Both the position numbers and the translations under genes were made by a program. Positions 1 through 41,048 of a stretch of DNA of 41,048 nt are shown here, piece after piece. Location: the IMG/VR virus record IMGVR_UViG_3300033142_000306, positions 1 to 41,048 of that record, one strand, 5' to 3'. Below the pieces are notes generated by a model. It was not told the DNA's origin. It saw only the letters and a list, made by a program, of their open reading frames with translations, and did no database searches. The DNA is from a virus. Position 1 is the stretch's first letter, and every line of letters starts with the position of its first letter.

Positions 1-3000
1 CTGAGACTTAACATTCTTTATACCTTGTTCTACTTGTATAGCTTTAGCTTCTTTAGAAGTATACTTCTTTCCAGGGGGTGCATACATTATATCCCAGTTC
101 ATTCTTCTAAATATACTAGGATCTCCACCTTCTTTTATAGGTTTATTTCTTTTTACTACCTCAGGATATAACTTTTCTTTAAGCCATTTTTCATAATCAG
201 CTTTAGCTTTATCATTGATCTCTTTTATTTCCTTTGGAGTCTTTCCTTTTTTAGATTCTTTAACAGACTGTTGACTAGGATGAGGTATTTTTTCTAAGAA
301 TTCTTTACCAAAGTTTTTAATAACTTCTTTTCTAAATTTAGGTTTTTCAAAGAAAGTAAAATCTTCTTTAGCTAAGTTATCAATTTCTTTTTGTATTACT
401 TCTTCTGCAAATTCTTTTACTTTAGTCTGTTCTGGTTTAGAAAGATCTATACTAGTTTTCATAGTAGATCTACCACCTGCTTCTTCTATAGCTTTAGCTG
501 ATGCTCCTTTATCTTTAAGTTGTTGTTCTTTTTTTGCTTGAGCTTTCTCTGCAGCTTCAGCAGCTAATGCTCTATCGGCCGCTTCTTCTGGCGATAAGTC
601 TTTAGATTCTGCTTCCATGACATTTTTTCCACCATCATAAGTTTCATCTAAAGATTTTGATTTAGGTTTTTTACCTATCTTATCTAAAGTAGACTTATAA
701 GCATTATGAATAATACTATTCATGTAACCAGAAAAACTTTTGTTAACAGCTGGATCAAAATTAATTATTTTATCCCATTGGAATTTTCTAGATGTTAATT
801 CATCTCTAAGTATCTCCATTGCTTCAGCTCTTGATACAGTGTTTTTATTTTCACCTGTACCACCAGTAACTGATTTACCTTTTATCTTGCCTTCAATAGC
901 ACCTTCAAACATATCAACAACTTTATCTAATATAAGACCTTTACCACCATGATCCTTGAGATCAGTGTATAAAAACTCTTGCCATTCAGAATTTGTTAAA
1001 CGTTTACCATCTTTTTCTACTAACTCGTTAATAGTTTTTTCTTTTCCTTTGGGACTTAAATCTTTAAACCTATTAGATAAGTTTTTAAAATCAGCAACTC
1101 TCTTATTATTAGCTTGTTCTAAAGATTTCTTCTCTGCAGTAAGCTCTTTCATTTGCTCTTGCAGTTTTACTTTCTCAAGTCCTTCAGCTTTCTTCCATTC
1201 AGGTACTAAATTTTTTAATTCAGTAGCTATTTCTTTTGTTCTTGAAGCAGCCATCTTACCTGTTTCAGGTTGAGATTTAATTTCTTTTACTTTAGCAACT
1301 TCTTTTCCACTCGCATAATCTGCTATAAAATTATAAACATCTTTACCGGTTTTAAACTCTGCATTTCTAGCACCACCACGTTTTAGTACATTTAAAATAG
1401 GGTTACCAATTTTCTTCCAAATACCATCTGTTTTAGCTGTTGGTGGAGGAATATCACCATCTCTAATAGCATCGTTGAAAGCATTAAACCATTCTTTACT
1501 TGTTCTATTACCTTCTGCTTGTTTAGCCATCTTGCCTTCTACAGCTTGTAACTGTTCCCAAGATAATTCCTTTTTAAACTCTTCTACTAATCTATCTGTA
1601 ACTTTAGCATCTCTTAATTGAGGTTCCATTAACTGATGTAAAACCTCATGAGTCCCTACTGTTATATTATTTATTTCTCTTGCTCTTTGTAAATCTATAA
1701 ATACTTTACCAGTTCCTTTGTCAATAAAAAAGCCTTCACTTCCTTTTGCATCTACACCTAGCTCTTTTGCTTTTGCTAAGTAATCTTCAGTAGTTTCAAA
1801 AGTTTTGAATTCACTTTCAGGATAATATTTCTTAGCTTGCTCTTCAGCTATTCTAATATCTTCTAATCGAGCGGTTTCTAAATAACCTTGGTTTTCTATT
1901 TCTTTAGCTTCTAAAATTTCACTTAACTCTTTTTGTCTAGCTTTGTTCTTTTTAATAGCATTATCTACCAATACAGGAGGAAGCACGTTACCTTGTCTTT
2001 CTTTTTGTAATTCTTTTGCTTCGTTTTCTAACCTAGTAGATTCTTCAATAATCTCTAATGCTTCTTTATATTGTGTAGTGTTTTTCTTAAAGCCCATACC
2101 ATCCATCTTTTGTTGGTATTGTTGTGCTTTTTGTTTTAAAGCTTTTAACTTAGCAGACATTTCTATGTTTTCAGAACTTCTAACTGGACCACTAAGAGCC
2201 ATGTCTATTAAAGTTTGAGGAGTGTTAGCTAGGTAATCTATATTTTCCGGAGTAAGTGTTATATTCTCTGTACTTAATGATTCACCTTCTTTTAATTGCA
2301 TAGATTGTTCCACTATAGACTCTAATAAATCTCTACCTTGTTTTTGTTTCTGTTGGTATACTCCATTGGGATCTTGAATTTTACCTATCTGCTTCTGGAT
2401 GGTTAATAATTCATTATGAAACATAATACTTTTTAAATCAGTATTTAATTCTTCTAGTTTAGTAGCTAACTCTGTTCCTTCTAGAGCTAATCCATCTTTT
2501 TGTTGATCAGCGTATTTAGGATCATTTAATAATTCTTGTTCTTTAGCTACATGTATATCATTAAGTTCTCCATTAGTTTTTCTAGTACTACGAATACCTA
2601 GTCGTTTAGCTGCTGCATTTGCTTGTGGACTATTTAAAGGATAACCCATGATAGCGTCATTTAACCCGCTACCAAACTTTCTTAATCCAGTAGCGTACTC
2701 GGATCTTGAAGAAAATCCTCCTGTTAACATTATTTGACTCCATAAAATAAATAACTTTTCTGGATCTGTAATATGAGCTAAAGTTTTATCAGGATTATCT
2801 GTATCTATAAAAGTAGCATCAAATAATTCTACAGCAACAGTTGTTGGTAAAGCAGTTGTTGAACTAACAGTTCCATCTACAATAGCTTTAAAACCTTCAT
2901 TGTTTCTATAAGCATTTTTCCAATTCAATAAACCTTTAGTTTCTCCCATCATTACCGGAGTAAGTATTTTATTTATCAATCTTTTAGATATAGGATTTGC

Positions 3001-5325
3001 TGCTCCAAAACCTGCCCATATAGACCAACCCATTTCCTCTCCACCTAAAGCGCCTAATGTTTTATCTGCTGCGTAACCAGCTCCTACTTCAACAATACCG
3101 TTAGTTACCATTTCAGCTGTTAAACTTAAAGCAGGTGAAGTTCCAAACGCTGTGCCAGCTCCTTCTACAACTGCAGCTGGAGCTCCTACAGATTCTAATG
3201 CTATTTTCTGAAAGCCTCTACTCGCTGTTCCTAAGGTTTCTCCAACTAGAGTCCTACCAAAAATCTGTTCTCCAAGTGCAGTTATTCTAGTTAACCCGCC
3301 AGCAACTGGAGTTTTAGTAGTAGCCATTATACCCATTAAAAGCATAAACTCTGGTACACCTCCACTTATTAAATCTCTTGTTCTATCCTTTGCTCTTTCT
3401 ACTTCTTCTTCAGTAACACCTTCTTTGCCTCGTAAAAACTCCATTCCTTCTACCCATCGCTTAGCTTCTTTATCTCCTCCCTGTAGAAATGGGCTTGCAT
3501 CTTCAGCTAATATATCTACAGCTCCCATTATAAAATGATCTGCAAAACCTGTTTGTTCTAATGTAGATGGATTGTAATTATATTCTAAAGCTTTACCAAT
3601 GGTTATAAATCTTAATAACTGTTCATTATAAAACTCATTAAACCTTGAGTTATTTTGTAATGGCGTACCAGGATAAGGCATTCTATTACCTGGTACTCCT
3701 TCTTTTTTGTTCAAAAACATTCTCTGAACATCTTCGTTCATTGATAAATTAACTTTATTCCCAGTAATCGGGTCATAAGTTAAACCTCTTCCTTTAGCTT
3801 TTTCTCCTAAATCTCCTTTATCACCAATAGATTCTTGTAACATTAAGTAACCTTCTTGTAAACCATCAAAGCTAGCAGCAATTCTCTCAGTGACTCCCAT
3901 TTCGCTTCTATCCTTATCTCCCCACACTCGTCTATATCCATTACCTTCAGTCATTACATTATTCATCGCTACTAAACGGTAGTATAAATGCATATGCTCG
4001 TCAGTTAATGTTTGGATGGGAGTTGTTTCAGCGAGTTCTTTAGCTTCAACATTTATTTGTTCTTTTCTTTCAGGTCTATCTTTTAAAAACTCTTCAGTAA
4101 TAGGATTATATAATTGCTCAGCTCCATCGCTATTCATGACTTTTTCCCATTGCGACTCATATTGCTTTTTTAATGCTATAGCTTCTGGAGATCCTGGTCC
4201 TTTTAATGTTGATACACTAACGTATTCTTGCTGTAACTTCTTTAAGTTATTCATGTCGTTACTAGCATACTGAGATGTTACATATTCTCTATCTCCATTA
4301 ATCTTTTCTCTAGCTTCAGCTTCTAACTGTTCTCTAGTAATAGTTTTTAAAGGCGTGGGATAAAAACTTTTTCCATCTGTAATTTTATAACCATCTCTTG
4401 TATATTCTAATGCGAGTGTGTTTGTTAGGTCTTTTACGTCTGTATTATAAATTCTTTCTCCTTCTCTACCTAACCACATGTTCCAATCAGATTCTACTTC
4501 AGCTTGGTTTTTAGGAATATTTTCCATTGGCTGACCACCTCTAAAACCTAACTCAGTATAGTTAGAAGAATTAAAGTACGGATTAGAGACAGTTTCATTT
4601 TCAGGTTGCCATATATCATAGGAATAAGGTGTTTCTTCATCAAACTGTTCTATCTCTGACTTACTCATAAAAACAGGATTAACAAACCCTTTTTCTACTG
4701 CATTAGTATATTCTACTCCATAAGTATCAGAATGTTCTTTTTTAACTTTATCTTTCTTATCTTTTAAGTATTGATCAAGATATATATTCTCCTGTATTTG
4801 TTGATGTTGTACAGGTGTTACTACTTCTAACGAACCTGGTAGCATTGGCGCTTCAAGCTGCCTATAAAGATCATCTTCACTATCTTCGTCATCTTCTGTT
4901 TCCAAATAACCTTTATCTTCTTTCCACTTTATATAATCATCTTCTTGTGCGAAAAGATCAGCATCTCTTTTTTTGTTTTGTTCTAAAACTCTTTCTATGT
5001 TATCAAGATCAAAAGCGTCTGGTCCACTATCTATAATCTCAAAATCATTTCCTATTTGATTTATTTGTCTTTTATCAGGATTTATAGGATCACTCTCATA
5101 TAAGTATGTCTCATCATACTGATATGGTCCGCCATCAGGAATAGACTCAGCATACGGATGATCTTTTAAAAAAAGTTGCTCCGTTTCTTTGGATACCTTG
5201 TATGCTTTGTCTCCATCTTTAAACGTCTTATAATCTCCTTCAACTTCTTCAACTTCTTCAAAGTCATCACCAGGTCCTTCTATAAGCTCGTCAGTTTCTA
5301 TGATTTCGAAATCTTCGTCTTCCAT
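1..5325 (-). CDS. Giant ejection-type internal virion protein, 3' end outside window
   Basis: An open frame of 1775 codons starts at ATG 5325 and continues past base 1, so the C-terminus is missing. The N-terminus is very acidic (MEDEDFEIIETDELIEG). Residues about 640-880 are rich in hydrophobic and Gly/Ala stretches that could cross a membrane. Residues about 1050-1190 look coiled-coil. A zinc-peptidase-type motif HEVLH lies at residues 1226-1230, preceded by a typical lead-in (FFIDKGTGKVFIDL) and followed by a possible third ligand, E1278 in SKEWFNAFNDAI. Residues 1516-1545 (NFDPAVNKSFSGYM, then NSIIHNAYKSTLDK) resemble sigma-factor-like segments seen in large phage polyproteins. It is the last visible gene of an ejection-protein trio, the position of T7 gp16. 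Inference: it is packaged in the head and injected, and may cut peptidoglycan or protein. No DxDGD polymerase motif appears in the visible part. Confidence 0.82.
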   Translation of the reverse strand, partial: MEDEDFEIIETDELIEGPGDDFEEVEEVEGDYKTFKDGDKAYKVSKETEQLFLKDHPYAESIPDGGPYQYDETYLYESDPINPDKRQINQIGNDFEIIDSGPDAFDLDNIERVLEQNKKRDADLFAQEDDYIKWKEDKGYLETEDDEDSEDDLYRQLEAPMLPGSLEVVTPVQHQQIQENIYLDQYLKDKKDKVKKEHSDTYGVEYTNAVEKGFVNPVFMSKSEIEQFDEETPYSYDIWQPENETVSNPYFNSSNYTELGFRGGQPMENIPKNQAEVESDWNMWLGREGERIYNTDVKDLTNTLALEYTRDGYKITDGKSFYPTPLKTITREQLEAEAREKINGDREYVTSQYASNDMNNLKKLQQEYVSVSTLKGPGSPEAIALKKQYESQWEKVMNSDGAEQLYNPITEEFLKDRPERKEQINVEAKELAETTPIQTLTDEHMHLYYRLVAMNNVMTEGNGYRRVWGDKDRSEMGVTERIAASFDGLQEGYLMLQESIGDKGDLGEKAKGRGLTYDPITGNKVNLSMNEDVQRMFLNKKEGVPGNRMPYPGTPLQNNSRFNEFYNEQLLRFITIGKALEYNYNPSTLEQTGFADHFIMGAVDILAEDASPFLQGGDKEAKRWVEGMEFLRGKEGVTEEEVERAKDRTRDLISGGVPEFMLLMGIMATTKTPVAGGLTRITALGEQIFGRTLVGETLGTASRGFQKIALESVGAPAAVVEGAGTAFGTSPALSLTAEMVTNGIVEVGAGYAADKTLGALGGEEMGWSIWAGFGAANPISKRLINKILTPVMMGETKGLLNWKNAYRNNEGFKAIVDGTVSSTTALPTTVAVELFDATFIDTDNPDKTLAHITDPEKLFILWSQIMLTGGFSSRSEYATGLRKFGSGLNDAIMGYPLNSPQANAAAKRLGIRSTRKTNGELNDIHVAKEQELLNDPKYADQQKDGLALEGTELATKLEELNTDLKSIMFHNELLTIQKQIGKIQDPNGVYQQKQKQGRDLLESIVEQSMQLKEGESLSTENITLTPENIDYLANTPQTLIDMALSGPVRSSENIEMSAKLKALKQKAQQYQQKMDGMGFKKNTTQYKEALEIIEESTRLENEAKELQKERQGNVLPPVLVDNAIKKNKARQKELSEILEAKEIENQGYLETARLEDIRIAEEQAKKYYPESEFKTFETTEDYLAKAKELGVDAKGSEGFFIDKGTGKVFIDLQRAREINNITVGTHEVLHQLMEPQLRDAKVTDRLVEEFKKELSWEQLQAVEGKMAKQAEGNRTSKEWFNAFNDAIRDGDIPPPTAKTDGIWKKIGNPILNVLKRGGARNAEFKTGKDVYNFIADYASGKEVAKVKEIKSQPETGKMAASRTKEIATELKNLVPEWKKAEGLEKVKLQEQMKELTAEKKSLEQANNKRVADFKNLSNRFKDLSPKGKEKTINELVEKDGKRLTNSEWQEFLYTDLKDHGGKGLILDKVVDMFEGAIEGKIKGKSVTGGTGENKNTVSRAEAMEILRDELTSRKFQWDKIINFDPAVNKSFSGYMNSIIHNAYKSTLDKIGKKPKSKSLDETYDGGKNVMEAESKDLSPEEAADRALAAEAAEKAQAKKEQQLKDKGASAKAIEEAGGRSTMKTSIDLSKPEQTKVKEFAEEVIQKEIDNLAKEDFTFFEKPKFRKEVIKNFGKEFLEKIPHPSQQSVKESKKGKTPKEIKEINDKAKADYEKWLKEKLYPEVVKRNKPIKEGGDPSIFRRMNWDIMYAPPGKKYTSKEAKAIQVEQGIKNVKSQ
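680..699. repeat. 20-base direct repeat, left copy
   Basis: These 20 bases are identical, in the same orientation, to 40600-40619. In the giant ejection protein they encode part of the peptide YKSTLDK, in the sigma-like segment. The other copy encodes the same peptide near the start of the 368-residue protein. Confidence 0.8.
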
Positions 5326-5331
5326 TATATT

Positions 5332-7173
5332 TTATTTAGTTTTTTGATAAGTTTTTCCTTTATAATATAAAATATCTCCCTTTTTCATTTTCTTTTTCAT
5401 TTCTTCTAACTCAGTATCATTTTTAGGTTGATAACTGTTTCCAGGTTTTATTTTATATCCTCTACCACTATGCCCTTTGGCATATGGATTTTTATCGTCT
5501 TTATCATATTTAAAAGCATACACATCTGAACCATACTGCTTGTCGTAGTAATCCATATCTTCTTGTTTGATACCTCTTACTTTTCCTAATAATTCTTTAA
5601 CATCAGAAAGTAATTGATCTTTAGGAACCTCAAAATCAATAATATCAGTTAACGGTGGTTTAGCTTGACCTGTACTTTGACTTGGAGTATATTTAAATAT
5701 TATATTTCCTTGACTATCTTTAACATACTCCCCTCCAACAGACGGATTATTAGGAGAATTTAAAGCTTTATCTTTTGCAGCTTCATTTAATTGTGACACT
5801 AGTAAATCAACCCCTATATCAGATCTACCTACCATTACATCTATACCATCACCATCTCCATCATCTTTAAACTCGAATCTGTTTACAATTTGACTAGCAG
5901 TCCTAGCAACATTGTTATATCTTTCTATATTTTCTGGTTTCTGAACTCTACCATAAAAATTCTTTTGTGAACTAGTAAGTCCTGAACTTCCTGAATCACC
6001 TGAAGTGTAAGTAATTCCTGTTTGTACTCTATCAGGTTTTACTAAACCATTTTCAGAATCCATTGCCCAGTTTATCATTCCAAACTTAGCAATTGCTTTT
6101 TGTTTATCTGCAATCTCTCCAAAACCTGGTTCACTACCAACCCATGATCCAACACTAAGATTTGCATCTATAGCATGTGCTTTCTCATTAGTTAACATAT
6201 CATAATCAGCATCAGCACCTGTTCCACCTGGTTTCATATCATCTCCATATAACAACCTTTTAGCTTCTTCTGCTTCTGGACCTGTTCCTTCTGCAGCTTT
6301 CTGGACTCTATTAATTAACTGTGGAAACACACTAGTCATGTACTTTTGATTAGACATAGTTTTAGAGAAATCTGATTTAGCTAGATTATCTCTTAATGCA
6401 GCGTTATCGTCAGTATAGTCTTTATAGCTTGTTTGAGTTTTACCTCTTCTGTCTGTTATATTTTTTCCTTTATAATCACCTGGTAACCCTGCTATTTGTT
6501 CTTCCATAAAAGGTTTCATTGTTGCTGAAATATCTCCTGTGGTAGCAAAAAACGAGTTTCCTTCTAAAGAACCTTTAACTAGTTCATGGTTGTTTAATGT
6601 TTGTTCTTCTCCTGTTTCTGGATCAGTCAAAACCCAATACATATTACCATCTATCTCTCTTGGAGTTATATTACCTGCACCATTTAATTGATAATCTTGC
6701 AAGTAATCTATATGACTAGCATCAGAATTATACCAATCCACTCCACCAACACCATCACCCAAATTAGTGGAAGCTTCATATTGTTTACCTATTGCTTGAA
6801 AAGCTCCTTGACCAGAAGACATTTCATCTGGTAATGCTAATAGTTGACCTAATCTAGATAATGAGTATTCATCATTCTTTCCTAATAAATTAAAATATTC
6901 ACTTTGTTTCTCTCTTAAAAATTCATCTTGCGTCTGAGTAAAACCCCCTTTTGGTGTCGCCTGTTTTAAAGCTTTGTTCCATTTAGCCATTCCATTAGCT
7001 CTCGCTAAATCTTGCTTATCTTTAGCTTTTTGATTACGAGCAGCATTTGCAGCATACTCTTTTCTCATTTGTTCGAAATTAGCTTGAAATGCTTTTTGAC
7101 CTTCTGCTACTACTTGATTTATAGTAGCAAAGTTAACATTAGTGTTTAATCCTGGTTGTCTATAAGTTCCCAT
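5332..7173 (-). CDS. Internal virion (ejection) protein, gp15-like position
   Basis: The product has 613 residues and starts 6 bases after the upstream gene ends. The N-terminal 90 residues are helical and rich in Lys, Ala and Gln (KAFQANFEQMRKEYAANAAR). The rest is polar with Gly/Asp-rich loops and no signal peptide or membrane segment. The C-terminus is strongly basic (MKKKMKKGDILYYKGKTYQK). I recognise no enzymatic motif. Its place between a small Ala/Gln-rich protein and a giant protein matches the T7 gp14-gp15-gp16 layout. I therefore infer a middle ejection protein that helps form the DNA-transfer conduit across the periplasm. The ORF is secure; the role rests on position and composition. 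Confidence 0.72.
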   Translation of the reverse strand: MGTYRQPGLNTNVNFATINQVVAEGQKAFQANFEQMRKEYAANAARNQKAKDKQDLARANGMAKWNKALKQATPKGGFTQTQDEFLREKQSEYFNLLGKNDEYSLSRLGQLLALPDEMSSGQGAFQAIGKQYEASTNLGDGVGGVDWYNSDASHIDYLQDYQLNGAGNITPREIDGNMYWVLTDPETGEEQTLNNHELVKGSLEGNSFFATTGDISATMKPFMEEQIAGLPGDYKGKNITDRRGKTQTSYKDYTDDNAALRDNLAKSDFSKTMSNQKYMTSVFPQLINRVQKAAEGTGPEAEEAKRLLYGDDMKPGGTGADADYDMLTNEKAHAIDANLSVGSWVGSEPGFGEIADKQKAIAKFGMINWAMDSENGLVKPDRVQTGITYTSGDSGSSGLTSSQKNFYGRVQKPENIERYNNVARTASQIVNRFEFKDDGDGDGIDVMVGRSDIGVDLLVSQLNEAAKDKALNSPNNPSVGGEYVKDSQGNIIFKYTPSQSTGQAKPPLTDIIDFEVPKDQLLSDVKELLGKVRGIKQEDMDYYDKQYGSDVYAFKYDKDDKNPYAKGHSGRGYKIKPGNSYQPKNDTELEEMKKKMKKGDILYYKGKTYQKTK

Positions 7174-7178
7174 ATTTC

Positions 7179-7937
7179 TTAATAATTATTATCCATCCAA
7201 GTCGCGAATTCCTCATAAGAACCAAATTGTCCTTGCCCTGCAATACTACTAGTTCCTCCTTGAATATCAGCCCATTCAGATCCATATTTTTGTTTTGAAG
7301 TATCTGTATCTCCTAAGGTACCACTTTTAATTCTCGAAACATTCATTCCAGTTTGCATAGCAGCATTACCCATGTTACCTATTGCACCCCACATAGCAGC
7401 TTGTGAAGCATTCATTTGAGTTTCATGTTTGTCTATAAGACCTTGAGCTCTATCTAGCTCTATCATTTCTCTATTCTCTTGAGATTGCCATTTAAATTGT
7501 TCTCCTTGAGCTTTAAGTTTATCAACTTCCATTTGACCTTGAGCTCTTAGTTTTTCGTTTTGTAATTCTTGTTGTTCAAGGTTAGCAGCAACACCTTGTT
7601 TAGATTTTAAAGCAGCCATTGCTAAAGCAGTAGCTCCACCAGCACTAGAACCTGTAGCTCGTAAAGTATCTAAAGTATTTGCCAATGCAACATCAGCTTC
7701 TTCAGCTTGCATTTCTGCTGCTCCAGTAGCTACTCCTAGATTTGCATATTGATTACTCATATTCTCATATGGGTTTATTACTCTTTGTCTATTTGCTTGG
7801 ATGGTTTCTAGGTTACCTTGAGCTATTGCCGCTAACTCTTTAGCGTCGTCTGCCTGTTTCTTTGCGCCAACTGCTGTAGCTACACTAGCACCTATTCCTA
7901 CCGCACCTCCAACAAGTGCTGCTGTTGATTCTGCCAT
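7179..7937 (-). CDS. Internal virion (ejection) protein, gp14/gp7-like
   Basis: The product has 252 residues. The N-terminus has a hydrophobic Gly/Ala stretch (ALVGGAVGIGASVATAVGAK) that could insert in a membrane. A long Gln/Ala-rich helical part follows, with NPYENMSNQYANLGVATGA, then an Ala-rich block (GGATALAMAALKSKQG) and a heptad-like region. Small ejection proteins of podoviruses such as T7 gp14 and P22 gp7 have this composition. It lies directly upstream of the 613-residue and giant proteins, so all three probably leave the virion together with the DNA. I infer a small ejection protein that makes the outer-membrane pore. Family membership is judged by eye. Confidence 0.75.
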   Translation of the reverse strand: MAESTAALVGGAVGIGASVATAVGAKKQADDAKELAAIAQGNLETIQANRQRVINPYENMSNQYANLGVATGAAEMQAEEADVALANTLDTLRATGSSAGGATALAMAALKSKQGVAANLEQQELQNEKLRAQGQMEVDKLKAQGEQFKWQSQENREMIELDRAQGLIDKHETQMNASQAAMWGAIGNMGNAAMQTGMNVSRIKSGTLGDTDTSKQKYGSEWADIQGGTSSIAGQGQFGSYEEFATWMDNNY

Positions 7938-7942
7938 TTTTT

Positions 7943-8353
7943 TTAATTTATTATTTTAACAATTTCGTGAGATGGTTTGTTATCTACATGCCATCCTAAG
8001 CTTTTATGTTTTTCAATTAACTTCTGAGTTCTACCTATTGTGAACATATACTTATAACCCCATTCTTTAACTAGTTTCTCTATAGTGGATATTAAACATG
8101 TTATAGCCATGTCTCTATCATCTTCTCTATAGTCTGGGTCTGATACTATCCATTCCAATAAAACTGCCTTAGAATTTGTTATATAAACAAATCCAGCTAC
8201 TATGGGTTTATTATTTTTTTCAATCATGTACCCACCAGTTCCATTTTCCGGTAAAAATTCTCTTGATGGAGCGCTCCAATTTGGCCACGCTTTCCACCAT
8301 TCACATAAAGTATTATAATCTGATTCTATTAGTTTTCTTATATTTAATTCCAT
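7943..8353 (-). CDS. GNAT-type N-acetyltransferase
   Basis: The product has 136 residues. It opens with the usual GNAT start (IRKLIESDYNTLCEWW). The phage-type motif LPENGTGGYMIE and a central strand pair (IVAGFVYITNSKAVLLEWIV) follow. The C-terminal part, GYKYMFTIGRTQKLIEKHKS and GW, fits the last GNAT helix and strand. Its start codon overlaps the stop of the upstream tail gene in a TAATG junction, so translation is probably coupled. The family transfers acetyl groups from acetyl-CoA to amines; the substrate cannot be read here. Position between tail and ejection genes suggests modification of a virion or host protein late in infection, which is inference. Confidence 0.75.
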   Translation of the reverse strand: MELNIRKLIESDYNTLCEWWKAWPNWSAPSREFLPENGTGGYMIEKNNKPIVAGFVYITNSKAVLLEWIVSDPDYREDDRDMAITCLISTIEKLVKEWGYKYMFTIGRTQKLIEKHKSLGWHVDNKPSHEIVKIIN

Positions 8354-9210
8354 TATGAAGATTTAACATACTTAGTTCCCACTGCATAGAGTTCTTTCAT
8401 TCCTCCTGGGTCTGTTACAGTATCAGTAGATACAACCACCGTTGCATAGAAACCTTTAATACCACTCATTGTCCCTCCACCAAAACCGTCTTCAGATAAT
8501 ATCACCTGTTCTGCTTGAGTATTACTTCCTGAGTTTTTAAGATTAGCTACATATCTGTTTTCTTTTCTGTAAAAACCTGTTCTTTGTATCGATCCATCAA
8601 CAGGATCAATATAAGCTCCTTCTTCATAACTTAATACAGCTGTAGTTCTATCATTAAATGTAGCCCATAAACCAGTTGTTGTTATTGGGTCAGTTGGTGG
8701 ATATATTGGAGCGGGGAATTGATCTAGTTCAGTAGGATCTGATATGAAAGCCTCAACTTGCCAACCATTTGTTCCTTCATACTCTACAGTTTGAAAATTC
8801 TTAACCATTGAAGGTGCGTCATTAAAAATAAATTCAATGCTAGATCCTGTATATTCTCCATAGAAGTTTCCATGGTTGCTTGTTATAGTTCCTTCATAAT
8901 GCTTATATAGTTTCCAATCATCCATGGAGTAGAATGTGCTCTTTAAACTATCACACCAAGTTGGTTTATAACTATAATAACTAACCCAACCATTTATAGA
9001 TTCATCAAAATTCAATGTATCATATACTTCTTCTTGTTCACATCCTTCTACGTAAACTAAAGGCTGCATTGATACAACATAAGATTTAGTATGAATATCA
9101 TAACCTCCTTCAATTTGAGGTTTATTGTATGACGTAAATTTATCTCCGTTAGCGGCTAACTCAGTTGGAGTCACAAATCCAAAATCACTAGGTTGAGCTC
9201 TATTAACCAC
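8353..9210 (-). CDS. Tail nozzle/muzzle-like protein, C-terminal part (GTG start or frameshift product)
   Basis: The product has 285 residues if translation begins at GTG 9210; the frame contains no ATG until about residue 48. It is beta-rich, with aromatic motifs such as GGYDIHTKSYVVSMQ, DESINGWVSYYSYKPTW and SSIEFIFNDAPSMVKNF. These recall large podovirus tail nozzle or muzzle proteins of marine phages. The frame opens just after a stop at 9235-9237 and overlaps the end of the preceding ORF, which lies in a different frame. With its neighbours it probably forms the distal tail. I think it is the continuation of the 314-residue ORF, reached by a +1 shift or separated by a mutation. Confidence 0.7.
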   Translation of the reverse strand: MVNRAQPSDFGFVTPTELAANGDKFTSYNKPQIEGGYDIHTKSYVVSMQPLVYVEGCEQEEVYDTLNFDESINGWVSYYSYKPTWCDSLKSTFYSMDDWKLYKHYEGTITSNHGNFYGEYTGSSIEFIFNDAPSMVKNFQTVEYEGTNGWQVEAFISDPTELDQFPAPIYPPTDPITTTGLWATFNDRTTAVLSYEEGAYIDPVDGSIQRTGFYRKENRYVANLKNSGSNTQAEQVILSEDGFGGGTMSGIKGFYATVVVSTDTVTDPGGMKELYAVGTKYVKSS

Positions 9211-9234
9211 AACATCCGCAATTGTCTTCAGAAC
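9203..9234 (-). other. Overlap with apparent +1 frame switch between two tail ORFs
   Basis: The upstream ORF ends ...SSEDNCGCCG with TAA at 9203-9205. In the next frame the same bases read LKTIADVVVNRAQPSDFGF and stay open. A +1 step anywhere in these 32 bases joins the two. No ATG serves the downstream ORF; only GTG 9210 is available. This is either a programmed frameshift, a mutation or sequencing indel in one ancestral gene, or a GTG-started second gene. Confidence 0.5.
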
Positions 9235-10147
9235 TTACTGTAAAGTTTAATATAGAACCTGTTGCTGTCTCTTTACTAGTTATTATGATGTTATTATATA
9301 TTAAAGAATTAGGTACAAATTCACTTCCTACTGTATTTAAATAGTCTCTAAAATAATCCCGCATACCGTATTGAGATATTTCTGTTATTCCATCTCTTGA
9401 CAACCTTAATATAGCTGATCTATTTTTATCAGCAAAATACTTTTGATAAGAATAAACAGCAAAAGATTCAGGATTTGTACTAATGCCGTATTCTCCTAAA
9501 TAAGGTACTACTTGACCTAATACTAAGTTGGTTGATGTAACATTAGCATTTCCTTCAGCTGTATATAATGCATCTTTATCTACTAAAACTTTACTTACTT
9601 TGTTTTCTTGGAACACTAATAAGTTAGTATCTTCTGCATAAAGTTTTTGAATAGAACCATTAGCTGGATCGAGAGATTTAGTTATATCTTCACCAACAGA
9701 AAAAACATTAGTATCATTTATTCCGGTTCTAGAATTAAAAATACCTGAATATATTAAAGTGTTTATTCTTCTTTGTTGTTCATTATTAGGGTCAACTAAA
9801 TAAGCTCTTACTCCGAAATCAACCGTAGTGTTATTATAACCACCTTTTATTCTTGCTTCTTCAACAAACCAATTCCTTTTAGTGTTTGGATAATCAGGAT
9901 TGCCATTTAATAAACCATCTCCCCAAGGAAATTGTGGAAAACCTAAAGCTCCTGCCGAGCCTGCAGGTACATCATTGTTGTTATCTTGGTTTAACCACGG
10001 AACACCAGGCCACATTGCTACAGGTGTAGACTTAGGCATATCATAAGCATATGACGCCTCAACTGTACTAGCACTATCAGTAGTATTACCTACTGCTTTC
10101 TTTAACCAAAAAGAATTAAAATATTTTACTCTTAAAGCGTAACTCAT
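9203..10147 (-). CDS. Tail nozzle/muzzle-like protein, middle part
   Basis: The product has 314 residues and starts 11 bases after the 1742-residue gene ends. The N-terminus is MSYALRVKYFNSFWLKK. Motifs that I associate with large tail proteins of marine podovirus-type phages follow: GGYNNTTVDFGVRAYLVD, YAEDTNLLVFQENKVSKVL, NPESFAVYSYQKYFADKNR and LRLSRDGITEISQYGM. The repeated four-strand style suggests a beta-propeller blade set. It ends in a cysteine-rich tail (DNCGCCG) exactly where the next ORF opens in another frame. I infer part of the tail tube tip or nozzle. The family assignment is from memory of motif style. Confidence 0.75.
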   Translation of the reverse strand: MSYALRVKYFNSFWLKKAVGNTTDSASTVEASYAYDMPKSTPVAMWPGVPWLNQDNNNDVPAGSAGALGFPQFPWGDGLLNGNPDYPNTKRNWFVEEARIKGGYNNTTVDFGVRAYLVDPNNEQQRRINTLIYSGIFNSRTGINDTNVFSVGEDITKSLDPANGSIQKLYAEDTNLLVFQENKVSKVLVDKDALYTAEGNANVTSTNLVLGQVVPYLGEYGISTNPESFAVYSYQKYFADKNRSAILRLSRDGITEISQYGMRDYFRDYLNTVGSEFVPNSLIYNNIIITSKETATGSILNFTVSSEDNCGCCG

Positions 10148-10158
10148 AATTATTTATT

Positions 10159-13100
10159 TTAAGTACATCTCTGAATACCACTACAATTTAGATCGTATGT
10201 AGTAACACATCCATAAGGAGAAGATGATGAACGAATAGGACCAGTATTATTGCCAGCAATATTAGTATTAACGAGTAAACCAGTACCATTACAAGACCCA
10301 TCACCTATTCCATTTGGAAACCTTCCTTCATGTATAGCAGTTTCGTATATAGTTACAGGTATATCCCATTCATATCTTAAACCAGAACCATTTTTATCTA
10401 TAGCTGCAACTGTCACTACGTATCTACCTGGAGGCATTTTAATTTCTTGACCTCCAACAACACCAGGAACAACTTCCAATAAACCTTTAGCTGCAGACGT
10501 ACCCCATGAGCAATTTCCATTGTTTCTAGCTGCAAAATGAGGTGTGCGTTGTTTCCAATATGATCGACTCCATGCAGCTCTTTGAGAAGTAGAATATGAA
10601 GCATTTAAATTAGGCATCTGTCGTAAAGTCAAAGCTAGACCATTACCATTCTCAACATTAGTACTTGTACCAGTTAACGACCAAGGTCCAGCAGTTCCCC
10701 AAATATTTACTGCATTAATTTCTTGCATTTGGTAATGTTCTACTTGTGCTCCATTTACGATTGAATAATCTAAAGCTGTGTTTGTTGAACTTGGCCATGG
10801 TCCGTATTCTCCATTTGCGCCAGCGTTAGGATCAAAATTACTATTCCCATACTTAAATGGTAATAAAACTTGATCTGCTCCATTTGGGTTATCAGCTCCA
10901 CAAGTGCTATCATACCATATATTATAAGTACCAAAAGCTGCTGCTTCAATATTATCCCAAAAATTAGCAGGAAGAGATGGATCTCCAGCATCTCTTCTCC
11001 TAGTGTAAAACCTCATTTTAGCATCTAGATCTACCCAGTAATGTCTTGGAGCGCTGTCAGTACCAATTGAAGCATTATACTTTTCTCCTACATATTTTTC
11101 TCCATTACCACTAAGACTATTATCTGCTGGATTAGGTATACCCCAATTAGGTTGATAGTCTATATATTGAGGCCCATTTAATATTTGGTCAGCATAATGT
11201 CTTTGATTTGATGGACAGCTATTTGGATCTATTTGAACACGTTGATTCATTCCTAATCTATACTGTATACTTTTATATCCATTACCTGTAGAAGGATCAG
11301 TACCACTAACCATGTTTGCTAAACCAACACCGTTTGCGTCAACAAAAGTGGGTTGTTGCCCAAAAACATATTCTATTTGTGGAGGAGGAACTTGAGAAGA
11401 ATCTTCTGAAGCTGCGTTTTCAGGTCTAACACAAGAGTCAAGCCCATTGTTTCTATCATTATCTGCATTCCATTCTGTTTGATTATAACTTAAAATAGCA
11501 CTTACCTGATAAGCTCTTACAACTTCATATACAATTTCATCACAAACTTGGTAAGAAATAGGTAATGGTGGAACAGGATCAGTCGACCCATAAACACCAT
11601 TTTTCGCTGCAAATTCACCATTCCAAGCAAAGGCTGGATTAAAATTATAACCAGGTGCAGTTAAAACTACTCCTTTACCAGTTTCTCTTTCATATGGATC
11701 TCCATCAGCTAACCAATAATTAACTCCAGTTCCTACATTTGCTTTATCAGAATAAGTAGGGGTATAATATTGGAAAGAGTTTAAGTAGTTGTTTCCTTGG
11801 GTTGGAGGATATAGACATGCTTGTAAATTTGGCATTATTAACTCTCTACATGCTGCGCTTGTTCCACTTGTTCCTGTACCACCAGTGTTTCCATAAGGAT
11901 AAGGGTTTGCAGAAGGAAATAGGAAATTTAAATAATTTAATTCCTTAATTGCTTGACGATCAGGATACATAACCTCATTAGGAACTTCATTTGTCACAAT
12001 ACCGGGTACAACAATAGTAGTGGTAATTGGAAGTCCAGCACCACCGCTTGGGTTTGGTAATACTTGAGTAACTTCAAATATGAACTTTAAGTTTGTTTTG
12101 TTAGGATCTTCATATGCTAACTGATATTGTCCATACGCTTTAGTTAAATAATATCTATTTTTACCTGGAATTCCTGCAGATAGCAATTGAAACTTTTGAG
12201 GTAAAGACACGCTTCCATCTGCGTAAGTCACATTCACTAATTCAATTGTAGCTTGAAAACTAGCGTCATCTAAATCAAGACCATTTGGCCCTTCAGCCCA
12301 AAATATAGCGGAAATAGGAGTAACACCATCAGCATACCCTTCTTCTGGAATTATTATTTGTGCATTAGAAATAGTTTCTGCAAACACTCCATCTTCTGAT
12401 AATACTATCTCTTTATTAAGTTCTGATATTAAACCAGATGTTGTGGTTTCCCAATAAATATCTAATAAAGATTCAATAGGTTTTGTTTCGTAAACTGACA
12501 AAAAAGGTGTCATAGTTTCATCATCCCAAGCACCTGGGTTACCCACTTGTGGTTGACCAATTTGCTTTTGAGTAGAAATTCTAGCAATTAAAGGGTTGCT
12601 ATCACCACTGTACCAGTGAGGAGGAAGTAAAGGATCTAAAGCACCAGCGCCTTCTCTATTGTAGTTTAAATTACTAGTTCCTGCTTGGTCAAAACTTCCT
12701 AAGCTTAACTCTCCCATAGGACCTATAGTAGTAACAGTATCACCAATTATTTCAGGTTGATATTGTTGATTTATATTCATCCATTGGCCTCCATCAGCTT
12801 CTTCTTTCTTATTTTCAACTCTCCCATAAAGAGTAACACTACTTCTAAACTGTTGTTGGTCAGGACCCACTTCTTTAAGATCTCTAGGTACTTTATTAAC
12901 GTTATCATTAATTAGTACTATGTGACATTCTTTTTCTGTTAAACCTGAAGGATATTTTTCTCCCGTAACCAATGGGCTACTTACAGTACCTGTGACGGGA
13001 TCTACTACTAAAGAAGAACCGATAATGTCTCTAGGATAACCAGCTAACATTCCTGGTAAATAGACATTGTAGTATTCTTGTTCTGTTTGTTTAACAACTA

Positions 13101-15387
13101 TTTTATAACTATACCAACCTAGAGGATTGTTTTCTGGACATGATACTTCCATTTGAAAACAACTATTAGGTATAGCAGCGTTATTGCAGAATGGTAGTGC
13201 TAGTGCATTTGCTTTACAAACATCAACAACCTCACCATTTACAAACTTTCCTTCTGTGTTTGTAAATTCAATGCTTTCTAAATTTATCTCTGCTACACCA
13301 CTTCCATTGTCACAGATTTCAAACCTCATTTCAGCACCGTTAATATCTATTATAAAAAAACAACCTGATCCACATGCTGGTACACCTGTAACCCATTCAG
13401 CAGGATCAAAGGATGTAATGTTTTTAACAGAAGCGATAGATCCGTCATTTATACTAAATAAACCTGGATATCCAGCAGCAGTAGATATAGATTTTGGAAT
13501 AGTATTATTAAATAAAGTTATTAACTGATCACCTGGCCAAGTATCATTTGGATCTTGTGCGTCATTTCGGTCTGTAACTAAATAAGCGTTTTTGTCTCTA
13601 TAAGGATGATAAATAGTAGAAGCTTTTCCAAAATCACCATTAGTAACTGCTGATAAAATAACATCTGACTGTCTTCCATATCTATCAGCTAAAACAACCC
13701 CTACTTGGTAAGTTCTATTTTGTTTTAAAGTGTGATTTTGATATTCTTTTCTAACATATTGGTTTAAATTAAATGCTTCACTTGTCTCATCAGGTAAGTT
13801 GATTTTTTCATCAATTATAACGGTATAATCTAAAGGTGGTGGAGAAGTATGTTTATCTAAAAAATTGCCATAGATTATTCTGTTACCAGCACTTTCTTGC
13901 CCTAAAGCTCTTACAGGAACTTTATCATATACTCGAGTTAATTCAGCTGTTGGTAAAGTTTTCCAAGGTTTAGTAGATTGATAATTATAACTAAGGTAAG
14001 AAGTATTATTATCTTTAAAGTAATCAATAGGTAAAGTTTCTATTACTTTTATAGATTGATCATCTGCAGATTTCCACAATATATCAACTTCTACTATCTT
14101 TAACCTGTCATTTACTTCAGACCAAGCCATTAAAGATCCATCTATCTCTAAATCTGTAGGTGCAGGCACAGTTAGTGTGATGTCATTTGCTTTATTTTCC
14201 ATAAATGAAACAACTGTACTTCTGTACGTTTCTGTTTCTTGATCAGGACCAGAATTGTCTATGTTATTGGGATTAATGTTATTTGTGAGAAAATAACCAT
14301 CTTGTTCGGGAACAAAAGCTATTTGAGTAAACGGAGCTATAAGAGAGTATTCTCCATCATCAAATTTAAATCTATAGCTAAATCTTGCAAATTTATCTTT
14401 TAAATAGTCAGGATCTCCAGGCCAACTAGCATTGTAATAAGGATTTCTTCTTTGTACATAAAGAATATCTCCAACGTTTGGAGCATTCAAGCAATTAGCT
14501 AATCCTATAACTGTATCAGACCCAACTATAGAAGCACTTTGAATAACAACTTCAAAAGGAACAGCACCCACGGTAGGTTCTATATTAGGTCCAGTTATTC
14601 TATCAGATTGTGCTAATGCAAAACTAGGATCTAGTGTTTTACCACTACCTATTTCATGAACACCTGAAACTGTTATAAACGTATTACTTGAAGGTGCTTT
14701 TACTTCTAGCAAGCAATGAGGTGGTAACCACTCGCTAACAACATCCTTCATACCACTTTCATATCTATCAAAAGCGCTTGGCGTTGTATTAGGTTCTAAT
14801 AAATAAATAGCTTCATGTGGATAATACTTAGCTACTGAAATTTGATCTTCATTGTAGTAATAACCTTGACTTACACTTGGTACATAAGGTTCATTAATAG
14901 CATTAGAGATATTAATTTTTCTTGGTTGATTTCTATTGTCAGTCCAAAAAAGTAAATCTTCTATTAAATTTATACCATGAATAGGATGTGTTTTAGAAAA
15001 GTTTAAAAATGAACCTCCTACTAATAAACTACCTGTATTGTTTCTTATATCATAATAAGCTATATAAGACTCAACGTTGTTGACAGATGAACCTGTAATG
15101 TTATCTAACCTAGTAGGAGAACTATCACTATAGTTTGTTAAAAATACAATAATTCTATCATTAGCAACATCCATATAATGACCAATAGCTTTTAGATTGC
15201 AATCTGTTAAACCAAAATCAGTTATCTCTAAATTACCTAAAACTGTTTCTAACGCTCCTACGTCTGCAGATTCTGATCTGCTTATACTTACGTTTAATCC
15301 ACTTCTATATTGACCATTAGGAATAATTCTAGCGTCCAAGTCTTGGTTCATCTTGGACTGAATAAATGTATTCTTACTTTCTGCCAT
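10159..15387 (-). CDS. Very large tail nozzle/muzzle-like structural protein
   Basis: The product has 1742 residues. The N-terminus (NQDLDARIIPNGQYRSGLNV, then SRSESADVGALETVLGN) is the start typical of large nozzle or stabilisation proteins in marine phages. It is followed by beta-rich sequence with many aromatic and Gly/Pro/Asn turns. Residues about 1650-1690 (PPGRYVVTVAAIDKNGSGL, EWDIPVTIYE) look like an Ig/PKD-type sandwich. The last 40 residues are Ser/Asn/Cys-rich. It is far longer than T7 gp12 (about 800 residues), and the following 314- and 285-residue ORFs seem to extend the same structure. Likely role: the lower tail, where fibres attach and DNA exits. No enzyme motif was found, but a hydrolase domain in so long a protein could be missed. 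Confidence 0.75.
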   Translation of the reverse strand: MAESKNTFIQSKMNQDLDARIIPNGQYRSGLNVSISRSESADVGALETVLGNLEITDFGLTDCNLKAIGHYMDVANDRIIVFLTNYSDSSPTRLDNITGSSVNNVESYIAYYDIRNNTGSLLVGGSFLNFSKTHPIHGINLIEDLLFWTDNRNQPRKINISNAINEPYVPSVSQGYYYNEDQISVAKYYPHEAIYLLEPNTTPSAFDRYESGMKDVVSEWLPPHCLLEVKAPSSNTFITVSGVHEIGSGKTLDPSFALAQSDRITGPNIEPTVGAVPFEVVIQSASIVGSDTVIGLANCLNAPNVGDILYVQRRNPYYNASWPGDPDYLKDKFARFSYRFKFDDGEYSLIAPFTQIAFVPEQDGYFLTNNINPNNIDNSGPDQETETYRSTVVSFMENKANDITLTVPAPTDLEIDGSLMAWSEVNDRLKIVEVDILWKSADDQSIKVIETLPIDYFKDNNTSYLSYNYQSTKPWKTLPTAELTRVYDKVPVRALGQESAGNRIIYGNFLDKHTSPPPLDYTVIIDEKINLPDETSEAFNLNQYVRKEYQNHTLKQNRTYQVGVVLADRYGRQSDVILSAVTNGDFGKASTIYHPYRDKNAYLVTDRNDAQDPNDTWPGDQLITLFNNTIPKSISTAAGYPGLFSINDGSIASVKNITSFDPAEWVTGVPACGSGCFFIIDINGAEMRFEICDNGSGVAEINLESIEFTNTEGKFVNGEVVDVCKANALALPFCNNAAIPNSCFQMEVSCPENNPLGWYSYKIVVKQTEQEYYNVYLPGMLAGYPRDIIGSSLVVDPVTGTVSSPLVTGEKYPSGLTEKECHIVLINDNVNKVPRDLKEVGPDQQQFRSSVTLYGRVENKKEEADGGQWMNINQQYQPEIIGDTVTTIGPMGELSLGSFDQAGTSNLNYNREGAGALDPLLPPHWYSGDSNPLIARISTQKQIGQPQVGNPGAWDDETMTPFLSVYETKPIESLLDIYWETTTSGLISELNKEIVLSEDGVFAETISNAQIIIPEEGYADGVTPISAIFWAEGPNGLDLDDASFQATIELVNVTYADGSVSLPQKFQLLSAGIPGKNRYYLTKAYGQYQLAYEDPNKTNLKFIFEVTQVLPNPSGGAGLPITTTIVVPGIVTNEVPNEVMYPDRQAIKELNYLNFLFPSANPYPYGNTGGTGTSGTSAACRELIMPNLQACLYPPTQGNNYLNSFQYYTPTYSDKANVGTGVNYWLADGDPYERETGKGVVLTAPGYNFNPAFAWNGEFAAKNGVYGSTDPVPPLPISYQVCDEIVYEVVRAYQVSAILSYNQTEWNADNDRNNGLDSCVRPENAASEDSSQVPPPQIEYVFGQQPTFVDANGVGLANMVSGTDPSTGNGYKSIQYRLGMNQRVQIDPNSCPSNQRHYADQILNGPQYIDYQPNWGIPNPADNSLSGNGEKYVGEKYNASIGTDSAPRHYWVDLDAKMRFYTRRRDAGDPSLPANFWDNIEAAAFGTYNIWYDSTCGADNPNGADQVLLPFKYGNSNFDPNAGANGEYGPWPSSTNTALDYSIVNGAQVEHYQMQEINAVNIWGTAGPWSLTGTSTNVENGNGLALTLRQMPNLNASYSTSQRAAWSRSYWKQRTPHFAARNNGNCSWGTSAAKGLLEVVPGVVGGQEIKMPPGRYVVTVAAIDKNGSGLRYEWDIPVTIYETAIHEGRFPNGIGDGSCNGTGLLVNTNIAGNNTGPIRSSSSPYGCVTTYDLNCSGIQRCT

Positions 15388-15391
15388 TTAA

Positions 15392-16726
15392 TTAATATTT
15401 AATCCATTTAGATTTTCCACGAGCAATACGTACAAACTCATTTGGTTTTATATTTTCTAATCTTATCTTAGCATTTCTTAATGCTGCTCTTCTATCTTTC
15501 TTATACCTCTGTACAATGTATTCTGGAACATTCATTCTACTTGCTAGAACAGCGTGAGCTATGTGCATGTATAAAGCTTCTTCAGCAAGCTTAGGAACTT
15601 TCATATCTTCTTCGTATGCTAGTCCATCTGAAATATACTCTAATAAAATCAATCTCCCTCTTAAATTACTACTGAAAGAAAATTTACCTTCTCTTTTGTT
15701 TATAGTGTACCATCCATTAACTTGCATTAGTTCGGGATTTGTTCCATATCTTTTTCCATAAGCTCCCCAAAAGTTCCTATAACTCCAAACACTTCCATAT
15801 TGTGCCCATTCTTTTTCAAGATTTTCTGGTATGTTTTCCCATCTTTCTTCTGTTAAAGAAGTTCCCTCTAGATTTTCACCAAACTGATCTTGCATTGGTA
15901 TACCATATCCTTCACTTGGAAAAGCAAAGCCATAATTACTATTTTGAGTTATGTTCTGATCTTGTAAAGGTGTTTCGGTGGGATTACTAGTTAACGTGGT
16001 AGGATATATAATTCTTTTTATACCATTATCATCAACCCATGACAATTGAACATGATTAACGTAGTCTTGTGGAATTATGACAGATAATGTTGGTGGGATA
16101 GTTATTTCTTGAGATTTTATACTAGGTAAAGTATCATAGGAAAATTCTTGTAAACCTCTTTTAGCATGGAACATAATATCAGTTCTTTTAGCATGTGGAA
16201 TTAATTTACCTTCTCCAACATAACCTACTAAAAAATTATTAACAATATCTTTAATAGAAATAAACTGATAATCTCCGTAATTAGGTGCTCCATCAACTAA
16301 CATAGATTTTAATCTAACCTGTATATAATACCCATTAGCAACTGCATTTGCAGGTAAACCAGTATTTATATCGTAGAATTCTATAACACTAAAATCTTGA
16401 GTGTCAGAAAATTGAGAAACTTTGAAACCATAAGGACCGCCAGCTATACCACCATTTGTACCATCCCATAGTACATAAGGATCTAAACCACCTGTGCTAA
16501 TCATCAAGTCAAAATTATTCAACATAAAGTTGGGATCACTTGGATTCCAAGAAGACCAATCAGTTGGAGTAGTAGGGCTAGCTGCTGCTGCCATTGTTAA
16601 AACCTCATCAAAAGTAAACTTATAAGAAGAACTACCATCTGCTACTTTAGCTTGGTGTCCTACATAATACTGTTCGTTAGTTTCATTTATAAAACCTCCG
16701 TTTGGAGAAAATCCATAGTTAGCCAT
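15392..16726 (-). CDS. Head-tail neck structural protein
   Basis: The product has 444 residues. The N-terminal third is loop- and beta-rich with a Thr/Pro/Trp segment (SPTTPTDWSSWNPSDP). The middle has LIPHAKRTDIMFHAKRGLQE, a helix followed by beta sequence (TIPPTLSVIIPQDYVNHVQL) reminiscent of tail tubular A/adaptor proteins. The C-terminus is basic and helical (RYKKDRRAALRNAKIRLENI). It sits between the 245-residue ring-like protein and the giant tail protein with 4- to 6-base gaps. I infer a ring or stump component joining portal to tail. No catalytic motif is visible. Confidence 0.65.
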   Translation of the reverse strand: MANYGFSPNGGFINETNEQYYVGHQAKVADGSSSYKFTFDEVLTMAAAASPTTPTDWSSWNPSDPNFMLNNFDLMISTGGLDPYVLWDGTNGGIAGGPYGFKVSQFSDTQDFSVIEFYDINTGLPANAVANGYYIQVRLKSMLVDGAPNYGDYQFISIKDIVNNFLVGYVGEGKLIPHAKRTDIMFHAKRGLQEFSYDTLPSIKSQEITIPPTLSVIIPQDYVNHVQLSWVDDNGIKRIIYPTTLTSNPTETPLQDQNITQNSNYGFAFPSEGYGIPMQDQFGENLEGTSLTEERWENIPENLEKEWAQYGSVWSYRNFWGAYGKRYGTNPELMQVNGWYTINKREGKFSFSSNLRGRLILLEYISDGLAYEEDMKVPKLAEEALYMHIAHAVLASRMNVPEYIVQRYKKDRRAALRNAKIRLENIKPNEFVRIARGKSKWIKY

Positions 16727-16732
16727 AATTTA

Positions 16733-17470
16733 TTAAGTTTTTTCGTTTTGATCTTCTGCGGCAATTTGACCTGCAGCGGCTTGTACAATTTGAGGGTCTC
16801 TAATTACTACACCAGCATATAATAATACTTTTAGTATAACTTCTGTTTGATCAACGTCATCTATTTCAAAATCTTGAGAAGTTAGTGAGTCATATATAAA
16901 AGCTCCATTACTAGGTTGAACCGTATAAGACCATACAGGGTTTAACGGTTTTCTAACATAGCTTAAACTAAATTGATCTAAAATTTGAGCTGGGTTTAAG
17001 GGATCTGGAACTACTAAACTAGGAGGTTGAATAATAATCTTATCACTCTCATAGATGTATATAGGATAATTCGCACTCGGACGAGTGAGTTTAGACATGT
17101 TAATTCGTAGCCAATCGTTGCGCTCCACTCTTTGTAATTCTTGTTCGTCTTTGTAGATTACAGTACCTATCCTGTGGACGTTGGCTGGTTGATTAAATTC
17201 ATTAGTCCCTACTATCCAATCAGGAGCTAATGAAGTAATTTCTTTAAATATAGATATTTGATTGTCAACGTTTTTTACTCTATTCGCATATTCACTTTCA
17301 TTTTCTGGTAACCTTAACTGTTGATTTTTATCTTCAAAATATTTTTCAAATACTTCTAATTGTACCTGTGTAGCTATACTATTAAACTCCGCTGGAGTTA
17401 AATAACCTCTTTGTTCTTTATTTATTATAAACAAGCAAGTTCTATATACTGTATTTACGTTTATTGCCAT
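16733..17470 (-). CDS. Neck ring / head-tail adaptor-like protein
   Basis: The product has 245 residues. The start, MAINVNTVYRTCLFIINKEQ, then RGYLTPAEFNSIATQVQLEV and FEKYFEDKNQQLR, is a helical pattern I recognise from ring or stump proteins near the capsid genes of marine and crAss-like phages. The middle is beta-rich (YPIYIYESDKIIIQPPSL). The C-terminal helix ends in IAAEDQNEKT. It is the first gene after an intrinsic terminator, so it opens the tail block; no clear promoter is visible in the leader, so it may depend on readthrough. The name is inferred from position and resemblance. Confidence 0.6.
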   Translation of the reverse strand: MAINVNTVYRTCLFIINKEQRGYLTPAEFNSIATQVQLEVFEKYFEDKNQQLRLPENESEYANRVKNVDNQISIFKEITSLAPDWIVGTNEFNQPANVHRIGTVIYKDEQELQRVERNDWLRINMSKLTRPSANYPIYIYESDKIIIQPPSLVVPDPLNPAQILDQFSLSYVRKPLNPVWSYTVQPSNGAFIYDSLTSQDFEIDDVDQTEVILKVLLYAGVVIRDPQIVQAAAGQIAAEDQNEKT

Positions 17471-17487
17471 TGGTGGTTTCTTTATTG

Positions 17488-17513
17488 AAAAAAAGGCGGC
17501 GTAGTGCCGCCTT
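17488..17513 (-). terminator. Intrinsic terminator, leftward
   Basis: Read leftward, the RNA forms an AAGGCGGC / GCCGCCTT stem with an ACTAC loop followed directly by a run of U. It lies between the 252-residue gene (ending 17541) and the ring-like gene (starting 17470). GC pairs of this density stand out in AT-rich DNA. It would end or reduce head-gene transcripts before the tail block. Confidence 0.85.
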
Positions 17514-17540
17514 AAATAGTATCACAGGTTTAGAAAAGAT

Positions 17541-18299
17541 TTAACTCATTTTCTTTTCCATAGATTTATATACCTCTAATCCTTCATCAGTTTTGAGATA
17601 AGCAGCAAATGCTGAGTAAGGGTGTTCTTCAAAAGGAACTGTCATTAATTTTCTACCGTTACTTCCCCATTTGAATGTTCTTTGATCATCAGACAATTTA
17701 ATGATTCCAGCTTCTGTAGCTTTTATAGCGAAATTTCTCAATTTCACATTCTCATCAGAAACTAATTCTAAAAACAATCTAGGATTTCTTTTAGCAAATA
17801 GATATAAATCTCTTTTCAACTCCTTAGAACTAAGATCTGATACACTAGAACCTTGCTCTACTCTTAGTATAGCTTCAGCGTGCTCCATTTCAATGTGTCT
17901 AGCTGCTTCTAAAGCCATAAATTCTATTTCTATATCTTCTAAGTCGCTACTAGCTTCTTTAACATCATCTTGCTCTGCATATCTTTTACCTTTTTGAGGG
18001 TGATATAAAGATAATAATTTTTGTAAATTTTGTTTTTCTTTTGGAACATATAATCCTCCATCTTTAAATATAATATGAGCTAATGTAGATGAACCTTGTT
18101 GTTCATCAACAAATACAGACTTCTGATTAGTAGCATATCTAAGCTCTCTATTATAACCTTTTTCTTCATCAAAATATAACAGAGGAAATCTCTGTGTATG
18201 TTTAGACGCTAAAGTATAAGATAAGGGACTTTTTCCCATATTAAGATAATAATGACGATCCTTGATCTCCCATTTATCTTCTAATTCTTTTATTGACAT
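17541..18299 (-). CDS. Conserved phage protein of unknown function, isolated between two terminators
   Basis: The product has 252 residues. Motifs include HYYLNMGKSPLSYTLASKHT, FPLLYFDEEKGYNRELRYAT and NQKSVFVDEQQG, then LQKLLSLYHP, SSKELKRDLYLFAKRNP, and a C-terminus (VPFEEHPYSAFAAYLKTDEG) of helical type. I believe this style recurs in marine phage head clusters, but I know no function. There are no membrane segments or catalytic signatures. Intrinsic terminators lie on both sides, so it may be expressed separately from the capsid genes. Possible roles are head completion or an internal head protein; neither is shown by the sequence. Confidence 0.75.
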   Translation of the reverse strand: MSIKELEDKWEIKDRHYYLNMGKSPLSYTLASKHTQRFPLLYFDEEKGYNRELRYATNQKSVFVDEQQGSSTLAHIIFKDGGLYVPKEKQNLQKLLSLYHPQKGKRYAEQDDVKEASSDLEDIEIEFMALEAARHIEMEHAEAILRVEQGSSVSDLSSKELKRDLYLFAKRNPRLFLELVSDENVKLRNFAIKATEAGIIKLSDDQRTFKWGSNGRKLMTVPFEEHPYSAFAAYLKTDEGLEVYKSMEKKMS

Positions 18300-18321
18300 A
18301 ATATAATATAATTAAAAAGTT

Positions 18322-18350
18322 AAAAAAGACCCCTAATTAAAGGGGTCTTT
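18322..18350 (-). terminator. Intrinsic terminator, leftward, after the capsid genes
   Basis: Read leftward, AAAGACCCC pairs with GGGGTCTTT around a loop of about eight bases, followed by further U residues. It sits 12 bases after the small capsid-associated gene ends. Read rightward the stem is the same but with a weaker T tail. Confidence 0.85.
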
Positions 18351-18361
18351 GTATAGTAATA

Positions 18362-18724
18362 TTAAACTAATTTAATATCGTTGATAGCATACCTGTTATC
18401 AGCTTCCAAATATCCTGCTGCTGTAAAAGCATCAGCAAATTCTGGAATATGATATGGATCAGCTACAGCCGCTTCAATCAAATTGTTTAAATTTCCTGTT
18501 ATACCATCTGCAGTGATAGCATCTCCATTAGCATCTGGTCCAAATTCCACCTGAATATCAGATGCAGTTCCAGATAAAATAGAGATATCTACTAAAGCAA
18601 CTCCAGCTCCAGGAGCTGAATAGTTACTTAAAGCAATTGGTAAATCTACATCTACGATTAACGGAGTTGTAGAAGCCGAAGCAATAGTTCCGCTTTGTGT
18701 CGTGTCAAATTTTATAAGTGCCAT
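18362..18724 (-). CDS. Small capsid-associated (decoration-like) protein
   Basis: The product has 120 residues, is acidic, and is rich in Ala, Asp, Ile and Ser. It opens with short beta-strand-like segments (MALIKFDTTQSGTIASAST, PLIVDVDLP) and has no lysine between residue 4 and the end of the protein until IKLV. Its size, composition and place directly after the major capsid gene fit a head decoration or cement protein. A terminator follows at once, so it shares a high-level transcript with the capsid gene. No family is recognised, so the role is inferred. Confidence 0.6.
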   Translation of the reverse strand: MALIKFDTTQSGTIASASTTPLIVDVDLPIALSNYSAPGAGVALVDISILSGTASDIQVEFGPDANGDAITADGITGNLNNLIEAAVADPYHIPEFADAFTAAGYLEADNRYAINDIKLV

Positions 18725-18750
18725 AATTTTATATTTTAAAAGTTAATAAA

Positions 18751-20190
18751 TTAATCTGTAAATAATACAAAATTGTTAGCAGCTTGAACACAAAGACATC
18801 TCTCTGACAAGTAGTGTACTTCCATCGCATCTAAATCAGAAGTGTAAGCACCTCCAACTGAACCAGTGATCCAAGATTTCATTCTTCTATCATCTGTTTC
18901 TGAAGCTCTGTATCGTACGTGTAAGAAAGGACGTCTGATGTTTTGACCCATCATTTGATCGTAAACAGTTGAAGTACCAGCAGGTATCATAACACCTTTG
19001 ATATTGTCAACCATTCCTCTAGTAGAAGCATCGTTTAGATATTTCCAATCAGTTTTGTAGAAGTCATAAGAACCTCTTCTAAACCCAGAGAAACCAAAGT
19101 TTAAAGCCATTTCATTTGAATTATCAAATAGACCATAAGAAGCAGAAGCAACTGAAGAATAACCTCCACCAGCTTGAGCACCGATCATATCATCAAAATC
19201 AAGAGCAGTAGCTCTATCTAAGAAAAGCATGTTTTCTTCAATAGCACCTTGCTTATCTAATTGCTGTAAGATTGTATCAAAATCTCCTAATGCACCAGCT
19301 CCAGGAGCAGCAGCACCAGCAAATCCAGCATACACATTACCTCTCTCTTCGATAGCAGAGAACATACCTTGCGTACCATATGAAGTTTGATTGTTAGCAA
19401 GAGCAGCAACATCTGAACCAACAGTAGCAATTTCACCTTCAACACAAACCATTTCAAGATAATCTTCATATCTCAATCTAGTTTCTGATTCAGCTTTCAT
19501 GTACCATAAGAACCCAGTTGTTCCATCTTCTGTTGCAACTTCTACCCAACCAATTTGAGCAGTGTCAGATCCAGATACTTCGTAACGATCTTTAATGATT
19601 GTTGGTTTATTAGAGAACTGAGTGAAAGCAGGCTCTACAGCTCCTAGCATTCCATTTGTTCCTTTACCAAAATCAGATCCATAAACAAATAATCTGTTTC
19701 CTGTAGCAGCTAAACCACCCCAACCAGCTTGTGTATAACAAGCAGCTGTGAAGTTTGTAGCACCAGCATTAACAGCTGTAACTTGACCTTTTAAAGTTAC
19801 TCCTGTAAGAGGGTTATAAGCAACAATAGTGTTACCAACTCTTACTGCGTGAGATGGAGTACCAGCAGGAAGTACAGGTGTAAATACACCAGCAGCTTCA
19901 GCTACGTCATCATAAGCAATATGTAATCTATTTTGTTCAGACCAGATTACTTGATCTGATGTCATCGGCATTTCAGCCCCGACCATTCTTAAGAAACCAG
20001 AGATAGTTCTGTTACCAAATCTCTCTACTTCTTGTTCATAAAGTTCAGGTAGATATTGTTGAGCAAAATCAGCAAAGTCCAAGAAGCCAGGAGCACCAGC
20101 TCCAGCATCTGTCCATTGTAGATAATTGCTTGTTAAAGCTACCCTGTCTGGATACGGTTGTAATCCAGCATTCATGTTTGTAAACGCCAT
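18751..20190 (-). CDS. Major capsid protein
   Basis: The product has 479 residues, without long disordered stretches. The N-terminal arm is followed by FADFAQQYLPELYEQEVERF, typical of the start of HK97-fold capsid proteins in crAss-like phages. The C-terminal part has FGFSGFRRGSYDFYKTDWKY, MIPAGTSTVYDQMMGQNIRR and PFLHVRYRASETDDRR, ending CVQAANNFVLF, which I associate with that capsid group. Residues about 110-200 look like a beta-rich insertion domain. The preceding gene is scaffold-like and the next is decoration-like, the standard order. The leader is A/T-rich with no Shine-Dalgarno sequence. Confident as capsid; the exact family is from memory. Confidence 0.88.
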   Translation of the reverse strand: MAFTNMNAGLQPYPDRVALTSNYLQWTDAGAGAPGFLDFADFAQQYLPELYEQEVERFGNRTISGFLRMVGAEMPMTSDQVIWSEQNRLHIAYDDVAEAAGVFTPVLPAGTPSHAVRVGNTIVAYNPLTGVTLKGQVTAVNAGATNFTAACYTQAGWGGLAATGNRLFVYGSDFGKGTNGMLGAVEPAFTQFSNKPTIIKDRYEVSGSDTAQIGWVEVATEDGTTGFLWYMKAESETRLRYEDYLEMVCVEGEIATVGSDVAALANNQTSYGTQGMFSAIEERGNVYAGFAGAAAPGAGALGDFDTILQQLDKQGAIEENMLFLDRATALDFDDMIGAQAGGGYSSVASASYGLFDNSNEMALNFGFSGFRRGSYDFYKTDWKYLNDASTRGMVDNIKGVMIPAGTSTVYDQMMGQNIRRPFLHVRYRASETDDRRMKSWITGSVGGAYTSDLDAMEVHYLSERCLCVQAANNFVLFTD

Positions 20191-20200
20191 GTTTTAAGTT

Positions 20201-21385
20201 TTATCGTTTTCTTTTAATTTTTAACTTTGAGCTATCTACTCCACTAACTGATTTAATAGTCATTCCATTAAAAGACACAGTATCAGATGGAGGCGCTTGC
20301 CTTATATCATTACTTATGTTTTTTGATTTATTAACTATATCCTTAGTAGCATCTGCTATTCCTTGGTCATAAAAATGCTTAGCAATAGTGTCAGCGTTTC
20401 GTGCAGCATAAATAGCTTTGTGATAACCAGTGTAATCCTTCACACTCCCATCTTCATTTAAGAACTTCTTAATAAATGTGGCGATATCAGATTGGGCGGT
20501 TGCTACGTCTGTAGGATTTTTTACTCCATACCTAAATTTCTTTTCTCCTAAGTCGAAATCAAAACCTTTGAAATCATTAGAGAATAAATCTTTAGTATTT
20601 TTTTCAAAATCCTGATGACGTTTATTAGCCATTTCTTGCTCGTTGTTATATCGGTTGAAGAATTCCATTGCCTTTTGTTGATCATGATTGACACCAGGTC
20701 GAGCTTTAATCTCAGCATAGTAATCACGTTTCATTTTCTCTAAATGGTATTTGGCATTCGCAACCTCTTCTTTCATCGCAAGCTTTTTCTTGCGAATTTC
20801 TTTTTCGTCCTCATAATCAGCATCATATGAAAATTTCTCATTCATTATGAAATCAACATCTTCAAGTGATAGATGAGGTTTAGTTTGTTTATAATATTCT
20901 TTTAACAAAGCTGAATCGTCTACTTGTGAGTAATCAGCTGTTAATCTTACATAGTCTTCTATATTTCCTCCAGTTTCATTCATAAACGAAACTAACTTCT
21001 CAACATTTTCAGGTAAATTTAACTGTCTTGTATCAACCTGTGTTGTAGTAGGAGTATATTTTTCTTCGTCCTTTGTTGTTATCTCTTGAATAACAGGATT
21101 TTCTATTTTATTTTCTTTAGTTTCTTCTTTGGAAGATTCTTGCATTTCTGGTTCGGATACGCTGCCTTCCACCGTTCGTACATTTTCGGTTTGTTTATCC
21201 GCATCCACGCGCACTGTGCTTGACTCTGTAACGGCATCCTTATTTTCTTTTTTCTTTTTTAGATCAACTTTAACTACCTCATCTTTTTTTCCTAGATTTT
21301 TAGGTCTTTTTTTGATCTTCAAAGGTTCTACTTTTTCATCGACCACTGGTTTTTCAGGAGTCTTTAATTCTTGTTTTTCTGACAT
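20201..21385 (-). CDS. Capsid scaffolding protein
   Basis: The product has 394 residues. The first 130 are highly charged and low-complexity (Lys, Glu, Val, Thr, Pro), probably disordered. Residues about 190-270 are a long charged helix (EKEIRKKKLAMKEEVANAKY). The C-terminus is basic (SVSGVDSSKLKIKRKR), suited to contact the capsid protein. Composition and location between portal and major capsid genes are the classic signs of a scaffold that guides procapsid assembly. No Ser or Cys protease signature is visible, so it does not look like a self-cleaving fusion. Confidence 0.78.
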   Translation of the reverse strand: MSEKQELKTPEKPVVDEKVEPLKIKKRPKNLGKKDEVVKVDLKKKKENKDAVTESSTVRVDADKQTENVRTVEGSVSEPEMQESSKEETKENKIENPVIQEITTKDEEKYTPTTTQVDTRQLNLPENVEKLVSFMNETGGNIEDYVRLTADYSQVDDSALLKEYYKQTKPHLSLEDVDFIMNEKFSYDADYEDEKEIRKKKLAMKEEVANAKYHLEKMKRDYYAEIKARPGVNHDQQKAMEFFNRYNNEQEMANKRHQDFEKNTKDLFSNDFKGFDFDLGEKKFRYGVKNPTDVATAQSDIATFIKKFLNEDGSVKDYTGYHKAIYAARNADTIAKHFYDQGIADATKDIVNKSKNISNDIRQAPPSDTVSFNGMTIKSVSGVDSSKLKIKRKR

Positions 21386-21405
21386 GATAAAATATTATAT
21401 AATTG

Positions 21406-23784
21406 TTATATCCCAAAATTTAAGTCATTAATGGGAGTTTCAAAGTTTTGTGGTAAACCATTGTTTTGGCTTTGGTTTATCAATTGACTTTGTTGAGTAG
21501 CTTCTTGTTTGCTTCTGGTATCTTTACGATCTTCTATCATAACTTCCTTTTGCACTGTTGCACCCATTTTTTGTTTTTCAAGTTGCATATCAAATGCAAA
21601 TTGTACTTCTTTTAATTGCTTATCTATTTCCGCTTTGATCTCCATCTTCTGGATTTCAAATTGACTTTTAGCTTGTTCAAACTGTATATTAGTTTGAGAT
21701 AATGCTTGTTGTTTCTGTACTTCAAACATAGCTTCTTGTTCTCTAGATTTAGTTTGAGCTTCGGCTTGAGCTTTAATATTAGCTTGCTGTGCCTCTTGAT
21801 CTTCTTTAAGCTTTTGTTTTCTTCTTAATTTTAATAATTGATTAGCTAATTTTAGATTTTTAATTTCTCTAATATCAATAGCATCAGCTAAGTCAATTGT
21901 TTTTTGTTGAAGTGCCATTTGAATATTAGCTTCCAATTGTGCTTTTGCTTCTTCATCGGGTTCTAATTCTAAATATATCCCAAAATCAAATAAGTTTAAA
22001 TCTTCCAACTCTTCTAACGTAGCTGTGTTATACATGCTAACACTGTTAACTAGTGCTTCTCTAGTAAGTGGAAAATCAAGCGTATCTGCAATTCTTAATG
22101 ATATATTTTCACACGCTCTCAGTGTTAAGAATAAGCTAGCAGCTAGAATATGTCTTGTAGCAACGTTTGATTGAGCAGCAGCTAATTTTTGTAAACCTAC
22201 TAGAGAATTAGGATCAGGATTACTTGCATCTCTTGCCTCATTCAAACCTGTTGTATCTCTAATCATTTGTAGATAATACTGATACGTTGTTATTAAAGAT
22301 TGTATTTTAGCTTGAGCAGCTGATGTCTGTAGCTCTTGTATAGGTACTTTACCTATATTCTGATCACCATCCTGAGTCATAGATCTACCAACAATACTAC
22401 CAGTTTGAAAATACATGTTCAAAGCTTCTTGAGGATTGTAGTTTGTTCCATTGCCTAAATCTACTTCTGCTAAACCATCTACATCTACAAATACACCATC
22501 AGGTACCATCCTAGAAAGAACTTGCTGCATTTTTAACGATGTAAGTTGTATCATATCTGCAAAACCAATCATTCTTTCAACTAAAGAGTTAATGCCACCT
22601 TTATATAAACTTGGAGCACATATTTGATAGTTCATGTTTACTTTAGTCAAGTTTGAAAATGGACGAGTCATATTCTCTGCAATCTCCCATTTTAACATTA
22701 TAGGATGTCCTAATATCTTAACGCCATGATATAATACCTCTATCGATCTACTTACTCTTTCAAAGTTATCATTAGGCGGTGGATTAAATTCGTCAGTTTT
22801 TTCTAATGCTTTCTCTAAACCTTGATCAGTTTGTTTTATTTTAAAGACTTGATCAGCAAATGTTTTATACTCAAAATATAATACTTGAACTGTGTTATTA
22901 TTATTTTTTCCCTCCCAATTCCTAGTATAGTTTGTGTTACCAGGCATTTTTTGAATTTCTTCCAATTGAACAGTGGTAAGACCAGGAAATTGTTTCTTAA
23001 GTTCTGGAATACTTAAAGACTTAACTTCTCCTACATAGTATATGTCTTGAAAATTAGGATCGTCAGTATATGACCAAACTAGATTAGCTGGGTCTACGTA
23101 TTCGACTGTAATGCCATTAGACTTGTTATAATTAGTTTTAACAGCGCCTATACCTAATGTAACTAAATCTTTATTTACTCTTCTTCTAACTAGATCATAT
23201 TTATTTCTAGCTAATACATTGGTGATAGCTTCTTCCTCTGCAATTTCGATAGACTGTTTGTAATCTAGTTGCATATGAATCTCTAACTCTTGTTCGGTTT
23301 GAGGAATACCTTCACCTTTAATAGTATTTAAATCAACTCCTAAAGCTTGCTTTACTTTTTCTATATATTCTCTAGTTTTTATCTGCTTGTGCAAAGCCTC
23401 AGCATATTCAGTTCTTAGTTTTTGAGAAGCAGGATCTTGAGCATAAGCTTTAATATCATATAACTTATTAGACATACCATTTACTACGATATCCACAAAC
23501 TTTGGTATTATAGGAACTGGTTTCCAGTCTAAATTCAAATAAGATAAATCACCATTAATAGACATTTCATCTTTGTACTTTTGAACAGGTTGTTCGGCTC
23601 TAGCGTATAATCTTCTATTAAAAAATATATTATAATTATTTTGGTATCTATACCCACCATATGCCTGACTCCACCATTCTCCTTCAATAGCTTGTGCTAC
23701 TCTTAGGCCATATTCTAAACTCATTTTTTCTGCTTCAGGTACTACCTGATCAGGAAATGAACTTCTTGTATTAGTGTAAATCAT
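21406..23784 (-). CDS. Portal protein
   Basis: The product has 792 residues. The first 530 carry mixed alpha/beta portal-type sequence (PIIPKFVDIVVNGMSNKLYD, DLVTLGIGAVKTNYNKSNGI, VEYVDPANLVWSYTDDP). The segment DPNSLVGLQKLAAAQSNVAT and RHILAASLFLTL fits the helical wing/crown of crAss-like portals. Residues about 600-770 are a long Gln/Glu/Lys coiled coil (EEAKAQLEANIQMALQQK), longer than in T7-type portals. Its ATG overlaps the terminase stop as ATGA, so the two are translationally coupled. The dodecameric portal is the DNA gate and terminase dock. Confidence 0.88.
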   Translation of the reverse strand: MIYTNTRSSFPDQVVPEAEKMSLEYGLRVAQAIEGEWWSQAYGGYRYQNNYNIFFNRRLYARAEQPVQKYKDEMSINGDLSYLNLDWKPVPIIPKFVDIVVNGMSNKLYDIKAYAQDPASQKLRTEYAEALHKQIKTREYIEKVKQALGVDLNTIKGEGIPQTEQELEIHMQLDYKQSIEIAEEEAITNVLARNKYDLVRRRVNKDLVTLGIGAVKTNYNKSNGITVEYVDPANLVWSYTDDPNFQDIYYVGEVKSLSIPELKKQFPGLTTVQLEEIQKMPGNTNYTRNWEGKNNNNTVQVLYFEYKTFADQVFKIKQTDQGLEKALEKTDEFNPPPNDNFERVSRSIEVLYHGVKILGHPIMLKWEIAENMTRPFSNLTKVNMNYQICAPSLYKGGINSLVERMIGFADMIQLTSLKMQQVLSRMVPDGVFVDVDGLAEVDLGNGTNYNPQEALNMYFQTGSIVGRSMTQDGDQNIGKVPIQELQTSAAQAKIQSLITTYQYYLQMIRDTTGLNEARDASNPDPNSLVGLQKLAAAQSNVATRHILAASLFLTLRACENISLRIADTLDFPLTREALVNSVSMYNTATLEELEDLNLFDFGIYLELEPDEEAKAQLEANIQMALQQKTIDLADAIDIREIKNLKLANQLLKLRRKQKLKEDQEAQQANIKAQAEAQTKSREQEAMFEVQKQQALSQTNIQFEQAKSQFEIQKMEIKAEIDKQLKEVQFAFDMQLEKQKMGATVQKEVMIEDRKDTRSKQEATQQSQLINQSQNNGLPQNFETPINDLNFGI

Positions 23785-26012
23785 TTATTAATTATTTTAG
23801 AATTTAAACCTTCGTTGTTGTATTTTTTAATTCCTAGATACATGCTCTTTAATTGTCTTTTTGCTACAGGATGATACTTGTTTCTGTTACAAGCCATAAT
23901 GGCTAAACCAGAACTTATTGACGCATCATGCTTAGTTCTATTATTTATATTAAATTTTGCCCAATCTTCTAACGTTTCTTGAAAATACATATCACCTGCT
24001 TGACCATCAGGATCTAAGCCAACATAATCTTCTATGTAAGACTCTATAGCAGCTGCATGAGCTTGTTTCATATCTTCACTGGAGTTGGGTACTCCACCTA
24101 TTTCTCTTTCTGTAACTGATAACTTGTTGTAGAGTTTATCAGGTCTATTTATCGAAAACAATCTGTAACCACGTCTTTTTAAATAATACAGTAATCTTGG
24201 CTTGTTATTTTCTGCTAATAATGGCATTCCATAAAAATGTAAAGCCATCAATATATCTTCAAAGAAAATATCTGCCGTTTGAGGTCTAGCTATATATTGA
24301 AGAAAAAAACTATGAGATGGAGCGTCTTCTAAATTAAACTTAGTTAACCCATGTAAAGATCCATTAGAACCCTTACCATCTACAGTACCTGATATATCAT
24401 AGCTATCACAGCCAAAAGCTCCAACGTGCTCATTACCAGGAAATTTCCCTCCATTCTTTATTATCACATTGTTTTGAAGATGTTTAGGTGGAATCCAAGA
24501 AACCTTAAATCTTCCCTGTTTATTTGGAGTAAATATTACTTTTGTATCTTTAACTCCATTTTCCCACATGAAACTACCTTGTGTAACATTTGCGAGATTA
24601 TTTAAATCTTCGTTGTTATCAATTTGCTCATATATTTTAACTAAGTTAAATAGTGATTCCTTAGTCTCATCTCTAAAAGCATGCTTTTCTGTACGTGGAA
24701 ATTGTCTGTAATATTCATTTAATCCATCTTGGTCTTCCTTTAATCCTTCTACTTCGTTTTCCCAATGTTCTATTACTCCAATTTCAATGTAATTACCATC
24801 TATACCTAATGTAGGTTTATCTGGCGTCTCAAACACGGGGTATCCATAACGGTCTATAAAACCTTCAAAATTCCATTCCATTGGAATAAATAAAGAATAT
24901 AACCCTTCTTTAGTTTGACCGTTCCTGTTTCTTTGTAAACAATTAGATCCACTATATATATCTTTAAAATTTTGTCCTCCTTTATCAAGAGCATTAGAAG
25001 TAGAACCCATCATGCATTTGCCAATAATTCTACTACCTAATCGTAAACAAGTTTTAGTTACTTTCCAGTTGTTCTTTATGTTATCAGGTCTTTCCCATTT
25101 ACCACTTTCATCATGGCCTAATAGTTTTAGTTTTTCACCATCATAACTATTATCTCCTGTATTTTTCCAATCTATAGTAGTGTCTAATCCATCTAATTCT
25201 CTAAGCTCTTCATTAACTTCCAGCTTTCTACGTGTGAGTTTAGATGCCGGAACCCTATATGCCAATTCGGTTTTAGGGCGATCCATACCATCTTGGATTG
25301 GTTTGAAGAAAAACGGATAATTAATCGAGATTGGTACAACTTTATCTGTGAACATTTTTTTAGCATCTGCACCAGTTTTAGATAGAATCCCGTATCTACT
25401 GTCGGATGATATGGTTGCTTGATTAACCAGTTCAGCTGAACACATGAATGAAAAACCGGATCGTCTGTTTTTAAGATAACACATTCCATAAGCTCGGGCG
25501 TCAGCTTTACAAGCTTCCCAGAATATAAAGAATAGTCTATTTGCCTCTCTGTAGTCAGGTGCTCCAACGTCAATTTTTGACCATTGCAAGTACATGTAAT
25601 GAGTACCAGTAATATAAGTAGGATTGCCATTATTAAAAAACCAAAATCCCTCGTCTCTTCTTCTAAATTCTTCATCTATATAATCCCACCATTTACCTCT
25701 AAACTCTTCAGGATATTTCTCCCAGTCAAATCTACTCTTTATTCTCTTTAGTTCTTTCGGGTATTCAAATTGTTCCCAGTACTGCTCCTCTTTATCTTCG
25801 CTTCGTTTAAATGGTTCATTAACTTCTGGTAATGCAATGCGGAGATTTTGTATCTCAATGATCTGTCCAATTTTTCCAGTTTTACTTATTACAATAAAAT
25901 CGTAGTCTTTGTTATAACCATAATCCCATTTTTTTAACTTGTTTTGTTTTTTAAGTATTTTGGGATTAACAACGTCTTTTAATTCTGTCCATAAGGTTTG
26001 CTTGTAACTCAT
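23781..26012 (-). CDS. terL: Terminase large subunit
   Basis: The product has 743 residues. An ATPase motif KNRRSGFS lies at residues 181-188. It lacks the usual GKT/S but matches the deviant Walker A of the lambda gpA type, where the lysine comes first. PTYITGTHYMYLQWSKIDVG and YREANRLFFIFWEACK precede it, as in crAss-like and marine phage terminases. The nuclease half starts about residue 530, with FGCDSYDISG (first acidic residue D536), and ends with HDASISSGLAIMACNRNKY, where the last metal-binding Asp is expected. It is coupled at both ends by ATGA overlaps. It packages DNA with the portal and cuts it to unit or headful length. Confidence 0.9.
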   Translation of the reverse strand: MSYKQTLWTELKDVVNPKILKKQNKLKKWDYGYNKDYDFIVISKTGKIGQIIEIQNLRIALPEVNEPFKRSEDKEEQYWEQFEYPKELKRIKSRFDWEKYPEEFRGKWWDYIDEEFRRRDEGFWFFNNGNPTYITGTHYMYLQWSKIDVGAPDYREANRLFFIFWEACKADARAYGMCYLKNRRSGFSFMCSAELVNQATISSDSRYGILSKTGADAKKMFTDKVVPISINYPFFFKPIQDGMDRPKTELAYRVPASKLTRRKLEVNEELRELDGLDTTIDWKNTGDNSYDGEKLKLLGHDESGKWERPDNIKNNWKVTKTCLRLGSRIIGKCMMGSTSNALDKGGQNFKDIYSGSNCLQRNRNGQTKEGLYSLFIPMEWNFEGFIDRYGYPVFETPDKPTLGIDGNYIEIGVIEHWENEVEGLKEDQDGLNEYYRQFPRTEKHAFRDETKESLFNLVKIYEQIDNNEDLNNLANVTQGSFMWENGVKDTKVIFTPNKQGRFKVSWIPPKHLQNNVIIKNGGKFPGNEHVGAFGCDSYDISGTVDGKGSNGSLHGLTKFNLEDAPSHSFFLQYIARPQTADIFFEDILMALHFYGMPLLAENNKPRLLYYLKRRGYRLFSINRPDKLYNKLSVTEREIGGVPNSSEDMKQAHAAAIESYIEDYVGLDPDGQAGDMYFQETLEDWAKFNINNRTKHDASISSGLAIMACNRNKYHPVAKRQLKSMYLGIKKYNNEGLNSKIINK

Positions 26013-26290
26013 TTACTTCTCCCTTCTGCAAAGCCCTTAAATTTTCTAACTGGTTTTTCGTCTACGTTTTTTGGCTTTTCTTTTAACATTTCTTCTTCTT
26101 CTTGAATTCTTTGTAGAATTTCAAAAGCATCGAATATAGCAAGTTTTTTAGTGGCAGCTGCGTTTTTCAGTCTGTCCGCAGACACATCCTCCCCTGTATC
26201 TACAATTTCTTCTTTTGCTACTTTTATCAGTTCCTTCACCGCTTCGTGTCCAGCTTGGATTATATATTTCTTCGTCTCCTTTATGTTCAT
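26009..26290 (-). CDS. Small terminase subunit-like protein
   Basis: The product has 93 residues and is almost wholly helical. The core reads AGHEAVKELIKVAKEEIVDT, then DVSADRLKNAAATKKLAIFD and AFEILQRIQEEEEML, with a basic end (KFKGFAEGRSK). The location immediately before terL, coupled by ATGA, and the helical oligomer-like pattern fit a small terminase or terminase-associated DNA-binding subunit. It is shorter than most TerS proteins (about 150 residues), and no helix-turn-helix is obvious. The first 143 bases lie inside the upstream gene in another frame. Confidence 0.6.
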   Translation of the reverse strand: MNIKETKKYIIQAGHEAVKELIKVAKEEIVDTGEDVSADRLKNAAATKKLAIFDAFEILQRIQEEEEMLKEKPKNVDEKPVRKFKGFAEGRSK

Positions 26291-26837
26291 GCTTTATAAT
26301 AATATCTTTAGATTTCATACAATATAATAATTCATTATCTATTATAAATTCAAATTCTCGTTCAGGTTTAAACGAAACAACGTCTCCTTTCCAAATATCT
26401 ATTTCATTTAACAAAGTATTGTTATACTTAACAATACCTTTTTGTTTTATAGTTTTATCTAGGTTAGTTTCATCTTTACTTTTTAAAGGTGTAATAAAAC
26501 ATCTTTCTCCAAAACACTTCCATTCATCTTGCTTATATAAGTAAACCTGATCCATACTGCAGAAGTATAGATCTTCTTTAAAGTAAGATCTACTATTTCT
26601 TTCTTTCTCCTTAACATCGTACCATCTTCTAAAGATGTTGTGGTGTACTCTAACTCTGTCTCCTTTTTTAATAGGTTGTTTAAAAGCTAATGGTACACTT
26701 ACTACTACAGCTTCCGTACTGATGGCTTTAAAGTTTTCAATACTAGTGTTAACTATTAGTTCTTTATCACCAAACTTTTTAACGTTATTATACCTACTTT
26801 CTACAGGGGTTATTATAAAGTCATATAAACTATTCAC
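26148..26837 (-). CDS. Tandem GroES-fold / gp31-like co-chaperonin candidate
   Basis: The product has 229 residues. Residues 8-118 follow the GroES/gp31 pattern: a conserved turn VVVSVPLAFKQPIKKGDRVR, then VHHNIFRRWYD, a divergent loop, and YLYKQDEWKCFGERCFITPL. A second, shorter repeat at residues about 130-182 has KGIVKYNN, KGDVVSF and FIIDNELLYCMKSKDIII, echoing the end of GroES (lY.i...DI). Phage gp31 replaces host GroES to fold large capsid proteins. The last 48 residues are read over the next gene and look like accidental coding (RRNCRYRGGCVCGQTEKRSC). Call by eye; a fold search is needed to settle it. Confidence 0.5.
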   Translation of the reverse strand: MNSLYDFIITPVESRYNNVKKFGDKELIVNTSIENFKAISTEAVVVSVPLAFKQPIKKGDRVRVHHNIFRRWYDVKEKERNSRSYFKEDLYFCSMDQVYLYKQDEWKCFGERCFITPLKSKDETNLDKTIKQKGIVKYNNTLLNEIDIWKGDVVSFKPEREFEFIIDNELLYCMKSKDIIIKHEHKGDEEIYNPSWTRSGEGTDKSSKRRNCRYRGGCVCGQTEKRSCH

Positions 26838-27063
26838 TGTACTCTAGATCAAATTCTACTGCAATAGCCATGTTTGAGTTAAACTTCTTCCATGGTAATA
26901 CTTCATCGTTCTTTTTTATATAAATTAAGTATTCTCCATCTTTACTATCTCCTATTATATCACAAATAGTATGACCTCCGTAGACCGATTGACCTACGGA
27001 GTAATGCATTGCTTCATTCTTGTAATCTGCACCTATACTGATTTTCCTTATCTTATTCAGCAT
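26830..27063 (-). CDS. Small conserved phage protein, unknown
   Basis: The product has 77 residues, starting ISIGADYKNEAMHYSVGQSV and then beta-rich sequence (EYLIYIKKNDEVLPWKKF, VEFDLEYS). It overlaps the coiled-coil gene before it by 11 bases and the gp31-like gene after it by 8. I have the impression of similar small proteins next to coiled-coil mini-genes in marine phages, but know no function. It is probably a small beta-sheet protein; no motif suggests an enzyme. Confidence 0.65.
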   Translation of the reverse strand: MLNKIRKISIGADYKNEAMHYSVGQSVYGGHTICDIIGDSKDGEYLIYIKKNDEVLPWKKFNSNMAIAVEFDLEYSE

Positions 27064-27322
27064 TAGATAAAACTTTTAATTCAGTTTTTTCTTCCTCTTT
27101 CTCGATTTCAGTGTATTCTCCAGTGTTTACATTAATGTTTACACTTCCATATTCTTTCTCGAGTTCTTTTTTAAACTCATCTACAGATTGACTAATAGTA
27201 CTTATCCTGTGCAGCATGTTATGCTTCTGAGTTTCTATATACCCAATTTCAGTAAAAAGATTATTTAATTCTTTTTGTTGATCTTGTATTGTTTTTAATT
27301 GTTCTTCTTTTATTTTTTTCAT
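27053..27322 (-). CDS. Small coiled-coil phage protein
   Basis: The product has 89 residues. The first 60 form a heptad-rich helix (QLKTIQDQQKELNNLFTEIG, LEKEYG), followed by NINVNTGEYTEIEK and an acidic end. The helix plus YGxxNINVxTG pattern is common in small marine phage proteins of unknown role. It lies between the LamG fibre gene and the small beta protein, overlapping the latter by 11 bases. No membrane or catalytic signature. Confidence 0.65.
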   Translation of the reverse strand: MKKIKEEQLKTIQDQQKELNNLFTEIGYIETQKHNMLHRISTISQSVDEFKKELEKEYGSVNINVNTGEYTEIEKEEEKTELKVLSNAE

Positions 27323-27345
27323 TTAATTAAATTTTAATTATTTAT

Positions 27346-29052
27346 TTAACTTATATAATATACTGGTCTTGAATCTAACCAGTTCTGTGTAACTTGTGCG
27401 TCATTCAATACTGCGCTATATATACCTAACATACCTAAGTGGCATTTAGCTCCTTCAGAAACTCCACCAACTGACTGACCATAGAAAAACCTATCAAAGG
27501 TGTTTGTTCCTATTGTAAAAGCGTTTGTTTCTTTATAAAGTCCATTAGCATCCACAGCTATTGTATTACCTAATCCATCATAATCCCAGTTAGTTGCTCC
27601 TCCAGCTGCTACTGCAGCATCTAAAGAACTTTGACAACCCGCATAAAATATAACTTCATTAGCAGCGTCATCTAAAGAACAACTTATAAATATCCATTCA
27701 GTAGATAAATCTGCTCCACCAGTTGCAGTGTAATCTTCTAATGCTGGAAAGCCTAAAGTAATAGCTGGACTATAATCAAATTCAAACTCTCTTGAACTGT
27801 TTATGTATAAGAGTTCTTGATATCCAGATCCCTCATCAAAATCAAAAATTGTTGAATAACTAGCTGCAAAGGGACCTTGAATATAACAACTAACTGTATT
27901 AGTAACAGGTTGACCTGCAAAAGTAGAAGGGGATAAAATAGAATTTGAATCTCCACCTAAACTCCAAAAAGCCGGTCTACTAACAGAATCATCTCGTGTA
28001 TAAAATTCTGCATTAGTAACGTTTGATCCTATAGCTAAGTCACCTATTAATGAACTTGCCGATATTTCAGGTACTGCTTGACCAACAACTAAAGGAGCTC
28101 CATTCACAGATTCGTTATAAGATTCTGGGTGATAAAATGCTATTAAATTAGTGCTATCAAATACTACTGATGGAGGATATATAGGATCTATCATATTTTC
28201 AAACTTTGTCCAAAAGAAAGTTTTTACATCATAAACCCAATGAAATAAAACCTTATTACTTCCACCTAATGATGGATCGCCATTAGTAATCAAACTTGCC
28301 ATAGTAGCTGCACTACCATTAGTCTCGCTTGGTAGTTTATAATCAGTGGATAAACTTGGATCTATAACTAACCATCCGGATGATCCATCTGGAAATTCTC
28401 CTGTAGTATCTACTGTAAGTACGTTTTCTAATCCAGCACCTAATGTTACTTTTATATTAGGTCCATCTGTAGCATAATCCCAATCTATAACGTCAGCAGC
28501 TGTCAAAGTTGTGAAAGCATCAAAACCTCCAGTACTAGGAGTCACCCACTCTATATCACCATTTACATTTTTAGCAGATAATACATCTCCAACAGAAGGA
28601 GGTGTTGGTAAATCTACTTGTATTTCAGTTGCAGTTTTTAATTTCAATTTTCCTGTACCAGGACTTCTAGAATTAATTAATATACTAGGATTTTGACCCG
28701 GTCCACCAGCTGTTTGAATTCTAATATAATCCGCAGCTGCACTACCAGTATTCTCAATAATTTGCAATCCATTACCAGACCAAGTAAAATTACCCGCGTT
28801 GTTTCTATTTAAACCATCTAGATCTAATGTCATTTGGTTAAAGCCACCATCTGAAAGAACTATATCTTTATTTACCGCAGTATCTCCTTGAGCCAAAACC
28901 GAGTCCAAATCTTGAAGTATCTCATTTCCTGAGAATCTAACATTGGTTAAAGTTCCTCCATTGTCATAGTAAGCTGCAACACCCACTACATCGCTAATGG
29001 TAATTCCAGCTGTTGTTAAATCGTCAAAGCCGCTTATTTTTTGATTAGGCAT
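27346..29052 (-). CDS. Fibre protein with C-terminal LamG/ConA-like lectin domain
   Basis: The product has 568 residues. The N-terminus (MPNQKISGFDDLTTAGITIS, DVVGVAAYYDNGGTLTNVRF) is of the short adaptor type found at the start of phage fibres. A repeat-poor beta region follows to about residue 280. The C-terminal part (about 320-565) looks like a Laminin-G/concanavalin-type sandwich: STEWIFISCSLDDAANEVIF in the middle and CHLGMLGIYSAVLNDAQVTQ at the end, the typical LamG closing strand and helix. Such domains bind glycans. I infer a head or tail fibre that contacts host surface sugars. Which structure it attaches to is not shown. Confidence 0.75.
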   Translation of the reverse strand: MPNQKISGFDDLTTAGITISDVVGVAAYYDNGGTLTNVRFSGNEILQDLDSVLAQGDTAVNKDIVLSDGGFNQMTLDLDGLNRNNAGNFTWSGNGLQIIENTGSAAADYIRIQTAGGPGQNPSILINSRSPGTGKLKLKTATEIQVDLPTPPSVGDVLSAKNVNGDIEWVTPSTGGFDAFTTLTAADVIDWDYATDGPNIKVTLGAGLENVLTVDTTGEFPDGSSGWLVIDPSLSTDYKLPSETNGSAATMASLITNGDPSLGGSNKVLFHWVYDVKTFFWTKFENMIDPIYPPSVVFDSTNLIAFYHPESYNESVNGAPLVVGQAVPEISASSLIGDLAIGSNVTNAEFYTRDDSVSRPAFWSLGGDSNSILSPSTFAGQPVTNTVSCYIQGPFAASYSTIFDFDEGSGYQELLYINSSREFEFDYSPAITLGFPALEDYTATGGADLSTEWIFISCSLDDAANEVIFYAGCQSSLDAAVAAGGATNWDYDGLGNTIAVDANGLYKETNAFTIGTNTFDRFFYGQSVGGVSEGAKCHLGMLGIYSAVLNDAQVTQNWLDSRPVYYIS

Positions 29053-29065
29053 GTTTTATTTTTTT

Positions 29066-29242
29066 TTATGTTTCTAATTCTACTTTGTCACTTAACCCAG
29101 ATTCTAAGGCTACGACATCGAGCAGGGAAGGTACATTAATTTCTAAAGCTATAAAGTCACCACTTGGAGGAGGAGCACCACCAACCTTTTTTCTTCTTTT
29201 CCAAGCTGGAACAGTATTTACGTTTTTATTAACTAAAGGCAT
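29066..29242 (-). CDS. Small basic-to-acidic unknown protein (58 aa)
   Basis: ATG 29242 opens a 58-residue frame ending in TAA at 29066, filling the gap between the fibre and YxxGD-type genes exactly. It reads MPLVNKNVNTVPAWKRRKKV, then a GGAPPPSGD linker and an acidic hydrophobic end (FIALEINVPSLLDVVALESG). The preceding gene stops one base before it, a coupled junction. The protein is not recognised. The perfect fit to the gap and sensible composition support it as real. Confidence 0.6.
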   Translation of the reverse strand: MPLVNKNVNTVPAWKRRKKVGGAPPPSGDFIALEINVPSLLDVVALESGLSDKVELET

Positions 29243-29243
29243 C

Positions 29244-29951
29244 TTAAAATAATGCTAAAATTACTTCTTCAACACCTCCTATTGGTAAATCACCAGGTGT
29301 TGTAGCTGTTGCACTAACAACTGTAACTACTGATACCGGTAAAAATGAACCAGCTGGTACATTGTGATATGTCGTAGTTGGTGTTTCTGCTGGTGAAGGA
29401 TTAGTTGGTGCGCCTTGTATAGCTTTACCTTCTTGTATGACCTCTAATGTAGTCATATCAGCTCCTATATATAAAGCAGAACAAGCTCTTCCTGAACGAA
29501 CTCCACCTACTCCACCTGAACTCCAATAGTAGTTAGATTTTTCAAACGTGTAGTTTACACCGTTAAATGTAGGACTAGTTGGTGATACAGGATCTCCCAT
29601 TTTCCAACCTGTACACACAGATACGGTTTGTATTTCTATTCTACAATTATTATCTCCACCTATCAACGTTATTACGTCTCCGTTATTGTAATGTTCTCCA
29701 CCTTCAGCTAAAGCAAAAGTAAGAACTCCACCTGATCCATCTACAGTAAGAACCTCTACAGTTGCACCAATTCCACCATTAGATGAGTTTGTTGTGTAGA
29801 TTGTTCCCGCTAAATAATTACTTCCTCCTTCTGCAGGTGGAGCAGCTACTAAAGCAGTAATAACACCAGTAGCACCACATAAATCCTGTAACGCTGTAGC
29901 ATCATGTGCAAATACTCTAGGTTGTTTATATGTTGTACCTATTACACTCAT
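29244..29951 (-). CDS. Virion protein with YxxGD-type beta repeats
   Basis: The product has 235 residues, Gly/Thr/Val-rich. Residues about 40-110 hold two turns of a phage beta repeat (GGSNYLAGTIYTTNSSNGGI, ATVEVLTVDGSGGVLTFAL, GGEHYNNGDVITLIGGDNN) widespread in marine phage fibre and decoration proteins. The C-terminal half (FLPVSVVTVVSATATTPGDL) is also beta-rich and ends in VEEVILALF. No signal peptide. It is likely a surface virion component, a head-fibre subunit or decoration protein. Confidence 0.65.
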   Translation of the reverse strand: MSVIGTTYKQPRVFAHDATALQDLCGATGVITALVAAPPAEGGSNYLAGTIYTTNSSNGGIGATVEVLTVDGSGGVLTFALAEGGEHYNNGDVITLIGGDNNCRIEIQTVSVCTGWKMGDPVSPTSPTFNGVNYTFEKSNYYWSSGGVGGVRSGRACSALYIGADMTTLEVIQEGKAIQGAPTNPSPAETPTTTYHNVPAGSFLPVSVVTVVSATATTPGDLPIGGVEEVILALF

Positions 29952-29956
29952 AATTT

Positions 29957-30427
29957 TTAATCTTTATTTTTATTTATAAATACTTTTTCAGCTCCTCTAG
30001 AACCAAAGTAAGCTACATATACTGTAACTAGCAATGTTTTTAATAATTCAATCCAAACATCTTTCATGTCAAATAGCATGTTTATAGAATCAAATACTAT
30101 AAACAATGTCATGCATACTGTTAAGTAAATTAATGTTAATGGTCTTGTGTTTTTACTCAACCAAGAATCAGATTTCATATCGTATTGCCAACGCTCAGAA
30201 ACCCCTTGCATCTCTGCAATATCTTGATCTATCATTTTTAAAGCTAAGTCTTTATCTGCTGCGTCCATTTCCTCGTCTTGAGATATTAAGTTTTTAACAA
30301 CTCCATAAACCCCATTATTAGGAAGAACATCCCCAATAGTATCTAAAATTTTAGGAGCTTTTTCCTTTAAAAACATCCCAACTTTAGTTTCTTTAAACTT
30401 CTTTTTTGCCTTCTTCTTTTTTTCCAT
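29957..30427 (-). CDS. Holin-like protein (Holin_3TM style)
   Basis: The product has 156 residues. The N-terminus is very basic (MEKKKKAKKKFKETK). An amphipathic soluble part follows, then the signature-like SERWQYDMKSDSWLSKNTRP just before two membrane spans (LTLIYLTVCMTLFIVFDSIN and LLKTLLVTVYVAYFG) and a charged tail. This matches the Holin_3TM type (PF11351) used for release of phages and gene transfer agents. A T7-lysozyme-type amidase lies about 1.5 kb upstream. ATG 30427 makes a 35-base overlap with the previous gene; MFLKEKAPK at 30376 is an alternative start. Confidence 0.75.
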   Translation of the reverse strand: MEKKKKAKKKFKETKVGMFLKEKAPKILDTIGDVLPNNGVYGVVKNLISQDEEMDAADKDLALKMIDQDIAEMQGVSERWQYDMKSDSWLSKNTRPLTLIYLTVCMTLFIVFDSINMLFDMKDVWIELLKTLLVTVYVAYFGSRGAEKVFINKNKD

Positions 30428-30587
30428 TACTATAAGGAAACATTTCGTTTAACTTTTGCTTTCTTTTTTTACAACCGCAATCTTTTTTTGTAGCTTTACT
30501 TACTGTGTCTACTACTTTTTTTATACCTGTAGCAGTTGTTATTTTTTCGATTGTATCTCCCAATCCTTTTGATTCATTTGATTCCAT
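30393..30587 (-). CDS. Small CGC-motif phage protein
   Basis: The product has 64 residues: GLGDTIEKITTATGIKKVVD, then KKDCGCKKRKQKLNEMFPY and a Lys/Glu end. The KxCGCxxRxxxLNxxFPY pattern is one I associate with small proteins of Bacteroidota phages near lysis genes, which supports the host guess. The two close cysteines with basic residues could bind metal or nucleic acid; that is speculation. It overlaps the holin-like gene by 35 bases. Confidence 0.65.
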   Translation of the reverse strand: MESNESKGLGDTIEKITTATGIKKVVDTVSKATKKDCGCKKRKQKLNEMFPYSNGKKEEGKKEV

Positions 30588-30599
30588 TATATATTTTAT

Positions 30600-30755
30600 T
30601 TATTTTTTCAAGGCAAGTAAAAATTCTCTAATACCTATTCCAAAGGCCATGCCACCCATCATTGAATGTCCATGCGCTAGTATTAAACCACCTATTACTC
30701 CACAAGCAACAGCTTTTGAAAGTGGATGATTTACAATTTCTTTAATAGTTTCCAT
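30600..30755 (-). CDS. Small membrane protein (51 aa), possible holin/antiholin
   Basis: ATG 30755 overlaps the preceding stop as TAATG, and the frame ends at TAA 30600. The 51 residues are hydrophobic: METIKEIVNHPLSKAVACGV, then IGGLILAHG and MMGGMAFGIGIREFLLALKK. One long or two short membrane spans fit. Size, charge ends and lysis-gene surroundings suggest a holin partner or antiholin. Confidence 0.6.
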   Translation of the reverse strand: METIKEIVNHPLSKAVACGVIGGLILAHGHSMMGGMAFGIGIREFLLALKK

Positions 30756-31042
30756 TATCTACTTGATTTTTTATTTGCTTTTCTTTCATACCTATCTGCT
30801 TTTTTATCTAAATGTGGATATTTTTTTAATACACATTGTCTGATACCGTCAGGATTAGGTGCGTTGTGTGCTAGTTTAAGAGCAGACTTTGCTCTTTTAG
30901 GTGTGTTTACAGGATAACTTCCTTCTGGAGCTCCTCCTGCTGGTCCACAGAAATCAGAAGATTTAACGTTTGGATAATCTCCAACATTTGACCCTCCTGG
31001 TTTCTCTCTAGCTTCTCTTTCTTTTTCAGTTAATTCAGCCAT
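30755..31042 (-). CDS. Small basic phage protein with FCGP...YPVNTPKRA motif
   Basis: The product has 95 residues. The centre reads KSSDFCGPAGGAPEGSYPVN, TPKRAKSALKLAHNAPNPDG and CVLKKYPHL. This parallels a widespread phage segment in which F.....YPI/V..xxxARxALxR is followed by VRxxVxRxxP. The C-terminus is lysine-rich. Both ends are 1-base TAATG overlaps. The function of such segments is unknown to me; they occur alone or attached to virion and protease proteins. Confidence 0.7.
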   Translation of the reverse strand: MAELTEKEREAREKPGGSNVGDYPNVKSSDFCGPAGGAPEGSYPVNTPKRAKSALKLAHNAPNPDGIRQCVLKKYPHLDKKADRYERKANKKSSR

Positions 31043-31317
31043 TATTTCTTTTTCTTCTTTTTATTTCTATTACAAAATGCTCTTGCTTCTCCCTTACTAC
31101 TAAAACCCCATTTTTTTAAAGCCATTGCTAAATTACTAGGCTTTCCATCTTTGGTCATTGATCCAGCCATTCCAGCAAATCTACAAGCAAAAGAAACTCG
31201 ACGACTACCTTTACCGCTTAATTGACGTTTACCTAAAGTTCTACCAGTTTCCTTAGTGTATTTAGAACGCATTTTTTTATTTCGCGCTTCATATTTAGAG
31301 TTTACACTATCAGCCAT
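31042..31317 (-). CDS. Small basic phage protein (SFACRFAGMxGxM type)
   Basis: The product has 91 residues, strongly basic. GKGSRRVSFACRFAGMAGSM, then KPSNLAMALKKWGFSSKGEA and FCNRNKKKKKK. Marine phages carry similar small proteins (SFCARM.GM.GPM......ALALRKW), whose function is not known. Two Cys and many Lys/Arg residues suggest DNA or RNA contact; packaging as an internal protein is possible. Start and stop are both TAATG overlaps with neighbours. Confidence 0.7.
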   Translation of the reverse strand: MADSVNSKYEARNKKMRSKYTKETGRTLGKRQLSGKGSRRVSFACRFAGMAGSMTKDGKPSNLAMALKKWGFSSKGEARAFCNRNKKKKKK

Positions 31318-31442
31318 TACTTCTTCTTTACACAGTTATTAACCATCTTTGTTTTACCAGATTTTGTTTTTTTACCACTAGGTGATTTTTTCTTACCTTT
31401 AGCAACATAACCCGGCCAGCACTTAGTAAGTTTCTTAGCCAT
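31317..31442 (-). CDS. Tiny lysine-rich protein (41 aa)
   Basis: ATG 31442 to TAA 31317 encodes MAKKLTKCWPGYVAKGKKKS followed by a Lys/Ser/Gly stretch and MVNNCVKKK. Both ends are TAATG overlaps with neighbouring genes, which is strong support for translation. Two cysteines flank the basic middle. It may bind DNA in the head; the C..GY....C layout resembles the 72-residue protein at 39379-39597 only loosely. Confidence 0.6.
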   Translation of the reverse strand: MAKKLTKCWPGYVAKGKKKSPSGKKTKSGKTKMVNNCVKKK

Positions 31443-31672
31443 TATCTTTTATGTAAATGGTGCATGTGTTTTAAAATTGGATGTCTAGACTCTCTATTCA
31501 TATGATCGTAATGAGCATCTTTTTTTAATGCATGAGCATGATCAAAATCATCCTCTGCACATTCCATACAACCGTGTTCTAATTCATACCTGCCATCATT
31601 CCCTAGTTTTTTCTCATGAGAATAATCATCTTTAGCAGATTCTTTATCTTTGTAACTTGTCATTTTAGGCAT
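31442..31672 (-). CDS. Histidine-rich small protein (76 aa)
   Basis: The product has many His, Asp, Glu and Lys residues: YELEHGCMECAEDDFDHAHA, then a C-terminus RHPILKHMHHLHKR. A CxxC pair (CMEC) plus abundant His suggests metal binding. The end shares H.ILKHM with the 70-residue protein at 39164-39376. It stops in a TAATG overlap with the 41-residue gene. Function unknown. Confidence 0.65.
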   Translation of the reverse strand: MPKMTSYKDKESAKDDYSHEKKLGNDGRYELEHGCMECAEDDFDHAHALKKDAHYDHMNRESRHPILKHMHHLHKR

Positions 31673-31682
31673 AGTATAAGTA

Positions 31683-31898
31683 TTATGAAGGGTTTTGTAC
31701 TTTCATCTTAGCAATATCTCCATCCATTTCATATACTGCAGCTGCTGTTGGAAGTTTAAGTTCTGGTGGAATATCTCCTTTTCTTTTTAATTCACCATTA
31801 GGCTTTTCTAGCCCTACCATTCTTTCAACAGTATCTAAATCTTTTTTGTTAGTGTTAATTCTTTTTCTATTTTCCATTAATGGTTTGAAATTGTACAT
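31683..31898 (-). CDS. Small unknown protein (71 aa) after the amidase
   Basis: I choose ATG 31898 (MYNFKPLMENRKRINTNKKD), 11 bases after the amidase stop; a longer frame from 31964 would overlap the amidase by 56 bases with unlikely sequence. The product is basic at the N-terminus and ends ELKLPTAAAVYEMDGDIAKM and KVQNPS. No motif is recognised and no membrane span is present. A second internal ATG (MENRKR) is also possible. Confidence 0.6.
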   Translation of the reverse strand: MYNFKPLMENRKRINTNKKDLDTVERMVGLEKPNGELKRKGDIPPELKLPTAAAVYEMDGDIAKMKVQNPS

Positions 31899-31908
31899 TG
31901 TTGTAGTT

Positions 31909-32322
31909 TTATAAATGTTTGTATTCTTCTGTCGCATCAAACGATGGACATGCTTTGTTTGCAAAATCTCTATGTGAGTGTATTGTTGCTTCTGGGTACA
32001 TTGCTTTTAAAGTTCTTAAAACTGCTAATAAAGAATCTTTTTGGCAATCGTATCTAGTATCTTTTGGTGTTTTACCATCTTCTTCCACACCACCCGCATA
32101 ACATATCCCTATTGAATTTCTATTATACCCTTTAGTGTGAGCTCCCATTTTAGCTATATCTCTACCTTTGTGTATTTTGCCAAAAATATCGATATAAAAA
32201 TGATAACCTATATCAGACCAACCTCTACCGTCTACATGCCACTTTCTAATTGTATCTACAGATACGTCTTGACCTTCTCTAGTTGCTGAACAGTGTACTA
32301 TTAGTTTATTTATTTGTCTCAT
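31909..32322 (-). CDS. Endolysin: N-acetylmuramoyl-L-alanine amidase, T7-lysozyme type
   Basis: The product has 137 residues from ATG 32322, which overlaps the upstream stop (TAATG) and follows AAAGAAAGG; an ATG at 32349 would add nine residues inside that gene. It is a complete Amidase_2 domain. Zinc ligands are H10 (IVHCSAT), H117 (IHSHRDF) and C125 (KACP). Y40 and K123 match the T7 lysozyme catalytic pair. It cleaves the bond between MurNAc and the stem peptide at lysis. There is no signal peptide, so it depends on a holin; candidates lie directly upstream (52 residues) and downstream. T7 lysozyme also inhibits T7 RNA polymerase; no such polymerase is in this window. Confidence 0.92.
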   Translation of the reverse strand: MRQINKLIVHCSATREGQDVSVDTIRKWHVDGRGWSDIGYHFYIDIFGKIHKGRDIAKMGAHTKGYNRNSIGICYAGGVEEDGKTPKDTRYDCQKDSLLAVLRTLKAMYPEATIHSHRDFANKACPSFDATEEYKHL

Positions 32323-32480
32323 TATTTTCCTTTCTTTAGTAAGTACCACTTGTGTAGTGTATAACCTAAAGTGGCTCCTAATAATAATATCTTTAGTGTT
32401 GGTTCTAGCCAGTCACAACAAGTTGCAGCAAATGCTCCCGTATTCACTACATACAGCTTAACGCTATCGGCTATTCCCAT
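32322..32480 (-). CDS. Small membrane protein (52 aa), probable holin or lysis partner
   Basis: ATG 32480 lies 2 bases after the previous stop, and TAA at 32322-32324 shares its A with the amidase ATG. The frame reads MGIADSVKLYVVNTGAFAAT, CCDWLEPTLKILLLGATLGY and TLHKWYLLKKGK. One clear membrane span (ILLLGATLGYTL) with a second weakly hydrophobic N-terminal segment and a basic C-terminus fits a small holin. Direct coupling to the endolysin is the strongest evidence. Confidence 0.7.
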   Translation of the reverse strand: MGIADSVKLYVVNTGAFAATCCDWLEPTLKILLLGATLGYTLHKWYLLKKGK

Positions 32481-32481
32481 G

Positions 32482-32709
32482 TTATTTGTTGGCACGCAAT
32501 ACAGCGTTACCGTGATCCTTTGGATATTCTTGTCCAGGTAGAGGAATATTTTTTACAGCAGGCATGTGTAAAGGGTTTTTCATTCCGGCTGGTTTTTGTC
32601 CTATATTAGCAGCGTATTCTCTGTGTTTACCTGGTTTCATAGAGTCAGGTAATTCATTGTATTTACCTGTATTATTTCCTCTATATCCGTTTAATATATC
32701 TTGTGGCAT
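32482..32709 (-). CDS. Small Pro/Gly/Asn-rich protein (75 aa)
   Basis: The product is MPQDILNGYRGNNTGKYNEL followed by GKHREYAANIGQKPAGMKNP, and ends DHGNAVLRANK. It is basic, with no cysteine and no membrane span, and probably extended. No family recognised. Neighbours are spaced 1 to 12 bases away, so it belongs to the same transcript. A minor virion protein is possible. Confidence 0.6.
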   Translation of the reverse strand: MPQDILNGYRGNNTGKYNELPDSMKPGKHREYAANIGQKPAGMKNPLHMPAVKNIPLPGQEYPKDHGNAVLRANK

Positions 32710-32720
32710 AGTTTAATTTT

Positions 32721-32903
32721 TTAAACTCCTTGAAAAGAGCTTGGGTTAGTTTGATCAGTAGGTTGAGCATCTCTTGCGAATTGTGCATCTTCTTGATACA
32801 ACGGTTGCTCTTCTCCTAGTGTAGCTACTCCAGATAAATCTTCAAAAGTAGAATTATAAGCTGTTGCAGTTAAATCGGGTAATGGTGAATTAGGATCTTT
32901 CAT
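32721..32903 (-). CDS. Small acidic protein (60 aa)
   Basis: The product is MKDPNSPLPDLTATAYNSTF followed by a Glu/Gln/Asp/Ser-rich end (ARDAQPTDQTNPSSFQGV). It has one lysine, no cysteine and no membrane span. It sits 5 bases after the Gly/Ala-rich protein gene. No family is recognised; tight packing supports translation. Confidence 0.55.
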   Translation of the reverse strand: MKDPNSPLPDLTATAYNSTFEDLSGVATLGEEQPLYQEDAQFARDAQPTDQTNPSSFQGV

Positions 32904-32908
32904 AGTTA

Positions 32909-33379
32909 TTAAGTTAAACCTAAACTTCTCAATTGATCGGTAGCTTGAGTAGCTTGAGTAGGTTCTTTTTGATTAATCATTTGTGTAGCTTTGTTTTCAG
33001 GTAAAGTACTTGCTCCTGAAAGTTGACTATTAATAGCTGCTTGGATATTAGACTGGTTTCTTATACCTTTCTGCTCTGCCTGTGCTCTATTTGCGTCTCT
33101 GTAAGCGTAATCAGCATCACCAGAGCCTTTTAACGCTCCAGTGGCTCCAAGACCTAGAGTTAGCGCTCCTTTTATTATAGGGTTTTGGATAGGTAGAGAT
33201 TGTGCCAATGCTGCGCCTTGTGCTGCGCCACTCATAGCTCCACTAGATTTCATACTATTAAGATTTGGATCTTCCATCACTCCGTCTCCTCCAGTTTGTA
33301 CACCAAAGGCAGAAAAGTCTCCATCTTGACCAGTATAGTCTTGTGATAAGTTTTGAATAGTATTTGCATCAATTGACAT
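32909..33379 (-). CDS. Gly/Ala/Gln-rich internal-virion-like protein
   Basis: The product has 156 residues. The middle has a Gly/Ala hydrophobic stretch (GAMSGAAQGAALAQSLPIQN, IIKGALTLGLGATGALKG) like the membrane-seeking parts of small ejection proteins. The second half is Gln/Asn/Ala-rich (YRDANRAQAEQKGIRNQSNI) and probably helical. It overlaps the winged-helix-like gene by 11 bases. The composition resembles the 252-residue protein at 7179-7937, so a second small ejected protein is possible; that is inference. Confidence 0.6.
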   Translation of the reverse strand: MSIDANTIQNLSQDYTGQDGDFSAFGVQTGGDGVMEDPNLNSMKSSGAMSGAAQGAALAQSLPIQNPIIKGALTLGLGATGALKGSGDADYAYRDANRAQAEQKGIRNQSNIQAAINSQLSGASTLPENKATQMINQKEPTQATQATDQLRSLGLT

Positions 33380-33827
33380 ATCCTCGTTTTTTATCTTTGT
33401 TTAAATTAGTTATGGAAGTGGATAAAGCCTTTTCACTATAACTAGATCTGTTCATAATTGAATTAGCTCTAGTAGTTTCAGGAATATCCTCCTCCCCTAA
33501 CATTATACGGTACATCCGAGAAATTAGCTGTTTACACTTGAAAGAAACTTTATATATATGATACTTCTGAGTGGTGCGGTTTCTTGCGCGCCATACCACT
33601 ATCCATCCCTCCTTCAGTAATCTGTTCCAGCGTCTGTTGTCCCAGCTATATGCGTGTGTACCGGTTTTAAAATCTTGTTTAGTAAATAAATCTATTGCAT
33701 CTAAATAAATTAACAGCTCGAGATCTGCTTCTTTAAGATCACTTGTTTTTGCTGCCCATTTACGTATTATTCTATAATGCTTAAGTAAGTTGAGATCTTT
33801 AAGATCTGATGAGGTTAATTTCCTCAT
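33369..33827 (-). CDS. Winged-helix (MarR-like) DNA-binding candidate
   Basis: The product has 152 residues. A helical start (LLKHYRIIRKWAAKTSDLKE) is followed by ADLELLIYLDAIDLFTKQDF, RRWNRLLKEGWIVVWRARNR and YHIYKVSFKCKQLISRMYRI, then LGEEDIP and a Ser/Asn-rich basic tail. The helix, helix, L..GWI, strand, wing order fits a winged helix-turn-helix like MarR. I recall this style in marine phages beside structural genes. It overlaps groES by ATGA. It could regulate late genes or act as a structural DNA-contact protein. Confidence 0.6.
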   Translation of the reverse strand: MRKLTSSDLKDLNLLKHYRIIRKWAAKTSDLKEADLELLIYLDAIDLFTKQDFKTGTHAYSWDNRRWNRLLKEGWIVVWRARNRTTQKYHIYKVSFKCKQLISRMYRIMLGEEDIPETTRANSIMNRSSYSEKALSTSITNLNKDKKRGYVN

Positions 33828-34084
33828 AATACTACAACTATATCATTTTCTTTTATTATTGTATATAATTCTTTTTCAACTTCTAGTTTAAAACCAGCAT
33901 GCTTATCAAAATATATTATATCTCCTTTTTTAACTGCATTGACATCGTTTCCAGGTATAACTATCGTACCTTCCTTATACCTCACGTCTTCTCTATGTTT
34001 TTCTCCTAAAAACAAACCTGACTTAGTGGTTGTTGATTTATCTACAGTTTCTTTTATTACTATATTTTTACCTATTACTTTCAT
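33824..34084 (-). CDS. groES: Phage co-chaperonin GroES (Cpn10)
   Basis: The product has 86 residues against 97 in E. coli. It starts MKVIGKNIVIKETVDKSTTT, close to the family opening. The mobile loop (KSTTTKSGLFLGEK) carries LFL where E. coli has the GroEL-binding IVL. EGTIVIPGNDVNAVKKGDII, YFDKHAGFKLEVEKELYTII and KENDIVVVL match the beta-barrel and closing strand. The roof-loop region is shortened. It is read after groEL and overlaps it by 17 bases, the opposite of the bacterial groES-groEL order. It should cap the phage GroEL and possibly host GroEL. Confidence 0.9.
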   Translation of the reverse strand: MKVIGKNIVIKETVDKSTTTKSGLFLGEKHREDVRYKEGTIVIPGNDVNAVKKGDIIYFDKHAGFKLEVEKELYTIIKENDIVVVL

Positions 34085-35621
34085 GTGTTCTTAAATTATT
34101 AATTACACAATCAGTTGAAAGTATTGTTGTAGCTACTGAAGCCGCGTTTGTTAAAGCGCTTTTAGTTACCAATAGTGGATCAATTATCCCTGCTTTCACC
34201 ATATTTACCTCTTTTCCTGTAACCACGTCTAATCCTATATTTTTGTTTTCAGGATAAACTATATCAAGACCTGCATTTGTTAAAATTGTTTCGTAAGGTG
34301 CTTTAATTGCTTTAAATAAAACTTTTTCTCCCTCGTTTTTTGGATCCAATACAACAGCTGCATTAAGCAAAGCTATTCCACCACCTGGAACTATTCCTTC
34401 TTTAATCGCGGCTTTTGTAGCACATATCGCATCTTCTACCCTATCTTTTTTCTCTTGAAGTTCTACCTCTGAATTTGCTCCTACTTTCACAATAGCCATT
34501 TTAGCTAATAATCTAGCTAATCTTTTTTCATATCTTATCTTGTAGTTAGGATTTGAAGTGTTTTTAATTTTATCCTTTATCTCATTAACTACTTCATTAA
34601 TTTCCTCTGGAATTTCTTTTACCTGTATTAAAGTTTCTGTAGGTGTACTAACAGCTTTAGCGCATTTACCAAAATGTTCTGGTTGAATTAAATCCATGTC
34701 GTCTCCTAAATCCTCATTAATTAAAGTAGCTCCAGTAAGTAAACAAAGATCATCTAATATATCTTTTCTATTAACACCATAAATTGGAGGTTCAATTAAA
34801 TTTAATCTAAAATTACCTTTTATTTTATTCATGGCTAAAGCTTGTTTTACTTGCAAATCAACTTCAGCAATTAATAATAATGGAACTTTCTCATCCATTA
34901 TAAATTTCAAAGCAGGTTCTAACTTCCTAATATTATCTATTTTATTATCTACAACTAATACTAAGCAATTTTCTAGTTCTGCTGTATTAGAACCTTTGTT
35001 AGTTACAAAATGAGGAGAACTAAATCCCTTTTCATATTGTATACCTTCTATCTTCTCAACCACTGTTTCTGGACTATCATTTATCTCCATAGATACGATT
35101 CCAGTTTCATCTACCGCTTCAAAGGCCTCAGCTATTATGTCGCCTAACTCTTTATCGTTATTTGCTGAAATAGTTGCCACTTGTTTTATTCTATTCCCAG
35201 TTACAGGTTTAGATATTTTATTTAAGTATTTTACAACTTTATCAACTGCTTCATTTATTCCTATTCTTAAATCTCTGCGAGATTCCGATTTTATCACTTT
35301 ATATGCCTCTGTCAATATGGCGTGTGCTAAAACCGTGGCAGTTGTAGTTCCATCTCCAGCTTCTCTCACTGTTTTTCTTGCTGCTTCCTTAAGCAATTTA
35401 GACCCCATGTTTTCTACTGGATCTAACAATATAACTGTATCAGCTACTGTAACACCATCTTTAGTAATTTGAGGGTTTCCTGCACTATCTTCTAATATAA
35501 CACATTTACCACTAGCTCCTAAAGTTGAACTTACAGCTTTAGTAAGTTTTTCTATACCTTCAAAAACTTTATCTCTAGCATCTTCACCGAAGTTTAAATG
35601 CTTAACTATTGTTTCATTCAT
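34068..35621 (-). CDS. groEL: Phage chaperonin GroEL (Cpn60)
   Basis: The product has 517 residues against about 548 in E. coli. Residues 50-62 (QITKDGVTVADTV) hold the conserved D55, residues 89-96 are GDGTTTAT with D90, and D397 (DRVEDAICATKAAI) matches the ATP-hydrolysing D398. GIVPGGGIALLNAA follows. The end, SVATTILSTDCVINN, then LRTHESNR, lacks the GGM tail. It folds large proteins in an ATP-driven cage; a capsid or tail substrate is likely for a virus that brings its own. It stands first after a hairpin, followed by its co-chaperonin. A TATAAT-like hexamer at 35658-35663 is only weak promoter evidence. Confidence 0.93.
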   Translation of the reverse strand: MNETIVKHLNFGEDARDKVFEGIEKLTKAVSSTLGASGKCVILEDSAGNPQITKDGVTVADTVILLDPVENMGSKLLKEAARKTVREAGDGTTTATVLAHAILTEAYKVIKSESRRDLRIGINEAVDKVVKYLNKISKPVTGNRIKQVATISANNDKELGDIIAEAFEAVDETGIVSMEINDSPETVVEKIEGIQYEKGFSSPHFVTNKGSNTAELENCLVLVVDNKIDNIRKLEPALKFIMDEKVPLLLIAEVDLQVKQALAMNKIKGNFRLNLIEPPIYGVNRKDILDDLCLLTGATLINEDLGDDMDLIQPEHFGKCAKAVSTPTETLIQVKEIPEEINEVVNEIKDKIKNTSNPNYKIRYEKRLARLLAKMAIVKVGANSEVELQEKKDRVEDAICATKAAIKEGIVPGGGIALLNAAVVLDPKNEGEKVLFKAIKAPYETILTNAGLDIVYPENKNIGLDVVTGKEVNMVKAGIIDPLLVTKSALTNAASVATTILSTDCVINNLRTHESNR

Positions 35622-35689
35622 TTTATAAAATTAAATTATATTTATTATTAATTGGTTATTATATACTATTACAGGATTAATGAGTTAAT

Positions 35690-35709
35690 TCCCCTGCCGA
35701 AGCAGGGGA
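35690..35709 (-). terminator. UUCG hairpin between the Cys-rich gene and groEL
   Basis: Leftward RNA folds as TCCCCTGC-UUCG-GCAGGGGA, an 8-pair stem with the extra-stable cUUCGg loop. It begins 8 bases after the Cys-rich gene's stop codon. The leftward tail is poor in U, while the rightward tail is ATTTTTAATT, so leftward it may be a pause, processing or 3'-end-protecting hairpin, or an inefficient terminator. Confidence 0.6.
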
Positions 35710-35716
35710 TTTTTAA

Positions 35717-38335
35717 TTATATGAATACACAATTTGCATCTGCGCAATCGTCTACTGTATTTATTATTACTCCTGTTGGTGGGAGGCAACTAGGTATTTC
35801 TGGATTAAGTTCATAACAGCAATCTATTAAACTTGATAAATCTTTAGCATGTACAAAATCATGAGTTGCTGGAGACCATCCAGGTACTAATGATACATCT
35901 ATTAATAGACTACTAGAAGCAGCTGCATTACAAGTGTCACCTGCCGCATCTTCACAAATAGTGTATATCCTTAATTCTTGCTCACAACATTCACAAGAGG
36001 TTAGAGGTGCAACACCTGCTACAGGACCAGTCCAGGTTTGTATACCGGCTTGTGTTGCTGGGCCAGGAGCGTTAATGTTAATAACTGTCCAACATTTAGC
36101 TAAACCAGATAAAGTTCCACCTGTTACTTCGATAACATCACTTGCTATTAAACCGCCTCCTGATGGACCTAAATCTGTTAAAGCAACTGTTTCAGTGTAC
36201 GCTCCATCACAACTTTGTAATTGAACAAAAGTTTGACAAGCTGGATCTGCACACCCTGTAGATATCTCTATATCATTTATACCTGGTGTTACTGCGTCAT
36301 TAGTACATTCTGTAAATTCATAACAAATAAAGATACCAGGCGCTGCTGTAGGTTCTATTCTAATTAAAGGATCTATACCTAACTCATTCATGTTAGCCCA
36401 AGCAGATGGATCTACAACTATTGTTTCTTCTGAAGAACAACGTGTGTACTTTCTGTTTGGTCCTGCTATACAGCAATTACAATCAACATCTGGAGTGTCA
36501 TAAGCTATATACCCTGGTCCAAGTTCTACTTGTGGTCCTGCTAATACCGAAGGATTTTCTAATACCTCGTAGCAAGTACCTGATTGTTTAATTATTTGAC
36601 CAACCACCCAAATTTCAGAACCTGGAGTACCACTTGAAGATACCCATTTATCTCCTGTAGGATCATCACAGTTGTCATATTTTATATATGTATCTGGAGT
36701 AGCCTCTTCGCAATCTTGACAACTAGTCCAGCTGGGATCAAAGCTTAAATCTTCGTAACCTCTACCTGCTGCAGTCAATGTTTCTTCAGCACATGGTAAT
36801 TCTTCACTCTTTTCATAACAACATAAAGTTCCGTCACCTAGATCTATTTTTATAAAATCAGGTGCACTAGATGGTTTCCAACTTTCACCAATTTCATTCC
36901 CCCATGCACATACATCAATATTTATTTCGGGATTTCCTTCAACAAAACATCTTTCGTCACATCTAATGTAAGTTGCTACATCGTAATAAGTACAACAATC
37001 GCAACTAACAGGTGATCCAGAATAAGCGGTATCACATGATACTCCACCTATAAATACTGACCAAGCTGTCTCAGGTTCTACTAACATAGTTGTTTCAACT
37101 TCTATACAACATTGACCATCTATACAATTAGAGTTAGTGTCTGCTCCGTCTAAATCCCCTATGTAATGATTTCCTGGAGTGTTAAATGGTGCTGGTATTG
37201 GATCTAATGCACTTTCGTACAGCCAGTTTTCAGAACTACAATTTTTCCATCTTAAGTTTGATTCAGGATTACACATTGGATCTTCGCAACTACTTGCTAC
37301 AATTATATCAACAGGAAGTGCAGGTTCTAAACAAACTTTAACAAGTGTATAGCAATAGCTTTCACCTTCGAAAGTTACGTTAACTACATCACCATCATTT
37401 ATTTCTACACAAGCACCACTATCACTTGGTGCTACTACTGTACCAACTAAAGGATCATGCGCTACAGGTGGAGTACCTGGACATGGTGTTAACGTAAATG
37501 AACAATCATAAACACAACATTCACAACCACAATCATCTAAAGGTAAACTTTTTATACTATTCAATATTGGTGTGCTACCGTCATCAGTACCTTCCAAAGT
37601 TAACTTTATACAATTAATAGTTGTTCCACCACTAAATTGACCAAACTCGCAATCATTGTCTATAGCACTCTCCCATCCAGCTGGTCCAGATATATTACTT
37701 TGTAAAGCTTCAAATAAAATTTCACCATTTTCACAATTTCTACCACGAACTACAGGATCTTCAGGTGGTGTATCACAGCATTCGTCACAATCTGCAATAG
37801 CTGTAGGTACTGGTGCCCATATATCAGCATACCAGCAAGTTCTTACTTCCCCATCACCTACTGGATAAGTTACGGGAGAACCGTTATTTTCTAACGAAAC
37901 ATAACCAGGAACCATACTTGCAAAAGATGTTTCACATGTAAATATCCACTCTGCTGAATTTTCTTCAATTGTACAAATAGCTTGGCCTGTCTCCGTATTG
38001 CAGCTAACAGGTTTAAGGACGTAAGTGGTGGGACAACCACCAGGTCCACTTGATTCGCACTTTAAATCTATTGTATTTCCAGCATTTGTTATAGTAACAC
38101 TTGCATCTGACGATGTTAGTGTTAATTCGTCATCACAGCCGATCGCCTGTGCAGGTATTCCTGATGAGGTTCGTATATACCTAAAACTATGGTCACAAGA
38201 AGTTTCATCACAAAACTCACATATACCTGCAAGGGTAATAAGTCTTGTAGAGTTCTTATTCTTAGTCTCAGATACTACAATTAACTCCGTACCATCTGGA
38301 TTTGTAACCGGTGGGTAGGTATATATTATTGCCAT
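35717..38335 (-). CDS. Cysteine-rich repeat fibre-like virion protein
   Basis: The product has 872 residues with about 65 cysteines. The N-terminus (MAIIYTYPPVTNPDGTELIV, SETKNKNSTRLITLAGI) is the short adaptor type of phage fibres. After it come roughly nine diverged modules, many ending in CxCC or CECC (DECCDT, CGCECC, SCDCC, CNCC, SCECC) with an internal CY[ETK] strand and a CxxPxC-like pair (CADPAC, CEDPMC). Modules with a Y...C/CY[TE]V/sCeC layout occur in marine phage fibres. I infer a surface fibre, perhaps stabilised by disulphides or metal. It has no signal peptide, membrane span or enzyme motif. Confidence 0.72.
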   Translation of the reverse strand: MAIIYTYPPVTNPDGTELIVVSETKNKNSTRLITLAGICEFCDETSCDHSFRYIRTSSGIPAQAIGCDDELTLTSSDASVTITNAGNTIDLKCESSGPGGCPTTYVLKPVSCNTETGQAICTIEENSAEWIFTCETSFASMVPGYVSLENNGSPVTYPVGDGEVRTCWYADIWAPVPTAIADCDECCDTPPEDPVVRGRNCENGEILFEALQSNISGPAGWESAIDNDCEFGQFSGGTTINCIKLTLEGTDDGSTPILNSIKSLPLDDCGCECCVYDCSFTLTPCPGTPPVAHDPLVGTVVAPSDSGACVEINDGDVVNVTFEGESYCYTLVKVCLEPALPVDIIVASSCEDPMCNPESNLRWKNCSSENWLYESALDPIPAPFNTPGNHYIGDLDGADTNSNCIDGQCCIEVETTMLVEPETAWSVFIGGVSCDTAYSGSPVSCDCCTYYDVATYIRCDERCFVEGNPEINIDVCAWGNEIGESWKPSSAPDFIKIDLGDGTLCCYEKSEELPCAEETLTAAGRGYEDLSFDPSWTSCQDCEEATPDTYIKYDNCDDPTGDKWVSSSGTPGSEIWVVGQIIKQSGTCYEVLENPSVLAGPQVELGPGYIAYDTPDVDCNCCIAGPNRKYTRCSSEETIVVDPSAWANMNELGIDPLIRIEPTAAPGIFICYEFTECTNDAVTPGINDIEISTGCADPACQTFVQLQSCDGAYTETVALTDLGPSGGGLIASDVIEVTGGTLSGLAKCWTVININAPGPATQAGIQTWTGPVAGVAPLTSCECCEQELRIYTICEDAAGDTCNAAASSSLLIDVSLVPGWSPATHDFVHAKDLSSLIDCCYELNPEIPSCLPPTGVIINTVDDCADANCVFI

Positions 38336-38345
38336 TTTTTATTTT

Positions 38346-39152
38346 TTATGCTCTTAAATTAATTCCAGTTTTCTTATAGAATTTTGCATCACTTTTTGCC
38401 ATCTTATCGTCTAATTTCATAGATTTTTTCTCGGCTTTAGTGGGTTTATTTGCTTTAGCTACTCTTTTTTCTTCTTCTTTTTTAGCTTTTGCTCCTCTTT
38501 TAGCAAGTTGGTTGTCTGCTTTTGCTTGAGCTTTATCTGCTTTTCTAGTAGACTTCATTTCAGCTAATCCTTCTCTCCACTCATCATTACTTATCTCTCC
38601 ACTTCTTCCTGCTTTATTTAAAGCTTTCTTATCAGTGTATCTACTAGCAATTCCTTTATCTAATGCTTTAGTATCAAAATCAGGCTTATAATCCTCTTGT
38701 TTAACTAAGTTAACGTGACCGCCAGACTTTAAGTAATCAGCTTTGCTAATACCACCCATTTTACCGTCATCAGTAATGTAAGCTTTCGGTGCTTGTGCGG
38801 CTTTAAAAGAATTACCTGTACCTGTATTCTTTAATGATCCAGTTAACGCACTAGCAATAGTAGAACTCATCGCGTCTAAATCTCTACGTGCGCCTTTGCT
38901 TTTCAAACCTTTAGGCATGTTTTTTCTTTCTAATTCTACTTTTTCTACATTAGTAGTAGGAGTATTAGTAATTCCAAAACTTTTATCCATGGGCTTGCTT
39001 TCTACATTTACTTTTGCATCATGTCTTACTTCACTACCTAAAGCTTTGTTGATCTTGTTTTGTACCATATTGTATTCAGTACTTCCTTTTTCTAAACTAC
39101 CTCGTTGCTTAACAAGAGCGTTTAATTCTGGTGTCCATTTTGTGCTTGCCAT
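38346..39152 (-). CDS. Lys/Ala-rich protein of unknown function (268 aa)
   Basis: The protein is highly charged and probably helical or partly disordered. The start is MASTKWTPELNALVKQRGSL. The middle has a Ser/Thr/Gly-rich part (SSTIASALTGSLKNTGTGNS) and AYITDDGKMGGISKADYLKS. The last 80 residues are Lys/Ala repeats (KADKAQAKADNQLAKRGAKA). No cysteine, membrane span or known domain. The basic tail could bind DNA, for example as an internal head protein. Not recognised. Confidence 0.65.
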   Translation of the reverse strand: MASTKWTPELNALVKQRGSLEKGSTEYNMVQNKINKALGSEVRHDAKVNVESKPMDKSFGITNTPTTNVEKVELERKNMPKGLKSKGARRDLDAMSSTIASALTGSLKNTGTGNSFKAAQAPKAYITDDGKMGGISKADYLKSGGHVNLVKQEDYKPDFDTKALDKGIASRYTDKKALNKAGRSGEISNDEWREGLAEMKSTRKADKAQAKADNQLAKRGAKAKKEEEKRVAKANKPTKAEKKSMKLDDKMAKSDAKFYKKTGINLRA

Positions 39153-39163
39153 AATTTCAGTTT

Positions 39164-39376
39164 TTATACGCCTCTACCGCCCATATGTTTTAATATCTTG
39201 TGGGTTCCTTCTCTATAACCCATGTGCTTGTCAGTACCATACTTATGGCCATGATCTTTCTTTTCCATTGCAGAAGATTCATGTCTCCTGTCTTTCATTG
39301 ATTGACTTTTTGTAGATTCAGCACCATCTTTTCCTGCGATTGCTTCATCTTCTCTGTCGTTGTATCCTTGTCCCAT
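39164..39376 (-). CDS. Histidine-rich small protein (70 aa)
   Basis: The product is polar and His/Lys-rich: MGQGYNDREDEAIAGKDGAE, SMKDRRHESSAMEKKDHGHK and HMGYREGTHKILKHMGGRGV. The SMKDRR.ES.xMEK pattern occurs in small proteins of marine phages. Its H.ILKHM end is shared with the 76-residue protein at 31442-31672. It starts 2 bases after the preceding gene stops. Metal binding is possible; function unknown. Confidence 0.6.
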   Translation of the reverse strand: MGQGYNDREDEAIAGKDGAESTKSQSMKDRRHESSAMEKKDHGHKYGTDKHMGYREGTHKILKHMGGRGV

Positions 39377-39378
39377 TT

Positions 39379-39597
39379 TTATTTATTTTTTCTATTAATT
39401 CTACGTTGTTTTCTACGTTCCTTTTTATTTTTAATATTTTTAGTAGTTGTTTTATCGTATGTAACGACAGCTTCAACCACTGGTTTAATTTTTTTACAAT
39501 CTGGGTATACTCCCGAATATCCTTGAGGGCACTGTGGATTAGCTACATCTTTAACCATTTCACCCATTCTTTTGTTTGACTCTGTTGATCCTGCCAT
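39379..39597 (-). CDS. Small basic protein with paired cysteines (72 aa)
   Basis: The product starts MAGSTESNKRMGEMVKDVAN, then PQCPQGYSGVYPDCKKIKPV, and ends in a strongly basic run (NKKERRKQRRINRKNK). The two Cys around a PQGYSGVYPD turn may form a disulphide or bind metal, and the basic tail probably binds nucleic acid. It fits tightly between neighbours. Not recognised. Confidence 0.6.
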   Translation of the reverse strand: MAGSTESNKRMGEMVKDVANPQCPQGYSGVYPDCKKIKPVVEAVVTYDKTTTKNIKNKKERRKQRRINRKNK

Positions 39598-39614
39598 TTT
39601 TAATTTCTTTGTTA

Positions 39615-40721
39615 TTATTCTTTTATTCCAAAGAAGCTTCTTGCTCCTTTTTGCTGGTCCATTACGTATTGACCTGATTTAGTATGTGTAAAAAAACTAC
39701 TGTTATCAGATATAGGTCTTAAATCTTTGCTTGTATTTTCTATATGAGATGGGAGTCCTTTTACTGGAAATTCTCTTTTCTTAATAAACATTGAAGAAAA
39801 TCCTTTATTAGGTACTATATACTCACCTGGTTGTGCTCCACCTTGAGCTTTTTTTAATTTCTGCACATCTGCATCATATCTAGTATCTTTCATCCAAAAT
39901 GGTAACTTAGCTTCTGTAATAGTTATGTCATCCCCTTGTCTAATACCTCTATTACCAAGATCTCCTCTACCATAAAACTCTGATTCAGCATAATTATCAG
40001 TATAGAAATCACCTTTTTCTCTAACTTTTTTAGCAACTGCAGATTCTGAACCTTTATACGATGTTCTTGCAACGTTAGGATCTGTTACAGCTTGCCTATA
40101 TACAGTTGTAGGATATAATGCATCTTCAGCTCCTCTAAATAATTTCTTTATAGCTTTGCCAGGTACAAATGGTAATAAGAAACCAGCAGCATTCATAGCG
40201 GCTCCACCATAATCACCTACACTTAAATCTTGTACAGTATTCTTAGCGTCTATAACTTCACCAAGACCTGGTAAAAAACCACCAGCTATTTCTCCTTCTT
40301 CTCCACTACCCAATGCTAGATTCGCAGCACCTGTTGTAATACCACCGTAACCAGCATTAAAGTTTCTTATATATCTTTCTCTTTCTTGTGCTTTTTGTTC
40401 TTCTATTTTCTTATTAGTTTCCTCTTGCTTTTGATCATCGGTTAAAGCATTCCATCTAGCTTTTTCTTTTGCCGTTTCACTTTTCCAACTATCTACTGAA
40501 GCTTTAACGTTATGTATACCTGACACAGGAGCAGCCTGTACTGATGTTGGAGTGTTACCAACTACTGAAATGCTTGTGTTAACAGGTTTAGGTTTACTTT
40601 TATCTAAAGTAGACTTATATTGATTACTATTAACATTCATCATAGATGTCTGCCAATTCGGAGCGGAAGTAGTACTTTCTGAGCTTACACCCGACTTTGG
40701 AGGATCTACGCCATTAGCCAT
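39615..40721 (-). CDS. Pretoxin/ADP-ribosyltransferase-like virion or effector protein
   Basis: The product has 368 residues. Residues 1-115 are polar and disordered or helical. Residues 124-194 are Gly/Ala-rich and hydrophobic; FLPGLGEVIDAKNTVQDLSV, GDYGGAAMNAAGFLLPFVPG resembles the pretoxin linker found before toxin domains. Residues 205-310 could be a small ART-type fold: VYRQ (R209), GDFYTDNYAESEFYG (237-251), and GEYIVPNKGFSS (E300), the R, S/T, E order. T4 Alt and ModA are precedents for phage ADP-ribosylation of host proteins. It is the first gene after the right-edge non-coding region. The enzyme call is tentative. Confidence 0.4.
   Translation of the reverse strand: MANGVDPPKSGVSSESTTSAPNWQTSMMNVNSNQYKSTLDKSKPKPVNTSISVVGNTPTSVQAAPVSGIHNVKASVDSWKSETAKEKARWNALTDDQKQEETNKKIEEQKAQERERYIRNFNAGYGGITTGAANLALGSGEEGEIAGGFLPGLGEVIDAKNTVQDLSVGDYGGAAMNAAGFLLPFVPGKAIKKLFRGAEDALYPTTVYRQAVTDPNVARTSYKGSESAVAKKVREKGDFYTDNYAESEFYGRGDLGNRGIRQGDDITITEAKLPFWMKDTRYDADVQKLKKAQGGAQPGEYIVPNKGFSSMFIKKREFPVKGLPSHIENTSKDLRPISDNSSFFTHTKSGQYVMDQQKGARSFFGIKE
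40600..40619. repeat. 20-base direct repeat, right copy
   Basis: Identical to 680-699. It encodes part of QYKSTLDK (residues 34-41) in the 368-residue protein; the other copy encodes AYKSTLDK in the giant ejection protein. Confidence 0.8.
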
Positions 40722-40762
40722 ATAATTCGTTTAAAAGGTTATAGTATTAGTAACTCACATAT

Positions 40763-40774
40763 AAATGTACATTT
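40763..40774. promoter_or_regulatory. 12-base palindrome, possible operator
   Basis: AAATGTACATTT is a perfect palindrome 42 bases before the first leftward start codon. Such a site could bind a dimeric regulator near the block's promoter. In AT-rich DNA a 12-base palindrome can arise by chance. Confidence 0.3.
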
Positions 40775-40811
40775 TTACATAGGGCATTAGAAATATAGAA
40801 CCGTAGGGCTA

Positions 40812-40959
40812 CCCCCTCCCCCCTACCTTTTTTCCCCTAGGAAAATCGATATTTTTTAACCCGGCCCCACCTCATCCCCTACCCCTCCCCACCCCGCCCC
40901 AGGCCCACCCCCATCCCTCCCCTCCCTACCCCTTCGACCCCTCCCTCTACTCTCTTTCT
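40812..40959. other. C-rich polypyrimidine tract, G-quadruplex potential on minus strand
   Basis: The plus strand has about fourteen runs of three or more C within 40861-40955, separated mostly by one to three bases, with further runs at 40812-40837. The minus strand, which is the RNA-like strand of all genes here, is thus G-rich with spacing that suits G-quadruplexes. The composition is opposite to the AT-rich remainder of the window. Confidence 0.8.
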
Positions 40960-40961
40960 AT

Positions 40962-41031
40962 AAAGGATCTAATATCCCTATGATTTCTCCGCATATTATC
41001 TCCCTATGAAAAGGATTCGATATCCCTATGA
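40962..41031. repeat. Three spaced CCCTATGA repeats
   Basis: CCCTATGA lies at 40976-40983, 41002-41009 and 41024-41031. The outer copies extend to 22-base units (40962-40983 and 41010-41031) with 19 matching positions. Spacing is 26 and 22 bases. They could be protein-binding iterons, promoter elements or part of a longer repeat cut by the window edge. Confidence 0.65.
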
Positions 41032-41048
41032 GATCTCATCAATCGATA

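Follow-up and report, generated by a model that had tools for sequence, protein, structure and literature searches.

A 41,048-base virus record (IMGVR_UViG_3300033142_000306), analyzed over its whole length and referred to here as the window, carries adjacent groEL and groES genes. The locus raises the question of whether this pair was taken from a host operon or belongs to a folding machine of the phage's own. The window derives from a tailed, marine-type bacteriophage similar in kind to those of Flavobacterium, Cellulophaga, and Maribacter, and all of its large genes lie on the minus strand. The gene groEL (34068..35621, minus strand) encodes a group I chaperonin large subunit of 517 aa without a Gly-Met tail (PF00118, 2e-58; phrog_5725, 1.5e-135). 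It is transcribed ahead of groES (33824..34084, minus strand), which encodes a single Cpn10 domain of 86 aa (PF00166, 7e-12; phrog_3188, 6e-14), and the two reading frames share 17 bases (34068-34084). Coordinates, strand, groEL-first order, and overlap had all been given exactly in the original prediction for this locus. Neither gene is a chance open reading frame, because both match Pfam and PHROG families.

The PF00118 match covered 487 of 490 profile positions, i.e. a full-length Cpn60 fold with a group I profile. The best matches among solved structures were group I GroELs, and the AF2 model had a pLDDT of 86. Three aspartates, D55 (codon 35457..35459), D90 (35352..35354), and D397 (34431..34433, all minus strand), aligned to E. 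coli D52, D87, and D398 and were invariant wherever the column was present in an alignment of 80 viral relatives; D495, R395, and D155 were likewise invariant among these relatives. The aspartates had been predicted to be kept, and careful alignment revealed no loss of ATPase residues. As also predicted, the protein lacked the GGM repeats, which are common in group I chaperonins but not essential, and ended in ...NNLRTHESNR. In the apical groove, L234 was replaced by Q or E and I270 by N in nearly all clade members when compared with the bacterial pattern, an alteration that, judged from the residues, would fit a private partner. An equatorial stretch (34248..34355, minus strand) was about 13 aa shorter and, by alignment, spanned the positions of E434 and E461-V464, through which the two rings touch in E. 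coli. The distance from GGG to DP was 68 aa in the window with a clade median of 69, as compared with 80-83 aa in bacteria. The deletion of about 13 aa was specific to the window's own subclade, and ctfjg026 and elemo did not have much of it. By analogy with the SR1 mutant, it suggests weak or absent contact with a second ring, so that GroEL might behave as a single ring; the ring state is uncertain because the segments for inter-ring contact are deleted.

GroES met the Cpn10 profile, and its mobile loop reads GLFL. The tripeptide LFL (residues 24-26; 34007..34015, minus strand) aligned at the place of E. coli IVL. The replacement had been pointed out beforehand, correctly as to position, but the idea that it is unusual was ruled out, because the clade consensus is GGLLL or GGLIL and LFL is ordinary variation within it. 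A second feature was the deletion of the E. coli roof hairpin (33932..33955, minus strand), which the alignment showed throughout the clade. Both genes were under purifying selection, with dN/dS values of 0.03-0.10 for groEL and 0.05-0.17 for groES.

The origin of the pair was addressed with gene order, tails, and phylogeny. All 80 fetched IMG/VR relatives carried both subunits, had groES downstream of groEL with mostly overlapping reading frames, and lacked the GGM tail. Because, in addition, 287 phage records matched GroEL, the earlier statement that few phages carry both subunits did not hold. Chromosomal bacterial controls gave the opposite picture: groES came first in 33 of 34, in agreement with the order predicted for bacterial operons, and 30 of 34 had Gly/Met-rich tails. 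In a GroEL tree (81 rows, LG+C20, quick search), the window grouped with elemo, ctfjg026, Panino, and environmental phages in a purely viral clade (SH-aLRT 96), and not deep inside a bacterial clade with intact GGM homologues. Bacteroidota and the remaining bacteria were separated from this clade, as were immuto and phi38:1, phages in which groES comes first; several cultured phages were on long branches, and their exact placement is uncertain. The nearest genuine bacterial GroEL was about 43% identical to that of the window. Bacterial matches at 45-64% identity were rejected as cellular relatives, since they were groEL-first and tail-less and fell inside the viral clade. They came mostly from short contigs of metagenome-assembled bins of unrelated phyla and are likely phage contigs in these bins. 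The bins concerned are bacterial and archaeal ones of GTDB, among them Aliivibrio, Chloroflexi, and Woesearchaeota, and the presence of phage groEL-groES contigs in them is probably a binning error.

Recent capture of a host operon that acts as a stress or metabolic booster would account for the adjacency of both subunits and for the ordinary arrangement of domains in this group I chaperonin. It is highly improbable given a viral clade that excludes all sampled bacterial GroELs and an order and tail pattern opposite to that of bacteria; at present sampling, tree and controls together ruled it out. Viral gene order has reportedly been linked to GroEL phylogeny by Marine et al. in 2017 in the ISME J. 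For marine Bacteroidetes phages, GroEL has been reported from 36 of 78 genomes (PMC5332604). Because both the link between order and phylogeny and the chaperonins of marine Bacteroidetes phages were already published, the pair itself is not new: it adds a further member to a clade of viral chaperonins that virioplankton studies had already brought to light. Likewise, the reversed order and the missing GGM repeats are not the surprising part, since the whole clade shares them and features of this kind had been described before.

The pair had further been placed among structural genes. It was found outside the head genes, in a long minus-strand block, presumably expressed late, between an 872-aa Cys-rich gene on one side and lysis genes on the other. 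The repetitive 872-aa protein (35717-38335, minus strand) lies directly upstream of groEL, and Pfam and PHROG searches gave no match for it. A perfect GC-rich hairpin (35690..35709) separates the two genes, but its T-run occurs only on the plus strand, and an intrinsic terminator before groEL on the minus strand was thus unsupported; a simple pattern search detected no Bacteroidetes-type promoter upstream of groEL. Elsewhere in the window, a 1742-aa protein (10159-15387, minus strand) gave a Pfam match to the crAssvirus muzzle protein (7e-10), which links the phage to crAss-like podoviruses. The head and packaging genes comprise a portal protein (21406..23784, minus strand; phrog_6547, 3e-141), the large terminase subunit TerL (23781..26012, minus strand; phrog_6681, 8.6e-169), and a 479-aa virion protein (18751..20190, minus strand; phrog_13704, 4.6e-94). 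The last is presumed to be the major capsid protein, the gene order being as in phi38:1, and is a candidate client of the chaperonin.

Among these head genes lies a chaperonin gene that had been missed before (26148..26837, minus strand). It starts with GTG, encodes 229 aa, and matched phrog_13932 'co-chaperonin GroES' (2e-25). Its 184-aa core (26285-26837, minus strand) was predicted to contain two domains. Using hhalign, the C-terminal half aligned to GroES with a probability of 95 and the N-terminal half with a probability of 80; Cpn10 homology of the N-domain was weak by sequence. An AlphaFold model built from 58 window and IMG/VR sequences reached a pLDDT of 88.7 and a pTM of 0.82. With this model, the top Foldseek match in the PDB was Chlamydomonas chloroplast Cpn20 (7ekq_R, E 1.2e-5), which covered both domains, followed by GroES/Cpn10 proteins including gp31. 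The TM score was 0.55 over 211 columns for Cpn20 versus about 0.3 for any single GroES, and the model thus places the two domains next to each other in much the way that Cpn20 does. The BFVD model of the phi18:3 'Chaperonin cpn10' agreed independently with our model (TM 0.82). A phmmer search with the tandem protein against PDB sequences gave no match; within the PDB, only the fold comparison revealed relatives. On the basis of the models, the reading frame encodes two Cpn10 domains head-to-tail, of the Cpn20 type.

In the N-domain, a mobile-loop-like hairpin carries the motif LIV (26751..26759, minus strand) at the site that the tripeptide occupies in GroES. The loop sequence is GDKELIVNT in the window, and relatives have LIL/LIV/LVL-N, with L27 nearly invariant and N30 invariant among the 58 aligned sequences; in position and character, the motif resembles the GLIL/GLLL of GroES. 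The C-domain loop contained no recognisable hydrophobic tripeptide, and only half of the tandem domains could therefore serve as anchors. With dN/dS values of 0.07-0.12, the gene was under purifying selection.

A scan identified at least 594 tandem-related IMG/VR stretches. TerL followed downstream on the same strand in all 80 fetched tandem loci, as a rule about 265 bases further on. The small open reading frame in between (26009..26290, minus strand), at the position of a small terminase subunit, had a homologue at 80 of 80 loci. The tandem gene was present in 21 of 21 groEL contigs of at least 38 kb. When 30 contigs were tested, 27 had both groEL and the single Cpn10, and the other three, fragments of 32-35 kb, had neither. 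Scans with the tandem sequences of phi19:3, Panino, and phi38:1 added few new contigs. In phi38:1, Panino, elemo, and ctfjg026, the single and the tandem Cpn10 occur together with groEL. Cellulophaga phage phi19:3 (complete, Pachyviridae) has a single and a tandem Cpn10 (NC_021789 32116-32370 and 45084-45686) and no groEL, immuto has groEL and groES without the tandem, and Tenacibaculum phage Gundel_1 has none of the three. Not every phage GroEL needs the tandem, as evident from immuto; together with phi19:3 it shows that the tandem goes with the head module and the single Cpn10 and not strictly with groEL. With TerL removed, tandem divergence correlated with that of GroEL (partial r 0.66), while the correlation with TerL, given GroEL, was -0.16; both values come from 26 genomes sharing ancestry, and for this reason the co-divergence is suggestive only.

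A GroES-fold structural or packaging protein devoid of chaperonin function would explain the fixed place between head-module genes adjoining the terminase as well as the weak N-domain match. This is rather improbable, because the LIV/LIL hairpin is family-wide, the overall arrangement is like that of Cpn20, and divergence tracks GroEL and not TerL. We consider instead, and hold to be fairly probable, that GroEL, GroES, and the tandem Cpn10 are a functional, divergent group I chaperonin set that folds virion proteins. The private folding machine of the original prediction thus stands as the best reading, supported by the ATPase residues, purifying selection, the altered groove, and the viral clade, while its capsid or tail substrate is suggested by location, by the tandem fixed beside the terminase, and by analogy with T4 gp31 and gp23.

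According to this proposal, the three genes would act as one set within the late gene block. GroEL would bind and hydrolyze ATP and capture unfolded late phage proteins, its clients probably including the capsid protein of about 53 kDa. ATP would drive binding of a lid made of GroES and/or the tandem Cpn10 via the LFL and LIV mobile-loop anchors. The chamber might be slightly larger and more open for want of GGM tails and the GroES roof hairpin, comparable to T4 gp31/gp23. Like the GroES of the window, gp31 is a phage Cpn10 without the roof hairpin and is linked to head-protein folding; it works, however, on host GroEL, whereas the window phage itself encodes a GroEL, along with two co-chaperonins. 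In gp31, the absence of the roof loops widens the lid opening and makes the chamber 8% larger (PMC6318259). T4 gp23 has about 56 kDa (PMC6318259), and the 479-aa protein is close to it in size. For phi38:1, GroEL and a putative capsid protein were reported by proteomics of infected cells and free-virion samples (PMC13288928).

Alternatively, the chaperonin could be a general aid to the infected cell, e.g. in cold or stress folding, and not a virion-assembly machine. In its favor, the clients are putative and the groE pair is located away from the head genes. We judge this unlikely, since the genes for lysis, head, and packaging are in one block with the pair and on the same strand, the pair's tandem partner lies within the head module, and the lid adaptations are like those of gp31, which serves the capsid protein (PMC6318259).

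If the set folds virion proteins, the composition of the lid has to be considered. The most economical lid would combine three tandem proteins and one GroES, i.e. seven domains, a count deduced here by analogy with the chloroplast, where Cpn20 and Cpn10 form hetero-oligomers thought to meet the seven-fold symmetry (PMC5780408). That such a mixed lid evolved independently outside plastids and folds head proteins on phage or host GroEL is a tentative idea, which we hold to be somewhat unlikely. On the same footing, i.e. conceivable and somewhat doubtful, the tandem alone may be a gp31-like lid for head proteins on host or phage GroEL, with GroES serving the phage GroEL and no mixed lid being formed. 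Its constant position beside the terminase agrees with this, phi19:3 implies that the tandem can use host GroEL, and six- or eight-domain lids work on seven-fold GroEL (PMC5780408). On the other hand, phi19:3 and four other complete or near-complete tandem-bearing phages examined all keep the single Cpn10, an even number of domains mismatches seven-fold symmetry, and the C-domain has no anchor motif.

Comparison with known systems places the set as follows. The marine Bacteroidetes phages elemo, ctfjg026, Panino, and phi38:1 likewise have a group I GroEL with a single Cpn10 nearby and a tandem Cpn10 beside TerL. Elemo, whose GroEL is about 39% identical to that of the window, and ctfjg026 are groEL-first like the window, whereas phi38:1 has groES first. 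The chloroplast Cpn20/Cpn10 lid (7ekq) also pairs two head-to-tail Cpn10 domains with a separate single-domain Cpn10; the window tandem differs in being viral, in a C-domain without the anchor tripeptide, in a sequence identity of only about 13%, and in being known from genes and models. Jumbo phages (phi-EL gp146, OBP, AR9) also encode a Cpn60, possibly with weak ring-ring contacts as well. The phi-EL chaperonin is about 26% identical to the window GroEL and does not interact with a GroES (PMC7185714), whereas the window has a GroES in the same cassette.

'Chaperonin cpn10' is listed as a core gene of Pervagoviridae (PMC8776804). In the open literature, to which the search was confined, we found no account of the two-domain organization of its product or of phages that carry lids of both kinds. 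What is new about the tandem Cpn10 is its architecture, the gene being already known by name, and genes filed as 'chaperonin cpn10' or 'hypothetical protein' are predicted to encode a plastid-like double lid in the IMG/VR stretches counted above. If it is a real lid, Cellulophaga phages phi38:1 (with phage GroEL) and phi19:3 (without) offer a simple, cultured test system in which to study the reason for a separate lid in the head module, the fit of a lid of even domain number on a chamber of seven-fold symmetry, and a possible adaptation of lids to capsid proteins as clients. Finally, the tandem tail (GDEEIYNPSW...; 26148-26290, minus strand) overlaps the next open reading frame by 143 bases in another frame; because the tail motif recurs in relatives, either frame could be constrained there.
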